Positions 1-64,000 of a stretch of DNA of 64,000 nucleotides are shown piece after piece. The notes beneath the pieces are model-generated. The model had not been told where the DNA came from. It ran no database searches and saw nothing but the letters and a program-made list of their open reading frames with translations. How positions within the stretch are numbered: position 1 is the stretch's first letter; every line of letters begins with the position of its first letter. Both the position numbers and the translations under genes were made by a program. This DNA is from Prochlorococcus sp. AG-418-M08 (GTDB lineage Bacteria > Cyanobacteriota > Cyanobacteriia > PCC-6307 > Cyanobiaceae), in contig QCMG01000010.1 in the NCBI GenBank assembly GCA_003213955.1, positions 1 through 64,000 on the forward strand, in the 5' to 3' direction.

Positions 1-182
1 GAAAGAATTTTATTAATCGGAAAGAATATTTTTTTATTTTTTTTTGATTTACCAAAATCAATAACAAAAGTATCTCTCAAAGTTTGTAAGTCTCCACCTA
101 TCCAAGGTAAGACTTCTCGAAATGGCTTATTTTTTAAGTAATCTGAAAAACCAAAAGATATACTATTATTTCTCCCCAACAC
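1..182 (-). CDS. Alpha/beta hydrolase, YheT-like, N-terminal part only
   Basis: This is the beginning of a minus-strand gene whose 3' end is cut by the window edge; the ORF track misses it. The frame is open from a GTG at 182 to base 1. It encodes a peptide containing PWIGGDLQTLRDTF, which resembles the N-terminal 'HLQT' region of YheT-type alpha/beta hydrolases. The GTG is preceded by AAAGGA five bases upstream, a good ribosome binding site, and overlaps the last 17 bases of pntB, so it probably forms part of the same transcript. The catalytic Ser-Asp-His residues lie outside the window, so activity cannot be judged. Confidence 0.55.
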   Translation of the reverse strand, partial: MLGRNNSISFGFSDYLKNKPFREVLPWIGGDLQTLRDTFVIDFGKSKKNKKIFFPINKIL

Positions 183-1602
183 CAAGATCCTTTAATTCTC
201 CAATCAAATCATTAAGTACCTTTTTTGCATCACCAAATACCATTGAGGTATTTGGCAGATCAAATAAATCATTTTTTATTCCGGAGTAACCTGCACTCAT
301 ACCACGTTTAATTACAAATACTGTTCTTGCTTCCTGCACATCAAGAACTGGCATGCCATATAAAGGTGAAGAGCTATCATTTTTAGCTTGAGGATTAACC
401 ACATCATTTGCTCCTAAAACTAAAACAACATCCGTTGCAGGAAAATCAGGATTTACAACGTCCATCTCTTTAAGTTGTTCGTAAGGAACATCTGCTTCTG
501 CTAAAAGTACATTCATATGTCCAGGCATCCTCCCTGCTACAGGATGAATTGCGTAAACAACTTCAATACCATTTTGCTCTAGTTTTTTTGTCACTTCCCT
601 TAAAGTATGTTGAGCTTGAGCCACGGCAAGACCATAGCCAGGAACTACTATTACCCTATTAGCTGCCTCTAAAGTTAATGCACATTCTTCAACACTACAA
701 GAAGTGATATTTGTATATTCCCCTGATCCAGAAGATGTAGTACTTTGAGAAGATAAAGATCCTCCAAAGAGAACAGAGACTAGAGACCTATTCATTCCTT
801 TGCACATTACCTGAGTTAAAATCAAACCAGCCGCTCCTACCATTGCACCGGCTACAATCAAAAGCTGGCTATCAACAACAAAACCTGCTGCAGCTGCTGC
901 AATCCCTGAATAGCTATTCAAAAGAGATATAACAACAGGCATATCTGCTCCCCCAATTGGCAACGAAACACCAATACCCAAAAGAGTAGAGGCTATAACT
1001 AATAGCCAAACAGAACTAATATTTCCACTTATTAGGTATATAAAAGCTAATAGTGAAGTTACTCCAAAAACAATGTTTACAAAATGTCTAGCTTTAACCT
1101 GAGTCCATCCTGGAGTAGATAGCCAACCTTGTAATTTTGCCATCGCCACGATAGAACCGGAAAAAGTAATGGCACCAACAAATATTGAAACTGAGATTGA
1201 AACATCATTGATAAAAGGTTCTATCGAGGCTGCTTTCGATCCTTCATTAAAAGGGAATAAAAAGGCACCAATAGCTACTAATAAAGAGGACATTCCACCA
1301 AAACCATTAAATAAGGCAACAGTCTCTGGCATTGATGTCATTGGAACTTTTTTAGCAAGTAAAGTTCCCAACAAACTTCCTACTAAAGAACCAATAATTA
1401 TCCATGCCCAAGATTGGTTAGAAATTCCTGAAGTCCCTAAATAGTAAGCAAGTAAACCTATTACAGAAAGCAACATCGCAAATGCCGCTAATATATTAGC
1501 TTCTCTAGCAGACCTAACTTTTGATAAGCCCTTTATTCCCAGCGCTAATAGCAGAACAGCCAGAAGGTCTATGACGAATTTAATAATATCAGGAAGATTC
1601 AT
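166..1602 (-). CDS. pntB: NAD(P) transhydrogenase subunit beta
   Basis: Membrane and NADP(H)-binding subunit of the proton-translocating transhydrogenase, which couples hydride transfer between NADH and NADP to proton movement. The first ~280 residues are a run of hydrophobic helices (domain II). The last ~180 residues are the soluble domain III, with GYGLAVAQAQ and HPVAGRMPGHMNV, the conserved NADP-binding signature. Length 478 aa is normal. It is the last of three pnt genes read on the minus strand and starts eight bases after pntA-2 ends, a tight operon. Function is assigned from family signatures; no residue looks lost. Confidence 0.97.
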   Translation of the reverse strand: MNLPDIIKFVIDLLAVLLLALGIKGLSKVRSAREANILAAFAMLLSVIGLLAYYLGTSGISNQSWAWIIIGSLVGSLLGTLLAKKVPMTSMPETVALFNGFGGMSSLLVAIGAFLFPFNEGSKAASIEPFINDVSISVSIFVGAITFSGSIVAMAKLQGWLSTPGWTQVKARHFVNIVFGVTSLLAFIYLISGNISSVWLLVIASTLLGIGVSLPIGGADMPVVISLLNSYSGIAAAAAGFVVDSQLLIVAGAMVGAAGLILTQVMCKGMNRSLVSVLFGGSLSSQSTTSSGSGEYTNITSCSVEECALTLEAANRVIVVPGYGLAVAQAQHTLREVTKKLEQNGIEVVYAIHPVAGRMPGHMNVLLAEADVPYEQLKEMDVVNPDFPATDVVLVLGANDVVNPQAKNDSSSPLYGMPVLDVQEARTVFVIKRGMSAGYSGIKNDLFDLPNTSMVFGDAKKVLNDLIGELKDLGVGEK

Positions 1603-1610
1603 TTTATATA

Positions 1611-1907
1611 TTATTTATTTTTTGGTGAAGGTTTACGACTAAACATGGCTAGCATTCTGTCCGTAACAAAAAAACCACCTACAACGTTGAAAAGAGCAAA
1701 TCCAAGAGATATTGATCCAATTATTAATAGTGGACTATTTGGCTCTGCTTTTATAATTGCAGTTAATGCTGCCAACATTGTTATGCCTGAGATGGCATTT
1801 GCTCCGCTCATTAATGGTGTATGAAGCGTTGGAGGGACTTTTCCAATCAACTCCAAACCCAACAAACTTCCAAGCAATAAAACCCAGAGAAGACTATCAA
1901 AATTCAT
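1611..1907 (-). CDS. pntA-2: NAD(P) transhydrogenase subunit alpha, membrane part
   Basis: Small integral-membrane subunit (98 aa) corresponding to the C-terminal membrane segment of E. coli PntA. Cyanobacteria and some other bacteria encode it as a separate protein. Three hydrophobic stretches are visible, and the region TLHTPLMSGANAISG is the conserved domain II signature. It lies between pntA-1 and pntB with spacers of 14 and 8 bases. It should assemble with both neighbours to make the proton channel. Confidence 0.93.
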   Translation of the reverse strand: MNFDSLLWVLLLGSLLGLELIGKVPPTLHTPLMSGANAISGITMLAALTAIIKAEPNSPLLIIGSISLGFALFNVVGGFFVTDRMLAMFSRKPSPKNK

Positions 1908-1921
1908 AATTTAATTAAACC

Positions 1922-3073
1922 TCAATTTTCAAAAACTTTATTTTGAAGGATAACTCCTTCATCACTTAACAAACATCCAGAGATTAATTCATCCTCTTTG
2001 TCTAAATTAATTAGACCATCTTTTATGAAAGGTGTAATCAACGATGTTAGGTTCTTAGCATAAAGCGTACTTGCATCATATGGAACGGATGATGGCAACT
2101 CACCAGCCCCTATAAGCTTTACGCCGTTACGAATAATAGTTTCATTAGATTTTGTCCCTTCACAATTACCCCCTTGAGATACTGCCAAATCAATTACTAC
2201 TGATCCAGGCCTCATTTTTTCAATCATATGAGAATCTATTAAAACTGGTGCTTTTTTGCCTAAGACTTGTGCAGTACAGATAGCAACATCAGCTTCAGAT
2301 AAATATTTAGTTAAGGTAGCTTTTTGTTTAGCAAGAAATTCAGGAGTAACAGCTTTTGCGTAACCACCAGATTCATTTGGTTTTTCATCAATTTCAGGAA
2401 GTTCTATAAATCTTGCTCCTAGAGACTCAACTTGTTCTTTTACCGCTGGTCTGATATCTGAAACAAAAACGATAGCTCCAAGTCTTTTTGCCGTGGCAAC
2501 TGCTTGCAATCCTGCAACTCCTCCCCCAAGAACAACCACTTTAGCTGGCTGCACCGTTCCCGCAGCAGTCATCAGCATCGGGAAATATCTATCAAGTTCG
2601 CTCGCCGCTAAAAGAACTGCTTTATATCCTGCGATATTGGCTTGAGAGGAAAGGACATCAGATGATTGTGCTCTACTAATCCTTGGAAGCAATTCCATTG
2701 ATAAAGCAGAGATCTTTTTACTTGTTATAGTTTTTTTAAGTTTTTCATTAGCATATGGATCTAAAAGGCCTAGTAGAATAGCTCCTTTTTTTAAATGGCC
2801 TAAATTCGATTCAGAAGGGATTTGAACGCAAAATACAATATCAACCTTTTCCCAAATATTTATATTAGATTCACTAACAATTTCCCCACCAGAGTCTTTG
2901 TATAAAGTGTCATTAAACCCTGATAGTTCTCCTGCTGAACTTTCTATGAAAACTTCACAGCCAAGGCTTTTTAATTTTTTTACTGCTCCAGGAGTAGCTG
3001 AAACTCTTCTCTCACCAGAGGCTGTTTCGATAGGAATAAGTATCTTTGCCAATTTATAATATTTTTTAGACAT
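1922..3073 (-). CDS. pntA-1: NAD(P) transhydrogenase subunit alpha, NAD-binding part
   Basis: Soluble NAD(H)-binding domain I of the transhydrogenase, 383 aa, related to alanine dehydrogenase. The N-terminal AlaDH/PNT lobe carries ERRVSATPGAVKKL, and the Rossmann lobe carries VVVLGGGVAGLQAVATAK near residues 180-200. It is first in the pntA1-pntA2-pntB operon. The 112-base gap to the divergent gene at 3186 must hold its promoter. Confidence 0.96.
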   Translation of the reverse strand: MSKKYYKLAKILIPIETASGERRVSATPGAVKKLKSLGCEVFIESSAGELSGFNDTLYKDSGGEIVSESNINIWEKVDIVFCVQIPSESNLGHLKKGAILLGLLDPYANEKLKKTITSKKISALSMELLPRISRAQSSDVLSSQANIAGYKAVLLAASELDRYFPMLMTAAGTVQPAKVVVLGGGVAGLQAVATAKRLGAIVFVSDIRPAVKEQVESLGARFIELPEIDEKPNESGGYAKAVTPEFLAKQKATLTKYLSEADVAICTAQVLGKKAPVLIDSHMIEKMRPGSVVIDLAVSQGGNCEGTKSNETIIRNGVKLIGAGELPSSVPYDASTLYAKNLTSLITPFIKDGLINLDKEDELISGCLLSDEGVILQNKVFEN

Positions 3074-3185
3074 ATTAAAGATAATTTGAATAAAGTCAAA
3101 AGTCTTGGAGTTTGAGTTTTGTTAAAAATATATTTTCTTTTTTTTTAATCATGGCTATGAAAAATATATAAGTATAAGAAATCTA

Positions 3186-3764
3186 ATGAGCATAAAAGCT
3201 ATCGAATGCCCAGATGGAGTTTGTCATAGTCATCATGGCGGCCATGCTGTTCCCAGACAAACTATGCAAAGAAACCTAGAAAAGCATGGGAAAGACTGGT
3301 GTGAAAAACTAGCTGAAAGAATCTATGAAATGTCAGTTGACACCTATTCTCAAACAGTAATGCCTAGTCTTCATTCATCAGGTTGGCAAAGAAGACACTT
3401 AGATTGGGAATTCAAACTAGCAGAAAATGATTCAGAACCTGATGAAGCTCTTGTCGAAGGAATCATAAATGCTACTGAAAGTTTCCTTAGAAGCAGTGAA
3501 GTACATAGATTATTTATACAGGAATTAGTCCAGGGTACATTTGAAGAAGCGAATGATAAGAAAATAATTTCTAAAGCTATAAAGTCTATTATTGAAGAAG
3601 AAATAGTTATTTCATTAAGAGAAAAAAAAGAAACTCTTTTAAGAAAAATTTCCTCAAAATTAGTTTCAGAAGAAAAAGTCAGCGAGGAACTTGCAATTAA
3701 TTCAGCGAAAGAAGGTTTTGAAGAAGTAGAAAGGTTGTTAGTGAATCATACAGAAGCTGTTTAA
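3186..3764 (+). CDS. Conserved cyanobacterial protein with Cys/His-rich N-terminus
   Basis: 192 aa, function not recognised. The first 20 residues contain CPDGVCHSHHGGH, a dense cluster of two cysteines and four histidines that looks able to bind a metal ion. The rest is charged and mostly helical, with W/R-rich SSGWQRRHLDWEFK near residue 65 and a lysine/glutamate-rich C-terminal half. No signal peptide or membrane helix is seen, so a cytoplasmic location is expected. It is divergent from the pnt operon and is followed by a 154-base AT-rich spacer. Metal binding is inference from composition only. Confidence 0.75.
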   Translation: MSIKAIECPDGVCHSHHGGHAVPRQTMQRNLEKHGKDWCEKLAERIYEMSVDTYSQTVMPSLHSSGWQRRHLDWEFKLAENDSEPDEALVEGIINATESFLRSSEVHRLFIQELVQGTFEEANDKKIISKAIKSIIEEEIVISLREKKETLLRKISSKLVSEEKVSEELAINSAKEGFEEVERLLVNHTEAV

Positions 3765-3918
3765 GTAGAATTCTTTATATTTTTTTTATATTTATTATAA
3801 ATACAAGGCCAAATATTAACTAATCATTAAATTATTGTTTGAAAGTACAAAGTTGTAACTTATTAGACAATAGGTTAGGCGATTATTATGCTTACCTATA
3901 GTCAATTCGTAGTTGAAA

Positions 3919-4155
3919 ATGTCTAATTTTTTAAGAAGAAGGATTGATGTCGCAACTTGTTGGGCTACCAATAGAATTTCCTTTATGGATATGCAAGAAA
4001 AATATGAAGATAGTTACGCAATAGCTGAGGAATTCAGAGAATGGATATTGCATATTGGTGAAGGAAATGAAAAACTAAGAAATTCCGTTCTGAATTTCCC
4101 TAATGAGTTAAAAGAATTATTAGATCAAAAAGTAAATGAGAAATTAATCGAGTGA
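3919..4155 (+). CDS. Small conserved hypothetical protein
   Basis: 78 aa from the ATG at 3919; an in-frame TTG two codons earlier (3913) is the ORF-track start and is less likely. The sequence is acidic and probably helical (MQEKYEDSYAIAEEFREWIL), with no signal peptide or membrane helix. It sits 58 bases upstream of the thioredoxin reductase on the same strand and may be co-transcribed. I do not recognise the family. Confidence 0.65.
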   Translation: MSNFLRRRIDVATCWATNRISFMDMQEKYEDSYAIAEEFREWILHIGEGNEKLRNSVLNFPNELKELLDQKVNEKLIE

Positions 4156-4213
4156 AACCCGACCTTCATAATTATCGGCAATTGTTTAATATTGGATATG
4201 AATCAATATAAAA

Positions 4214-5590
4214 ATGGAAAAATCAATACAAGAAGATAACGTTGAAAACATAGTAATTATAGGTTCTGGTCCAGCAGGTTATACAGCTGCAATATATGCA
4301 GCCCGTGCAAATCTTCAACCTCTTTTGGTAACAGGTTTTAATTCTGGGGGGATTCCCGGGGGTCAATTAATGACAACTACTTTTGTTGAAAACTATCCCG
4401 GATTTCCAGATGGAGTATTGGGGCCTGAATTAATGGATTTAATGAAAGCGCAAGCTGAGAGATGGGGAACTAACTTATATGAAAGCGATGTAATCTCAAT
4501 TAACACCAATAAAATTCCTTTCGAAATTAAAACTTTAGAAGGTGTTATCAAATCAAATTCAATTATTATTGCAACTGGTGCAAGTGCTAATAGATTAGGA
4601 GTTATAAATGAAGATAAATTTTGGAGCAAAGGGATAAGCGCTTGTGCAATTTGTGACGGCGCGACACCACAGTTTAGAGATGAAGAATTAGCAGTTATTG
4701 GAGGCGGAGATTCCGCATGCGAAGAAGCTGCATACTTAACAAAATATGGCAGCAAGGTGCACTTACTTGTTAGATCTGAAAAATTAAGAGCTAGTGCAGC
4801 AATGGCAGATAGAGTAAAAGCTAATTCAAAGATCGAAATCCATTGGAATACAAAAGTAGAGAAAGCCAATGGCACTGATTGGCTTGAAAACATTGAAGCG
4901 ACCAACTCGCAAAAAGGCTCCGTTGAAATAAAAGTGAAAGGACTTTTTTATGCTATTGGGCATACTCCAAATACAAAGTTTTTAAACAACAAAATCGAAT
5001 TAGACAAAAAAGGATACATTGCCTGTGAATCAGGTAGACCTGAAACTTCAGTTGAAGGGATTTTTGCTGCTGGTGATGTTGTCGACTCAGAGTGGAGGCA
5101 AGGAGTTACGGCTGCGGGTACAGGCTGTATGGCAGCATTAGCTGCTGAAAGATGGCTGGCTGAGAAAAATATATCGAAAACAATTACAAGAGAAACAACT
5201 GAACCAAAAAAAATACCTTCTTCTTCAAGTTTCAATGAAGAGGAGGTAAATGAAGATACTTTCGATTTAAACTCTAAATGGCAAAAAGGGAGTTATGCCT
5301 TAAGGAAGCTTTATCATGAAAGTAATAGACCAATTTTAGTTATATTCAGCTCTCCGAGCTGTGGACCTTGCCATGTATTAAAGCCTCAACTTAAAAGAGT
5401 GATCAACGAATTTAATGGAGCCGTACAAGGTATAGAAATTGATATTGATAAAGATCAAGAAATCGCTAAACAAGCAGGAATAAACGGCACCCCTACAATT
5501 CAATTATTTAAAGACAAATTACTTAAAAAACAATGGCAAGGTGTTAAACAACGAAGTGAATTCAAAAAAGCCATACAAAACATTATTTAA
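4214..5590 (+). CDS. trxB: NTRC-type NADPH-thioredoxin reductase fused to thioredoxin
   Basis: 458 aa, much longer than a plain TrxB (~320 aa). Residues 1-325 are the flavoprotein reductase: FAD-binding [16 protein letters not shown] near the N-terminus, redox-active CAIC near residue 145, NADPH-binding [13 protein letters not shown], and the second FAD motif GIFAAGDV. A ~45-residue polar linker follows. The thioredoxin domain has the CGPC active site near residue 384 and the cis-Pro region GTPTIQLF. This layout matches cyanobacterial/plastid NTRC, which uses NADPH to reduce 2-Cys peroxiredoxins and other redox-controlled enzymes. Both active sites are intact. Confidence 0.95.
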
Positions 5591-5616
5591 ATTAATAATT
5601 AATAATTACTAATTAA

Positions 5617-5883
5617 TTATTTCTTTTTAATATTATTTTTGGGATTCCCAGATCTTGGCCCTCCACCGCCTGCATTTCTCTCACGATAAGTAATTCTACC
5701 TCTAGTTAGATCATAGGGACTAATTTCTACTAGTACTTTGTCTCCTGCTAACAATTTAATTCTGAATTTAGTTAATTTACCGGCTGCCCTGCATAAACAT
5801 TGATGACCTTCAGGCTGTTCTAAAGTAACCAAATAAAAACCATTACCTTGTTCTTTTTCTATTACACCGGAAGTTTCGATCAT
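5617..5883 (-). CDS. IF-1-like S1/OB-fold protein (divergent paralogue)
   Basis: 88 aa with an OB-fold of the translation initiation factor IF-1 type; the signature SPYDLTRGRITYRERN is clear. It differs from standard IF-1 in three ways. The HISGKMRxNYIRI segment is replaced by CRAAGKLTKFRIKL. Two cysteines appear in HQCLCRAAG. A glycine/lysine-rich tail (NAGGGGPRSG onward) is added. It is not in the ribosomal protein/secY cluster where the main infA is usually found. It could be a second IF-1 or a related RNA-binding protein. It is convergent with trxB. Confidence 0.8.
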   Translation of the reverse strand: MIETSGVIEKEQGNGFYLVTLEQPEGHQCLCRAAGKLTKFRIKLLAGDKVLVEISPYDLTRGRITYRERNAGGGGPRSGNPKNNIKKK

Positions 5884-5985
5884 TAAATAACATATTTTCT
5901 AGTTTTATATTATCAGAAAAGAATAAACAAAATTTATCTTAAGTTAAATAAGTCATCTCAATAAAAATAATTCCAAAGTTGAGGT

Positions 5986-6198
5986 TTATATAAAAAATTT
6001 AATTTCGTTAATTATTTGTAATTGTCCATAATAAAAATTTGCCTTTGCAATCTTTTCAGGAGTCTCTAGTTGATCAAAAAAGGTGAATCCTAAACTCTCC
6101 CATAATGATGATCCACAAACATTATTTAACTCATAAGTTGCCTCTTGAGCAATATTATTTAATTTACGTTCCAGATTTTTAGATTTAGAGATTGACAT
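5986..6198 (-). CDS. Small hypothetical protein
   Basis: 70 aa, unrecognised. It looks like a folded soluble protein: charged N-terminal helix (KNLERKLNNIAQEATYEL), then SLWESLGFTFFDQLETPEKIAKANFYYGQLQ. It has no signal peptide and no membrane span. It stands alone on the minus strand, 52 bases downstream of ycf39, and might be its last co-transcribed gene. The protein-like amino-acid pattern is the main reason to call it. Confidence 0.55.
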   Translation of the reverse strand: MSISKSKNLERKLNNIAQEATYELNNVCGSSLWESLGFTFFDQLETPEKIAKANFYYGQLQIINEIKFFI

Positions 6199-6250
6199 TA
6201 CAGAAATTAATATTAGTACAAATATACTATATTACTCGTTTAATGCAACA

Positions 6251-7213
6251 TTAAAATGGGAGTCTCTTTTTTTCTTCGATATTTAGATCAGCTTCCATTT
6301 CTTTAAGTCTTTTTATAATTTGCTGGTAATACTCTTTAATATAGTTTTCTAAAGAGGTTGTATCTTCTTTCTTAAGATCCAATATCTCATAAGTATTACT
6401 CATATCAGAATCTAATGAAATTCCACTACTGGTAACTTCTGCGAAGGCCAATCTCTCAGAAACATTTAATGCATCTTGAAAGAAGGAGACCACGCTCTGA
6501 GTGACTTTTATCAAAAAAGGAGAAACTCTAAAGATCTTTGCTTTTTTATTACTATATTTTTCGCATAAAGAAATCACTTCATCTGAGTCCCAGGACTTTG
6601 GTCCGACTAAAGGGAGCGAAAGCTTATAAGACTTAGAATTGTTTATTGAAGATACAATAATTCGTGCCATATCTTGAGTATTCATATATGCGATTTTAGT
6701 AGGAGCCCCACTCACCCAAACAGCTTGACTATCTAACACTGGAATAGCAAATTGACTAATAACTCCTTGCATAAATGCAGCACACTTAAAAATTGTATAG
6801 TCGAAGTTAGATTTTTCCAGAAGTTTTTCAGTACAATATTTAACATCCATTAATGGAACATTTCTAAACTTTTCAGTTAGTAAAATTGAGAGGAAAATAA
6901 CTCTTTTTATTTTTTTAGACTCACAAGCGTTAAAAAGATTAAGTTTTCCATCCCAGTCTGTCTCGTAAATACTCTTTGAATCTTCAGGTCTACCAGTAGC
7001 GCTATCAATGACTACTTCAATATCTTGTAATGCATAATCAATATCCCCAGGGATAAGTAAATTTCCTTTTGTAAGTTCACAGCCCCATTCTTGGAGGAAA
7101 GAAGCCTTCCTTGGATTTCTAACAAAACATCTAACTTCATGACCATTTTCAATAGCCTGTTTTGCTATCTGCCTTCCAAGAGTTCCAGTTGCACCTACTA
7201 AGAGAATCTTCAT
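6251..7213 (-). CDS. ycf39: Ycf39-like atypical SDR (photosystem II assembly)
   Basis: 320 aa NmrA-like atypical short-chain dehydrogenase. The N-terminal dinucleotide-binding motif GATGTLGRQIAKQA is intact, and the downstream CFVRNPRKASFL and ATGRPED segments are typical of Ycf39/HCF244. In cyanobacteria and plants this protein binds chlorophyll-delivery partners and helps make newly synthesised D1 for photosystem II. It sits next to petM. NAD(P) binding is supported by sequence; the assembly role rests on family knowledge. Confidence 0.88.
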   Translation of the reverse strand: MKILLVGATGTLGRQIAKQAIENGHEVRCFVRNPRKASFLQEWGCELTKGNLLIPGDIDYALQDIEVVIDSATGRPEDSKSIYETDWDGKLNLFNACESKKIKRVIFLSILLTEKFRNVPLMDVKYCTEKLLEKSNFDYTIFKCAAFMQGVISQFAIPVLDSQAVWVSGAPTKIAYMNTQDMARIIVSSINNSKSYKLSLPLVGPKSWDSDEVISLCEKYSNKKAKIFRVSPFLIKVTQSVVSFFQDALNVSERLAFAEVTSSGISLDSDMSNTYEILDLKKEDTTSLENYIKEYYQQIIKRLKEMEADLNIEEKKRLPF

Positions 7214-7271
7214 ACCTAAGGATGTACTTAATCAGTCGAGATTAACTCACTTTCTATAGTATTCGTGAGAT

Positions 7272-7370
7272 TTAATCTCCTTGAAATTTTAATAATAATG
7301 CACCCCCAACCAATCCAATTGGTATTAATATCCAAAAGACAGCTGCAATACTAAAAATTTCTTTAGCCAT
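7272..7370 (-). CDS. petM: Cytochrome b6-f complex subunit 7 (PetM)
   Basis: A 32-aa protein missed by the ORF track because of its size. The minus-strand reading gives [19 protein letters not shown] then a hydrophobic stretch and a short KFQGD tail. This is the single transmembrane helix of PetM, a peripheral small subunit of the thylakoid cytochrome b6-f complex. It has a proper ATG (7370) and a TAA stop. It lies between ycf39 and a divergent hydrolase gene, so its promoter must be in 7371-7482. Confidence 0.93.
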
Positions 7371-7482
7371 AGAAAACTTAATCAATTACTATAATTTAAC
7401 TCTTGTTTGCATTTTTTTGTTGAAAAAATAATTAATGCAAATATCTTTAAATTATTTAATAGGGAGATAATGATTAACTAAT

Positions 7483-8427
7483 ATGAATTCTACCTACAAA
7501 TCAGACGAAGAAAATGAATCCATGTACTGGAACTGGAATGGATTCAAAATCTTTTGGAATGTTAAAGGGCAAGAAAATAGTCATCCTATAATCCTTCTTC
7601 ATGGGTTTGGAGCAAGTAGTAAACATTGGAGAAACAATTCAAACTTCTTTGCAAAAAAAGGATATAGCGTTTATTCATTAGATTTAATTGGATTTGGGAA
7701 CTCAGCTCAACCAGGAATAAGAGAAATTGGGAAATTAGATAATGGAATTTGGTGTAATCAAGTTAATGATTTTATTCAACAAGTAATTAGACCAAAGACT
7801 TCTAAAAAAATAGTTTTAATAGGCAATTCCTTAGGTTCTTTAGTAGCTTTAACATGCGCAGTTTATTTAAAAAATGAAATATTATCTGTTATTGCATCAC
7901 CATTACCTGATCCGCTTTTAATAAATAAAAAGGAATCAAAACTTAATTCGATATCTGAAAATTTTAAATTCAAATTTATAAAAATGTTTTTCAAAATATT
8001 TCCCCTAGAGTTAATTCTATTTTTAATAAATAAACTTGGAATAATTAGATTAGGATTAAATTCTGCCTACTTTAAAAAAGATAATATCGATCAAGAATTA
8101 ATTAATATTATAACCAAACCAGTACTTAGAAAGACCGCGGCAAGATCACTAAGAGCTATGTGTATTGGTATGTCAACAAGAGGAAACAAGTTAAAAGCCC
8201 CTTATCTTTTGGAACAACTTAGTCATTCAAAAAAAGTCCCTTTTTTACTGTTATGGGGTGAAAAAGATAATTTCATACCTTTATTTCTTGGAAAAAAGAT
8301 TGCAAATTTCCATAGATGGGTAGAATTAAAAATAATACCAAATTCAGGCCATTGTGTTCATGATGAAGATCCTTCATTATTTAATAAAATTTCCCATGCA
8401 TGGATTAGAGATTTAAAAAACATTTAA
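7483..8427 (+). CDS. Alpha/beta hydrolase fold protein
   Basis: 314 aa hydrolase. It has the oxyanion-region motif LLHGFGASSKHWRNN, a nucleophile elbow GNSLGSLVAL (Ser in GNSLG), a LLLWGEKDNFIPL segment carrying the acid residue, and NSGHCVHDEDP carrying the catalytic His. It resembles the cyanobacterial/plant group often placed near chlorophyll-metabolism hydrolases, but the substrate cannot be read from sequence. It has no signal peptide. It ends three bases before ilvH, so the two are likely co-transcribed. Confidence 0.88.
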   Translation: MNSTYKSDEENESMYWNWNGFKIFWNVKGQENSHPIILLHGFGASSKHWRNNSNFFAKKGYSVYSLDLIGFGNSAQPGIREIGKLDNGIWCNQVNDFIQQVIRPKTSKKIVLIGNSLGSLVALTCAVYLKNEILSVIASPLPDPLLINKKESKLNSISENFKFKFIKMFFKIFPLELILFLINKLGIIRLGLNSAYFKKDNIDQELINIITKPVLRKTAARSLRAMCIGMSTRGNKLKAPYLLEQLSHSKKVPFLLLWGEKDNFIPLFLGKKIANFHRWVELKIIPNSGHCVHDEDPSLFNKISHAWIRDLKNI

Positions 8428-8430
8428 AAT

Positions 8431-8955
8431 ATGAAACACACATTATCAGTTCTTGTTGAAGATGAATCAGGTGCATTGAGTAGAATCTCAGGTCTTTTTG
8501 CTAGAAGAGGTTTTAATATCGATAGTCTTGCTGTTGGACCTGCAGAATCTAAAGGAATTTCTAGATTAACAATGGTGGTAGAAGGAGACAATGCAACCCT
8601 TCAACAAATGACAAAGCAACTTAATAAACTTTTTAACGTTCTTGGAGTAGTAGACTTTACTAATCTTGCTGCTGTTGAGAGAGAATTAATGCTTCTCAAA
8701 GTCTCATCTAAAGAAGATACCAGAAGTAATATTTTGGATATCGTTCAGATATTTAGAGCAAAAGTAGTAGACGTTTCTGATATTGCTTTAACTCTTGAAG
8801 TAGTAGGAGACCCAGGAAAATTAGTCGCTTTAGAAAAGCTACTTGAACCATACGGAATTCTTGAAATCGCCAGAACTGGTAAAGTTGCTCTTAAGAGATC
8901 TTCAGGTGTAAATACTGAAATGTTAAAAATAAACAAATATTCTTTAGAAATTTAA
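8431..8955 (+). CDS. ilvH: Acetolactate synthase small (regulatory) subunit
   Basis: 174 aa regulatory subunit of acetohydroxyacid synthase, the first shared step of branched-chain amino-acid synthesis. The N-terminal ACT domain is clear ([20 protein letters not shown], then [13 protein letters not shown]), followed by the C-terminal ALS_ss domain. ACT domains in this family bind valine for feedback control. The last four bases overlap the end of the convergent cyclophilin-like gene. The large subunit is not in the window. Confidence 0.95.
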
Positions 8956-9581
8956 TTTGAAATTATGATTTCATAGATCAAATCATCTTTATTTATCTTA
9001 TCTAAAATTTCAATTCCTTTAATAATTTTTCCAAATACTGAATACCTTCCATCTAATTCAGGAAATTTATTAGTTACGAAGAAAAACTCAGTAGAGGATG
9101 AATTCCTTTTTCCACTTTTAACCATTGCTAGTGAACCCTTTTCAAAAAAATTTGTAATTTTACTGATTTGTGAAGGGTCTAATATTGGATATTTGTATTT
9201 TGGTTCGCTTTCTTTTTTAAATTTAATTTCCAAGGGGATATTCCTTTTAAAATTATTTAGATTTTTATTTTCTTTTTTGTAATAATTATTTTCTGAGTAA
9301 ATCCCTGAATGAATTAGTTGAACTTGGGGAAAATAAATTATTTTATAAAAACTTTTATTTTTATAAATATTTTTTTTTATATTTTTAATAAAATTACTAA
9401 CTGTAACTGGATTATTTTTCCCATATAACATTACATCAAAATCACCTTTTGAAGTCTTGAAAGATACTGTTCTATCCTTTTTAATACAATTGAGATTAAG
9501 CTGTTTACAATAAAAGTTAGAATTAATGTAATTGTTATAACTGCAACCAGTAATTAACAATAAGAATATTTTAAAAAGCAA
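8952..9581 (-). CDS. Cyclophilin-type PPIase-like lipoprotein, degenerate
   Basis: 209 aa. The N-terminus is a lipoprotein signal with lipobox LITGC, lipidated Cys at 13. The remainder has the cyclophilin fold order: VSNFIKNI, then [20 protein letters not shown], then [12 protein letters not shown]. The loop that normally reads QGGDPTGTG is changed to a [10 protein letters not shown]-type sequence, so prolyl-isomerase activity is doubtful. An envelope-anchored chaperone-like role is possible. It follows ycf4 by 26 bases on the same strand and overlaps the ilvH stop by four bases. Confidence 0.85.
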
Positions 9582-9607
9582 AAAAGTTTTAAAAAAATAA
9601 AATCTTC

Positions 9608-10165
9608 TTATCTTAAACCCTCCAGATTTACATTTAAAAATTTAGCTAGTTTTGCACCTTCCTCTTCAACTTGAAGTAATGGTTTTAGTTCACCTGCTCC
9701 GCTTAGGGGAAGAGGTTTTTTTCTACCCTTAAGAACTAAGGCTATTCTTCTTCTTGGATTAAATCCCTCACTTATATCCAACTTTACAGATTTAATTTCG
9801 TCAAAATTCAAATTAACTTCAACATCTTTGAATAGTCCTTTTCTTTTAATTTCCACAGATTGGGAAACTTTATCAAAAGAATTATATCCTGAACCAAAAT
9901 TTATAAACACCAAATACCACAGATATATATTTAATAAATTGGCTATTACACCATAAGCACCCATTATTATTCCTTGAGGAATAAAAAGTAGAGATGAAGG
10001 ATTACCTAAAGGTAATAAATCTTTTCCTGTATAACTTGAGATTGCAGCTAAAATAAAACCAAATCCACCTATTGTAAGCATTCCTCCAATAAGATAATTT
10101 GATATTTTTCTTGATCCATTAATCTTTTGTTCGATTTTGTTAAAGGACGAGAGATTTGATTCCAT
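9608..10165 (-). CDS. ycf4: Photosystem I assembly protein Ycf4
   Basis: 185 aa. Two hydrophobic helices (roughly residues 22-45 and 60-90) are followed by a soluble C-terminal domain with RRRIALVLKGRKKPLPL, the usual Ycf4 arrangement. The thylakoid protein assists photosystem I assembly. It is divergent from psbD, with a 184-base shared promoter region. Confidence 0.94.
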   Translation of the reverse strand: MESNLSSFNKIEQKINGSRKISNYLIGGMLTIGGFGFILAAISSYTGKDLLPLGNPSSLLFIPQGIIMGAYGVIANLLNIYLWYLVFINFGSGYNSFDKVSQSVEIKRKGLFKDVEVNLNFDEIKSVKLDISEGFNPRRRIALVLKGRKKPLPLSGAGELKPLLQVEEEGAKLAKFLNVNLEGLR

Positions 10166-10349
10166 AATGTTCGTATTTTAAAGCCCCACAACTATTAATT
10201 AAATGACTTTTATAGAGTATTATTACCTATTTTTCAACAAAAAAGTCAGGAAAGCTTTACAAGGCGTTTCATATATACAGATATTTCCCCACATTACTCT
10301 CAATCTTTGTTACAGTCACTGCGTATCCCGAAGCTAAAAACGATTTCTC
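10166..10349. promoter_or_regulatory. ycf4-psbD divergent promoter region
   Basis: 184 bases separate the starts of ycf4 (minus) and psbD (plus). On the plus strand a TTTACA at 10256-10261 could be a -35 element, followed by AT-rich CATATATACAGATATT. The exact -10 and start site cannot be fixed by eye. There is no strong Shine-Dalgarno in front of the psbD ATG. The placement is certain; the detailed elements are tentative. Confidence 0.45.
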
Positions 10350-11426
10350 ATGACGATCGCAGTTGGTAGCGCCCCACAAAGAGGATGGTTTGATGTCCTT
10401 GATGATTGGTTGAAGCGCGACCGCTTTGTATTTATTGGTTGGTCCGGACTTCTCTTACTTCCTTGTGCATATCTTGCAATAGGTGGTTGGTTTGTCGGAA
10501 CAACATTTGTTACCTCTTGGTACACACACGGAGTTGCAAGCTCATACCTTGAAGGTTGTAACTTTTTAACAGCAGCTGTTAGTACCCCTGGTGATGCCAT
10601 GGGACACAGTCTTCTATTTTTATGGGGTCCTGAAGCCCAAGGTAGTTTCGTTAGATGGCTACAACTTGGTGGACTTTGGAACTTTGTTGCATTACATGGA
10701 GTATTTGGCCTTATTGGTTTTATGCTTCGTCAGTTTGAAATTGCTGGTCTTGTTGGAATTAGACCTTACAACGCATTAGCTTTCTCAGCTGTAATTGCAG
10801 TTTTCACAAGTATTTTTCTTATTTATCCTTTAGGACAGCATAGTTGGTTCTTCGCACCTTCATTTGGTGTTGCAGCAATCTTCCGTTATATACTGTTCAT
10901 TCAAGGTTTTCACAATATAACTTTAAATCCATTCCACATGATGGGAGTTGCTGGAATTCTTGGTGGTGCTCTACTATGCGCTATTCACGGAGCTACAGTA
11001 CAAAATACATTGTATGAAGATACAAGTATTTACACAGATGGTAAGGTTCAAAGTTCAACATTTAGAGCTTTTGATCCAACACAAGAAGAAGAAACTTATT
11101 CAATGATCACAGCAAATAGATTCTGGAGTCAAATCTTCGGTATTGCTTTCTCAAACAAGCGTTTCTTACACTTCTTGATGTTATTTGTACCTGTTATGGG
11201 TATGTGGACATCTTCAATAGGTATTGTTGGCTTAGCACTAAACTTAAGAGCTTATGATTTCGTAAGCCAAGAGATCCGTGCAGCAGAAGATCCAGAATTT
11301 GAAACTTTCTATACAAAAAATATACTTTTGAACGAAGGTATGCGAGCATGGATGTCTTCTGTGGATCAACCACACGAAAACTTTGTATTCCCTGAGGAGG
11401 TTCTTCCACGTGGAAACGCCCTTTAA
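10350..11426 (+). CDS. psbD: Photosystem II D2 protein
   Basis: 358 aa reaction-centre subunit, full length, starting [20 protein letters not shown]. The five transmembrane helices and His/Tyr environment are intact, including [20 protein letters not shown] and [13 protein letters not shown]2 binds the Q_A plastoquinone and one half of the P680 pigments in the thylakoid membrane. The last 17 bases overlap psbC, as is usual in cyanobacteria and plastids. Confidence 0.99.
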
Positions 11427-12792
11427 TAATTTACTAAGAGCTCCAAACCAAAGTATTGAAGAGACTGGTTATGCCTGGTATGTAGGCAATGCTAGATTAA
11501 TCAATTTATCTGGTCGTTTATTAGGAGCTCACATTGCTCACTCTGGACTTATAGTCTTTTGGGCGGGAGCAATGATGCTCTTTGAGGTTAATCATTTTAC
11601 ATTTGATAAACCGATGTGGGAGCAAGGTCTGATCTGTATGCCACACGTAGCTATGTTTGGTTATGGAATTGGCCCTGGTGGTGAAGTAACTGATATCATG
11701 CCTTTCTTCCAAGCAGGTGTGGTGCATTTGATAGCTTCTGCTGTTCTTGGCTTCGGTGGTATTTACCACTCTTTAGCCGGACCAGAGAAACTTGAAGAAG
11801 ACTTCCCATTTTTCTCTACCGATTGGAGAGACAAGAATCAAATGACAAATATCCTCGGATATCATTTGATAGTTTTAGGTGTAGGTGCATTAGCGTGGTC
11901 AGTAAACTGGTGTTTTATTGGCGGAGCATATGACACATGGGCGCCTGGTGGTGGAGAGGTAAGACTTGTTAATCCGACTCTAGATCCAAGAGTTATTCTG
12001 GGATATCTATTTAGATCTCCATGGGGAGGCGCTGGTTCAATAATCGGTGTAAACTCCATTGAAGATATTGTAGGTGGACACGTCTATGTGGGTATAACTG
12101 CAATTATTGGAGGAATATTCCATATCTTCACTAAACCATTCGGATGGGCAAGAAGAGCGTTCATCTGGAATGGTGAAGGACTACTTAGTTATGCTCTTGG
12201 TGGAATTTGTGTAGCAAGTTTTATTGCATCAACATTCATCTGGTTTAACAATACTGCTTACCCATCTGAATTTTATGGCCCAACAAACGCTGAAGCTTCA
12301 CAGGCCCAAAGCTTTACTTTCCTAGTGAGAGATCAAAGAATTGGAGCTAACGTAGGTTCAACAATGGGACCAACAGGTTTAGGTAAGTATCTCATGAGAT
12401 CTCCAACTGGTGAAATTATATTTGGTGGTGAAACAATGAGATTTTGGGACTTCAGAGGTCCATGGTTAGAGCCTTTAAGAGGACCTAATGGATTGAGCCT
12501 CGAAAAAATCCAAAATGATATTCAGCCCTGGCAAGTTAGAAGAGCTGCTGAATATATGACTCATGCGCCTAATGCTTCAATCAACTCTGTTGGTGGAATC
12601 ATTACAGAGCCTAACGCCGTTAACTTCGTTAATTTAAGACAATGGTTAGCTGCCGCTCAATTCTTCCTAGGATGGTTTACATTTATCGGTCATCTTTGGC
12701 ATGCTGGACGTGCTAGAGCTGCCGCTGCCGGTTTCGAAAAAGGAATTGACAGAAAAAGTGAGCCAGCTTTGGAAATGCCTGATATTGATTAA
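11410..12792 (+). CDS. psbC: Photosystem II CP43 chlorophyll-binding protein
   Basis: 460 aa from the GTG at 11410 ([13 protein letters not shown]); the ORF-track start at 11383 is too early. GAGGAGG about nine bases upstream, inside psbD, is a strong ribosome binding site and fixes this start. Six transmembrane helices and the large lumenal loop E are present, with [14 protein letters not shown] carrying the arginine that contacts the oxygen-evolving cluster. It is co-transcribed with psbD and followed by a strong terminator. Confidence 0.98.
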
Positions 12793-12810
12793 TCTAATCA
12801 ATTTTACAAA

Positions 12811-12840
12811 AAAGGCCCTTCAAAGGGCCTTTTTTTTTTA
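12811..12840 (+). terminator. Intrinsic terminator after psbDC
   Basis: AAAGGCCCTT and AAGGGCCTTT form a GC-rich hairpin followed by an uninterrupted T run, 20 bases after the psbC stop. This is the clearest rho-independent terminator in the window. On the opposite strand an A-rich 5' flank could also serve the convergent maf gene. Confidence 0.93.
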
Positions 12841-12849
12841 CACAATTTT

Positions 12850-13461
12850 TTACTTTATTAAGTTTTTTCTAAGCCAAGGCAAACTTAAACCCATCACATT
12901 ACTAAAACAACCCTCTATCCTCTCTATATATTTACCGCCTCTTCCTTCCAAAGCAAACCCTCCAGCACAATACAATGGTTCTAGAGTGTCTATATAACTT
13001 TTTATCTCCTTATCTTTTAATTTAGAGAAATAAACTTTAGAACTTACTGTATTTTTCACTTTTTTAGTAACTCTAATTACTTTTGAAGTCGAATCAAAAT
13101 TCCCAAATATTAAAGTGTGACCAGTATGTAAAAAACCATATTCTCCTGACATTTTTTTCCATCTAGTGAATGCCTCTTTTTTATCGGATGGTTTTCCGAA
13201 AGCTTTTCCTTGAAATTCAAAGATCGAATCACAACCAAGGATTTCTATGGAACTACAACTTAATTTTTCAGGTAATTCTTTTTCTTTTATATTAAGAACT
13301 AAACTGTTAGCTTTTTGAAAAGATAATTTTAGAGCTAAATTTGATATGTCTTCTTCTTTTATTGAGGCTTCATCAAAATTACTTGATATTTGAATAAATT
13401 CAATTTGAGAATTTTCTAGTAATTTCTTTCTTGATTGAGAAGCAGAGGCTAGAATTAACAC
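12850..13461 (-). CDS. maf: Maf-family nucleoside triphosphate pyrophosphatase
   Basis: 203 aa. The N-terminus [14 protein letters not shown] is the Maf phosphate-binding signature, and [19 protein letters not shown] and [12 protein letters not shown] match the other conserved blocks. Family members hydrolyse non-canonical or modified nucleotides (dTTP/UTP or m7GTP subtypes). The subtype is not resolved here. It is convergent with psbC. Confidence 0.93.
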
Positions 13462-13525
13462 AATTTTTTTATTGAATTATAGTTTAGTTTACAGATTAAT
13501 AAATTAAAAATTTTATATATATCGC

Positions 13526-15055
13526 ATGCTTTTCACAGAAACCTATTCCCCAAAAAACAAACCAATTATGGTTTTGGGTACTTCTAGCGGAGCAGGCAAA
13601 TCTTTAACAGTTACAGCAATTTGTAGAATAATTAAAAATCTTGGAGAAAAACCAATACCATTTAAGGGTCAAAACATGAGCAATAATGCATGGGTTGACT
13701 GGAACGGCGGAGAAATGGCATATTCACAAGCTTTACAAGCATTCGCTTGCGGAATTATACCTTCTTCAGAAATGAATCCTATTTTATTAAAACCCCAAGG
13801 TAATTCAACAAGTGAAGTCATTCATTTAGGGAAAAGTATGGGTATTACAAGAGCAAAAGATTATTACAAAGATTGGTTTAGTCCAGGTTGGGAAGTAATT
13901 AAAAAAAGCATAAATATCATTTACAAAAAAAACAAAAATTGTCGACTTATTATAGAAGGTGCAGGGAGTCCTGTAGAGATGAATTTAATTCACAGAGACC
14001 TTACGAACTTAAAAGTTGCAAAATATTTAAACGCTAATTGTATTTTGGTAACTGATATCGAGAGAGGAGGGGTATTTGCACAAATAATAGGAACACTTGA
14101 ATTAATGAAACCAGACGAAAGAAGTCTTATAAAAGGGATATTAATAAATAGATTTAGAGGAGACCTTTCATTATTTCAAGAAGGGAAAAAATGGATAGAA
14201 AATAAAACTCAAATTCCAGTTTTAGGAATAATTCCTTGGTTAAATGATAAATTTCCTCCTGAAGATTCTTTAGATTTATTAGAAAGAAAATCGCACATAA
14301 TTAACCCTGAAATAAAAGTTGGAATTATAAAATTGCCATCTATTAGCAACTTTTCAGATTTTGATCCATTAGAGAATGAAGAATCTATATTAATAAAATG
14401 GATATTTGAATCCCAAAACCTAAATGAATTTGATTTTCTTATTCTTCCTGGAAGTAAACAGACTATTAAAGATCAACTATTTCTTAAAGAGTCTGGCCTA
14501 TCAAAAGATATAAGAAATTATTCAAATAATAATGGAAATATTTTTGGGATATGCGGAGGGCTACAAATGTTAGGAACAATTCTTGAAGACCCATTTTTTA
14601 AAGAAGGATCAAAAATTAATTTAGAAAAATCAATTAAGGGTATTGGATTACTACCTTTAAAAACAACTTTTCTTAAAAATAAAATAACAAGACAAATTAA
14701 TACTAAATCGATTTGGCCGAATCCAACAGAAATTAATGGGTTTGAAATACACAATGGAGTAACTAAATTAGATAGGAGTCAAGAAATCTTAAAAATAAAG
14801 CCTATTTTTAAAGACTTAGATCTTGGGTGGTATAAAGAAAATAATAAAGGAGGGACTATTGCCGGCACATATATTCATGGGATCTTTGAAAATGATCATT
14901 GGAGAGATCACTATATAAATTTAATTAGAAAGAGTAAAAACTTACCTTTATTAGACAAAAAAACAAGATCCTATAAAATAAAACGAGAATCGATTATTGA
15001 TAATCTCGCAAATGAATTTAATAAACACTTTGATATTTCCTCGCTTTTAATTTGA
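13526..15055 (+). CDS. cobQ: Cobyric acid synthase
   Basis: 509 aa amidotransferase that amidates four carboxyl groups of adenosyl-cobyrinic diamide in (pseudo)cobalamin synthesis. The N-terminal ATP-binding domain has GTSSGAGKSLTVTAICRI; the C-terminal class I glutamine amidotransferase domain has FGICGGLQMLG (nucleophile Cys) and GTYIHGIF (His). Normal length. The TGA stop overlaps the TTG start of the 2Fe-2S gene by four bases. Confidence 0.96.
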   Translation: MLFTETYSPKNKPIMVLGTSSGAGKSLTVTAICRIIKNLGEKPIPFKGQNMSNNAWVDWNGGEMAYSQALQAFACGIIPSSEMNPILLKPQGNSTSEVIHLGKSMGITRAKDYYKDWFSPGWEVIKKSINIIYKKNKNCRLIIEGAGSPVEMNLIHRDLTNLKVAKYLNANCILVTDIERGGVFAQIIGTLELMKPDERSLIKGILINRFRGDLSLFQEGKKWIENKTQIPVLGIIPWLNDKFPPEDSLDLLERKSHIINPEIKVGIIKLPSISNFSDFDPLENEESILIKWIFESQNLNEFDFLILPGSKQTIKDQLFLKESGLSKDIRNYSNNNGNIFGICGGLQMLGTILEDPFFKEGSKINLEKSIKGIGLLPLKTTFLKNKITRQINTKSIWPNPTEINGFEIHNGVTKLDRSQEILKIKPIFKDLDLGWYKENNKGGTIAGTYIHGIFENDHWRDHYINLIRKSKNLPLLDKKTRSYKIKRESIIDNLANEFNKHFDISSLLI

Positions 15056-15303
15056 AACAAACAAAAATTAAAATCAAATGGCCAAATAACGTTGAAATAT
15101 ACGCCCTAGAGGGTGATGATTGGTTCTTTGTCGCTGAAAAGGCAGGTTTGAAGATTCCTACTGGTTGTTTAACTGGGAGTTGTGGTGCCTGTGAAATAGA
15201 TGTCAATGGAGAAACTGTAAGAGCTTGTATTAGTGATATTAAAAAAGGAAAAGAATGCTCATTAAGAGTTTCTTTCACTTCAGACCCCTTTTGGGGAATA
15301 TAG
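15052..15303 (+). CDS. Small 2Fe-2S ferredoxin-like protein
   Basis: 83 aa starting at TTG 15052, overlapping the cobQ stop (TTGA). Cysteines at 39, 44, 47 and 59 give C-X4-C-X2-C-X11-C in the context GCLTGSCGACEID. The short last spacing differs from photosynthetic ferredoxins (about 29) and is closer to the N-terminal cluster of molybdenum hydroxylases. An extra Cys is at 69. It is probably a soluble electron carrier; the partner is unknown. Co-transcription with cobQ suggests, but does not show, a link to cobalamin metabolism. Confidence 0.88.
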   Translation: MKQTKIKIKWPNNVEIYALEGDDWFFVAEKAGLKIPTGCLTGSCGACEIDVNGETVRACISDIKKGKECSLRVSFTSDPFWGI

Positions 15304-15320
15304 ATTTTTTTTTGACTTTT

Positions 15321-16277
15321 TTAATATAAAAAATTTAACTTAACACCAAATCGGTATTCTTTATCTTCAAGAAGTTGGCCAATGTCCTCGACACCAGCCG
15401 CATTTGAATAATATATATCAATAGATTTCCCTGTTTGAAACGAATATCTTAATCCTATTGAAGAGGTGAATTCTGAACCACTTTTAAAGGCAATATTTAT
15501 TTCAGGGATAAGTTGCAAATTGTCTAATAAATTTAAATAACTTGAAACTCCAACCCCTCCAAAACTCTCAATCTCACTATAAAAATATTTTGGACTGAAG
15601 TTAAATGCAAATTTATCATTAAATCTAAAAGTGTTTATTAATTCGCTTATTATGTAACTTTTATTAGTTTGTTCATTTGTTCCTATGGATGTTCTAAATG
15701 CCATCCAAAAAAGATCATAATTTTTAGGACTAAGAATTAAAAATTTGCCTCCTATTTTATAGTTCAAATTTTTATTACTCAAATATTTACCTTGGAAACT
15801 TGAAAGTTTATTATCGACTAAATTAACATCATTAAAAGATCCAGTACTTAGTTCTAATTGAAATAAATTTGAAAAAGAATATCCATAAAATCCAAATAAA
15901 TTCCCTTTAGAGTCATAATTTAAATTTATTTGTGAAGTCCCAATCTCAGGAATCAAAGCATTGTTTACAGTGATTCCACCAAAATTAAGTAATTTATTTT
16001 TTGCATTTCGAGCTTGTTGAAATATATTTTTATTCCCATTTCTATAATCATGAAGTTTTTTTATCTCAGGCCTCACGTCAATTTCATTTTGAAAATAACT
16101 TTCATCATTCCTATAAGATTTCCAAATTATCTTTTTTAGATTATTTGATTTTTTTTCTTTAACTTTTTCCCATCTAATTGAATTTAATTCGTGAGAGTCT
16201 TTTTTAACTTTCTCTGCAAAAACAAAAAGAGAATTTGTTAATTGACTGAATATTAATATAAAAAAAAATAATCTCAT
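15321..16277 (-). CDS. Secreted protein, possible outer-membrane beta-barrel
   Basis: 318 aa, family not recognised. A hydrophobic signal peptide (about residues 1-21, ending near VFA) is followed by a charged region to ~residue 95. The rest is many short alternating-hydrophobic strands (GNLFGFYGYSFSNLFQLELS, TSSIGLRYSFQTG), and the chain ends in an aromatic residue (LNFLY). That pattern fits an outer-membrane barrel. It is the downstream member of a minus-strand block with two larger proteins, and is convergent with the ferredoxin gene. Confidence 0.72.
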   Translation of the reverse strand: MRLFFFILIFSQLTNSLFVFAEKVKKDSHELNSIRWEKVKEKKSNNLKKIIWKSYRNDESYFQNEIDVRPEIKKLHDYRNGNKNIFQQARNAKNKLLNFGGITVNNALIPEIGTSQINLNYDSKGNLFGFYGYSFSNLFQLELSTGSFNDVNLVDNKLSSFQGKYLSNKNLNYKIGGKFLILSPKNYDLFWMAFRTSIGTNEQTNKSYIISELINTFRFNDKFAFNFSPKYFYSEIESFGGVGVSSYLNLLDNLQLIPEINIAFKSGSEFTSSIGLRYSFQTGKSIDIYYSNAAGVEDIGQLLEDKEYRFGVKLNFLY

Positions 16278-16339
16278 TTAGAAAAATCTTCGACTAGCCA
16301 AATTAATCCCTTAATAATACTCCCCAAAAACTATAAATA

Positions 16340-18196
16340 TCAATTTAACTTAGAAATCAAATAACCATAAGCACTAGAGCCACTCCAACCAACAAATTCG
16401 TCCATTTCAAGATGAATATCCCTTGGAAATTCATATGAATCTACTATTTGCAAATTATCTGATCTTTTTATACAACCATCAGAAAAAACTTCTAGTTCTT
16501 TTCTTTGGTTTTGATTGTTTATTTGTAAAGGTCTTATATTCCCATAAATAAAAGCTAGATTTGAAGACGAGAGCTGATTATTTATGCCACATTCTTTCCC
16601 TACCACTGAATTCCATTCTTTGTCCCCATGAGTCCAATACAGAGACCATAAATCATGCTGACCCATTGTAGATGGGAAGATATTACTTTTATCAGCCATT
16701 TGAAATAGTCTTTCCTTCTGATAATTGGTATAGTCGATTTCCTTTATAGAAACAAAAAATCCAGACATAAAAAATAAAGATAAAGAAATAGGAAGCAAAA
16801 ATTTATAAAAGCTATAATTGTTTAAAGCTTGATTACTAAGGTATACAAAATAAGTAATTATGGGTATCCAAAAACATGGAAATAAGTAAATATTATGTCT
16901 AGAGGGAGCAAAGGTATAATTCCCTTTAAAAGCAAAAAATATGGTAATAAATAAAATACTTAAAATAAATAATGAAACTATTTTTGATAGCTTGGTAATT
17001 CTAAATAAGAAAACAAATGAAGGAATAAAAAAAATAAATAAAACCAATGAAGAAACTTCTTGACCATATCTAAATGGATAAATTGATAAAGAAGCTAATC
17101 TAGAAACGGCATGAACTAAATGAATAAAATTTATGCTCAATGAATAATTAAGTAAATCCAACTTATAAAATCCATCATCATATACATAAGACCCAGTACC
17201 TTCATTCTGAAGGATTATAGATATCAATTTAAAATAGTGATATTTCGAAAAACCTAACAAAAGCGTAATAGAAGATGTTATTCCCAAAAGTGAATAAAAT
17301 TTTGACTTTGCATTCTTGAAAACGGGAGGGGTTTTTTGAGATATTTTTTGAATACTCTTAAGTCCCTCCTTTTCAGTTAATACAAAGAAAAAAACTGCTA
17401 TGAATAAACCAAGATATATGAATATAGTTTGAAAACCCAACAATGAAGAAAACCATAAAATTAAAAATGCATAAGGCAGTGAAATATCAAATGTTTTTTT
17501 AGTAATGGTTTCATTATTACCATCAATCTTGATTTGATAAGTATACAAAGATGTAAATATAGCTATACAAATCAAAGTACTTATTGCTGGGAGCTGATAT
17601 GGCATATAAGAGCTCGCATGTAACATCAATTCTGGATTAAAACATACGATTAATACTGCAAAAAAATCAATTGAGTATCGAAGTGATTGGAAATTTTTAT
17701 TTTTTAGTTTATTTTTAAAAGAATAAAAGATAGTTATTATGATATTACTCAAAAGATATGCTATTAAAATTGCGCTTGCAAAACCAACTACTAAAGTAGC
17801 AACTCTAGTCCAATCCAATCCAAACTTTAAGAATGGAATAGTAAGAGGAAGATAAATGAAGCCCCATAAATGTGGATAAGTTATCCATCCTTCTCTACAT
17901 GTTTTTAGAGTAGCTTCAAATAATTCTGAAAGCTTTATACTCCCAAAATCTATTGGATAGGCAATCTTAGAGGAAAGATGGAAATTAGTAGTAGATTCAA
18001 AAGAATTTATTTTTTTAACAACTTCAAAAAAAGTACCATAATCATCTGCATTTCTCCAACCTAAAGGACCAATGATTAGCCAAAACACAAAAGAAATACC
18101 AGCAAGCAGGTAAAAGATCAAGGTTGGTTTCCAAAAACTAAATCTCACTGAGCAAAAAAAATTAATCAGTTTATCCTTTTTGTTTACACTTATCAT
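16340..18196 (-). CDS. Large polytopic membrane protein, GT-C-like
   Basis: 618 aa with about ten to twelve hydrophobic helices across residues 18-480 and a soluble C-terminal tail of ~130 residues. An acidic pair in RNADDYG lies in the first extracytoplasmic loop. That position and motif are typical of GT-C glycosyltransferases (PMT/ArnT-like), which use polyprenyl-linked sugars. Homology cannot be claimed from reading alone. It lies between the barrel-like gene and the TPR/GT41 gene, all on the minus strand. Confidence 0.7.
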   Translation of the reverse strand: MISVNKKDKLINFFCSVRFSFWKPTLIFYLLAGISFVFWLIIGPLGWRNADDYGTFFEVVKKINSFESTTNFHLSSKIAYPIDFGSIKLSELFEATLKTCREGWITYPHLWGFIYLPLTIPFLKFGLDWTRVATLVVGFASAILIAYLLSNIIITIFYSFKNKLKNKNFQSLRYSIDFFAVLIVCFNPELMLHASSYMPYQLPAISTLICIAIFTSLYTYQIKIDGNNETITKKTFDISLPYAFLILWFSSLLGFQTIFIYLGLFIAVFFFVLTEKEGLKSIQKISQKTPPVFKNAKSKFYSLLGITSSITLLLGFSKYHYFKLISIILQNEGTGSYVYDDGFYKLDLLNYSLSINFIHLVHAVSRLASLSIYPFRYGQEVSSLVLFIFFIPSFVFLFRITKLSKIVSLFILSILFITIFFAFKGNYTFAPSRHNIYLFPCFWIPIITYFVYLSNQALNNYSFYKFLLPISLSLFFMSGFFVSIKEIDYTNYQKERLFQMADKSNIFPSTMGQHDLWSLYWTHGDKEWNSVVGKECGINNQLSSSNLAFIYGNIRPLQINNQNQRKELEVFSDGCIKRSDNLQIVDSYEFPRDIHLEMDEFVGWSGSSAYGYLISKLN

Positions 18197-18520
18197 CTTA
18201 TGGATAAAATATTACTCATATTAAAATATGAACCTATGTAATAAGCAATTACTTTTTTTTTAAATAAGAAAATAAAAGAACTCAAGATATTTCTTCAATT
18301 TAGAAAGTTTTGAGATTATAAGAATATTACAGAAACTGTAAGAATCAAAAATAACCAGAGAGCCTACAATTTGAGTACAGTCCATATCGCCATAGGAACA
18401 TTTAGGAAAGTGTGAATAGACTTATAGTTGATAATCCTAAACAAATCCCACAACAACCATATTTCATAAGATGATATTTAGATAATTTAAAACAAAATTT
18501 GTTATCTCTTAATTAATTTT
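18197..18520. other. 324-base spacer with short inverted repeats
   Basis: No ORF of credible length is seen on either strand. Two small inverted repeats are visible: CATATT-AA-AATATG at 18217-18230, just upstream of the 618-aa gene start, and TTACAG-AAA-CTGTAA at 18327-18341. The first could belong to that gene's promoter. I see no tRNA fragment or long repeat. The stretch around 18350-18470 is less AT-biased than the rest and may be decayed sequence. Confidence 0.5.
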
Positions 18521-20296
18521 CTAATCCTTAATTGACAAATACAACTTTTCTAGTTCTCTTACAAAAAACTCTGAATTGAAGATTTTATTCTTCTTTTTTT
18601 GAATTTCTAATTTATCTTTGATTTTTTTAAGAAGCTCTTTTTTTTCATATAAATTTGTGATTATTCTGATAAATTCTTTATTGTCATTTGCAACTAATTC
18701 TGTCAAAGATAAATTTTCCAAAAGAGAAGGAATAACTCTTGAAGCAAAATTTAATCCTTTAATAGTAACTACTGGCAATCCAGACCATAGAGAAAAGATT
18801 CCTGTGGAATGAGAACTATAAAAAAAAGTATCTATAAAAACATCAGCTAATTTATGTCTTAGTAAGTGATCAGATAAATTCTTAGTTTTTTTTGCAAAAT
18901 AAATCTTATCTTCACTTATTCCTCTATTATTGAATTCATAAAACAAGTTTTTCTTAGCAAAGGGAATTGGTTCTTGAATCCATAAAACAGCTTTATCTAA
19001 TTTTGTTAAAACTGTTGACCAAAGATCCAAAACTTTTGGATTAATTTTTTCAATTCTATGAAATGCTGCAAGTATAAATTTTTCTTCAGGTAATCCATAA
19101 TCTTTTCTTGAAATATCTTTTTCCTCTATTTCAATAGTATTATCAAAAGGTAATGATGTATTTGGCATATACAAAATATTTTCGCTGTAAAATTTAGACA
19201 ATTTCTTAGAAATTATATTTTTATCGGCAATTAAATAATCGATAGCGTCCCCGCCTGTGGTACCTGGATAACCCAAAAAACTTATTTGCTTTGGAGCTAC
19301 TCTTTTTGCAAATAAATTTACTCTCGCATTTTTGGTATACCCCATTAAATCGATAGCAATGTTAATATTATTTTTTCTAATTAAATTAATTGCTTCAGAA
19401 TCTTTAAGATCTCCAATATATATAAATTTATCAAAAGCTTTTTTTAATCTTAATGTCATCTCATCTTCTTCACTTTTAAGAGAATATGCATAAATTTCAA
19501 ATTTACTTTTATCGTGTAATTCAATAACTCTTGCTAGTAGAAAAGAAACTGGATGATTTCGAAAATCAGCGCTTATATATCCAATTTTGATCTTTTTATT
19601 TTTATTTATAGGTTGAATTTCTTTGTTTGATTGATAATTAGAATAATAAAATTTCCTAGAAAGCATTAATTCTTTATAAGGGTCTCCCTTTAGATTTATT
19701 AAAGATAAAGGTTCACCTTCAAATTTGGTATTTTTGATAAAATCATCTCTCCAGTTCTCAAAATAGTTATAAAGAGACCAATCACAAATTTTTGGTTGCA
19801 ATTGTATTAGTTTTTCCCTTATTTGTAGAAGATTTTTATTTAGAAATAGTGCTTTTTTATAGTTATCGACTGCATTTTTGTAATCTAATGTTTCTTCATA
19901 ACATCCAGCTAAATTTGAATAAGCAAAAGCATTATCACTATCGTAATTTATTCCTCGCAAATAATAAGATTTTGATTTCTCATATTCATTTCTTTTAAAA
20001 TAAATTGTTCCAATATTAAAGTATATGTTTGGATTTTCTGGATTTATTTCTAGAGCTCTCTTTAAAAATATTAATGCAGTTTCTTCAGAACCATTAGATA
20101 TATATATATTGGCGAGATACAAAAATAAATTAGGATTTTTATATCCTGAATCCTTCAAATTTAAAAATATTAACTCTGCTTTCGAATAATTTTTAGCAAG
20201 ATAAAATTTCTTCCCTTCATCAAACTGATTATCTAAATAAAATTGTTTAACGTTTTTCCTCTTTTTAGAAGATCCTGATCCAAAACCTTTTGACAT
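18521..20296 (-). CDS. TPR protein with O-GlcNAc-transferase-like (GT41) domain
   Basis: 591 aa. Residues ~25-170 hold about four tetratricopeptide repeats (for example NPNIYFNIGTIYFKRNEYEKS and AFAYSNLAGCYEETLDYKNA). From ~210 to the end lies a SPINDLY/OGT-type domain: IGYISADFRNHPVSFL, with the conserved His of the catalytic region; AIDLMGYTKNAR; and FLGYPGTTG. Family members transfer sugars to protein Ser/Thr using UDP-sugars. It has no signal peptide, so it is cytoplasmic. Its acceptor here is unknown. Confidence 0.9.
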   Translation of the reverse strand: MSKGFGSGSSKKRKNVKQFYLDNQFDEGKKFYLAKNYSKAELIFLNLKDSGYKNPNLFLYLANIYISNGSEETALIFLKRALEINPENPNIYFNIGTIYFKRNEYEKSKSYYLRGINYDSDNAFAYSNLAGCYEETLDYKNAVDNYKKALFLNKNLLQIREKLIQLQPKICDWSLYNYFENWRDDFIKNTKFEGEPLSLINLKGDPYKELMLSRKFYYSNYQSNKEIQPINKNKKIKIGYISADFRNHPVSFLLARVIELHDKSKFEIYAYSLKSEEDEMTLRLKKAFDKFIYIGDLKDSEAINLIRKNNINIAIDLMGYTKNARVNLFAKRVAPKQISFLGYPGTTGGDAIDYLIADKNIISKKLSKFYSENILYMPNTSLPFDNTIEIEEKDISRKDYGLPEEKFILAAFHRIEKINPKVLDLWSTVLTKLDKAVLWIQEPIPFAKKNLFYEFNNRGISEDKIYFAKKTKNLSDHLLRHKLADVFIDTFFYSSHSTGIFSLWSGLPVVTIKGLNFASRVIPSLLENLSLTELVANDNKEFIRIITNLYEKKELLKKIKDKLEIQKKKNKIFNSEFFVRELEKLYLSIKD

Positions 20297-20376
20297 TAAA
20301 AAAACTACTATTAAATTGGTTCTTAAAATTTAAAAATCTCCTCATTTTAGAAATCTTCCAAATTAGATAAATAAAG

Positions 20377-20461
20377 CGGAGAGGGTGGGATTCGAACCCA
20401 CGAACAGTTTCCCGTTAAACGATTTCGAGTCGTTCGCTTTCGACCACTCAGCCACCTCTCC
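20377..20461 (-). tRNA. tRNA-Ser (anticodon CGA)
   Basis: 85 bases reading GGAGAGGTGGCTGAGTGG at the 5' end on the minus strand. The acceptor stem GGAGAGG/CCTCTCC is perfect with discriminator G. The anticodon loop is CTCGAAA (anticodon CGA, codon UCG). A long variable arm typical of serine tRNAs and the TTCGAATCC T-loop are present. CCA is not encoded. Confidence 0.97.
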
Positions 20462-20519
20462 GTAATTAAATTCTACGTGGAATAAGATATAAAAATAAAT
20501 TTAAATTAAATTTAACTCT

Positions 20520-21542
20520 TTAATCCCAACCAGCTTCTCTCATCATTCTTAGCGCCATTGCATTATTATTTCCAAGTTCCTCGACTGTAACTCCATCTGG
20601 AGTGAATTCTCCAAAGTTTTTGACAATCTGATTTTGATTAACCTCTTTTAATGGGTGTTCAAAGGTAGGGGCTGCTAAACCCTTACTTCCTTTAGGAGAA
20701 GCAAGAAACTCGAGGAGTTTAACTGCTTCAGCTTTATTTTTGGCATATTTAGCGACTCCTCCAGCACTAATGTTTACATGAGCTGGGGTAGGAGTAATAA
20801 CAGATGTTTTTCTAGAATACAAAGTATCCCTTCTACCATTTACACCTGCAAGCATTCTTGCGACATAGTAATGGTTAACTAAACCAACCCCACATTTTCT
20901 TTTCGAAACTGCCCTAACTATAGAAATATCTCCAGGGAAAAAAGGTTGAGAAACGTTAGAAATCATTCCGTTTAACCATGCTTTGGTAGCCTCTTGACCT
21001 TTATTTACAATTTGATTAGCTACTAAAGATTGATTATATGGACTCTTTCTATTCCTTAAGCACACTTTACCCTTTAAAGCTGGATCAGCAAGATCCGAAT
21101 AATTAGTTATTTTGCTTACATCTACAACTTTAGGATTAGCAACCATCACTCTGACTCTTCTTGTCAATGCGTACCATTCTTTGCCCGGATCTTTTAGTCC
21201 AGCAGGTACATCATTTTCTAGACTAGATGATTCAATTTTTTGAAGCAAATTTGCTTTAGCTGCATTAGTAATTCTTGCTGCATCAACTAGCAAAATTAAA
21301 TCAGCCTGAGAATTTTTTCCTTCTCTTTTTAATCTCTCTACAAGAGATATTCCTGCAGCTTCAATAAGTCTAACTTTAATACCAGTTTCTTCTGCAAATT
21401 TTTTATAAACGCTCCTATCAGTATTGTAATGTCTGCCTGAATAAACTCTAACTTCTCTTTCTGTAGAATTAGCAGGGAGTATAACATTAAAAAGAAATGT
21501 ACAGCTTATGACTGAATACAGCAATTTCTTAAATTTTTGCAC
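20520..21542 (-). CDS. futA: Ferric iron ABC transporter substrate-binding protein
   Basis: 340 aa periplasmic iron(III)-binding protein of the FutA/IdiA family. A signal peptide covers about residues 1-27. The mature start REVRVYSGRHYNTDRSVYKKF, and NHYYVARMLAGVNG further on, supply the tyrosines that bind iron in this group. Its permease and ATPase are not in the window. It is divergent from the PiuC-like gene with 102 bases between start codons, suggesting shared iron control; a confident Fur box could not be read. Confidence 0.94.
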   Translation of the reverse strand: MQKFKKLLYSVISCTFLFNVILPANSTEREVRVYSGRHYNTDRSVYKKFAEETGIKVRLIEAAGISLVERLKREGKNSQADLILLVDAARITNAAKANLLQKIESSSLENDVPAGLKDPGKEWYALTRRVRVMVANPKVVDVSKITNYSDLADPALKGKVCLRNRKSPYNQSLVANQIVNKGQEATKAWLNGMISNVSQPFFPGDISIVRAVSKRKCGVGLVNHYYVARMLAGVNGRRDTLYSRKTSVITPTPAHVNISAGGVAKYAKNKAEAVKLLEFLASPKGSKGLAAPTFEHPLKEVNQNQIVKNFGEFTPDGVTVEELGNNNAMALRMMREAGWD

Positions 21543-21644
21543 TTTTTCAAAATAGTATCTATCGTTACTTTATATAAATACAAAGCACAAGAAATCCCAA
21601 AGATATTTTCTTTACATCATCTTGTATCATTTTTTATAATCAAA

Positions 21645-22310
21645 ATGAATTTTCTAACTTGCAAGCTACTAATTAAAGAGGAATTAAAGATACTAAAAAA
21701 TGATTTAAATAAACAAAATGAACTTTGGGAAAATGGAAAAATAACAGCTGGAAGTCATGCTTCAAAAGTTAAAGAAAATTTGCAATTAAATAAAAATTCC
21801 GATGTATCTAAAAAATATTCTCAATTAATCAGAAAAAAGATAATCTCTAACCCATTAATTAAAAGCTTCGCATTACCAAAAATAATCCATGGAATAATGT
21901 TCACAAAATCATTAAAAAATATGCATTATGGCAGGCATATTGACAATCCATTTATGTCTACAGGAAGATCAGATTTATCATTTACCATTTCTTTAACTGA
22001 CAAAGACAATTATCAGGGAGGAGAATTATTAATTGATACAATGAATTCAGAGAAAGAGTTAAAGCTAGATGCCGGAGAAATAATAATATATCCAAGTACA
22101 TACTTACATTCAGTAAAAGAAGTCAAAAATGGAGAAAGATTAGTATGCGTAGGGTGGATTGAAAGTTATGTTAAATCTATTGAAGAAAGAGAATATTTAT
22201 TTGATCTTGATGCAGGAGCTAAAGGTTTATTAGCTCGACATGGGAGATCAGATGAGCTTGACCTTATTTTTAAATCTTATTCAAATCTTCTTAGATTATT
22301 AGGCAATTAA
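21645..22310 (+). CDS. piuC: PiuC-like Fe(II)/2-oxoglutarate dioxygenase
   Basis: 221 aa from the ATG at 21645; the ORF-track extension to 21537 would reach into futA and is not supported. HYGRHIDNPFM gives the first His and Asp of the iron facial triad, STYLHSVKEV the second His, and NGERLVCVGWIES the arginine for 2-oxoglutarate. PiuC-family proteins (PKHD-type hydroxylases) are usually linked to iron uptake. Pairing with futA fits that; the substrate is unknown. Confidence 0.9.
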   Translation: MNFLTCKLLIKEELKILKNDLNKQNELWENGKITAGSHASKVKENLQLNKNSDVSKKYSQLIRKKIISNPLIKSFALPKIIHGIMFTKSLKNMHYGRHIDNPFMSTGRSDLSFTISLTDKDNYQGGELLIDTMNSEKELKLDAGEIIIYPSTYLHSVKEVKNGERLVCVGWIESYVKSIEEREYLFDLDAGAKGLLARHGRSDELDLIFKSYSNLLRLLGN

Positions 22311-22385
22311 AGAAACATTTTATACACATCTTAGAAAAAAGTTCTTCAAATAATTACTATAGAGATACCGTAATTCTAATTTAAA

Positions 22386-22625
22386 ATGTCAAAAAGAAGT
22401 TCAATAGCTCTTTTTATAGCCGCAACAAGTTTATTAGCAATTTCTGCAACAGAATCTAACACTGTGAAAGCAGGAGAAAGTGATTTAGGTGGATTAAAAG
22501 AATGGAATACTGATATGAGCATTGATGCTGATTTTCTTCTAGATAAAGAGGCTCAAAAGTTAGCAGATGAAGCTAAAAAATCCGCCATGTGTATTCCTAT
22601 TGGAGAAGGAGAAAATTGCTGGTAA
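22386..22625 (+). CDS. Small secreted protein with C-terminal Cys motif
   Basis: 79 aa, not recognised. A signal peptide covers about residues 1-29 (KRSSIALFIAATSLLAISA, cleavage probably near VKA-GE). The mature part is ~50 residues and acidic, ending in CIPIGEGENCW, where two cysteines could form a disulfide loop. It is probably periplasmic. It is followed by its own hairpin terminator and is convergent with the porin gene. Confidence 0.75.
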   Translation: MSKRSSIALFIAATSLLAISATESNTVKAGESDLGGLKEWNTDMSIDADFLLDKEAQKLADEAKKSAMCIPIGEGENCW

Positions 22626-22643
22626 ACATTAATAAACAATAAA

Positions 22644-22665
22644 AAACCGCTAATTAAAGCGGTTT
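22644..22665 (+). terminator. Hairpin after the small secreted protein
   Basis: AAACCGC and GCGGTTT form a seven-pair stem 18 bases after the stop at 22625. The T run after it is short (TTT in the stem only), so it may act as a weak terminator for the plus-strand gene or, with the A run on its left, for the minus-strand porin. Confidence 0.6.
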
Positions 22666-22676
22666 AAGAAAAATAA

Positions 22677-22700
22677 AAACACACCTTTGAAGGTGTGTTT
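22677..22700 (-). terminator. Intrinsic terminator of the porin gene
   Basis: AAACACACCTT and AAGGTGTGTTT form a long stem just downstream of the porin stop (22710). Reading the minus strand it is followed by TTTTATTTTTC, a good U tract. This is a convincing rho-independent terminator. Confidence 0.85.
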
Positions 22701-22709
22701 AATTTAAAT

Positions 22710-24008
22710 TTAGAATTTAAATGTTGTTTCAAGAACAGCACCTTTGACATCTCTGCCTTCAACACCGGTTCTATCAGTTGTCCCAAATACTGCTGGAGTA
22801 ACCGTAATAGAATCATTAACTGCGTAAGAATAATAAGCTTCCCAAGCAAATGGATCAACAGCTTCGTCTTCCCTTGTTTGAGGCTGACCAAAAGCAACGC
22901 CAATTCTATCATCGACATTAAAGGCATCAGTCCAAGTTAAACCTACGAAGTAAGCAGTGGTGTTGGAATTTGTAGAAGCATCAGTTTCAGATGTGTCATA
23001 ACCTACAGAGATAGAAGGGATTGCCTTACCAGAATCTTCAGGTCTCCACCATCCTCTTAAACCGATATTTGTACTATCACCTTTGCCAGCGACACCATTA
23101 CCAGTTGGTCTTAATTTTCCTGATGCAGTTGAGTAGTAACTGTCCATCCAGCCGTTGAACTTCATATTAACCATTACTGAAGCAGAGTAAGTAGGCTTCG
23201 TAATACCTACTTGAGTTGCCCAACTAGTTGCTGATTCAGAAGTTCCCCAACCACCAGTAGAATCACCCTCTTGACTTACAGCATTTGTACTAATTGCGAA
23301 TCCATTATCTGCCTTGTAAGCATAACCAATTCCAGGATTAGTACTAGCACCATATGCAGCTCCATTTCCACCCAATGTGAATTGCTTAGTAACAGGTTTA
23401 TATATGGATGGAGTTGTGGCATGCATATAGTAGTTTTCAATTTTGGGACCTACCCAAAATGTATGACTTTCACCAAGAGGAAATGTGTACCAAATTTTAT
23501 CTATTTTTAATTGATCAGTGTTTCCTTTAGCTGAAGACAAATAAGTTCCATATGTAGTACTTTTCATCCAACCTTCGGTATTACCAGATTTTAACCTGAC
23601 GTATAGATTATCATCACCAGTAAAACTTGTATTAAGATTACCTTGCCACATGTAGTGAGCTCTAACAGATTCTCCTAGAGCTGCTTCTCCTACCTTTTCT
23701 AGTGCATTAATGGCTCCAACAGAAAAAACAACTTGACCATCTAAAGTCGTTGTATCTGAAAAAGAACCAGCTTCAAAAGTAGGTTGAGAATTTTCTATTC
23801 CCAGCTCTGAATCATTTGTTGTGACCAGCTTTTCGTTATTTTCATTAACGAAAGATTTACTGTCAAAAAATTTTTTAGAAGAAGAATTTATACTACTTTT
23901 GTAGTTTTTAATCCCTTCAATATTTAAAACGTCAGAAGCTTGTGCGATTGTAGGAGCAATTAAGCCCACAGATGCAGTAGCTAACAACATTTGTTGGAAG
24001 AGTTTCAT
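22710..24008 (-). CDS. Som-type outer-membrane porin
   Basis: 432 aa. Signal peptide ~1-24 (ending AQA-SD), then a short polar region. The sequence FEAGSFSDTTTLDGQVVFSVGA is a usual entry to the barrel of picocyanobacterial Som porins. Many amphipathic strands follow, and the chain ends in LETTFKF with a terminal Phe as expected for BAM insertion. An SLH domain is not evident. The leader carries GTGTGAGG overlapping the ribosome binding site, which matches the seed complement of the Yfr1 small RNA, so post-transcriptional repression is likely. Confidence 0.92.
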   Translation of the reverse strand: MKLFQQMLLATASVGLIAPTIAQASDVLNIEGIKNYKSSINSSSKKFFDSKSFVNENNEKLVTTNDSELGIENSQPTFEAGSFSDTTTLDGQVVFSVGAINALEKVGEAALGESVRAHYMWQGNLNTSFTGDDNLYVRLKSGNTEGWMKSTTYGTYLSSAKGNTDQLKIDKIWYTFPLGESHTFWVGPKIENYYMHATTPSIYKPVTKQFTLGGNGAAYGASTNPGIGYAYKADNGFAISTNAVSQEGDSTGGWGTSESATSWATQVGITKPTYSASVMVNMKFNGWMDSYYSTASGKLRPTGNGVAGKGDSTNIGLRGWWRPEDSGKAIPSISVGYDTSETDASTNSNTTAYFVGLTWTDAFNVDDRIGVAFGQPQTREDEAVDPFAWEAYYSYAVNDSITVTPAVFGTTDRTGVEGRDVKGAVLETTFKF

Positions 24009-24012
24009 TTTA

Positions 24013-24020
24013 CCTCACAC
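24013..24020 (-). promoter_or_regulatory. Probable Yfr1 small-RNA target in the porin leader
   Basis: On the porin mRNA the bases GUGUGAGG stand four bases before AUG. They pair perfectly with CCUCACAC, the core of the conserved single-stranded motif of cyanobacterial Yfr1. Published work in Prochlorococcus showed Yfr1 targeting som porin mRNAs at the ribosome binding site. The GAGG here is also the only plausible Shine-Dalgarno. Pairing is seen directly; regulation is inferred from that knowledge. Confidence 0.75.
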
Positions 24021-24027
24021 GAAAAAA

Positions 24028-24062
24028 ACCCATAAAATGGGTACCCATATTGTATCGAGTGT
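24028..24062 (-). promoter_or_regulatory. Porin promoter and leader hairpin
   Basis: Reading the minus strand, GATACAAT could be a -10 box, followed by ATGGGTACCCAT, then TTT, then ATGGGT and a run of seven T. The segment ACCCAT-TTT-ATGGGT folds as a six-pair hairpin with a U tract directly behind it, 20 bases before the porin ATG. It could be a terminator for glyQ read-through, an attenuator, or a 5' stabilising stem. ATGGGTACCCAT is itself a perfect palindrome. Confidence 0.5.
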
Positions 24063-24136
24063 AACTTTTTCGGGTAGGATTATTAGATTCATTCCTATGT
24101 AGCATTTGATACCTAGCTTAAGTTTATTCTTTTAGC

Positions 24137-25012
24137 TTAAATATCTTTTTTTAATAAAGGGAAGTTCAAAGACTCCCTTTCTTGCATCCATGAAGATGCT
24201 ACTTCTCTTGCTAAATTTCGAATTGTTTCTATGTATTGGGCACGATCAGTAACAGAAATTACTCCTCTTGCATCAAGCAAATTAAAGCAGTGACTGCATT
24301 TTAAAACAAAGTCTAAAGCAGGAAAAGTTAGTTTTTTATCAACCAGAGAATTAGCTTCTTCTTGGTACAAAGAAAATAATTTTTTAATATTATCAGGATT
24401 TGATTCTTTGAAATTAAATTCACATTGATTTTTTTCAAATTGAAGCCAAATATCACTGTAATTTAAATCTTTATTCCAATCTAAATCCCAAATACTTTCT
24501 TTACCTTGCAAAAACGTCGCGATTCTCTCTATTCCATAAGTTATCTCAATGGGAATTGGGTTACAGTCAACCCCTCCACATTGTTGAAAGTAAGTAAATT
24601 GAGTTACTTCCATTCCATCCAACCAAACCTCCCAACCTACACCCCATGCTCCAAGAGTAGGAGACTCCCAATTATCTTCTACAAATCTAATATCATGCTC
24701 TTTAGGATTAATTCCTAAAAACTCTAAAGAAGACAAATATTTCTCTTGAATTCCATCTGGAGATGGTTTAATTATCACTTGATACTGAAAATAATGCTGA
24801 GCCCTATTCGGGTTATCTCCAAATCTTCCATCAGTAGGTCTTCTACACGGCTCAGCATAAGCGACACTCCAAGGTTCTGGTCCAATTGCTCTAAGAAAAG
24901 TATGAGGATTCATTGTGCCTGCCCCTTTTTCAGTGTCATAAGGTTGCATAATCAAACAACCCTCTTCAGACCAAAATTTATTTAAGTTTTGAATTATATC
25001 CTGAAAAAACAT
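24137..25012 (-). CDS. glyQ: Glycyl-tRNA synthetase alpha subunit
   Basis: 291 aa from the ATG at 25012 ([14 protein letters not shown]), which aligns with the N-terminus of other cyanobacterial GlyQ. The ORF-track start at 25054 adds 14 residues without known counterpart; neither start has a clear ribosome binding site. Class II synthetase motifs are present: [34 protein letters not shown], and [13 protein letters not shown]. The protein pairs with GlyS, encoded elsewhere, to charge tRNA-Gly. Confidence 0.96.
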
Positions 25013-25102
25013 TGAATTTAAAAGTTTATTATACGGAGCAATGCCATGGATCATAATAACAAATCTACTTTAAAAGAAAAAAAATTAATTAATGAAAAAT
25101 TC

Positions 25103-25258
25103 TTATTTCTGTTTCTGATAATGTTTTTTATTTTCAGAAGTCATAAGTAAATAAAAAATTATTCCATATAGACTTACAAAGGTAATTATCAACTCTAGTG
25201 TTTGAACTAGTTCTCTAGGTAACAAATTCTCGAGGTGTAAGATTGTTGATAAAAACAT
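25103..25258 (-). CDS. Small membrane protein (51 aa)
   Basis: Too short for the ORF track. The minus strand reads MFLSTILHLENLLPRELVQ, then one hydrophobic helix (LELIITFVSLYGIIFYLLM) and a basic tail (KKHYQKQK). It has an ATG, a TAA stop, and lies 14 bases after DUF1824 in the same direction, so co-transcription is plausible. It is probably a single-pass inner or thylakoid membrane protein. I do not know its role. Confidence 0.6.
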   Translation of the reverse strand: MFLSTILHLENLLPRELVQTLELIITFVSLYGIIFYLLMTSENKKHYQKQK

Positions 25259-25272
25259 AAATCAGAGATTAA

Positions 25273-25659
25273 TTAAGTAAAAAAATCTAATGGAAATGGT
25301 CCAAAAGTACTAGACTTTTCAGAATCTTCGTTATACTGACATGTTAATAAAATTCCCTCTCCAAGACCATTTTCAGTTCTAATGTAAACATTTTCAGTTT
25401 TTTGATTACCTTTTAAAAAAACGCTTCCATCAGCATGTAAAGAGTCTAAATTCGTGAATTTTATTGAAGAATATTTTTTAGAAATTGATCGCAATGCCTC
25501 AACAGCAAGATAATCATGAGATGCCATTATTCCTATTGTTATCCAATCTGCGTTGAGAATGTAAAGTTCTAGCTCTTCTAAAAGTTTTTTGGTTTGACTT
25601 TTACTTAATTGAGGAGCTGACCTAAGCCTATTTAAATCAACTAAATGATTAATAACCAT
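25273..25659 (-). CDS. DUF1824 family protein
   Basis: 128 aa soluble protein of a family found in cyanobacteria and plastid lineages. Characteristic stretches are NADWITIGIMASHDYLAVEALRSI near residue 33 and GEGILLTCQY...FGPFPLDFF at the end. The biochemical role is unknown. It is followed closely by the 51-aa membrane protein and preceded at 42 bases by the tautomerase-like gene, all on the minus strand. Confidence 0.85.
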   Translation of the reverse strand: MVINHLVDLNRLRSAPQLSKSQTKKLLEELELYILNADWITIGIMASHDYLAVEALRSISKKYSSIKFTNLDSLHADGSVFLKGNQKTENVYIRTENGLGEGILLTCQYNEDSEKSSTFGPFPLDFFT

Positions 25660-25701
25660 TAATCAATAACCATTAATAAAATAATATAAAATCTAGTAAA
25701 A

Positions 25702-26034
25702 TTATCCAAATGTTCGTCCATTCCATCCCCACATCTCAGCAGGAACATCTTCAAAACAAATATAAATTTTATCTATTGGGATACCAATTTTTTCATGAAA
25801 AAAATTACAAATAGGTTTTGCCATTAGGGAAGGGTTTATCGAGCCTATGGACTTTATTTCTAAATAGCAACATGGACTTTCATTATTAAAATATAACTTC
25901 GAGTCATCTTCTAATTTTGCCATAACAAATTTTCTTGATTTATTTGTTAAGGATGAAATTAAAATTGAAACTTCTTCTAGTAATTTATTTTGATCATCTA
26001 CTTTAGCTGAGGTTGAAATATTGATGTAAGGCAT
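25702..26034 (-). CDS. MIF/phenylpyruvate-tautomerase-like protein
   Basis: 110 aa of the macrophage-migration-inhibitory-factor fold. It begins MPYINISTSAKV with the catalytic-type N-terminal proline after Met removal. SPCCYLEIKSIGSIN and the IYICFEDVPAEMWGWNGRTFG ending are the family signature. Such proteins form trimers and can tautomerise keto-enol substrates, but the natural substrate in cyanobacteria is unknown. It starts two bases before the end of the next upstream gene. Confidence 0.9.
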   Translation of the reverse strand: MPYINISTSAKVDDQNKLLEEVSILISSLTNKSRKFVMAKLEDDSKLYFNNESPCCYLEIKSIGSINPSLMAKPICNFFHEKIGIPIDKIYICFEDVPAEMWGWNGRTFG

Positions 26035-26036
26035 AT

Positions 26037-26207
26037 TTATGCAGCGAAATACTCTTTCTCAGGATCACTTTGTAACTCAATAGTTTTATTTTTCAAAACT
26101 CTTTTTGAAGATAAAAATGCTAAGTCGTATGAACTTATTCCGTTCGCATATGGATTGAAGAGTGCATTTTTTGACCTAGTTTTTTTGCCTTTTTTCAATT
26201 CATTCAT
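26037..26207 (-). CDS. Small basic hypothetical protein
   Basis: 56 aa from the ATG at 26207 (MNELKKGKKTRSKNALF); the ORF-track start at 26231 adds eight residues. It is lysine/arginine-rich at the N-terminus, with NPYANGISSYDLAFLSSKRVL in the middle. It has no membrane helix. It ends two bases before the tautomerase-like gene, so the two are probably co-transcribed. Family not recognised. Confidence 0.55.
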   Translation of the reverse strand: MNELKKGKKTRSKNALFNPYANGISSYDLAFLSSKRVLKNKTIELQSDPEKEYFAA

Positions 26208-26356
26208 ATTATTTAAATAGTTAATAAACAATTTAACTTTTTTTGTTTAATTGTCTAGTTTTTAATTTATTTTATTAACTTAAAATCTTTAAAAATTATT
26301 TCCAAAGCCCAAAAGTAGAATTTTACGTTTAAATTTAAGAAAATTAAATTAATATT

Positions 26357-26992
26357 TTGGAAATTTTAAATAATTATCAAAGGCAAAAAATTGATGAAAG
26401 TAATGATGAAGATTTTTATTCTGATCCAAAATTTGTTTATCATCTAGACTCAAATTTCAGAAACTATTTATCTTCTATTTATAGAAATGAGATTAAGGAT
26501 TATTCCATTGTTCTAGATTTAATGTCTAGCTGGGATAGTTATCTTCCCTCAGATAAGAAATTTAAGAAAGTCATTGGCCATGGATTAAATAAAGATGAAC
26601 TCGAAAGAAACAAATCTCTAGATTCTTATTGGATTCAAAATTTTAATGTAAATCAAAATATACCCCTTGAAAGTGGGAGTGTAGATTTTTGTTTAATGGT
26701 TGCTGCATGGCAATATTTGCAGTATCCAGAAAACCTCACAAAGGAGATTGTAAGAATTCTATGTGATTCAGGTAAAATAATAGTTTCTTTTTCAAACAGA
26801 GCCTTCTGGCATAAAGCGCCAAACATATGGACTTCTTCAACAGAAGATGAAAGACTTAAATACGTTAGGAAAGTATTAGTTACAAATGGATTTAAAGAAC
26901 CCAAAATAATTAAAAAATTTAATGTTCAAACTTTCAATCTCTTTCCTTTCTCTAAAAAAGATCCTTTTTATTGTTTAATTGCAACTAAATAG
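26357..26992 (+). CDS. SAM-dependent methyltransferase-like protein
   Basis: 211 aa from a TTG start; no ATG exists before residue 54, and the conserved region DEDFYSDPKFVYHLDSNF near residue 18 requires this early start. The order fits class I methyltransferases: DYSIVLDLMSSWDSYLP (SAM-binding loop position), IPLESGSVDFCLMVAAWQYLQYPENL, and GKIIVSFSNRAFWHKAP. The glycine-rich loop is replaced by MSSWDS, as in a known cyanobacterial/plant subgroup. Substrate unknown. Confidence 0.83.
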   Translation: MEILNNYQRQKIDESNDEDFYSDPKFVYHLDSNFRNYLSSIYRNEIKDYSIVLDLMSSWDSYLPSDKKFKKVIGHGLNKDELERNKSLDSYWIQNFNVNQNIPLESGSVDFCLMVAAWQYLQYPENLTKEIVRILCDSGKIIVSFSNRAFWHKAPNIWTSSTEDERLKYVRKVLVTNGFKEPKIIKKFNVQTFNLFPFSKKDPFYCLIATK

Positions 26993-27091
26993 TAACTATA
27001 AATTTCATCTTAATTGCTAATTAAAGTAAAGAATTGAATTTATAGCCTAACTTTTAAATAATGTTTATTATTGGGTAGCTCAAAAAATTCA

Positions 27092-27337
27092 ATGGGATCT
27101 AAAAGAGAAAAATATCCTGAAAAATGTCCATGGGATCTTGGCCCTAATCAGCATTTAGCTAAAGAAGAAAACTGGACATTAAGATTAGGAGATGCGCATG
27201 TATGTTTCAGCAAAAACAAACTAGATAATAATTACTTTCATGTAATTAGCAATGAAAACGAAGAGCAGATTCTTGCTTTTAGAGCTAGGCTTCTTTATCA
27301 AAAATTACTTGATAAAGGATTCAGATTAGTTGATTAA
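27092..27337 (+). CDS. Small conserved hypothetical protein
   Basis: 81 aa from the ATG at 27092; the ORF-track TTG at 27071 is an alternative. It has cysteines in EKCPWDLGP and AHVCFSKNK and ends EQILAFRARLLYQKLLDKGFRLVD, a likely amphipathic helix. It looks like a folded cytosolic protein. It ends 12 bases from the convergent DUF3386 gene. Not recognised. Confidence 0.6.
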   Translation: MGSKREKYPEKCPWDLGPNQHLAKEENWTLRLGDAHVCFSKNKLDNNYFHVISNENEEQILAFRARLLYQKLLDKGFRLVD

Positions 27338-27349
27338 TTAATAAAAATA

Positions 27350-28000
27350 CTAACTTAATAAACTGATATTCTCAAAAGTGAACTTTTGCACTTCTTCTTT
27401 TTGACTTTTATTTAAGCACTTTATATATCTTGAGCTGAGTATCCAAATATCTTGAGAACCAATATTTATAAATTTATCCTCGTAATCCAACCTCAAGGAA
27501 TTTGCTTTGAGAGTTTTAGAATCTATTTGCTGGGAAGAATATTTTTTACTTAAAAACCCTTTCCCAGTATCTAAGAATTCTTGAACAAAAATTTCTATGA
27601 TAATTCCATGAATTTTTCTATAAACCATATTAATACAATTATCTTTTACCCTGTATTTATCACCCTCACTTTTACCTGAAACTATCATTTCAATTCCATC
27701 ATCTGAATCTTTAATTAAACTAAAATTATTTTTGGAGTGAATTTCCTGAAATGTTCTTTTTACCCTATGAATTGATACTTCAAACAATTGAGAGGAAATA
27801 CTTTTAATTACTCTTTGATCATTAATATTTTTTATTTCAGGTTTAAAATTTTTTCCTAAAACGAAATCACCTTCGTAAATATCATTATTTGTTGAGAGGA
27901 TGCATTTACCTTTGTAACCACTAAATTCATTAGGCCAGGTATATCTTTTTTCATAAGCTTGTTTGAAAAGTTCTTTACAGTTAATTTCTGTTAAATTCAT
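27350..28000 (-). CDS. DUF3386 family protein
   Basis: 216 aa. The opening ELFKQAYEKRYTWPNEFSGYKG, followed by beta-rich segments (VSIHRVKRTFQEIHSKNNF), matches a family I know from cyanobacteria as DUF3386, of unknown function. It has no signal peptide or membrane span. It lies downstream of the Pcb gene but is separated from it by a strong terminator, so it should have its own promoter. Confidence 0.8.
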   Translation of the reverse strand: MNLTEINCKELFKQAYEKRYTWPNEFSGYKGKCILSTNNDIYEGDFVLGKNFKPEIKNINDQRVIKSISSQLFEVSIHRVKRTFQEIHSKNNFSLIKDSDDGIEMIVSGKSEGDKYRVKDNCINMVYRKIHGIIIEIFVQEFLDTGKGFLSKKYSSQQIDSKTLKANSLRLDYEDKFINIGSQDIWILSSRYIKCLNKSQKEEVQKFTFENISLLS

Positions 28001-28036
28001 TATTAAGGAATCGAAGATATAAATAATTTTACAAAA

Positions 28037-28065
28037 AAGCCTCTCTGAATTTAATAGAGAGGCTT
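28037..28065 (-). terminator. Intrinsic terminator of the Pcb gene
   Basis: AAGCCTCTCT and AGAGAGGCTT form a ten-pair stem with a nine-base loop, 20 bases beyond the Pcb stop. On the minus strand it is followed by TTTT then GT, a U tract continuing from the stem. A clear rho-independent terminator. Confidence 0.9.
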
Positions 28066-28084
28066 ATTGTTTAGTTAAATTAAA

Positions 28085-29143
28085 CTAATTTTGTGTAATT
28101 TTTGTATTTTCTATATTGTCAAATGCTTGACCAATTTTCTTAAAGTCGAATCCCATAGCTCTTAGCGCATGCCATAAATGACCCTGTAAGAAAAAGAAAC
28201 CCAAATAAAAGTGAGTATTGGCAAGCCATGCTCTTGAACTATATGCTCCTGAACCTAAATCAACGGTATCAGTAAAATAAGGAGCAAATTCAAATTGAAG
28301 CTTCAATGGTTCCCCATACAGATCAACTGGGTAAATAGTTGTATTTGATGCACACCAGAATGCTGCAACAAAAGCCATATAAGAAACACCAACTACTGAA
28401 TAAGAAAGAATCGCCTCGGCACCAAGTAATCCTTTACCCTTGAATTCTGTATATTCACCAAATTGCTTTGTGCAAATATGGAAAACACCACCAATAATTT
28501 CCAGGAAGGCTAAGAAAGCATGACCACCCATAATATCTTCTAAACTATCAATTTTCAGGAAATCGAATTGGTGATTCCAAATAGCGGCAATATCCAAGTT
28601 GTAAACAACTTGTCTTGTTGAACCTATTGCAGGATCATAGATACCATGAACACGAGCCCATTCAACAAACATGATTGCTCCAAGTCCTAAAAATATTAGA
28701 TGATGACCTAATATAAAAGTTAATTTATCTGGATCATCCCACTCGAAATCAAATTTTTGAGGCTTACTATTTTCTGGATAGTCTCCAAGATCGCCTGCAA
28801 ATTTGTTGGAATGCAGTAATCCACCAGCTCCTAGTACCGCGGAAAAAATTAGATGTAATGTACAAATTACAACAATTCCATATGGTTCAGTGATAACTCC
28901 ATTTTCGATTCCGCCAATACCAATCCCCGCTAGGTGAGGTAAAACAATTGCTTTCTGCGCACCCATTGGAATACTGGCGTCATAACGTGCCAATTCAAAT
29001 AATCCAAAAGCCCCTGCCCAGAACATCATTAATCCTGCATGAGCAGCATGAGCAGCTATGAATTTACCTGAACGGCCAACAACGCCAGAATTTCCTGCGT
29101 ACCAGTCATAGGTAACATCAGATTTTCCGTAGTTTTGTAACAC
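28085..29143 (-). CDS. pcb: Prochlorophyte chlorophyll-binding antenna protein (Pcb/IsiA family)
   Basis: 352 aa six-helix chlorophyll a/b-binding antenna of the CP43/IsiA family, without the large lumenal loop E of PsbC. It starts at GTG 29143 (MLQNYGKSDVTYDWYAGNSG). Helix motifs with chlorophyll-binding His are clear: FIAAHAAHAGLMMFWAGA, TFILGHHLIFLG, GGHAFLAFLEIIGGVFHI, and LQGHLWHALRAMGF. It follows flavodoxin (isiB) by 143 bases on the same strand, an isiAB-like neighbourhood. That suggests an iron-stress Pcb rather than the constitutive PcbA; this is inference, and the exact class needs phylogeny. Confidence 0.95.
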   Translation of the reverse strand: MLQNYGKSDVTYDWYAGNSGVVGRSGKFIAAHAAHAGLMMFWAGAFGLFELARYDASIPMGAQKAIVLPHLAGIGIGGIENGVITEPYGIVVICTLHLIFSAVLGAGGLLHSNKFAGDLGDYPENSKPQKFDFEWDDPDKLTFILGHHLIFLGLGAIMFVEWARVHGIYDPAIGSTRQVVYNLDIAAIWNHQFDFLKIDSLEDIMGGHAFLAFLEIIGGVFHICTKQFGEYTEFKGKGLLGAEAILSYSVVGVSYMAFVAAFWCASNTTIYPVDLYGEPLKLQFEFAPYFTDTVDLGSGAYSSRAWLANTHFYLGFFFLQGHLWHALRAMGFDFKKIGQAFDNIENTKITQN

Positions 29144-29286
29144 TTGATTTAAATAAACAGCAAATTGAGCTTATTGCTAATTCGGTTAATTTTTACAAGA
29201 TCATTACAGGTTTTAAATACTTATGTAAATAAAACATACTTTGGGAGAACAAATGTTACACAGTTAAACCATATGTCTTTAAAGGT

Positions 29287-29811
29287 TTATGCCAATGCAG
29301 GAATTTCGCCTTTCAATTGAGAAGCCCATGTTTCTAGACGCGAATCAGTTAAATCCGATTCACTATCTTCATCAAGTGGTAATCCACAGAAGCTTTCACC
29401 TATTACACTTTTTGACTCATCAAATGTATATGAAGACTTGTCAACATAGCCAACCATATCTGCTCCTGCTTTTGCAAAATAACTATGTAATTCTTCCATT
29501 GCATCACAATAATTTTCTGTATAAGTAGATGAATCACCTAAGCCAAAAATAGCAACCTTTTTCCCTGACAAGCTTAGATCACCAATATCCTCTAGTATTG
29601 AGTCCCAAGCAGTTCCAGATCTTTCCTCATCTGCGCCAGTATTCCATGTAGGAATGCCACAAATAATTCCATCAAGACCTTCAAACTCAGATAGATCATC
29701 AACATCGGATACATCCTTAGGTGATTCTGCAGAAGAAATAAAGTTGTGAAGACGATCTGCAACGTCTTCAGTTTTTCCAGTTGTAGTTGCGTAATAAATT
29801 CCTACAGTCAT
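29287..29811 (-). CDS. isiB: Flavodoxin
   Basis: 174 aa long-chain flavodoxin. The FMN phosphate loop is YYATTTGKTEDVADRL. The flavin-stacking regions IPTWNTGADEERSG and GLGDSSTYTENYCDAM are intact. Flavodoxin replaces ferredoxin in electron transfer from photosystem I when iron is scarce. It is divergent from the PRXL2-like gene with a 138-base AT-rich promoter region. No certain Fur box could be read there. Confidence 0.97.
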   Translation of the reverse strand: MTVGIYYATTTGKTEDVADRLHNFISSAESPKDVSDVDDLSEFEGLDGIICGIPTWNTGADEERSGTAWDSILEDIGDLSLSGKKVAIFGLGDSSTYTENYCDAMEELHSYFAKAGADMVGYVDKSSYTFDESKSVIGESFCGLPLDEDSESDLTDSRLETWASQLKGEIPALA

Positions 29812-29949
29812 AACTTCAAATTGTTTACTTTAAAATAATAAAATTAAAATAAGATAAATAAATTTCTATAAAAACTTTTTCATGTAATTTTTTATACAAA
29901 TTTACGTAAGAATAAGCTCTAATTAGAAATTTAATTATGTAAAAATCTA

Positions 29950-30687
29950 ATGATGCTTTCTAATAATCAGAAAAAAACCCTCCAAAAATTGATGAAGGAC
30001 TTTAATTTTTTGGGGTCAAAAAAATATAAGTTAATAGTTTTATTAGGATTATTGGGTGATTTTGATAGTTTTGAATACGCAATAAATTTAAAAAAATTTA
30101 TTGAGCATGATCAAAAAAAGCAAATAGATATTTTTGCAGTAGCCATAGGAAGTGAAATCGGTAAAGAGAAGTTTTGTGATTTTACAGGATTTCCGAAAAA
30201 AAATTTAAAAGTTGTTACTGATAATCAAATTCACCAAGGGCTTATGATTTCAAAAGGGGTTGATATAGGTTTAGGAGGTTGGATCAATATGTTGATTATG
30301 TTATCAGGAATAAACTCTTTCAAAACAATAAAAGAGGTTGTTAGAGGCTATACAGGAGATAGAAATTCAAAGCAAATTTTTTTTGATGAAGATCATATAA
30401 ATCTATTTAATGTATTTAAATTCTCTGGTGTTTTTTTTAAATATACTTGTGGAGATGGTTACTTAAGACCTTTTGAATTAGCTACTTATAGATTAAAAAA
30501 TATGATAGAAATACTTCAAAACTGGAAAGATTATATCCTTGATAATAAATATCTACCTCATAGAGGGGCTTCATTTATTTTAGACGAAAAAGACAAAATC
30601 ATCTATACGTATTTTTCCAATAATGTCCTTGGGTATTCTCCAAAAATGGAAGATCCTTTAGCTTTTTTACAAGAGCAATGCGGATAA
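29950..30687 (+). CDS. PRXL2/AhpC-TSA-like protein
   Basis: 245 aa. The fold order resembles the peroxiredoxin-like 2 (AhpC/TSA antioxidant) family: YKLIVLLGLLGDFDSFEYAINL, a middle helix-rich part with KVVTDNQIHQGLMISKGVDIG, and a C-terminal strand GASFILDEKDKIIYTYFSNNVLGYS. No CxxC is visible at the usual position, so peroxidase chemistry is doubtful. Its stop (TAA) shares one base with the next start, giving TAATG, a sign of translational coupling. Confidence 0.75.
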   Translation: MMLSNNQKKTLQKLMKDFNFLGSKKYKLIVLLGLLGDFDSFEYAINLKKFIEHDQKKQIDIFAVAIGSEIGKEKFCDFTGFPKKNLKVVTDNQIHQGLMISKGVDIGLGGWINMLIMLSGINSFKTIKEVVRGYTGDRNSKQIFFDEDHINLFNVFKFSGVFFKYTCGDGYLRPFELATYRLKNMIEILQNWKDYILDNKYLPHRGASFILDEKDKIIYTYFSNNVLGYSPKMEDPLAFLQEQCG

Positions 30688-30956
30688 TGAATTCTTTTAA
30701 TATTGAGTTCTTCGGATATTTTGCAGCAATCTTAACTACAGTTGCATTTTTGCCTCAACTAATTAAGACATTAAAGACTAAAAAAGCAGACGATGTTTCA
30801 CTAGTCACTTTAATAATGTTTATTCTCGGAGTAGGATTTTGGATTGTGTACGGCTATGAAATATCTTCATTCCCCATTTTGATAGCAAATGTAATAACTT
30901 TTACACTAAATCTTTTTATTTTAATTTCAAAAATTTATTATGCAAGAAAATATTAA
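30687..30956 (+). CDS. SemiSWEET/PQ-loop sugar transporter-like protein
   Basis: 89 aa from the ATG at 30687, which overlaps the preceding stop as TAATG; the ORF-track start at 30678 is three codons earlier. Three transmembrane helices with the PQ motif (TTVAFLPQLIKTLKTKKADDVSL) identify a bacterial SemiSWEET. These proteins work as dimers and carry small sugars by facilitated diffusion. The substrate cannot be read from sequence. Confidence 0.9.
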   Translation: MNSFNIEFFGYFAAILTTVAFLPQLIKTLKTKKADDVSLVTLIMFILGVGFWIVYGYEISSFPILIANVITFTLNLFILISKIYYARKY

Positions 30957-31042
30957 AATTGATAGTTAATTAATCTAAAGTATCAATTTTTTCGAAAAAA
31001 TGATTGAATAGTTATTAATATAGATCAAATTATAAATTAGTT

Positions 31043-31267
31043 TTGAAAACTTCAAAATGCTGGGTTTGGTTTAAAGGAAGTATTAATGAGGGTGGATATT
31101 GGAAAGAAGGTTTTAGTTGCACTTTTGATGAAAAGCCTGGCATATTAATAGAAAGCCCATCATACGTTACTTGTAGAGTTCCAAACTGGCGTGTTCTTAC
31201 CAAAGAACCAGAAGACATAACAAAAACTCCCTTAATTCCAGATAATGCAGTTTGGAAAATTATTTAA
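31043..31267 (+). CDS. Small conserved hypothetical protein
   Basis: 74 aa starting at TTG 31043; there is no in-frame ATG. It is aromatic-rich (KCWVWFKGSINEGGYWKEGFSCTF), with CRVPNWRVLTKEPEDI following, and looks like a compact beta-rich domain with three cysteines. The overlapping minus-strand ORF (31030-31218) is taken as a shadow. Family not recognised. Confidence 0.6.
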   Translation: MKTSKCWVWFKGSINEGGYWKEGFSCTFDEKPGILIESPSYVTCRVPNWRVLTKEPEDITKTPLIPDNAVWKII

Positions 31268-31473
31268 ATTAAATTTCCATAAAAGATAAAGTACATAACA
31301 TTGCTCTAAAAAAGGTAGGATTACTTTATTAAAAATAAATAAATACTATTTACGCCCTTTTCATAAATATTATTCCCTTTTTAATTTTTGGTTTTTTTAT
31401 AGGAAAAAGAAAACCAAAACTTTCAGAATCTATTGCTATTCCTCTTATTAGGTATGGTATACCTCTAAGTGTC

Positions 31474-32259
31474 ATGGGACTCTTATTAAAGGAAGGAATT
31501 GATATAGATTTAATTAAAACTGCTTTAATAGCTTTTTTTTCAATAGGATTTTTGATAGTTCTAGTTAATTATCTATCATTTTTTAAAACAAGACTGCCTA
31601 ATTATTCCTTACAACTAGCTGGTTTAATTGGTAACACTTCATTTCTTGGAATCCCAATCGCTATAGCCCTTCTTCCAACAAACACTATCAACCTTACAAT
31701 AGGCTTTGATTTGGGTACAACACTCTTTGCATGGATCTTTGGACCCTTCTTTCTTCAAAAAAAGCAGAATTTAAATACTAAACTAAATTTCAAAGAACTT
31801 TTAAATGCGATACTAAATAGCCCTGCCTCAAGGGGAATTATTGGTGTATTGATTGTATATTTTTTTGGATTAGAAAATGTTTTAGGAGAATATTTGTGGA
31901 TCCCAGCAAGAATAGTAATATTTCTTGCAATAATTGTGGTAGGGACTCGACTTGGAATAATCACAAGTGACAAAGATAGAGTTTTTAATATTAATAGTGG
32001 GATTAAATATTCAATAATATTGAAATTATTTATTTTGCCCCTAATCATATATTTTGTTAGCAAAATCTTTAATTTTAATCTTAATGAGACTTCGGCAGTT
32101 GTTCTTCAGGCTGGAACCCCATCTGCAGTTTCAACAATCTTGATGGCCGAAGCATATAAAAATAATCAAAAGGTTGCCGCTACAATTCTTTTTACAACAA
32201 CTTTAATTTCAATAATTACAATACCCTCTTTGGCATTTTTACTAAATATTGCTAACTAA
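31474..32259 (+). CDS. AEC-family transporter, N-terminus uncertain
   Basis: 261 aa from ATG 31474, about eight membrane helices, with GNTSFLGIPIAIALLP and LQAGTPSAVSTILMAEAYK, both typical of auxin-efflux-carrier/malonate-type permeases. The reading frame continues open upstream to 31339. It there encodes a fitting first helix (FINIIPFLIFGFFIGKRKPKL) but has no ATG, GTG or TTG. The true protein may begin at a rare ATT/ATA codon near 31339-31348, or the start may be damaged. Substrate unknown. Confidence 0.82.
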   Translation: MGLLLKEGIDIDLIKTALIAFFSIGFLIVLVNYLSFFKTRLPNYSLQLAGLIGNTSFLGIPIAIALLPTNTINLTIGFDLGTTLFAWIFGPFFLQKKQNLNTKLNFKELLNAILNSPASRGIIGVLIVYFFGLENVLGEYLWIPARIVIFLAIIVVGTRLGIITSDKDRVFNINSGIKYSIILKLFILPLIIYFVSKIFNFNLNETSAVVLQAGTPSAVSTILMAEAYKNNQKVAATILFTTTLISIITIPSLAFLLNIAN

Positions 32260-32372
32260 AAATATTTTATTAATTATAGAAATAGGTAGTTTTATTTATT
32301 GCCAAATACATGTTTAATGAATAATGTAAATAATATGTCCGGAAATTTACATAATGTCTTAAGATTTATGGT

Positions 32373-32624
32373 ATGAAGTCAGTAAATCCTAAAAATGAAT
32401 ATATTCCCATAGATCTCAAAATCTCAGTGAGAAGAGATACTTTTCGTCTGATTTCAGAAATGGCTAGAGATATGGGTATAAGTATTAATGAGGTTTTCAG
32501 TTTTCTAGCAGAGGATTCTGTTATTGATTTAGAATTACTTGAAGATTTAAATAATGTAGAAATTCCTAGTAAATGTAGTTTGGCTGATCTTAAGAATGAA
32601 ATGCTTAAAAAAAAGCTCTGTTAA
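32373..32624 (+). CDS. Small protein, possible ribbon-helix-helix DNA binder
   Basis: 83 aa. After 13 polar residues comes PIDLKISVRRDTFRLISEMARDMGISINEVFSFLAEDSV, a short strand and two helices in the order of ribbon-helix-helix/CopG domains. The tail is acidic then basic. It is flanked by spacers of 113 and 304 bases, so it is its own unit. DNA binding is inference from secondary-structure pattern only. Confidence 0.6.
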   Translation: MKSVNPKNEYIPIDLKISVRRDTFRLISEMARDMGISINEVFSFLAEDSVIDLELLEDLNNVEIPSKCSLADLKNEMLKKKLC

Positions 32625-32928
32625 AATTCCTTACTTATTTGCTTCACGACCATTTTTTACTAAATCATTGTGGCTTGAGCATGCAGATTAATTTTATTAT
32701 TCAATATTAAAAATTCAATACACACCTAATTTTTGATGATTAATTTTTGACTAATGGTCCTAAGTCCATGATGTGTAAGAAAACTATATTTGTTCTTTAT
32801 GATTATTAAATACTGATTTATACCTCTGAAAATTATGATAAACCCAAAAACTAACTCAAAACTGTTTTCCTTTTTTTGTTTTATTTTTGAGCAAATTGAT
32901 CCTATTCTTTGACTTAAATAGGTATCAT
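32625..32928. other. 304-base AT-rich spacer
   Basis: Lies between the small RHH-like gene and the convergent GT4 gene. No ORF, tRNA or clear terminator was seen. A weak ATGG/CCAT pairing near 32755-32772 is too short to interpret. Confidence 0.5.
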
Positions 32929-34020
32929 TTAAGTTGAATTTTGTACTTGCTTTTCCTCAATAATTTTACTAAGCCAGTGCACAACATTATTCGCAAATAT
33001 ATTTGTAGAGGCATTATTCTCAACCCATTCTCTACAACTCTTTCGTTCAATTTTATTGATAATCTTCAAATATCCAAGAAGGCTTTCTTTGTCATCAGGT
33101 TTAGCAAGGTAACCAGTTTTACCATGCTCAATGATTTCACTTGGACCTCCCCTTTTATATGCTACGACAGGTACTCCACAAGCTAATGCTTCAACAACAA
33201 CATTCCCGTAAGCCTCATTCCATTTAGGTGTATTTAGTAAAGCTCTACAAGTTCCAAGTTCTTTCTGTAACTCTTCCGTTTCTAAAAAACCTTTCCATTC
33301 TAATATCCCTGGAGAGAACATTTTTTCTATTTTTAAGGCATATGACTCATCTTGAACAATTCCCCAAACTTTAAGTTTTTCTCCTAGTGCATTAGCCACA
33401 TATGCTGCGTCCTCTAATCCTTTTTCAGGTGCAACTCTGCCAACCCAACCCAGTGGGCCGTTCTTACAATCTTGAAATTCATAATTACCTAATTGAAATC
33501 CATTTCCAATAATTATTGGATTTTTAATAAAAGGATAATCTAAAGCTTGTATCTTTGAATGAAAAGCAAAATTATAAGGATATTTACTGTGAACATTTGA
33601 AATTAAATTACTTATTACAAAACTTTCAGAACCCATGCTAATAATATGTGCAATTGGAATATCTATATTTAAAGTCATCCAAATCGGAAGCCAGTCGTAA
33701 GAAAGATTCAATATTATATCTGCATTTTTACCAATAGCTATTGCCTTTTCAATCATTCCAGACAAAAGCGAATTATCAGGAATAGTTACCAAAGAATAAA
33801 AATCTTGATGTTGCCAACTTTTTTGCTCTTCACCTTCAACATGATAAAGTTTTGCATTGCCACTCGCATCTTTTAATTTAGAATTTTTTGGAGCCACTAC
33901 ATCAACCTTATGACCTTTTTTCAATAACCCAGTCACTAAAGAATTTAAAGTAAGCTCAACTCCGCCACCTTTACCACTGCTCAAGAACCCAATAGGAGTA
34001 CTAATTAAAACTATATGCAT
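32929..34020 (-). CDS. GT4-family glycosyltransferase
   Basis: 363 aa GT-B fold glycosyltransferase, retaining type. The N-terminal domain has STPIGFLSSGKGGGVELTLNSLV; the C-terminal domain has GPLGWVGRVAPEKGLEDAAYVA and the donor-binding EAYGNVVVEALACGVPVVAYKRGG. It has no membrane helix. It is isolated from the main polysaccharide island, 28 bases downstream of the EamA permease. Donor and acceptor are unknown. Confidence 0.92.
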   Translation of the reverse strand: MHIVLISTPIGFLSSGKGGGVELTLNSLVTGLLKKGHKVDVVAPKNSKLKDASGNAKLYHVEGEEQKSWQHQDFYSLVTIPDNSLLSGMIEKAIAIGKNADIILNLSYDWLPIWMTLNIDIPIAHIISMGSESFVISNLISNVHSKYPYNFAFHSKIQALDYPFIKNPIIIGNGFQLGNYEFQDCKNGPLGWVGRVAPEKGLEDAAYVANALGEKLKVWGIVQDESYALKIEKMFSPGILEWKGFLETEELQKELGTCRALLNTPKWNEAYGNVVVEALACGVPVVAYKRGGPSEIIEHGKTGYLAKPDDKESLLGYLKIINKIERKSCREWVENNASTNIFANNVVHWLSKIIEEKQVQNST

Positions 34021-34048
34021 TCTTAAAATTTTTTTCCAATACTACTGC

Positions 34049-34990
34049 TTAAATATTAGTATTAGTATTTGAAATTTCCCATAGAGACTTTCTTTGACTT
34101 ACGAAGAAAACTGAAATTAGGACAAAAACTACTCCTATCCATTGAATGATTGTTAATCTTTCATTTAAGTAAACACCACCTGTAAGAAGTGCAAATATTG
34201 GAGTTAAAAATGCAAGAGTGCTAAACCCTGTTATTTCTTTATTATTTGCAAAATAGAAAAACAATCCATATGCTAAAGCGCCTCCAAAGATGCTGGCAAA
34301 TGACATAAGTCCCCAATCAAATATTGACCAATCAGGCACCAATTGAAAATCTTTTTGCCAGCAATGTTTGATAATAAGAGGGAAACTGCCAAAAACCATA
34401 TGCCATCCAGTAACTGCAACCGGATCACTTTTAGTGCATGTGAATCTTATCAAAATTGTTCCTAAAGCCATAGCTAGAGATGCGCCTAGCATCCAAAGTT
34501 CACCAGTATTAAAAGAGATATCACTAATGTTTTTATCAGACATTAACCACCAATTTTGCAAAAGTTCTTTTGGAACTCCTAAAAAAATTATTCCGCCTAA
34601 ACCAAAAAGCAAGCCTAGCCATCCAATAGGATTGATTAAATTACCAAAAATTGCTCTTGCCAAGAGTGCTACCAGTAAGGGCTGAGAATCAATCAAGACA
34701 GATCCCAATCCGGCTCCTGTTTTAGAAATTCCATATGTTAAAAATAATTGAAAAAACGTTGCGTCTACAATGGTAAAAACTAAGAACCATTTCAAATCGC
34801 ATTTGTAAATTCTTAGATCTCTCTTTAATAAATATGTTGTAATAAGAACAAGAATCCCTGCAGGCAACAATCTAAATGAAGCGACTAAATCAGGCCCAGC
34901 ACTTGATACCAGAGGGGTCATTGCTGCCATTGAAGTCCCCCAAAGTGCAAAAGGGAGTATCATTAAAAACCAATTTAGGATTGAATTCAT
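34049..34990 (-). CDS. EamA/DMT-family permease
   Basis: 313 aa with ten hydrophobic helices in two repeated EamA halves; signatures PFALWGTSMAAMTPLV and GGALAYGLFFYFANNKEITG. It is an inner-membrane metabolite exporter or exchanger of unknown substrate. It is divergent from sppA and upstream of the GT4 gene on the minus strand. Confidence 0.9.
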   Translation of the reverse strand: MNSILNWFLMILPFALWGTSMAAMTPLVSSAGPDLVASFRLLPAGILVLITTYLLKRDLRIYKCDLKWFLVFTIVDATFFQLFLTYGISKTGAGLGSVLIDSQPLLVALLARAIFGNLINPIGWLGLLFGLGGIIFLGVPKELLQNWWLMSDKNISDISFNTGELWMLGASLAMALGTILIRFTCTKSDPVAVTGWHMVFGSFPLIIKHCWQKDFQLVPDWSIFDWGLMSFASIFGGALAYGLFFYFANNKEITGFSTLAFLTPIFALLTGGVYLNERLTIIQWIGVVFVLISVFFVSQRKSLWEISNTNTNI

Positions 34991-35043
34991 TAGTTCTGCT
35001 GATAGTCTTTTTAGAGTAGATTTATGATTTGTACCTTAAAAAA

Positions 35044-35853
35044 ATGATTTGGCCTTTTAGACGAAAGTCAAAAAAAAGAATGGCTCGTATTGTAATTGAT
35101 GAGCCAATCACAAGTTCAACAAGAGTTTCTGTCATCAAAGCTTTAAAACAAATTGAAGATCGAGAATTTCCTGCTTTAATTTTGAGAATTGACTCTCCCG
35201 GAGGTACCGTTGGTGATAGCCAAGAAATATACTCTGCAATTAATCGGCTTAAAGAGAAAGGATGTAAAGTAGTTGCTAGTTTTGGAAACATATCTGCTTC
35301 TGGTGGAGTTTACATAGGCGTGGCTTCTGACAAAATTGTAGCTAACCCAGGAACAATTACAGGCTCAATTGGTGTAATAATAAGAGGAAATAACTTATCA
35401 GAGCTCTTGAATAAAATTGGTATCAAGTTTGAGACTGTAAAAAGCGGGATTTATAAAGATATTCTTTCCCCCGATAAACCATTAAGTGATGAAGGGAGAG
35501 AACTACTGCAAGGACTAATAAATGAAAGTTACAAACAATTTACTGAGGCAGTAGCAGAAGGGAGGAATTTACCCGTTGAAGATGTTAAGAAGTTCGCTGA
35601 TGGAAGAATTTTTACTGGAACTCAAGCGAAAGAACTTGGTTTAGTTGATGAAATTGGTGACGAATTTGTCGCGAGAGATCTTGCAGCAAAAATGGTCAAA
35701 ATCGATCCGAAAATACAACCTGTAACTTTTGGTAAGAAAAAAAAGAAAATTCTAGGTCTCATACCCGGTAGTAAAATTATAAATAATATTGTTCAAAATC
35801 TAATTTTTGAAGTAAATTCATCTAATAAAATTCTTTGGTTATATAAACCTTAA
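35044..35853 (+). CDS. sppA: Signal peptide peptidase SppA, short form
   Basis: 269 aa from ATG 35044; the ORF-track TTG at 35029 is less likely. One-domain SppA (ClpP-like fold). ALILRIDSPGGTVGDSQEIY is the substrate loop. SASGGVYIG holds the nucleophile (Ser86), and VKSGIYKDILSPDKPLSDEG the catalytic Lys. It lacks an N-terminal membrane anchor, starting MIWPFRRKSKKRM instead, so it may be soluble. It is followed after eight bases by aroH. Confidence 0.92.
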   Translation: MIWPFRRKSKKRMARIVIDEPITSSTRVSVIKALKQIEDREFPALILRIDSPGGTVGDSQEIYSAINRLKEKGCKVVASFGNISASGGVYIGVASDKIVANPGTITGSIGVIIRGNNLSELLNKIGIKFETVKSGIYKDILSPDKPLSDEGRELLQGLINESYKQFTEAVAEGRNLPVEDVKKFADGRIFTGTQAKELGLVDEIGDEFVARDLAAKMVKIDPKIQPVTFGKKKKKILGLIPGSKIINNIVQNLIFEVNSSNKILWLYKP

Positions 35854-35861
35854 ATTTAAAA

Positions 35862-36245
35862 ATGACTAAGGATTATTTTCATAGAGAAAATGTTACTGCT
35901 ATTAGAGGAGCTACAACTTCGAGTGGAAATACATCAAAGGAGATTGAGAATTCAGTAGTTGAGCTTATTGATGAATTAATTTTGCGAAATAGATTAGAGC
36001 CAAAAAAAATTTTATCTATAACTTTTACTGTTACTAAAGATTTAAATGCATGTTTCCCTGCTTCTATTGCGAGAAAAAGGTTTGGGCTTGACTCAGTTGC
36101 ATTTTTAGATTGTCAACAAATGCATCTTCCTAATGATGTTGATTTTTGTATTAGATTAATGGCATTAGTCATAATGCCAACTGATTCCTTAATTAATCAT
36201 CCTTACTTGCGAGGAGCCTCAAATTTAAGGACCGATAGATGTTAA
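35862..36245 (+). CDS. aroH: Chorismate mutase, AroH class
   Basis: 127 aa trimeric AroH-type chorismate mutase, converting chorismate to prephenate for Phe/Tyr synthesis. Active-site region VTAIRGATTS supplies the conserved Arg, and SITFTVTKDLNACFPA the second block. Normal length. It probably shares a transcript with sppA. Confidence 0.93.
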   Translation: MTKDYFHRENVTAIRGATTSSGNTSKEIENSVVELIDELILRNRLEPKKILSITFTVTKDLNACFPASIARKRFGLDSVAFLDCQQMHLPNDVDFCIRLMALVIMPTDSLINHPYLRGASNLRTDRC

Positions 36246-36309
36246 TCTTTTAAAAAAGTTTTTTTTTAAGATAAAAATTTAAGAAATCACATTATTTACT
36301 CCAAAAACA

Positions 36310-36879
36310 ATGCAAAATAATCACAAAAGATTTTTAAATAAAAACAAAATTCTTAATTTACTTTTATTTTCACCATTCTTAATTTGTATTCCATTTTTAA
36401 ATAATCCTCAAGTTAAAGCAGGTTTAGAGTTTCAATGGGACCAAAATTCAGGTTATAGAAGATTAAAATGGTTCCAAAAAGATAATGAACAAAGAGCTAG
36501 GAACACAATTTTTTTCTTTCTAAGGCCCGCTGATAGAAAAGCAAGTCTCTTAAAAATAACTTTTAAAATACCTAAAACTTTTAAATCAACGCTTAAAGAA
36601 GAAAAAATAAGTTTTTGCAAAGTAAAAATAGGTGGTTTTGAATCACGTACTAAATGTATTAAGGAAATCCCTGCGGATATTAAACTCAATGAAGATAATA
36701 CTTCACTAGATATTTTCCCTTTCAGTCCAATCCCTAGGAATAAAGATAGTTATGCAATAGTATTTAAAGTATTTAATCCCAAAAGGACTGGACTTTATCA
36801 ATTTCACACATATGGACAGTATGTTGGAAGCGATTCCGTTTCAAGTTATTTAGGGAGCGCAACTATTACGATCGATTAA
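36310..36879 (+). CDS. DUF2808 family secreted protein
   Basis: 189 aa. A hydrophobic signal segment (about residues 15-37, ending VKA-GL) precedes a beta-rich domain with DRKASLLKITFKIPKTF, FNPKRTGLYQFHTYGQYVG and SSYLGSATITID, the DUF2808 pattern of cyanobacteria. Probably periplasmic; function unknown. It lies 30 bases upstream of rpmH, an unusual leader for the ribosomal cluster. Confidence 0.82.
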   Translation: MQNNHKRFLNKNKILNLLLFSPFLICIPFLNNPQVKAGLEFQWDQNSGYRRLKWFQKDNEQRARNTIFFFLRPADRKASLLKITFKIPKTFKSTLKEEKISFCKVKIGGFESRTKCIKEIPADIKLNEDNTSLDIFPFSPIPRNKDSYAIVFKVFNPKRTGLYQFHTYGQYVGSDSVSSYLGSATITID

Positions 36880-36909
36880 ATGATAAATTATTAAAGAGCA
36901 TGAAAAACA

Positions 36910-37047
36910 ATGACTAAAAGAACATTCGGCGGAACATCAAGAAAAAGGAAACGTGTATCTGGTTTTAGAGTAAGAATGCGTTCCCATACAGGAAGAAGAG
37001 TTATTAAAAGCAGAAGAAAAAGAGGTAGAGAAAGAATAGCTGTTTAA
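36910..37047 (+). CDS. rpmH: 50S ribosomal protein L34
   Basis: 45 aa, missed by the ORF track. It reads [19 protein letters not shown], then [19 protein letters not shown], the near-invariant L34 sequence. It is followed after 15 bases by rnpA, the classical bacterial order. Confidence 0.97.
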
Positions 37048-37062
37048 CGATATTCACTAATT

Positions 37063-37449
37063 ATGGCCTTGCCAAAAGCTATGCGTTTAAAAGGTCATAG
37101 GACTTTTGATTATATTCATAAAAATTCTGTAAGATATTATGGGAAATTAATGAGCTTTAAAATAGCAACATCAAATCCAAAGATTCTAATTTCTCATAAG
37201 ATTACTGATAGTTTAGATAATTTTAAAATTGCAATAGCTATAAGCAAGAAGGTTTCAAAAAAAGCAGTTGTAAGAAATAAAATGAGGAGGTTATTACAGG
37301 ATTGCTTATTAAAAAACTTTAGCCAAGATGAGAACCACAAACCTTACTGGTTACTTGTTAACCTACATAATGGTGAGGCTTTTAAAGATGAATCCAGGCT
37401 TCTGGAAGAATTTAAACACCTAATTTTTAAGTCAGGTCTTTTTAAATGA
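37063..37449 (+). CDS. rnpA: Ribonuclease P protein component
   Basis: 128 aa basic protein that helps the RNase P RNA cut tRNA 5' leaders. The signature AIAISKKVSKKAVVRNKMRRLLQ is intact. The gene overlaps the next by four bases (ATGA-type) and follows rpmH. The RNA subunit is not in this window. Confidence 0.95.
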   Translation: MALPKAMRLKGHRTFDYIHKNSVRYYGKLMSFKIATSNPKILISHKITDSLDNFKIAIAISKKVSKKAVVRNKMRRLLQDCLLKNFSQDENHKPYWLLVNLHNGEAFKDESRLLEEFKHLIFKSGLFK

Positions 37450-37859
37450 TTAAAATAAATGAAGAATCCTTTTATGAAGGCGGTCCCGCCAAAAGTGATT
37501 TAATCATAAATTTACTAGCAGGTTTAACTCTTCTGGGTCTCCCATTTACTTTCGCGGCTTTAGTTAGAGCTTTGTGGTTAAGATATAAAATAACCAACAA
37601 AAGAATAACTATAGATGGTGGATGGTTTGGGAAAAATAAAACTCAAGTATCCTTAAGTAATATTGATGAGATAAGATCTATCCCAAGAGGTTTTGGATCA
37701 TATGGAGACATGGTACTAATTCTTAACGATGGTTCCAAAGTTGAAATGAAATCATTACCTTTATTCAGAGAAAAACAGCGGTTTATTGAGGAAAATATGA
37801 TAAAAAAATCTCAACCATTAAACCTCAATGAGGTTGAAGGATTTGCTACTAAATCCTGA
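37446..37859 (+). CDS. PH-domain membrane-associated protein
   Basis: 137 aa with one hydrophobic segment pair (LIINLLAGLTLLGLPFTFAALVRALWL, ~residues 19-45) and then a small beta-rich domain (YKITNKRITIDGGWFGKNKTQVSL) of the bacterial PH type. It sits between rnpA and yidC, where cyanobacteria commonly have such a gene. It may assist membrane-protein insertion, but that is only context. Confidence 0.85.
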   Translation: MIKINEESFYEGGPAKSDLIINLLAGLTLLGLPFTFAALVRALWLRYKITNKRITIDGGWFGKNKTQVSLSNIDEIRSIPRGFGSYGDMVLILNDGSKVEMKSLPLFREKQRFIEENMIKKSQPLNLNEVEGFATKS

Positions 37860-37931
37860 ACAAATTAATTACAAAAGCGTTTCTATCCTGTAAAATAAAG
37901 TGTCAATTAAAATAAAAATTTCTTTAACATC

Positions 37932-39071
37932 GTGATCGGGTTCATTTCAGAAAAATTACTAATCCCGATTCTAGATTTTTTCTACGGATTAGTCCCAAGT
38001 TATGGCTTAGCAATTGTTGCACTTACTGTTGTTATTAGAATTGCACTTTTCCCACTTAGCGCAGGATCCATAAGAAGTGCCAGAAGAATGAAAATAGCTC
38101 AACCTGTAATGCAAAAAAGACAAGCAGAAATAAAATCTAAATTCTCGGGTGATCCAAAAAAACAACAAGAAGAGCTTGGCAAATTAATGAATGAATTTGG
38201 AAGTCCTCTTGCAGGGTGTCTACCTTTAATAGTTCAGATGCCTGTATTATTTGCGTTATTTGCAACATTAAGAGGTTCACCTTTTGCGGATGTCCCTTAC
38301 AATATTAATTTAAAAGTTATACCACAAGAACAAATAGCAGCTATTGATCCAAAGCCCTATAAGTCTCCAAGACATTCTATTTTCATAACAGAGAAGTCAC
38401 ATTTTCCTGTAGTTGCAACATTGCCTAATGGTACAAAATTAGGTGCTGAAGAATCAGTGAAAATAAATTTACAAACAACTAATGGCAACAGCTATTCAGA
38501 AATTCTCTCAAAATACGATAACGGTTCAAGATTTCTTCCTACCTGGTCGGTTTCAAAAGGCTCAGAAAATATAAAGGTTTCTCAAGATGGTTTAGTAACA
38601 GCTATCAAACCAGGAGATGCAACAATTGAAGCTAAGATACCTGGCCTCGCTGCAAAGAGTGGATTTTTGTTTATTAAAGCGCTTGGACAGGTTGGGTTTT
38701 ACGTGGATGGTTCAATTAACTGGGATATAGCCACTTTAGTTGGTGCTTTCGGTTTAACCCTGCTTCTCTCACAGGTTTTATCTAGTCAAGGAATGCCTTC
38801 AAATGCTCAACAATCCACTGCAAACAAAATTACACCAATAATGATTACTGGAATGTTCTTATTCTTTCCTTTGCCTGCAGGAGTATTACTCTATATGGTT
38901 GTTGCGAACATTTTCCAAGCGTTGCAGACTTTTCTACTCAATAAAGAAGCTCTTCCAGCAAACCTACAAAAAATACTTGATGAACAATTAACTAATAAAA
39001 ATAAAGTAATTCCCTCTACTGCAAATATTTCAGATAAAAGATTACCATTTGAACCTAACAATAAAAAATAA
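37932..39071 (+). CDS. yidC: Membrane protein insertase YidC/Oxa1/Alb3
   Basis: 379 aa, starting at GTG 37932. Hydrophobic helices flank residues ~10-110 and ~255-345, with [25 protein letters not shown] (cytoplasmic hairpin) and [16 protein letters not shown]. Between them is a ~150-residue insert whose end reads [20 protein letters not shown], resembling a bacterial Ig-like (BIG2) domain. It inserts membrane and thylakoid proteins. Confidence 0.94.
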
Positions 39072-39092
39072 TCTAATCTCCTGTTATAAATA

Positions 39093-40559
39093 ATGGATTC
39101 TTGGAGTAGAAATTTAGAATTAATTATAAAATCTAGAACCCCTTTAATATGGATAAGAACTAAAGAAGAGGAGAGACTGTATAAAATTCTCAATCAATCA
39201 TGTAAAAGATTAAATATCAAGAGATTCGCATCCTGGGATTGTGTTAATGGAATCAAAGGCGTAATCAATGAAAAGGGTAAATTTTCTAATAATCCGCTAG
39301 GAGCTCTTAATTGGATAAAGGAACAACCTTCAGAATTGCCAACAATATTACTGGTTAAAGACTTTCATAAATTTTATGATGATCCATCGATTAGCAGAAC
39401 ACTAAAAGAATTATCTTTTTCCCTCAGAGAAACAAGCAATAACTTAATCATTAGTTCTCATTTATTACCCTCATCTGAAGAACTTGACGATTTAATCACA
39501 ATAATAAATTTACCGTTGCCTAATCTCAGTGAGTTGTCCACTCTTATAAAAAAAATTGCTTTCAATACTGATTCAGATTTAAACGAAAAAGACTTGAATG
39601 AACTTGCAATAGCATCAAGTGGTTTAAGTGAAACAAAACTGAAACAAGTAACAGCTAAAGCCCTAACTCAAAGAGGAAAAATTAGTAAGAATGATATCAA
39701 GGACATTCTTGAAGAGAAAAAACAAGTTATAGCTAGAAGTGAAATATTAGAATTTTTTGAAAGCAATGCAACTCAGAATGAAATTGGAGGCTTAAAAGTT
39801 TTAAAGGTCTGGCTTAAACAAAGATATAGAGCTTTTTCAAAAGAAGCCAGAGACTATGGACTTCCTATCCCTAAAGGTGTCTTACTAGTTGGACCACAAG
39901 GTACTGGAAAATCATTAACTGCCAAGTCAATTTCTCAAAGTTGGTCAATGCCTCTTCTTAGACTTGATGTGGGAAGATTATTTTCAAGTCTTGTTGGATC
40001 AAGCGAGGCGAGGACAAGAGAAACCATTTTAAGAGCAGAAGCTATGGCACCCTGTATCTTATGGATTGATGAAATAGACAAAGGATTTGGCGGAGACGCG
40101 AGAAGTGATGGAGGAACTAGTCAAAGAGTTTTAGCTAGTTTATTAACTTGGATGGCAGAGAAAGAATCGGCCGTATTTGTAATTGCTACCGCTAATTCAA
40201 TTGATAAGCTCCCAGCAGAGTTGTTAAGGAAAGGTAGATTTGATGAAATATTTTTTCTTGATTTACCTAATTTTGAAGAGAGACTTAGCATCCTTGATTT
40301 ACATTTAAAAAAAAGAAGACCAAACTATAATTTTCCTCTTTCAACAATAGTTGATCGTACAGATGGTTATTCTGGAGCAGAACTTGAACAAGCAGTTATT
40401 GAAGGTATGCACTTTTCATTCGATGAGAAAAGAGAACTAATGGAAAAAGATTTAATTAAGGCTATTTCAGAATTGGTCCCTCTATCAAGAACAGCTAAAG
40501 AACAAATTGATTTCTTAAAAAAATGGTCTTCAACAGGCCGAGCACGCTCAGCTTCATAA
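39093..40559 (+). CDS. ycf46: AAA ATPase, Ycf46-like
   Basis: 488 aa. The N-terminal half is non-catalytic. The AAA module has Walker A GPQGTGKS, Walker B CILWIDEIDKGFGG, and the arginine-finger/sensor stretch LPAELLRKGRFDEIFFLDLP. Ycf46 has been linked in cyanobacteria to inorganic-carbon use; that is family knowledge. It follows yidC by 21 bases in the same direction. Confidence 0.88.
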   Translation: MDSWSRNLELIIKSRTPLIWIRTKEEERLYKILNQSCKRLNIKRFASWDCVNGIKGVINEKGKFSNNPLGALNWIKEQPSELPTILLVKDFHKFYDDPSISRTLKELSFSLRETSNNLIISSHLLPSSEELDDLITIINLPLPNLSELSTLIKKIAFNTDSDLNEKDLNELAIASSGLSETKLKQVTAKALTQRGKISKNDIKDILEEKKQVIARSEILEFFESNATQNEIGGLKVLKVWLKQRYRAFSKEARDYGLPIPKGVLLVGPQGTGKSLTAKSISQSWSMPLLRLDVGRLFSSLVGSSEARTRETILRAEAMAPCILWIDEIDKGFGGDARSDGGTSQRVLASLLTWMAEKESAVFVIATANSIDKLPAELLRKGRFDEIFFLDLPNFEERLSILDLHLKKRRPNYNFPLSTIVDRTDGYSGAELEQAVIEGMHFSFDEKRELMEKDLIKAISELVPLSRTAKEQIDFLKKWSSTGRARSAS

Positions 40560-40686
40560 TTAATTTTTAAATTAATAAATCATAAAGAAAGTTAATAATC
40601 TCTTATTTAATTAATTTTTAATCAAAAAACTCTGAAAATTATTTGAGATAAACTATGTTATTAGGATATAAAAAATTTTAAAAAGA

Positions 40687-41964
40687 GTGTTAGATCAAAA
40701 ATTAATAAGAGAAAATCCAACATTTGTGGAAAATAATTTATCTTTAAGAGGCAGGTATTATGACATATCTTCCATTCATAAACTATCTTTAGAAAGAAAA
40801 GAAATTGAAATTGAAATATCAAGTCTACAATCAGAGAGTAAAAAGTTAAGTAAACTAATTGGCCAAGAAATAAGAAATTCAAATAATGCTAATTCTCCAG
40901 AACTTAGTCAATTAAAAGATAAGGGAAACAAATACAGAATAAAAGTTTCAGAATTTGAAGAGAAGAAAAGAATATTAGACCAAAAACTTCAAGATGAAAT
41001 ATCAAAATTACCTAATTTCCCGAGTAAAGATGCACCTGTTGGAGAAAATGAAAATAATAATATTCAAATTAAAGAATGGGGTGATCCTCTAAAAAAAGAA
41101 AATCTCAAAACTCACTGGGAGATAGGTGAGAATCTAAATCTATTTGATTCTATAAAATCAACAAAAATTGCAAAAAGTCGTTTTATTACTCTTACAGGAA
41201 ATGGAGCAAGGTTAGAAAGGGCTTTAATTAATTTCATGCTAGATGTTCATTCAAATAATGGATATTTAGAATTAATGCCCCCAGCATTAGTTAATTCTGA
41301 GAGTCTTCAAGGATCTGGTCAGCTACCTAAATTCTCGAATGAGAGTTTCAAGTGTGCTAAAGATGATTTATGGCTTTCTCCAACAGCAGAAGTACCTCTA
41401 ACTGCTTTTCATAAAAATGAGATTATTGATCCTAAAACTTTACCTTTGAAATATGTTGCTTACAGTGCTTGTTTTAGGAGAGAAGCCGGAAGTTATGGAA
41501 GGGATACTAAAGGTTTAATAAGACTTCATCAATTTAATAAAGTTGAACTATATTGGTTTAGTGATCCAAATAAATCTTTGGAAGCCCATAAGGAGATTAC
41601 TGCTGACGCAGAAAGTATTTTAAAAAAACTAAACTTACCATACAGATTAGTCGATATTTGTACTGGAGATTTAGGTTTTTCTTCTAGCAGAACTTTTGAT
41701 CTCGAGGTTTGGCTACCTAGCAGTAAATGTTATAGAGAAATATCAAGTTGCAGTAACTGCCTAGATTTTCAGGCACGTAGATCATCAATAAGAACAAAAA
41801 TTGATAAGAAAACTTCATATATCCACACTCTAAATGGAAGTGGTTTAGCTATAGGAAGAACAATGGCAGCAATTCTTGAAAATGGCCAGCAACCTGATGG
41901 GAGTGTGAAAATTCCTGATGCTTTGGTTCCATACTTTGGATCATCTTTTATAAAAACTAACTAA
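40687..41964 (+). CDS. serS: Seryl-tRNA synthetase
   Basis: 425 aa class II synthetase from a GTG start. The N-terminal coiled-coil tRNA arm covers residues ~30-105. Motif 2 is [22 protein letters not shown] and motif 3 [19 protein letters not shown]. Normal length. Its product charges, among others, the tRNA-Ser(CGA) found in this window. Confidence 0.97.
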
Positions 41965-41973
41965 TATAAAATA

Positions 41974-43053
41974 ATGAACGTTCTAACCTCAATAACAGTA
42001 TTAGGATTTCTCATTTTTTTTCACGAAATGGGTCATTTTCTTGCAGCGATACTCCAAGGAATATACGTTGATGGTTTTTCTATTGGATTTGGACCTTCCA
42101 TAATTCAAAAAAAATTTAAGGGCATTACCTACTCATTTAGGGCCTTTCCCTTGGGAGGATTCGTTTCCTTTCCAGATGAAGAAATCAATAATATTGATCC
42201 TAAAGATCCAAACCTTTTAAAAAATAGACCAATATCACAGAGGGTAATTGTTATATCTGCTGGAGTAATCGCCAACCTTCTTCTTGCGTATACAATATTA
42301 ATTGTAAACGTGACCTCTATTGGAATTCCCTATGAGCCAGATCCAGGAATTTTGGTTCTAGCGACTCAACCAGAAAAAGCTGCTTTTAAAGCGGGTTTAA
42401 AAGCGGGTGATAAAATTTTAAAGTTAGAAGGAAATATTTTGGGTATTGGAGATCAAGCTGTTTCGACTTTAGTAAGTAAAATCCAAAATTCATCGGAAAA
42501 AGAAATATCTATTGAAATTGAGAGGGAAAACTCTTATCAAAATCTAATTTTAATTCCTCAAAGCATCGATGGGAAAGGTACAATTGGAGCTCAGTTACAG
42601 CCAAATATTAAAAAAGAAACAAAAAAAACTGAAAATATTAATGAACTTTTTCTTTATACTAATAAGCAGTTTTCATCACTATTAATGAAAACAATCCAAG
42701 GTTATAAGGGTTTAATAACAAATTTCTCATCAACAGCTCAACAGTTAAGTGGCCCAGTAAAAATTGTGGAAATAGGAGCACAATTGTCTGAACAAGGGGG
42801 TACTGGAATATTATTGTTTGCAGCCTTGATCTCTATAAATTTAGCTGTTCTTAATTCTCTTCCATTACCGCTTCTTGATGGAGGTCAGTTAGTTTTTACT
42901 CTTATTGAAGGACTGAGAGGTAAACCCGTTCCAGTTAAAATCCAAATCGCTGTAACTCAATCAAGTTTTTTTCTTTTGGTAGGATTAAGTATTTTATTAA
43001 TAATTAGAGATACCAGTCAGTTATTAATAGTACAAAGACTATTTAATCAATAA
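41974..43053 (+). CDS. rseP: Site-2 protease, RseP/M50 family
   Basis: 359 aa membrane zinc metalloprotease. The zinc motif HEMGH is at residues 17-21. A PDZ domain spans roughly 125-195 (AAFKAGLKAGDKILKLEG). The second zinc-site helix is NSLPLPLLDGGQLVF. It cleaves membrane-anchored substrates inside the bilayer. It starts 10 bases after serS. Confidence 0.94.
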   Translation: MNVLTSITVLGFLIFFHEMGHFLAAILQGIYVDGFSIGFGPSIIQKKFKGITYSFRAFPLGGFVSFPDEEINNIDPKDPNLLKNRPISQRVIVISAGVIANLLLAYTILIVNVTSIGIPYEPDPGILVLATQPEKAAFKAGLKAGDKILKLEGNILGIGDQAVSTLVSKIQNSSEKEISIEIERENSYQNLILIPQSIDGKGTIGAQLQPNIKKETKKTENINELFLYTNKQFSSLLMKTIQGYKGLITNFSSTAQQLSGPVKIVEIGAQLSEQGGTGILLFAALISINLAVLNSLPLPLLDGGQLVFTLIEGLRGKPVPVKIQIAVTQSSFFLLVGLSILLIIRDTSQLLIVQRLFNQ

Positions 43054-43116
43054 TCAATTTTTAATTTTGCTAGTCAAGCTGTTAAAATATATAAACAAAA
43101 TTAAAGAGAAATTTTA

Positions 43117-43419
43117 ATGGCAAAAAAATCAATGATTGCTAGAGATGTAAAGCGTAAAAAACTAGTAAAGAAATTTGCTTTCAAAAGGAAATCATTATTA
43201 GATGAATTTAATGCTGCTAAAGATCCTATGGAAAGACTAGAGATACATAGAAAAATACAAGGACTGCCAAGAAACTCAGCTCCAACAAGAATAAGGAATA
43301 GATGCTGGGCAACCGGTAAACCAAGAGGTGTTTATAGAGATTTTGGGTTATGCAGAAACCAACTTAGACTAAGAGCGCACAATGGAGAACTACCAGGTGT
43401 TGTAAAGTCTAGCTGGTAA
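43117..43419 (+). CDS. rpsN: 30S ribosomal protein S14
   Basis: 100 aa, long form without the zinc-binding CxxC pairs (only two isolated cysteines). The signature [25 protein letters not shown] is complete. It is located between rseP and pnp rather than in the main ribosomal cluster, as is common in cyanobacteria. Confidence 0.97.
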
Positions 43420-43609
43420 TTAAAAAAAATTTATATTTTTGGAACAAATTTTTTTACTATTATTTTCGCAAGAAACAAGTTATACCAACTGATTAAGATT
43501 ATTTGAAAGAATATTTGAAATTTTTTTTTAAACGCTTATCTAAATAATTTACTCAATATGTCCCTACGAGATGTAAGAATAAATTATGTATAGATTTATA
43601 ATTTAAAAA
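43420..43609 (+). promoter_or_regulatory. pnp leader region with small hairpin
   Basis: 190 AT-rich bases between rpsN and pnp. An inverted repeat AAATTAT (43581-43587) / ATAATTT (43598-43604) stands directly upstream of the GTG start of pnp. PNPase is autoregulated through its leader in E. coli, so the location is suggestive, but the structure is weak and could be chance in such AT-rich DNA. Confidence 0.35.
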
Positions 43610-45775
43610 GTGGAAGGAAAAAATACGTCGATCACGTTTGACGGACGAGAGATACGACTAACTACAGGACTATATGCTCCTCAAGCAAATGGAGCCGTAA
43701 TGATCGAATGTGGTGACACATCTTTATTAGTTACTGCAACAAAAACAACCAAGAAGGAGTCAGCTGATTTTCTTCCTTTAATATGTGATTACGAGGAGAA
43801 ATTATATGCTGCAGGAAGAATCCCAGGAGGTTTCATGAGAAGAGAAGGAAGGCCTCCAGAAAGAGCCACCTTAATAGCAAGATTAATAGATAGGCCTATG
43901 AGGCCTCTATTCCCATCATGGATGAGAGATGAGATACAAATAGTTGCTTCTTGCCTTTCACTTGATGAAAGAGTACCCGCCGATGTATTAGCAGTAACTG
44001 GAGCCTCTATAGCTACATTATTAGGAGATATTCCATTTTATGGGCCAATGGCTGCTGTAAGAGTCGGTTTATTAGGAGATGATTTTATATTAAATCCAAG
44101 TTACAGAGAAATCGAAAAAGGTGATCTGGATATTATTGTTGCAGGTTCACCTGAAGGCATTGTGATGATTGAAGCAGGTGCAAATCAACTTTCTGAACAG
44201 GATACAATTGAGGCAATAGATTTTGGATACGAGGCAGTAACAGAACTTATCAAAGCTCAAGAAAATCTTCTTAAGGACTTAGGAATTAAACAAGTTAAAC
44301 CTTCAGAACCAGAAGTAGATAATACTTTAGCTGCGTATTTAGAAAAAAACTGTACAAAACCAATTGATTTAGTTTTAAAGAAATTTGATCAATCTAAAGA
44401 AGAGAGAGATTTCGAATTAGATAAAATCAAACTTGAAGTTCAAAGTAAAATAGATTCTCTTAAAGATGAAAATCAATTAAAGCTTCTAATTTCAGAAAAT
44501 GAAAAAATAATTCATACTGATTTTAAAACCCTAACCAAAAAGTTAATGAGATCTCAAATCATTAATGATGGTAAAAGAGTTGATGGTAGAGATCTTGATG
44601 AAGTCAGAAAGATATCTGCAAAAGCAGGCATACTCCCGAAAAGGGTTCATGGATCTGCCTTATTTCAAAGAGGTCTAACTCAAGTTTTATCGACCACTAC
44701 ACTTGGAACTCCTAGTGATGCCCAGGAAATGGACGATTTAAATCCAAGTGCTGAGAAAACTTATTTACATCACTACAATTTCCCTCCTTACTCAGTGGGA
44801 GAAACTAGGCCAATGAGAACTCCAGGGAGAAGAGAGATTGGTCATGGAGCTTTAGCAGAGAGAGCAATTATTCCGGTTCTCCCAGGCAAAGAAACATTCC
44901 CATATGTTTTAAGAGTGGTTAGCGAAGTATTAAGTTCAAACGGTTCCACATCGATGGGATCTGTTTGTGGAAGCACACTTTCATTATTAGATGCAGGTGT
45001 TCCATTAAAAGCTCCCGTAAGTGGTACTGCCATGGGTTTAATTAAAGAAGGGAAAGAGGTCCGTATACTTACTGATATTCAGGGTATTGAGGATTTTCTT
45101 GGAGATATGGATTTCAAGGTTGCTGGAACTGAAAAAGGCATAACTGCATTACAAATGGATATGAAAATCACAGGATTACCTGTTTCAGTGATTTCTGATG
45201 CAATAAAAAAAGCTCGTCCAGCAAGATTGCATATTTTAGAAAAAATGCAAGAAGCAATTGATAAACCTCAAGAATCATTATCACCTCATGCTCCAAGACT
45301 TTTAAGCTTCAGGATTGATCCAGAGCTTATCGGAACAGTTATTGGACCTGGTGGTAGAACTATTAAGGGAATTACTGAAAGAACTAATACCAAAATTGAT
45401 ATAGAAGATGGAGGAATTGTTACAATAGCCTCGCATGATGGAGCTGCAGCTGAAGAAGCTCAAAAAATAATAGAGGGCTTAACTCGAAAAGTACATGAAG
45501 GAGAGATCTTTTCAGGAGTGGTTACTAGAATTATTCCTATCGGAGCGTTTGTAGAAATTCTTCCTGGGAAAGAGGGTATGGTTCATATTTCACAATTGTC
45601 CGAGGCTAGAGTTGAAAGAGTTGAAGATGTTGTGAGGCAAGGAGATGAAGTAACTGTAAGAGTTAGAGAAATTGATAGCAGAGGTAGAATTAATCTAACC
45701 TTGAGAGGGGTTGCACAAAACGGAGGAATGTCTTACCCAGAACCGACCCCAACTCCAGTAGCTCCTCTTAATTAA
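43610..45775 (+). CDS. pnp: Polynucleotide phosphorylase
   Basis: 721 aa 3'-5' exoribonuclease, GTG start. Two RNase PH domains, the second with [27 protein letters not shown]; then a KH domain ([21 protein letters not shown], ~580) and an S1 domain ([23 protein letters not shown], ~635). The proline-rich tail is normal. Its stop overlaps the convergent cysQ end by four bases. Confidence 0.98.
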
Positions 45776-46680
45776 AAGATAAAAGGACATATATCATTTT
45801 TTTTAATTATTTCTTTTATTTGAAAACATAATTTTGCATGCATTTTTTTATTATTTGAGGCAATAATTATTCCTCCCTGATCAAAATTTGGTTTTTCATA
45901 ACATAGCTCCTCATTTTCTAAATTAGTAACAGCTCCGCCAGCTGTTTTTAAGATAACTTCTGGAGCTGCAAAATCCCAATCCTTTGGTGAACTTTTACCT
46001 GGCAAGCTTAAACAGATATAAATATCACTTTCACCTCTAATTATTGAAGCAATTTTGCAACCAATACTTCCCATAATTACAACATTTTTAAAACTTACCT
46101 TATCAATTAAATTATTCAAAGTAGGATTACTATGATTTTTACTTGTTACTAGAGTCATTTCACAAAGACTTTTATTGGGAAATAAATTCAATTTTCGATT
46201 TACATTATTTCTTCTATCACACCAAACATTATCGCCATTCGATATCCATAATTCGTCTCTTTCTGGAATAAGGACAACTCCAAGAAATGGTTTATTCTTA
46301 TAATTGAGGGCAAAATGCATTGCATAATTACCTGTTCCTTGGATAAAGTCTTTTGTACCATCAAGAGGATCAAGTATCCAAACCCACTCAGAATTGATAT
46401 CGCAATTATTAAAATTAATCTTTGCATTTTCTTCACTTAAGTATTTCCAACCAATATTTGAATATTTATTTTTCATTCTTTTGAGAATTAAATCATTTAC
46501 CTCTAAATCAGCAATTGTTACAGGATCTTTCTCATTATTATTTTTAATGATGTTAGTTTTATAGTCTGATTTCTTGAGTATTTGAGAATATTTAAGCAAA
46601 ATATCGGCGGCTTCCCAGCTGAAAATTCTCAGATCATCGATAAGATTATTAATATCTACACCACCTGGTAATTTAACCAC
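45772..46680 (-). CDS. cysQ: 3'(2'),5'-bisphosphate nucleotidase (CysQ-like)
   Basis: 302 aa inositol-monophosphatase-fold enzyme. The metal-binding motif [17 protein letters not shown] and the C-terminal [21 protein letters not shown] are complete. CysQ removes 3'-phosphoadenosine 5'-phosphate from sulfate assimilation; inositol phosphatase activity is an alternative. It starts three bases from the divergent rsmI start, so its promoter lies inside rsmI. Confidence 0.9.
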
Positions 46681-46683
46681 TTA

Positions 46684-47547
46684 ATGAATAGTAAACACTT
46701 ATTATCGCACAGAAACCAAGAACCAGAAAATGGCGTTTTGTATTTAGTAGGAACACCAATTGGTAATTTAAACGATCTCTCATCACGAGCTATAAATATT
46801 CTAAAAAATGTTTTTTTAATTGCCTGTGAAGATACAAGGCAAACAAAAAAAATAATGAATAAATTTGGAATTAAAAATAATCTTATTAGCTTTAATAAGC
46901 ATAATTCTTTAAAAAAAATCCCGTCTTTAATAAATGATCTTATTGCAGGTAAATCTATTGCTTTGGTTAGTGATGCTGGAATGCCAAGTATTTGTGATCC
47001 TGGAGAAGATTTAGTTTGTAAAGCGAAGTCGCTAGGATTAGATATTATCTGCATTCCTGGTCCTTGTGCAGCTATTGCAGCCCTTGTTTCTAGTGGAATG
47101 CCATCATCTAAATTCATCTTTGAAGGTTTTTTGCCAAAAAAACAAAGTTATAGAAAAAGAATTCTTTTAGAAATAAGTAATAATGAAAAGACAACCATAT
47201 TATTTGAATCTCCTCAAAGACTTATTAAACTTTTGAAAGAATTAAAAGAGTATTGCGGAGGTGAAAGAGAGATTCAAGTTTCAAGAGAAATAACGAAGAA
47301 ATTTGAAGAACATATAGGGAACAATATAAATACGGTATTAGGATTTTTCGAAGGAAAAACTATTATAGGGGAAATAACTATTGTGATAAAGGGTATTAAA
47401 AAAAATAAGACACCAGACTTTGATGAATCACTTATAAAAAAACAACTTTATGAACTAATTGACGCTGGCCTAAGCTTACCAGCAGCTTCAAAATACCTCG
47501 CAAAAAAAGAAAATCTTACTCGAAAAATAATTTACAACTTATATTAA
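46684..47547 (+). CDS. rsmI: 16S rRNA 2'-O-methyltransferase (C1402)
   Basis: 287 aa tetrapyrrole-methylase-fold enzyme. Signatures GVLYLVGTPIGNLNDLSSRA, CEDTRQTKKIMNKFGI, and ALVSDAGMPSICDPGEDLV are intact. It methylates the ribose of C1402 in 16S rRNA. Head-to-head with cysQ. It is followed after ten bases by a small membrane protein. Confidence 0.96.
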   Translation: MNSKHLLSHRNQEPENGVLYLVGTPIGNLNDLSSRAINILKNVFLIACEDTRQTKKIMNKFGIKNNLISFNKHNSLKKIPSLINDLIAGKSIALVSDAGMPSICDPGEDLVCKAKSLGLDIICIPGPCAAIAALVSSGMPSSKFIFEGFLPKKQSYRKRILLEISNNEKTTILFESPQRLIKLLKELKEYCGGEREIQVSREITKKFEEHIGNNINTVLGFFEGKTIIGEITIVIKGIKKNKTPDFDESLIKKQLYELIDAGLSLPAASKYLAKKENLTRKIIYNLY

Positions 47548-47557
47548 AATTACAATA

Positions 47558-47797
47558 ATGAATTATTATCAAATGCCATCCTTAATAAAAAAAATATTTT
47601 TTTTAATTACTTTCAATACATGTCTTTTTATTATATTGGTGACAGGAATTCAGAATAGCAATAATAGAAGCAAGGTGGATTTATTAATAGAAAAAACTGT
47701 ATCACTACCTATTGGATTCATAACGGGTACAAGCTTTATAAGTGGGTCTATTTTTGGAAACCTCTTATTACTAAATTTTTTTAAAAAGAATGAATAA
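47558..47797 (+). CDS. Small two-helix membrane protein
   Basis: 79 aa. Two hydrophobic helices (KIFFLITFNTCLFIILVTG and PIGFITGTSFISGSIFGNLLLLNF) are joined by a polar loop with SNNRSKVDLL. The arrangement is similar to LapA-like proteins. Probably co-transcribed with rsmI. Role unknown. Confidence 0.7.
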   Translation: MNYYQMPSLIKKIFFLITFNTCLFIILVTGIQNSNNRSKVDLLIEKTVSLPIGFITGTSFISGSIFGNLLLLNFFKKNE

Positions 47798-47805
47798 TAA
47801 TCTAT

Positions 47806-48489
47806 TTATAATGCTATTAATTTATCAGAAGTAACTATTCTTGAAATTCCTCTGGACATCAAAAGTGGCGCAACAATTCTAAAAACATCAGTATTTGGAA
47901 TTTTAATAACTTTTTGTTCTTTTGAACAAAAGCTTTTTGCAATTTTCAAATCATAAAATATTTCTATAGTATTTCTATCTAATTCCTCTTTGGAAAGGAA
48001 TTGCCACTCAGGGTAATCGCTAAGTAATTTAGTTTGTAATTCTATTTTATTGTCAACAATCATGAAAACAACTTTAGGAAAATCTATATTTGAGATAGGG
48101 ATTGATGATAAGTCTTTTTGAGTTATATTATCAATTTCAAAATTTAGAGGTGCAACCTCCACGAAGTCATTTAGAGCAAAATCTGATCCTTCTGTAAAAT
48201 TTAAGTTACTAGCTTTATTATTAGCAATATTACCTTTTACGACTTTATTATTCAGTAGATTTTCCTTCTCAATTGAAGACGAAATTTCTTTATTAGAAAA
48301 TAATACTTTAGATTTTTTACTTTTTTCTATTAGATTTTTATAAGTTTTATCTCCTAGATTTTTTTTTAAATATCTAGAAATTGTTAATTTTGTAGAACTA
48401 AATTCTTCTACTAAATCATTAATATTCTTTCCATTAATAAATTCTTGGGTTAATTGTTCCTTTTCTTTATCTGAAAGCCTTTTAGCCAA
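47806..48489 (-). CDS. HTH-like conserved cyanobacterial protein
   Basis: 227 aa. The N-terminus KEKEQLTQEFINGKNINDLVEEFSSTKLTISRYLKKNLG fits a resolvase/transposase-type helix-turn-helix. A polar linker (~residues 60-125) follows, then a C-terminal domain with YPEWQFLSKEELDRNTIEIF and LLMSRGISRIVTSDKLIAL. It may be a transcription regulator. A 13-pair inverted repeat lies ~130 bases upstream. It is convergent with the small membrane protein. Confidence 0.75.
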   Translation of the reverse strand: MAKRLSDKEKEQLTQEFINGKNINDLVEEFSSTKLTISRYLKKNLGDKTYKNLIEKSKKSKVLFSNKEISSSIEKENLLNNKVVKGNIANNKASNLNFTEGSDFALNDFVEVAPLNFEIDNITQKDLSSIPISNIDFPKVVFMIVDNKIELQTKLLSDYPEWQFLSKEELDRNTIEIFYDLKIAKSFCSKEQKVIKIPNTDVFRIVAPLLMSRGISRIVTSDKLIAL

Positions 48490-48615
48490 AATAAATCAAT
48501 TATATTTTTTTAATTCTATATATAAATTCAATAAAAATTTATTTTTTCTAAAATTTCTTGTCATAATAATTGATATCTATCAGATGTTTACTTTTATAGT
48601 ATTTATTAAAAGAAA

Positions 48616-48645
48616 AAAATAAATATATATACATATATTTATTTT
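48616..48645. repeat. 13-pair AT inverted repeat
   Basis: AAAATAAATATAT, loop ATAC, ATATATTTATTTT: a perfect 13-base-pair palindrome arm with a four-base loop. Candidate operator, hairpin or cruciform; located ~130 bases upstream of the HTH-like gene. Confidence 0.7.
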
Positions 48646-48723
48646 CATTATAAATTTTTTCATTTTCTAAAGATAAATTTATTGAGTTGATGATTAAACA
48701 AAATAACTTAACTGGTCAAAGTT

Positions 48724-48747
48724 TTTAAATTAATTTAAATTAATTTA
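48724..48747. repeat. Short tandem repeat TTTAAATTAA x2.4
   Basis: Two complete copies of TTTAAATTAA plus TTTA. The overlap creates the palindrome TTAATTTAAATTAA. In DNA this AT-rich it may be slippage. Confidence 0.6.
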
Positions 48748-48955
48748 TAAATCATTACCAAAGAAAATACCCTAGTTGGAACTTAAAATTAAAACAATAA
48801 TTTTGTCTTTGAGTATTTAAATTTGAAGAATTACTGGTTACGAGTGCAAGGCTGTATTAAGATAATAGGGTTATAAATAAAGTTAATTTGTTTCTGTTTT
48901 TCAAGATTTTGTTAACTGAGTGAAAGACTGAGTAACTAAAAAATGAGAAACATTA

Positions 48956-49029
<74 letters not shown>

Positions 49030-49042
49030 TTTAAAAAATAAC

Positions 49043-50152
49043 ATGATGAATAAAAAAGCTTTAATCACTGGTGTTACTGGACAAGATGGGAGTTATCTAG
49101 TTGAGTTTCTTTTAAATAAAAACTATGAAGTTCATGGAATCAAGAGGAGAAGTAGTAGCCTTAATACACAAAGAGTAGATCATCTTTATCAGGATCCACA
49201 TGAAAATAATCCAAGATTTTTCATGCATTATGGAGACCTTACTGATAGTACAAACTTAATAAGACTCATACAGGATATTTCACCTGATGAAATATATAAT
49301 TTAGGAGCTCAAAGTCACGTAGCAGTCAGTTTTGAAACTCCAGAATATACTGCAAACTGCGATGCTTTAGGCACCTTAAGAATATTAGAGGCAGTTAGAA
49401 TATTAGGTCTCTCAAAAAAAACAAAAATATATCAAGCTAGTACTAGTGAATTATATGGTTTAGTTCAGGAAACACCACAAAATGAAAAAACACCTTTCTA
49501 TCCTAGAAGTCCATATGGAGTAGCAAAATTATATGCCTATTGGATAACTATTAATTATAGAGAAGCATATGATATGTACGCATGTAATGGGATTCTTTTT
49601 AACCATGAAAGCCCAAGACGAGGAGAAACTTTTATAACTAGAAAAATCACAAGGGGTCTCGCAAGAATAGATGCAGGTTTAGAAAAATTTCTTTTCTTGG
49701 GTAATCTAAATTCAAAAAGAGATTGGGGACATGCAAGAGATTATGTAGAAATGCAATGGCTAATGCTTCAACAAGAAGAACCAAAAGATTATGTCATCTC
49801 TACTGGGAGAGCTGAAAGTATTAGAAAATTTGCTGAGATAAGTGCCTTTTATCTAGGATGGAGTAGTAAAGGAAAAGCTGGGATAATTTGGGAAGGTGAT
49901 GGTTTAAATGAAGTAGGAAGGAGAGCCGATACCATGGAAATAGTTATTAGGGTTGATCCCAGATACTTTAGACCTACTGAAGTTGAATTTCTCCTTGGTG
50001 AATCAAAAAAAGCTAATTTAGAATTAGGTTGGACTCCAAAAACTTCACTAGAAGAATTAATTAAAGAAATGATAGAATCTGATAAAGAAGAAGCAAGGAA
50101 AGACTCTATATTGAAAAAATCAGGTTTTCAAATAAATAATTCCCAAGAATAA
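49043..50152 (+). CDS. gmd: GDP-mannose 4,6-dehydratase
   Basis: 369 aa from ATG 49043 (an ATG at 49046 is equally possible); the ORF-track start lies inside tRNA-Arg. Extended SDR: NAD(P) motif [11 protein letters not shown], the RR-loop [19 protein letters not shown], and the active-site [10 protein letters not shown]. It makes GDP-4-keto-6-deoxymannose from GDP-mannose, the first step to GDP-L-fucose. It is followed by fcl after 16 bases. Confidence 0.96.
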
Positions 50153-50168
50153 GAACGGTTCATATTAG

Positions 50169-51167
50169 ATGACACTAATAAATAAGAAAGACAAAATTTT
50201 TATAGCTGGTGGGAGCGGCATGGTTGGAAGTGCCATAATAAGAAAGTTGAAGAAATTAGGATTTAAAAATTTAATTTCCCCTAATAGTTTAAAACTCGAT
50301 CTTAAAGATTCATATTTAGTATCTAATTGGTTTAAAAAAAATAAACCCGATATTGTAATTATTGCAGCTGCTAAAGTAGGTGGGATATTTGCGAATAATA
50401 CCTACCCAGTTGACTTTTTATTAGATAACTTAAAGATTCAAAATAATGTTATTGAAAGTGCATGGAAAAATAAAGTAAGAAGGTTACTTTTTCTTGGGAG
50501 TAGTTGTGTTTATCCAAAGAATTCCAGTCAACCTATAAATGAGGATGAATTGCTAAAAAGTTCTCTTGAGAAAACTAATGAATGGTACGCTTTAGCTAAG
50601 ATTTCTGGAATTAAATTATGTGAGGCATTAAGAAGACAGTACGGATTTGATGCAATATCACTTATGCCAACTAATCTCTATGGTAAGGGTGATAACTATC
50701 ATTCATCAAATAGTCATGTTCTACCAGCTTTGATTCATAGATTCCATTCGCACAAACTTGAGCAAAAAGAATATATAGAATGTTGGGGATCAGGAAATCC
50801 AAGAAGAGAATTTATGCATGTTGATGATCTGGCGGATGCTTCGATTTTTGCCTTAGAGAATTGGGATCCCAATAAAAATAATGCACCTTTGGATAAATTA
50901 GGAGAGCCCTTAAATTGGCTGAATGTTGGCACGGGAATTGATTTAAGTATAAAAGAGCTTGCTGAGATGATTGCTAAAATAACCTCCTACAAAGGAAAAA
51001 TTATTTGGAACCAAGACAAACCTGATGGGACATTTAGAAAGTTATTGAACATTTCAAAATTAGAAAACTTAGGTTGGAAATCAAAAATATCTTTGGAGGA
51101 AGGACTCACAATTACTTATAAAGACTACAAAAAAGAACTTAAAGAAAATAACCTAAGAATGAAATAG
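50169..51167 (+). CDS. fcl: GDP-L-fucose synthase
   Basis: 332 aa extended SDR, a dual epimerase/reductase that completes GDP-L-fucose. Motifs: IAGGSGMVGSAI, AAAKVGGIFANNTYP, LGSSCVYPK, and active-site YALAKISG. Directly downstream of gmd, in the same operon. Confidence 0.96.
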   Translation: MTLINKKDKIFIAGGSGMVGSAIIRKLKKLGFKNLISPNSLKLDLKDSYLVSNWFKKNKPDIVIIAAAKVGGIFANNTYPVDFLLDNLKIQNNVIESAWKNKVRRLLFLGSSCVYPKNSSQPINEDELLKSSLEKTNEWYALAKISGIKLCEALRRQYGFDAISLMPTNLYGKGDNYHSSNSHVLPALIHRFHSHKLEQKEYIECWGSGNPRREFMHVDDLADASIFALENWDPNKNNAPLDKLGEPLNWLNVGTGIDLSIKELAEMIAKITSYKGKIIWNQDKPDGTFRKLLNISKLENLGWKSKISLEEGLTITYKDYKKELKENNLRMK

Positions 51168-51665
51168 CCTAATTACAATTAAAAATATTTTGGGAAGAAT
51201 TATGAGATTTATTTTTTAAATATTTTTTATAAAAAATTTTTAGCATAGATTTTCATTTTTATGTAAAAAAAATACTTATCTTAAAAAGGATTTATTACAT
51301 TTTTTTAAAGGAGTAATAAGAATTAATTTTAAAAAGTTTAAATTTAAAATTTCTTGTACTTTAATTAATAAATTTAAATTGTCATCCTAAATAGATAAAC
51401 AACTTTAATAATTATAGAATTCCAAAAAAATCATACTATTTTTAATAGACTTTTTTTTATAATTTCTGTGCTAATTTTATCCAAATTTGATAACTTTTTC
51501 TCATACAAATATCAAGAAAATTTCATTTCTGCAAATTAATTAGCGATATTGATTTCTTCTAAAAAATAGATACCTACATAACAATATTTTTAAAAAGTGC
51601 ATTTTTTATTAATTGGGTTAAAAAAAAACTTTGTAGTAATATTTTAATAATGTAATTTAATATTA
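51168..51665. other. 498-base AT-rich spacer in the island
   Basis: Strongly A/T-tract DNA between fcl and manC. No ORF, RNA or terminator hairpin could be supported. It probably holds the manC promoter and may be a join between separately acquired pieces. Confidence 0.5.
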
Positions 51666-53108
51666 ATGGAACAAAAAATAATTCCTATAATCTTATGCGG
51701 AGGGAGAGGTACAAGATTATGGCCTCTTTCAAGACAAAGCTATCCTAAACAATTTTTAGCTCTTTGCGGGGATAACAACAAAACACTTTTGCAGCAAACT
51801 CAAGAGCGAATATCTTTTTTAAGGGGAATTACTGAACCAATAATTATTTGCAATGAGGAACATAGATTCTTAGTAGCAGAACAAATGAGAAATATAAATG
51901 TAAAACCAAAAGCAATAATACTTGAAAATGAAGGGAAAAATACTGCCCCTGCTATTGCTCTAGGAGCTATAAAAGCACTTGAAGAAGAGAAAGAAGATCC
52001 ATTATTATTAGTATTATCTGCCGATCATATAATAAAAGATCTTAATATTTTCTCGAAAGTTTTACAAAAAGGATGCGAGTCAGCATTAGAAAATAATTTA
52101 GTTACATTTGGAATAATTCCTAAAAACCCTGAAACAGGTTATGGATATATAGAAAGTGAATTTGTTCTTGATAATAAAAATATTAAAGGTAGTCGGATTA
52201 AAAGATTTATCGAGAAACCAAATAAAGAATTAGCTCAGAAACTTTTTAAATCAAAGAAATATACTTGGAATAGTGGAATGTTTATATTCAAAAATAGCTT
52301 AATTATTAAAGAACTTAATAAACATGCACCATTAGTTTTAAAATCTTGTGAGAAGGCACTTAGTAGTAGTGTTAGAGATCTTGATTTCATAAGAATTGGG
52401 GGAGATTCTTTCTCTAACTCTCCAAATATACCAATAGATATTGCTGTTATGGAAAAAACTAATTTAGGTTTAGTTCTTCCTTTAGATGCTGGGTGGAGTG
52501 ATATTGGTAATTGGGAATCCCTATGGGAAAACGAAAAGAAAGATTCTTCAGGCAATGTCATCAAAGGCAAAGTTTTTAATGAAGGATCAAGTGATTGCTA
52601 TATCAAGAGTGAAAATAGTCTTTTGGTAACACTGGGTTTAAAAGATTTAATAATTGTTGAGACTTCTGATGCAATACTTGCTGCAAACAAAAATGAATTA
52701 AATAAAATAAAAAATGTTTTAAGTAAACTTGATAAAAAAGGATATAAAGAAGTAAATAAACATAGAAAAATATATCGACCATGGGGGGCATATACTTCCT
52801 TAATAGAGAATGAAAAGTGGCTTGTTAAAAGCATTGAAGTAAATCCTGGTTCAAAACTTTCCCTACAAATGCATCATCATAGGACTGAACATTGGATAGT
52901 AGTTAAAGGCACAGCAAAAGTAGAAGTAGACAATAAGAGTTTCTTTTTAGGAGAAAATCAAAGTACTTTTATTCCTTTAGGTTCAAAACATAGATTAAGT
53001 AATCCAGGGAAAAATGATTTAACTTTAATTGAAATTCAAAGTGGAGACTATATTGGAGAGGATGATATTATTAGGTTTAAAGATGATTACGGTAGAATAA
53101 ATGATTGA
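51666..53108 (+). CDS. manC: Mannose-1-phosphate guanylyltransferase / mannose-6-phosphate isomerase
   Basis: 480 aa bifunctional type. Nucleotidyltransferase domain ~1-350 with GGRGTRLWPLSRQSYPKQF and PIDIAVMEKT; cupin isomerase domain ~365-480 with YRPWGAYTSL and SLQMHHHRTEHWIVVKGTA (zinc-binding His). It supplies GDP-mannose to Gmd. It has its own upstream spacer and is followed by an epimerase after 12 bases. Confidence 0.96.
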   Translation: MEQKIIPIILCGGRGTRLWPLSRQSYPKQFLALCGDNNKTLLQQTQERISFLRGITEPIIICNEEHRFLVAEQMRNINVKPKAIILENEGKNTAPAIALGAIKALEEEKEDPLLLVLSADHIIKDLNIFSKVLQKGCESALENNLVTFGIIPKNPETGYGYIESEFVLDNKNIKGSRIKRFIEKPNKELAQKLFKSKKYTWNSGMFIFKNSLIIKELNKHAPLVLKSCEKALSSSVRDLDFIRIGGDSFSNSPNIPIDIAVMEKTNLGLVLPLDAGWSDIGNWESLWENEKKDSSGNVIKGKVFNEGSSDCYIKSENSLLVTLGLKDLIIVETSDAILAANKNELNKIKNVLSKLDKKGYKEVNKHRKIYRPWGAYTSLIENEKWLVKSIEVNPGSKLSLQMHHHRTEHWIVVKGTAKVEVDNKSFFLGENQSTFIPLGSKHRLSNPGKNDLTLIEIQSGDYIGEDDIIRFKDDYGRIND

Positions 53109-53120
53109 GTTGAGATTTTT

Positions 53121-54149
53121 ATGCAAGAAAAAATATTAGTTACTGGTTGTGCTGGTTTTATAGGATTTCATGTATGTCAACAATTACTGAATAAAGGTTT
53201 GTTTGTTATTGGATTAGACAACCTTAATAATTACTATGATGTGAATTTAAAGGAAGCCAGATTAAAAGAACTAGACAAAATTTCAAAAAATAATAGTAAA
53301 GGAGAATTTTTATTTATAAAAGCAGATTTGAATGACGAAAATAATTTAAAAAACATCTCGGAATTATACTTCCCAAAAAAAGTTATTCATCTTGCAGCCC
53401 AAGCAGGAGTTAGACACTCTATAGAAAATCCAAGAGCATATATTGATTCAAATTTAGTAGGGTTTGGTAATATTCTTGAATTCTGCAAGGATAATCAAGT
53501 TGAACACTTAATTTATGCAAGTAGCAGTTCGATTTATGGCGGGAATAAAAAAACCCCATTCTCTGAAAAGGATTTTGTTGACTATCCAATAAGTCTTTAT
53601 GCTGCAACTAAAAAATCGAATGAGCTAATGGCTCACTCCTATAGTCATCTTTTTAAAGTACCATCTACTGGAATAAGACTTTTTACAGTTTATGGTCCTT
53701 GGGGAAGACCAGATATGGCTCCAATGATCTTCACAAAGTCAATTCTCTCAGGGAAGCCAATAAAAATTTTTAATCATGGTGATATGTATAGAGATTTTAC
53801 TTACATTGATGATGTAAGTGAAGCAATTCTGAAACTACTTTATAAACCACCAAAATATTTCAATGATAATAAAAAATTAAAATCATCAGACATACCTGAA
53901 TTAACTCCATATCGTATTGTAAATATTGGAAGTAGTAATCCAATTAATCTATTGAAATTTATAGAAATTCTGGAAAATGAAATTAATATAAAAGCGATAA
54001 AAGTATTTGAAAAAATGCAATTAGGTGAAGTTAAAAAAACATATGCAGATACTTCTTATATAAAAGATCTAATTAATTTCAAGCCACATACTTCATTAGA
54101 AAAGGGAATAAGAAAATTTATGAAATGGCATAAGAATTTTTATAAATAA
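53121..54149 (+). CDS. NAD-dependent epimerase, UDP-glucuronate 4-epimerase-like
   Basis: 342 aa extended SDR. TGCAGFIGFHVCQQL, AAQAGVRHSIENPRAYIDSN, and SLYAATKKSNELMAHSYSHLF match the UDP-glucuronate 4-epimerase (CapI/LspL) group, which makes UDP-galacturonate. UDP-GlcNAc 4-epimerase is a less likely alternative. It is the last plus-strand gene of the island; a convergent spacer of 155 bases follows. Confidence 0.9.
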   Translation: MQEKILVTGCAGFIGFHVCQQLLNKGLFVIGLDNLNNYYDVNLKEARLKELDKISKNNSKGEFLFIKADLNDENNLKNISELYFPKKVIHLAAQAGVRHSIENPRAYIDSNLVGFGNILEFCKDNQVEHLIYASSSSIYGGNKKTPFSEKDFVDYPISLYAATKKSNELMAHSYSHLFKVPSTGIRLFTVYGPWGRPDMAPMIFTKSILSGKPIKIFNHGDMYRDFTYIDDVSEAILKLLYKPPKYFNDNKKLKSSDIPELTPYRIVNIGSSNPINLLKFIEILENEINIKAIKVFEKMQLGEVKKTYADTSYIKDLINFKPHTSLEKGIRKFMKWHKNFYK

Positions 54150-54304
54150 TTTTTTTTATAAGATAATAAAGATTTAAATAACCTCAAATCCATCCATATT
54201 TCTTAACTCAACATTAAAAATTAACTACAAAACTCTTTAGATTTGGGTGGTGAAGGCAAAATAATCAAGTTCCTCCAGTAATAAAATACTTTAAATAAAT
54301 TTAA

Positions 54305-56191
54305 TTATTCTCTTAACCATTCTGGGATAATTTCACTAAGACTTTCAATTGTTTTTTTGTTTTCATTATTTTTTAGATGTATAAATAAATTATCAAGTTT
54401 ATCTTTTAAGTCATTAAAATCTAATGATTTTTCAATAGCTTTAAAAATTAATGGATGATCTGTCTTTTGTGATTTACCATCTATTAATAATTCTTCGTAA
54501 AGTTTTTCACCCGATCCTAACCCTCTGTAGACAATTTCAATATCTCCATCAGGATTTGCCTCGTTTCTAATTTTAAGGCCATTTAAAAGAATCATCTGTT
54601 CTGCAAGCTTTTTAATTTGCATAGGTTTTCCCATATCTAATAAAAAAACTTCACCTTCACCTTTAGCTAAGACAGATGATTGAATAACTAAAGATGCTGC
54701 TTCAGCTATAGTCATAAAGTATCTTGTCACGCAAGGATCAGTAACAGTTACTGGCCCACCATCTTCTATTTGTTTTTGAAAAATAGGAACTACTGATCCC
54801 GAAGAACCTAAAACATTTCCAAAACGTACCATAGAAAATACTAATTTTTCTTTATTTATTGTATTTTTAGATTTTTGCGCATAGCTACTAACAATAAGTT
54901 CAGAAATCCTTTTTGTCACTCCCATAACACTTGTTGGTCTTACAGCCTTATCAGAAGAAATTAAAATCAGTTTATTCGTATTAAATTCATAGGCAAGTTT
55001 ACAAACATTAAGTGTAGATTTTATGTTATTTTTAACAGCTTCTATTTGATTCTCTTCTAATAAAGTCACATGTTTGTAGGCAGAAGCATGAAATAATATA
55101 TTAGGCTTATGCTTATTAAAAATGTTTTGCATAAATTTATAATCTGAGGTGTTACCTAATTCACAATAGATTTTTTTATTTTCAAGATTATTTCTAATTA
55201 ATATATTTTTCAGCTCAAAAAGATTAGGCTCACTAAAATCAACCACCACCAATTTGGAGGGTTTTAAGGAAAGTATTTGTAGACTTAGCTCTTTACCTAT
55301 AGAACCAGCTGCACCAGTTACTAAAGCAACTTTCCCTTTAATTCCCGGACCAAGCAAATTTTCCTTGGGGGGGACAATTTCACGAAATAAAAGATCTTCT
55401 AGAGATATAGGTTTTAGTGAATCTATTTTATCTTTTCCCTTTTCAATACTTTTAATTGAAGGAATTTTCAGGATTCTAATCCTAGGCTTTGTTATTTTTA
55501 TTTGTTTTAGGATGTTTAACCATTCATTTGAATCAATAGATAATGTTGATACAAGTAATTGATCAAAATCTAAATGAGATATTTGCTTTAAAGATTTAAC
55601 TTTAATTCCATTTATATCTCTATTTTCTAAATCTGGATTATCATCTATAAATGCAATAATATTATGTGATCCAGTTAAAAGAATTTGCTTGCTTATTAGT
55701 ACTTCACTTTGACCAGTTCCATAAATGGCAATTTTACTTACATTATTTCTTGGAGATATATTGAAAACAGTTATTAAATCCCTAACAAAAACTCTTAATG
55801 CAATTGTAAAAGAGGAGCTTAAAAAACATAAAAGCAACCAAAACCTAAAATTATATGTGTTAAAACCTAATAAATAAAATATTAATTGTATGGAGATAAT
55901 TAATAGTGTATTTTTAATTGCTAATTTATAAAAACCGACACTCGAAGAATATCTAGTTAAATGTTTATAGTAATTTCCAAAAACTAAATAAAGTGAAGTA
56001 AAAAAAAGAAAGAATAAAAAGTATTTATATTTAATATTGTATCCTAAATTTAATAACCATAATGAAGATACATATGAAAAAGTTAAAAGTAGTAGATCAC
56101 TTATTATGAAGTAAATTTTTCTATACTTAATTTTTAAATTGAGTAAATATCTTAATAGATGACTTATTTTTAAGAATAAAAAACTATTCAT
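54305..56191 (-). CDS. WbpM/CapD-type nucleotide-sugar 4,6-dehydratase
   Basis: 628 aa. About four N-terminal membrane helices, then a first Rossmann-like part (AIYGTGQSEVLISKQIL), then the catalytic SDR (ALVTGAAGSIGKELSLQIL). The active site reads SSDKAVRPTSVMGVTKRISEL, where Met replaces the usual Tyr (SMK-type triad known from FlaA1/WbpM/PglF). The product is a UDP-4-keto-6-deoxy-HexNAc for surface glycans. Last of the minus-strand island operon. Confidence 0.93.
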   Translation of the reverse strand: MNSFLFLKISHLLRYLLNLKIKYRKIYFIISDLLLLTFSYVSSLWLLNLGYNIKYKYFLFFLFFTSLYLVFGNYYKHLTRYSSSVGFYKLAIKNTLLIISIQLIFYLLGFNTYNFRFWLLLCFLSSSFTIALRVFVRDLITVFNISPRNNVSKIAIYGTGQSEVLISKQILLTGSHNIIAFIDDNPDLENRDINGIKVKSLKQISHLDFDQLLVSTLSIDSNEWLNILKQIKITKPRIRILKIPSIKSIEKGKDKIDSLKPISLEDLLFREIVPPKENLLGPGIKGKVALVTGAAGSIGKELSLQILSLKPSKLVVVDFSEPNLFELKNILIRNNLENKKIYCELGNTSDYKFMQNIFNKHKPNILFHASAYKHVTLLEENQIEAVKNNIKSTLNVCKLAYEFNTNKLILISSDKAVRPTSVMGVTKRISELIVSSYAQKSKNTINKEKLVFSMVRFGNVLGSSGSVVPIFQKQIEDGGPVTVTDPCVTRYFMTIAEAASLVIQSSVLAKGEGEVFLLDMGKPMQIKKLAEQMILLNGLKIRNEANPDGDIEIVYRGLGSGEKLYEELLIDGKSQKTDHPLIFKAIEKSLDFNDLKDKLDNLFIHLKNNENKKTIESLSEIIPEWLRE

Positions 56192-56206
56192 TTCAAAATA
56201 AAATTT

Positions 56207-57193
56207 TCAAATTAATTTATTATTGATCGCTTCCTCAAAAGACACGGCATATTTTGTTTCTATTAAATACATTATAAAGAAAGAAACTAAGATAGTTCCT
56301 ATTTCGTAAATAATATTTAATTTTATGTAAACAATTCCTATGATTGCACTTTGAAAAATATACAACAAAGCTACTTGTTTTTTTGATAATTTACCTAGAT
56401 ATAGTCTTTGATAAAGATGTTGCCTATGAGCTTTAAAAATGTTCTGCCTTTTGAAAAAACGCCTAAATATAGTAATTAAGGCATCTCCGAAAAAGGGACT
56501 GGCAATTAATAATAAGCCTAAAATTTCATTTAAATCATTAAACTGAAGTATATTCGCAATAAAATATACTCCTAAGAATGTACTACCTATATCTCCCATA
56601 AAAATTTTTGCTGGGTTCCAATTCCAATAAATAAATGGTGCTAAAGACCCTAAAAGGATAATGAGGGATATATTCGAATTTAATTTATAATTTATTATGA
56701 GAAAGAAAACGAACATACAGCCTGCTACTAATCCATCAGAACCATCCATAAAGTTTGTAAAATTTATTACCGCGGTAATAAAAATAACTAGAAAAATAAA
56801 AATAAATATATTAATAATTGGGCTAAATAAAAACAAATTAATGTTACTAAATCTTAGAATAAGAAAAGAAGTCAATAATTGCAAAAGATATCTGTATTTT
56901 GGCGATACCTTGATTAAATCATCCAAAAAACTTATTAATATTAAAGGTAAACATAATAAAGATAAAGAAATATTATCTTCAAAGTTTTTGAAGTATGAAA
57001 ATATTAAATCATAAAGTAGTAGAGGAATGATAAAAGATATACCACCTGCACTTGGAATAGGCTTGATATGTAAGCTTCTTTTATTAGGATTATCTAGAAA
57101 ATATTTCTTAAAAAAATTATTTCCTTTTTTCAAAATAAGTAAAGATGAAGATACACCTAAAAAGAAATAACCAAAATAAATAATTTTTATCAT
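56207..57193 (-). CDS. Undecaprenyl-phosphate sugar-1-phosphate transferase, WecA/WbpL-like
   Basis: 328 aa polytopic enzyme (ten or so helices) of the MraY/WecA family. Signatures: DNPNKRSLHIKPIPSAGGI, NFMDGSDGLVAG (Asp-rich site), FMGDIGSTFLG. It starts glycan synthesis by transferring a HexNAc-1-phosphate to undecaprenyl phosphate. It lies next to an atypical SDR, as WbpL does next to WbpV. Confidence 0.92.
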   Translation of the reverse strand: MIKIIYFGYFFLGVSSSLLILKKGNNFFKKYFLDNPNKRSLHIKPIPSAGGISFIIPLLLYDLIFSYFKNFEDNISLSLLCLPLILISFLDDLIKVSPKYRYLLQLLTSFLILRFSNINLFLFSPIINIFIFIFLVIFITAVINFTNFMDGSDGLVAGCMFVFFLIINYKLNSNISLIILLGSLAPFIYWNWNPAKIFMGDIGSTFLGVYFIANILQFNDLNEILGLLLIASPFFGDALITIFRRFFKRQNIFKAHRQHLYQRLYLGKLSKKQVALLYIFQSAIIGIVYIKLNIIYEIGTILVSFFIMYLIETKYAVSFEEAINNKLI

Positions 57194-57194
57194 A

Positions 57195-58088
57195 TTACTT
57201 TAAATCATTTGAGAAAGGAAAACTTTTAGGTTTATTTCCAGTAATTTCACAGGCTTTCTTGAAACCAGATAAATTAGAACAGACTCTAATCAATGCTGCA
57301 AAAGATTTTGGAGAAAAAATCATAACTGGAAGTAAAAAGACTAGGAACAATCTATTTGGGATTTTTAATATTAGACATGATCTCGCAGCATTATTTCTAC
57401 CTAAAGAATTCTTCAAAGATTCAATAATTTCGTGGTAATTTAAAATAATATCACCCCCCAAATTAATCAAATTATTGCTCACTTTAGTTTTTGATTTTAT
57501 TGATTTCAACATTAAAAAATAAACCACTTCTGCTAACTGTTGAGCGTGAATAGGTTGTCTCAATCCAGAATTAGATGGGAGAATAACTATTTTTATATTT
57601 CTCATGATAAATAAAATTTTTGAAATATTATTATCCTTAATTTCTTTAAAAGAACCATAAATCATAGTTGGTCTTATTATCTGGCAATTAATATTAAGTT
57701 TTTCAGCTATTGAAGTTATCTTTCCTTCAGATATTAATAATTTTTTTGCTAAATTCTTATCATAATTATTAAACTCGAATCTTTTTGTTAAAGCGGAAGT
57801 AGAGGAACAAGCGATAATTCCTTTAATTTTTTTTAAACTTGAATTTTGATTATGAAAAAGATAATTTAGAAAATCAGCCAAATGCCATATAGGAGCAAAA
57901 CTTATTAAGATAAAATCCTCATTATTTATAAGCGAGAAAGAATCGGGATTTGTTAAATCAATTTTATAACCCTTTTTTACGTCTCTTGAAAAAGAATGAA
58001 TTTTATAGTTTTTTTGTTTTGACTTAATATACTTATAAAAAAATTCCCCAGATAGAGAGGTTTTTCCAAATAGATAAATATTCATCAT
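57195..58088 (-). CDS. Atypical NAD-dependent epimerase/reductase
   Basis: 297 aa extended SDR relative, but the nucleotide loop reads FGKTSLSGEFF instead of GxxGxxG. The usual YxxxK is not in place (NNYDKNLAKKLL). CSSTSALTKRFEF and IIRPTMIYGSFKE retain the family order. By position next to the initiating transferase it could be the 4-reductase that finishes the sugar precursor (WbpV-like). Loss of canonical residues makes activity uncertain. Confidence 0.8.
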   Translation of the reverse strand: MMNIYLFGKTSLSGEFFYKYIKSKQKNYKIHSFSRDVKKGYKIDLTNPDSFSLINNEDFILISFAPIWHLADFLNYLFHNQNSSLKKIKGIIACSSTSALTKRFEFNNYDKNLAKKLLISEGKITSIAEKLNINCQIIRPTMIYGSFKEIKDNNISKILFIMRNIKIVILPSNSGLRQPIHAQQLAEVVYFLMLKSIKSKTKVSNNLINLGGDIILNYHEIIESLKNSLGRNNAARSCLILKIPNRLFLVFLLPVMIFSPKSFAALIRVCSNLSGFKKACEITGNKPKSFPFSNDLK

Positions 58089-58883
58089 TTAATTAAATAT
58101 TTTTAATAAAATTCTTCTGATATATCTTAAAATATACGGCACAAAAAAAAATATCCCAAAAATATTTTTATAGGAGTACAATACCTCTTTGAATCTCAAT
58201 AAATTTTTTTGAGAGCTAATACCATTATTAGACATATTAACTAATTCATTATCAAGAACTAATATTGAAATCTTGTCAATGCAGCTAAACTTAAGAAAAT
58301 AATCTAAATCTGAAGCTAGTTGTAATTTTTCTGAAAAGCTTGGCAACTTCTCAAAAGCATTTTTATTAAAAAATGTAGCTTGATGAGGAGGTGTCATTCC
58401 TAGAAAAAGACTTTTCTTGAAGGTTTCCTTATTAAGAGAAGTTAAAAATTTATTTTTGAAAAAATTTGAATATCTTGTTATTCTCTGCGTTTTAAAATCT
58501 ATATATCTTCCTCTACAAATAAGAAGATCATATTTTTTTTTATAGGAATTTATTTTTGAAATAATGTCTTCAAATACACTTGGAGATATAGCCCAATCAT
58601 CTGAACCCCAAAAAAGTACCAATTCATTATCTTTTATTGTTTTAAAACCTTGATTCATCGCCCCATATATTCCCTTAAAGCTTTCATCTTGTTTTATAAC
58701 ATTTAATCTTGAGTCAGATAAACATAAATCCTTTATCCAATTAAAATGTTTTTTAGTTGAATCTCCATCAACAAATAATAAATTCCAATCTTTCCAAGTT
58801 TGTATTTTTAGTGAATTTATCAACTTAGGTAGAATTAAATATGAATTTAAAGTTGGAACAATTATTTTAATTGAAGTTATCAT
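58089..58883 (-). CDS. GT2-family glycosyltransferase
   Basis: 264 aa GT-A fold. IKIIVPTLNSYLILPKLINSLKIQTWKDWNLLFVDGDSTK is the classic nucleotide-sugar-binding start, and VLFWGSDDWAISPSVFEDI provides the DxD-like acidic site. A short C-terminal hydrophobic stretch may attach it to the membrane. Its start overlaps the end of the acyltransferase gene by 17 bases. Confidence 0.92.
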   Translation of the reverse strand: MITSIKIIVPTLNSYLILPKLINSLKIQTWKDWNLLFVDGDSTKKHFNWIKDLCLSDSRLNVIKQDESFKGIYGAMNQGFKTIKDNELVLFWGSDDWAISPSVFEDIISKINSYKKKYDLLICRGRYIDFKTQRITRYSNFFKNKFLTSLNKETFKKSLFLGMTPPHQATFFNKNAFEKLPSFSEKLQLASDLDYFLKFSCIDKISILVLDNELVNMSNNGISSQKNLLRFKEVLYSYKNIFGIFFFVPYILRYIRRILLKIFN

Positions 58884-59418
58884 TTTTTGATTTTAAAAGC
58901 TTAGCTGGGTTGCCTTTATAAATACCATCTTCTTGAAGTATACCTGAGACTACAGATCCTAAAAAGGATACAGATCCTCTTTTTAATATAGATCCTGGGG
59001 CAATAACTGACTTTGCTGCTATCCAACAATCATCTTCAATAACAATTTTTTCTAGAATTAAATTAAAAAATTCTTTTTTATAGTTATGGTTACCAGTACA
59101 TAAATATACGCCTTGAGAGATACAAACTCTATTTCCAATCATAACTAAAGCTAAATTATCTATCCATACGTTCTCACCAATCCAACAATGATCTCCTATT
59201 GATAAATGCCATGGTTCAGAGATTTTTATATTAGTTTTTATTTTGCCTCCTTTTCCAATTCTTGCCCCGAAAATTCTTAAAATAAATTTTCTCCAATATG
59301 TTCCAGGCAGGTAGCTAGATAAAAGAGGTTTCCCAAAAAAATCCCAAATTAATTTAACTAATATTTTGGAAATTCTTTTTTTTTTCTTTACATATAAATT
59401 TAATTTTTGTACTCTCAT
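58867..59418 (-). CDS. Hexapeptide-repeat acyltransferase, WcaF-like
   Basis: 183 aa left-handed beta-helix acyltransferase. SIGDHCWIGENVWIDNLALVMIGNRVCISQGVYLCTGNHNY shows several hexapeptide turns with the active His (NHNY). It probably O-acetylates a sugar of the glycan. Overlaps the GT2 gene, so the two are coupled. Confidence 0.9.
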   Translation of the reverse strand: MRVQKLNLYVKKKKRISKILVKLIWDFFGKPLLSSYLPGTYWRKFILRIFGARIGKGGKIKTNIKISEPWHLSIGDHCWIGENVWIDNLALVMIGNRVCISQGVYLCTGNHNYKKEFFNLILEKIVIEDDCWIAAKSVIAPGSILKRGSVSFLGSVVSGILQEDGIYKGNPAKLLKSKNDNFN

Positions 59419-59482
59419 TATTAATATTTTCCTTATTTAAATTTATATTAAACACCTTTGATTATAAAAAATATATATATTT

Positions 59483-60559
59483 TCATAAAATATCTTCACA
59501 AACTGATCTATATAAGTCATTTAATTGAGATGTTATATCAGACCAATTATGATTAACAGAAACGTAATTATAAGCAAGTTTCGAAATCTTTTTTTTCTCC
59601 TCATCATTCATTTTAATTAAATATTTTAAAGATTTAATTATTTCATCTACTGATGGATTAGTTTTTATGGCTGCGCCAATCTTTAGCGTTTCTGGAAGAT
59701 TACAATTTTCACTTAATAGGCAGGGAATACCATATGACATCGCCTCCAAAGCCGCCATCGGCAATCCCTCTGAAAAAGAGCTAAGAATAAAAGCAGAAGA
59801 ATTTCGAAATACTTTTTCTTTTTCCAAATCAAAAACTGGTTTTGAAACGTTAATTCTTTTATTTTTTGATAAAGCATCAAAATTTTTAAGGATCTTTAAA
59901 TTTCCAGAACCAACAAAAGAGATCCACCAATTTTTACTATATGAATATTGTGAAACTACTTCCCATGCTTTAATTAATTCATTGATACCTTTTTTTTTAT
60001 GGAATCTTCCTAAAAAAAGTAAAACATTTGAATTTTTTGGAATTTTATTTTCCCAAGATTTAGGATACTCATTAGACTTCAACTCTTTCTTTTCAGGCAT
60101 AATTATCCCATTTGAAATTAAATGATATTTCCAGAGAGGATTGATTTTTTTAATAGCTTCAAGTTCACCTGAAGAAAGTGCTTGAATAAAAGAACTATTA
60201 TTTAATGCTTTTTTTTCCCATAAATGCCATGATATGATTTTTTTTAATTGTGATTGATTTAAAGCCCATTTATCCAGCATTCCATGAGGAGTAATAACAT
60301 ATGGAATATTAGCTTTTAATAAATCATTAGTAATTCTTGTATGCACTCTCCAAAGTCCATGTAAATGAATAATTGTTGGATTAATTTTTAAAATTTCTTT
60401 TATTAATTTTCTTCTCTTAAAAGGTCTTAGAAAAAGATTACTTGCTAACCATTCAACCTTAATTTCGGTTTTTTTTTGTTGTTTTACTAATTGTTCAACA
60501 ACAGTCGTTATACCGCCATCTTTAAAGTTATAAGAATAAGATATGTGTAAAACTTTCAT
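59483..60559 (-). CDS. GT4-family glycosyltransferase
   Basis: 358 aa GT-B enzyme. N-terminal HISYSYNFKDGGITTVVEQLVKQ and PYVITPHGMLDKWALNQSQ; C-terminal VLLFLGRFHKKKGINELIKAW and SSFSEGLPMAALEAMSYGIPCLLS. Its start shares one base with the stop of the polymerase gene upstream. Confidence 0.93.
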   Translation of the reverse strand: MKVLHISYSYNFKDGGITTVVEQLVKQQKKTEIKVEWLASNLFLRPFKRRKLIKEILKINPTIIHLHGLWRVHTRITNDLLKANIPYVITPHGMLDKWALNQSQLKKIISWHLWEKKALNNSSFIQALSSGELEAIKKINPLWKYHLISNGIIMPEKKELKSNEYPKSWENKIPKNSNVLLFLGRFHKKKGINELIKAWEVVSQYSYSKNWWISFVGSGNLKILKNFDALSKNKRINVSKPVFDLEKEKVFRNSSAFILSSFSEGLPMAALEAMSYGIPCLLSENCNLPETLKIGAAIKTNPSVDEIIKSLKYLIKMNDEEKKKISKLAYNYVSVNHNWSDITSQLNDLYRSVCEDIL

Positions 60560-61968
60560 TATCTAAATCTTTTATTCCAAATATTAGAAAATAAATAAAC
60601 AGGAAGAAAAATTGAAAAGTATATAAATGTTATTTGAAGTAAATATCCTCTCGTAAAAATTATATACAAAAAACTTACATATAAAACATATTTTATTTGA
60701 GCAATTGGATCATTAAAATTAATTAAAAAATCACACCATATTTTCTTAAAAAAAAGCCCTATAAAAAAGTTAATACTTATTAATGCTATCCATCCCCCAG
60801 CTATATAGTATTCCGCGTATCCAAGATTAGCAGTACCAACTTCCCATAAGTAACCCGTATAAATTGCTTTGTAAATTTTTTTCATATATTGTCCCGATGG
60901 TTTACCTTTCCATAATGTTCTTGGTACAGGAAGTGATATTGCATTTATGATTGGCCGTAACCCTACATAATTATATTCTTCTGGCACTTTATGAATAATT
61001 GCAGCAGAGGTATTGAAAACATTAGTATCGAAGAATGCAGATCTAAAAACGTATGAAAAAGTAGATTCATCTGAATTTGATGCTGTCCACATACCTTTAA
61101 CATCTCCAGATAATCTTGCTGATTCAACTCTATTTTGAAACTTTTCAAAACTTACGCCAGTTCCATAGTCTCTAGCAATTTGGATAAATCCAAAAAAGAT
61201 CATTGCTGATAGAAATAAGCTCAATAATATTTTAATATTCGGCTTTCTTTTATTATAAATAAAATAAATTAAGATTAAAGGTAAAAATAATAACAATAAT
61301 CTATATCTAAATCCTAAGTTTATAAATAAGCCTACTGTAGTTGCTAAGTAAAAAATAAATTTAGTTCTTTCTTTAATTCCGTTTAATAAGGATATAAATA
61401 ATAAAATTATGCCAAATATCAAGAAATTTACTGATGAATTTATATAAGTCGAAAAAAACCCATCATATAACCTTGTATATGTAGATGATTCATTAGTAGA
61501 AATTATCCTAGAAAACAAAAGTGTCCCATATGTAAGAAATTGCAAAAGTAATGTAAATAAGATAATTCTTTCACCCCAAATATTTATAAATAAATAATCT
61601 TTAGTTTTAAGACGATATTCTTTTAATTTGTTAATTCCAAATTTTTTTATTTTGAAAAATTTTTTGTAATTGAAACCAATTTGAAAAGATAGATATGTAA
61701 AAAGGGATGCTAATAAACCTATTTCATAATATTCCCTATGATTAACGCCACGATACATCATTGATCCATCATCTGAAGCAGATGAAATGATAGGACCAAC
61801 TAAACAATAAAAAATTACTAATACTCCAAAAAATGTTGTTGGCTTAAAAAAATTAATCCAATTTTTATCTTTAAAATTTCTTCCTAAATCCCATAAACAA
61901 ATTATAAAAAGGATTATTAAAAAAAATATTTCTGAAAAGTTTAAACTAAAAAGAAAATCTAAAGGCAT
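60559..61968 (-). CDS. Wzy-like O-antigen/capsule polymerase
   Basis: 469 aa with about twelve hydrophobic helices and a large periplasmic loop (~residues 270-375) containing RVESARLSGDVKGMWTASNSDESTF and PRTLWKGKPSGQYMKKIYK. That loop contains arginine and the glycan-contact type sequence of oligosaccharide-repeat polymerases. Sequence identity among Wzy proteins is always low, so the call depends on topology and location. Confidence 0.8.
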   Translation of the reverse strand: MPLDFLFSLNFSEIFFLIILFIICLWDLGRNFKDKNWINFFKPTTFFGVLVIFYCLVGPIISSASDDGSMMYRGVNHREYYEIGLLASLFTYLSFQIGFNYKKFFKIKKFGINKLKEYRLKTKDYLFINIWGERIILFTLLLQFLTYGTLLFSRIISTNESSTYTRLYDGFFSTYINSSVNFLIFGIILLFISLLNGIKERTKFIFYLATTVGLFINLGFRYRLLLLFLPLILIYFIYNKRKPNIKILLSLFLSAMIFFGFIQIARDYGTGVSFEKFQNRVESARLSGDVKGMWTASNSDESTFSYVFRSAFFDTNVFNTSAAIIHKVPEEYNYVGLRPIINAISLPVPRTLWKGKPSGQYMKKIYKAIYTGYLWEVGTANLGYAEYYIAGGWIALISINFFIGLFFKKIWCDFLINFNDPIAQIKYVLYVSFLYIIFTRGYLLQITFIYFSIFLPVYLFSNIWNKRFR

Positions 61969-62256
61969 ATATTAGAAACTAATCTAAGTAGTAATGATGA
62001 AATAATAGCATCTAGTTTAATTAAAAAATATTTTTTTATATAAACAATTTATCTCTTTATAAGAAATATCTTTTTCTTGAGAAAAAGATTAAAGATATTA
62101 TATTACTTAATTTGTGAAAACTATTTCATTAACTCCATAAATATTTTTTAGACAAAGATCTTATATAAAATTGAAATAACTTTAAAATTAAATTTATTCA
62201 TAATTTAAATCTATATTTGTAATAGGTAACTCTACTATTTAAAAAAATTTTTATTT
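61969..62256. other. 288-base spacer between polymerase and GT4 genes
   Basis: AT-rich. A hairpin TCTTTTTC-TTGA-GAAAAAGA is at 62069-62088, eight pairs, and could be a weak terminator for the upstream minus-strand GT4 gene. The rest probably contains the promoter of the polymerase operon. No ORF seen. Confidence 0.5.
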
Positions 62257-63348
62257 TTATTCTTTAAAAAGACTATTCCATTTATTTTTTACAATACTTA
62301 CATCATATTTTTTTAAGTTATTCATAGATTTCTCAATATAATAATTTCTTTTAGTAGGAGAGCTAATTATTTGATTAAGAGCATTAATCCATAGGTCAAC
62401 TCTTCCTAATGGAATAAGAATTCCAGCTTTGCCATTATCCAAAACTTCCCTGCAAGCTGGGACATCAGAAGCAATAATTGGAAGTTTTGCTGCCATTGCT
62501 TCAATTAAAGCTATCCCAAATCCTTCTGCTAAAGTTGTTGAAAATGCAAAGATATCTGCCTGAGCTAAAAACTCTGGGATATCTAGCTTTGAACCTACAA
62601 AAATTTTATCAATATTAAGTCCAAGTTCAGAGGCAATGCCTTCAAGATATAATCTTTTATTGCCATCTCCGACTAAAATCAAATTACATTTTTTATTGAT
62701 CTTTGCATAAGCTTTTAATAAAGTTTCTTGATCCTTTATCTCATCTAATCTTGCTACCATGATTATAGTCTTAGACGAATTTATTTTTCTAAGTTTTTTA
62801 TTTTTCTGAACTTCATTTTGAAAAATTTTTACATTTATACAGTTTGGTATAACATTACAAAATTTAATTTTTTTATTGAAATTAAGAAAAGAATCTCTTA
62901 TAGCCTTAGAACAAGGAACAAGTTTTACATTTAAAATATTAAAAACACGCATTAAAAAAATTAATTTTAAATTATTATTTGATATTTTTTTAAATGAATT
63001 TTGTATACAAATAGCTAAATTATTAATGCCTGAAATTTTTGCTCCTAAAACGACCCAAAGAGAAGTAATATTATTGAAATAAATAATTACTTTATGAGGT
63101 TTATTTTTTAAAAATAATTTTATTAGCAAAGGAATAATTAAAATACCCTTCTTCCTGTCACATGAAATTATCTTCAAATTCTTGTATTTATTGTTTTTAG
63201 AAAAAAAAGTAGAATAATTATTAATTTTTTTATTCAAATTAATCAAATAATTTTGTTCCTTAGAAATTTTCTCACTTGATAATGTCAAGGCAAGGTTCTC
63301 TATACCCCCTATTTTAATACCATCTAAAACATGAAAATTTATTTTCAT
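62257..63348 (-). CDS. GT4-family glycosyltransferase
   Basis: 363 aa. Its C-terminal domain has TIIMVARLDEIKDQETLLKAY, LILVGDGNKRLYLEGIASELG, and AEGFGIALIEAMAAKLPIIASDVPACREVL. That region is closely similar to the next gene upstream (63345), suggesting a tandem duplication. The ends overlap by four bases (coupled). Confidence 0.93.
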   Translation of the reverse strand: MKINFHVLDGIKIGGIENLALTLSSEKISKEQNYLINLNKKINNYSTFFSKNNKYKNLKIISCDRKKGILIIPLLIKLFLKNKPHKVIIYFNNITSLWVVLGAKISGINNLAICIQNSFKKISNNNLKLIFLMRVFNILNVKLVPCSKAIRDSFLNFNKKIKFCNVIPNCINVKIFQNEVQKNKKLRKINSSKTIIMVARLDEIKDQETLLKAYAKINKKCNLILVGDGNKRLYLEGIASELGLNIDKIFVGSKLDIPEFLAQADIFAFSTTLAEGFGIALIEAMAAKLPIIASDVPACREVLDNGKAGILIPLGRVDLWINALNQIISSPTKRNYYIEKSMNNLKKYDVSIVKNKWNSLFKE

Positions 63349-64000
63349 AACATCAAATAATCAAAATAAGAGTCAGCCATTTTTTCTATAGAAAAATTAT
63401 TTATAGCAAATTTTTTTGCTTCTAAACTCTTTTTATAAATGTTTTTGGAATCTTTAGCCATTTCTAATACTTTTGATGCTAAGTCTTTATGATCACCTTT
63501 TTCAAAAAAATTTCCGTACTTTCCATTCCCTAAAATCTCAAGACATGCTCCAACATTTGAAGCCAATATTGGAATCCCTGCTACCATTGCTTCAGCAAGA
63601 GCTATACCAAAGCCCTCATCCTCTTTAGCAGAGAAAACAAAAATATCAAATTGAGATATTATTTTAGGAATATCTCTTCTTGCTCCCACAAAACTTATCT
63701 TTGATTCTAATGAAAGATCTTTTGAAAGTTTTTCTAATTCTTCTCTTTTTGATCCATCCCCAATAAGACTTAAAACCACTTTTAATCCATTCCTATTCAT
63801 TTCAGGTATTGATTTAATTAACGTTTCATGGTCTTTATGTTGCTCAAGTCTAGCTACCATACCTAGCTTTATAGTTTTATCAGGTTTAATCTCAATCTTA
63901 TTATTTGAATTATCAAATCTTTCTAAATCACAGCAGTTATAAACTCTACAAAGGGTCTTTTTTGGTAAATAAAAGTAATTTTTGCTAGCTTTCATAATAT
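63345..64000 (-). CDS. GT4-family glycosyltransferase, C-terminal part
   Basis: The frame stays open to the right edge. The visible 218 codons hold the C-terminal GT-B domain: LGMVARLEQHKDHETLIKSI, LIGDGSKREELEKLSKDL, EDEGFGIALAEAMVAGIPILAS. The N-terminal acceptor domain is outside the window; the Met at 63995 is internal. A close paralogue of the gene at 62257. Confidence 0.92.
   Translation of the reverse strand, partial: IMKASKNYFYLPKKTLCRVYNCCDLERFDNSNNKIEIKPDKTIKLGMVARLEQHKDHETLIKSIPEMNRNGLKVVLSLIGDGSKREELEKLSKDLSLESKISFVGARRDIPKIISQFDIFVFSAKEDEGFGIALAEAMVAGIPILASNVGACLEILGNGKYGNFFEKGDHKDLASKVLEMAKDSKNIYKKSLEAKKFAINNFSIEKMADSYFDYLML

Follow-up and report, generated by a model that had tools for sequence, protein, structure and literature searches.

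The leader of a Som-type porin gene in Prochlorococcus sp. AG-418-M08 raises the question of whether the ribosome binding site of this gene is simply a strong Shine-Dalgarno sequence or also a target of the small RNA Yfr1. In the window (the whole stretch of DNA analysed here, 64,000 nucleotides), the minus strand reads TACAATATGGGTACCCATTTTATGGGTTTTTTTC GTGTGAGG TAAA ATG, with the ATG at 24008 (Table 1). An earlier note on this DNA had described an 8-base complement of Yfr1 four bases before the porin AUG, and it was confirmed at 24020..24013 (-), where GUGUGAGG ends 4 nt upstream of the AUG. As a bare 8-mer, GTGTGAGG occurs only once in the window when both strands are counted (0.35 expected from shuffling) and 10 times in the genome, as does its reversed control. 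Counting was dropped as an argument since neither number shows enrichment, and the case is therefore carried by position and conservation. The 10 genomic copies include the antisense of the Yfr1 motif and that of the Yfr10 motif, and another is close to the 16S rRNA gene; the porin copy is the only one placed as a Shine-Dalgarno sequence, and the others, judged by eye, have no gene start downstream. A rough composition estimate puts the chance of finding GTGTGAGG near a start codon at about 4e-5 per start, or about 0.08 per genome. Given its conservation in 72 of 72 relatives (see below), the site is, on sequence grounds, beyond chance.

Table 1. Features of the porin locus in the window
Feature	Position	Strand	Evidence
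Predicted Yfr1/Yfr10 pairing site GUGUGAGG, with Shine-Dalgarno core GAGG inside	24013..24020	-	sequence, conservation, MED4 leaders, duplex energy
UAAA spacer, site to AUG	24009..24012	-	sequence; TAAA in 63/73 leaders
Leader hairpin ACCCAU-UUU-AUGGGU	24028..24042	-	covariation; terminator-like scan match
U run after leader hairpin	24028..24022	-	sequence
TACAAT, probable -10 element	24049..24054	-	leader alignment consensus; TACART in most relatives
Som-type outer-membrane porin, subfamily A, 432 aa	22710..24008	-	NF033921, structure model, Foldseek
glyQ, glycyl-tRNA synthetase alpha, upstream neighbour	24137..25054	-	PF02091 473 bits; synteny
PiuC-type Fe(II) dioxygenase, convergent downstream neighbour	21645..22310	+	NF003974 314 bits; synteny; ORF listed from 21537, TTG start
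Periplasmic substrate-binding protein, iron-type	20520..21542	-	SBP_bac_6 58 bits; synteny

The deduced product matches the por_somb family (NCBIfam NF033921) with 84.2 bits (E 7e-24) and does not reach the curated cut-off of 100 bits; since the validated Yfr1 target PMM1121 of strain MED4 scores only 61.5 bits, this cut-off appears too strict for the lineage. The structure model has 16 strands (pLDDT 72.9, moderate confidence), and the best PDB match in Foldseek was OprB (4gey, E 8e-14), with PorB and OmpF also matched. The protein ends in F and carries a signal peptide judged by eye; neither Pfam nor a sequence comparison with solved structures yielded a match. Together, the por_somb match, the 16 predicted strands and the Foldseek matches support its assignment as a porin. 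The substrate-binding protein encoded nearby is one that we take to be IdiA/FutA-like, and the order glyQ - porin - piuC - idiA-like is complete in 65 of 73 related loci and partial in the rest. Three side observations concern porins and neighbouring genes: 1) A second porin of the same genome (L086) has GTGTTGAGG before its ATG, which is the Yfr1 site plus an additional T, and the same form occurs in MIT9312 at 671 kb. 2) In MIT9515 (L128, 1068010-1069254), a porin in the subfamily-B locus combines a subfamily-B type leader and N-terminus with a subfamily-A body, an arrangement suggestive of gene conversion or recombination between porins. 3) Rfam matches to IsrR at 11824-12007 (-) and 28631-28741 (+) fall within two PF00421 genes, psbC and a pcb-like gene, on the antisense strand and probably reflect conserved CP43/IsiA-family coding sequence, not necessarily antisense RNA.

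PMM1119 and PMM1121 of MED4, the latter located by us from its position beside Yfr21, are published targets of Yfr1 (PMC6778093, PMC3142192; Richter et al. 2010, as cited in PMC6778093). In E. coli, Yfr1 repressed the PMM1121 leader about 4-fold, and CRAFD-Seq recovered the same leader, the published evidence of repression coming from E. coli reporters and in vitro pull-down, not from living Prochlorococcus (PMC6778093). The leaders of PMM1121 (GTGTGAGGCAATTTATG) and PMM1119 (GTGTGAGGATTTTTATG) have the same GTGTGAGG in the same place as the window porin. The MED4 targets thus share with it the sRNA, the GUGUGAGG over the Shine-Dalgarno sequence, the protein superfamily and the start MKLF, whereas they differ in having a longer, AAUUUU-type spacer in place of UAAA, and 9–10 bp of pairing with no covarying leader hairpin seen, as compared with 8 bp and a hairpin in the window porin. 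The window porin, about 35% identical to PMM1121, was rejected as an ortholog of PMM1119 or PMM1121, because the porin tree places it in another clade (support 100/100), which is allied to porins from low-light strains and has no member in MED4, where only distant matches were found; a search of MED4 for a PiuC-type neighbour, run without a positive control of its own, also gave no match. Since this subfamily is absent from MED4, target studies in that strain could not have found the window porin. No paper naming it as a Yfr1 target was found in the literature searched, and it is very probably a previously unlisted target of a regulator known for its sister porins.

The earlier note had made its proposal of a probable Yfr1 target depend on the presence of the motif in the Yfr1 of the same genome and on its recurrence in related porin leaders, and on both counts the proposal held. 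The genome's own Yfr1 (Rfam RF01116, 53.8 bits versus a gathering score of 38) is located on another contig than the window (L010:1474-1527, minus strand). Its sequence, AUGGGGGAAACCCCAUGCUCCUCACACACUAAAUCGCCCGAUUUAUCGGGC, is predicted to fold into the two stem-loops around an unpaired motif linker that characterize the family, with CCUCACAC in this linker; it contains GCUCCUCACACAC, and its pairing site is unpaired with an opening cost near zero. The published Yfr1 undecanucleotide, ACUCCUCACAC (PMC2190773), is absent in its exact form from this copy, which reads GCUCCUCACAC: G replaces A at the first base of the 'ultraconserved' stretch, outside the pairing region. The genome also encodes Yfr10 (RF02362, 74.5 bits), which carries the complete, exact ACUCCUCACAC in a loop and adjoins a Cyano-1/Yfr2-type RNA, as has been reported from high-light strains (PMC6778093, PMC2518516).

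The porin site is predicted to form 8 contiguous Watson-Crick pairs with the own Yfr1 (hybrid -12.3 kcal/mol), the best Yfr1 pairing among the 63 gene starts tested in the window (next, -9.8 and -8.7 kcal/mol). In a simple energy model that adds the opening cost of both partners to the hybrid energy, totals of -11.4, -9.9 and -9.4 kcal/mol were obtained for PMM1119, PMM1121 and the window porin (leader taken from its inferred start), respectively, which keeps the order of the published IntaRNA values for PMM1119 (-13.42) and PMM1121 (-10.54) (PMC3142192). With 75 nt of further upstream sequence included in the fold, the estimate for the window porin is only -6.5 kcal/mol, so the true 5' end matters; judged from the -10 element, the transcript probably starts near 24043.

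Conservation was assessed in 73 related loci, 72 of them with a readable leader. GTGTGAGG is kept in 72/72 of these leaders, 4–5 nt before the ATG, with the base directly upstream being A, C or T and most of the upstream leader variable. Three features expected of a Yfr1 target site are thus present, namely complementarity of the leader, a motif-bearing Yfr1 in the same genome and conservation in orthologs; together with the identical 8-mer in PMM1119 and PMM1121, they support the predicted status of the porin as a target. Across the family, 195 of the 220 genomes, from 25 of the 31 genera, contain the pattern GTGTGAGG-N2-8-ATGAARYTNTTY (motif plus porin-type start), the reversed control giving 0; gene identity was checked on a sample of leaders, which belong to porins, and the pattern misses sites whose spacer exceeds 8 nt, as in one G149 copy.

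We consider it highly likely that the leader of the window porin is the target site of a trans-acting sRNA. The CCUCACAC of the abundant Yfr1, exposed in the single strand that joins its two hairpins, would pair with GUGUGAGG over the Shine-Dalgarno sequence, four bases before the AUG, and this pairing would block ribosome binding and reduce porin synthesis. Yfr10, exposing the same letters in its loop, could use the same porin site, and Yfr2 would sequester Yfr1 and Yfr10 and so free it; we infer both the translational repression and the antagonism by Yfr2 from the work on MED4. A main role for Yfr10 in place of Yfr1 at this site, which would bring in control by light and darkness, seems rather unlikely. 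The own Yfr10 has the full ACUCCUCACAC in its loop, and MED4 Yfr10 is up in darkness and has part of the Yfr1 targets in common (PMC6778093); however, the validation of PMM1119 and PMM1121 used Yfr1, which is constitutively abundant, and the predicted energies of the two RNAs on the window site are equal and do not separate them. The Yfr10 family resembles Yfr1 in carrying the same motif in a loop but differs in structure and regulation, and no published effect of Yfr10 on the window porin subfamily was found.

Since the site overlaps the Shine-Dalgarno sequence, part of its conservation would be expected even without any sRNA, and GUGUGAGG could be only a strong, family-specific Shine-Dalgarno sequence plus an enhancer upstream of it, passed on together with the gene and matching Yfr1 by coincidence. 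GAGG is indeed the Shine-Dalgarno core, and the orthologous leaders show little change in the spacer and first codons either, so that conservation alone cannot tell sRNA pairing from translation. However, GUGU, which is not needed for ribosome binding, is as invariant as GAGG; the identical 8-mers of PMM1119 and PMM1121 belong to experimental Yfr1 targets (PMC6778093); and the 8-mer outlasts replacement of the spacer (TAAA, AATTTT, ACCCC or TTCCCCC) and of the upstream sequence across genera. This reading is therefore improbable.

Genomes lacking Yfr1 bear on the same point. The Rfam model finds no Yfr1 in 14 of the 220 genomes; these belong to a few genera and include SS120 and MIT9211, in agreement with PMC2190773. 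The porin pattern is kept in 4 of these 14 genomes versus 191 of the 206 with Yfr1 (p 4e-8 at the genome level), which would argue against a Shine-Dalgarno function alone; at the genus level the association of Yfr1 loss with pattern loss is not significant (p 0.16), and leader counts (7/13 vs 17/21) gave p 0.13. Site loss was rejected as proof of co-evolution, since the genomes come from few related genera. The 8-mer is also kept in the Yfr1-less MIT9211 and SS120, as expected if it served translation only. SS120, MIT9211 and their low-light relatives without Yfr1 encode a short element, GGACA-CUCCUCACACAAUU-UGUCC, followed by a terminator-like hairpin and a U run, for which no above-threshold match to the Rfam Yfr10 model RF02362 was found. 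Yfr10 has been reported in SS120 (PMC6778093), and the SS120 copy of the element is probably this RNA. Such Yfr10-like elements with the motif would explain the persisting sites in these strains. The element, GGACACTCCTCACACAATTGTCC, followed by a terminator, was seen in L183, L195, L197, L192, L198 and L200 (minus strand) and L188 (plus strand), covering Yfr1-less low-light genomes and G115. In the Yfr1-less genus g11 (L159, L173), the porin leaders are without GTGTGAGG, one of them having AAGGAG instead.

A stabilising or activating effect of pairing on the porin mRNA, or a role of this abundant mRNA as a Yfr1 sponge, is as improbable as the pure Shine-Dalgarno reading: som mRNA is among the longest-lived MED4 transcripts (PMC2897979) and the authors of PMC6778093 suspected stabilising effects for ppa, but Yfr1 repressed and did not activate the PMM1121 leader in E. 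coli, and the window site covers the Shine-Dalgarno sequence.

A further element of the leader is a short hairpin that lies downstream of the probable -10 element and ahead of the Yfr1 site. In 43 leaders, both sides change in 5 of its 6 pairs, with 17 double-change cells versus 5.6 in shuffles (0/500 shuffles as high). None was seen in the MED4 som leaders. Similar hairpins lie upstream of the site in several porins from other genera; for this reason a glyQ terminator was thought unlikely, although the upstream genes in those genera were not compared. The hairpin is possibly a 5' stabiliser of the porin mRNA, given the very long life of som mRNA in MED4 (PMC2897979).

In enterobacteria, MicF and MicC control OmpF and OmpC, the antisense sRNA blocking the ribosome site of the porin mRNA. 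The sRNA and site of the window porin are unrelated to these, and MicF and MicC are Hfq-dependent. Closer in kind are the Yfr1 targets of Nostoc sp. PCC 7120 (alr0834, alr4550 and others), which are likewise outer-membrane protein mRNAs, predicted or shown, but from a distant lineage and encoding other porins (PMC6974561).

The best documented cyanobacterial link between porins and an sRNA concerns two MED4 genes; sequestration of the porin Shine-Dalgarno sequence by Yfr1 would carry it over to a subfamily that MED4 does not have, and to most of the family. More tentatively, at somewhat under an even chance, the GUGUGAGG leader may be a family-wide code through which Yfr1, Yfr10 and, where Yfr1 has been lost, Yfr10-like substitutes together determine how much of each major porin subfamily is made in Prochlorococcus and marine Synechococcus, with the motif kept across genera by selection for pairing and the covarying 5' hairpin acting as a second, subfamily-specific control. 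The window porin may be the only porin of its own genome with a perfect Yfr1 site. The PiuC-type dioxygenase and iron-type binding protein nearby, whose order is conserved in at least 65 of the 73 loci, hint that Yfr1 reaches an iron-associated porin; such control would fit the statement in PMC6974561 that a Yfr1 mutant grows poorly when iron is limiting.
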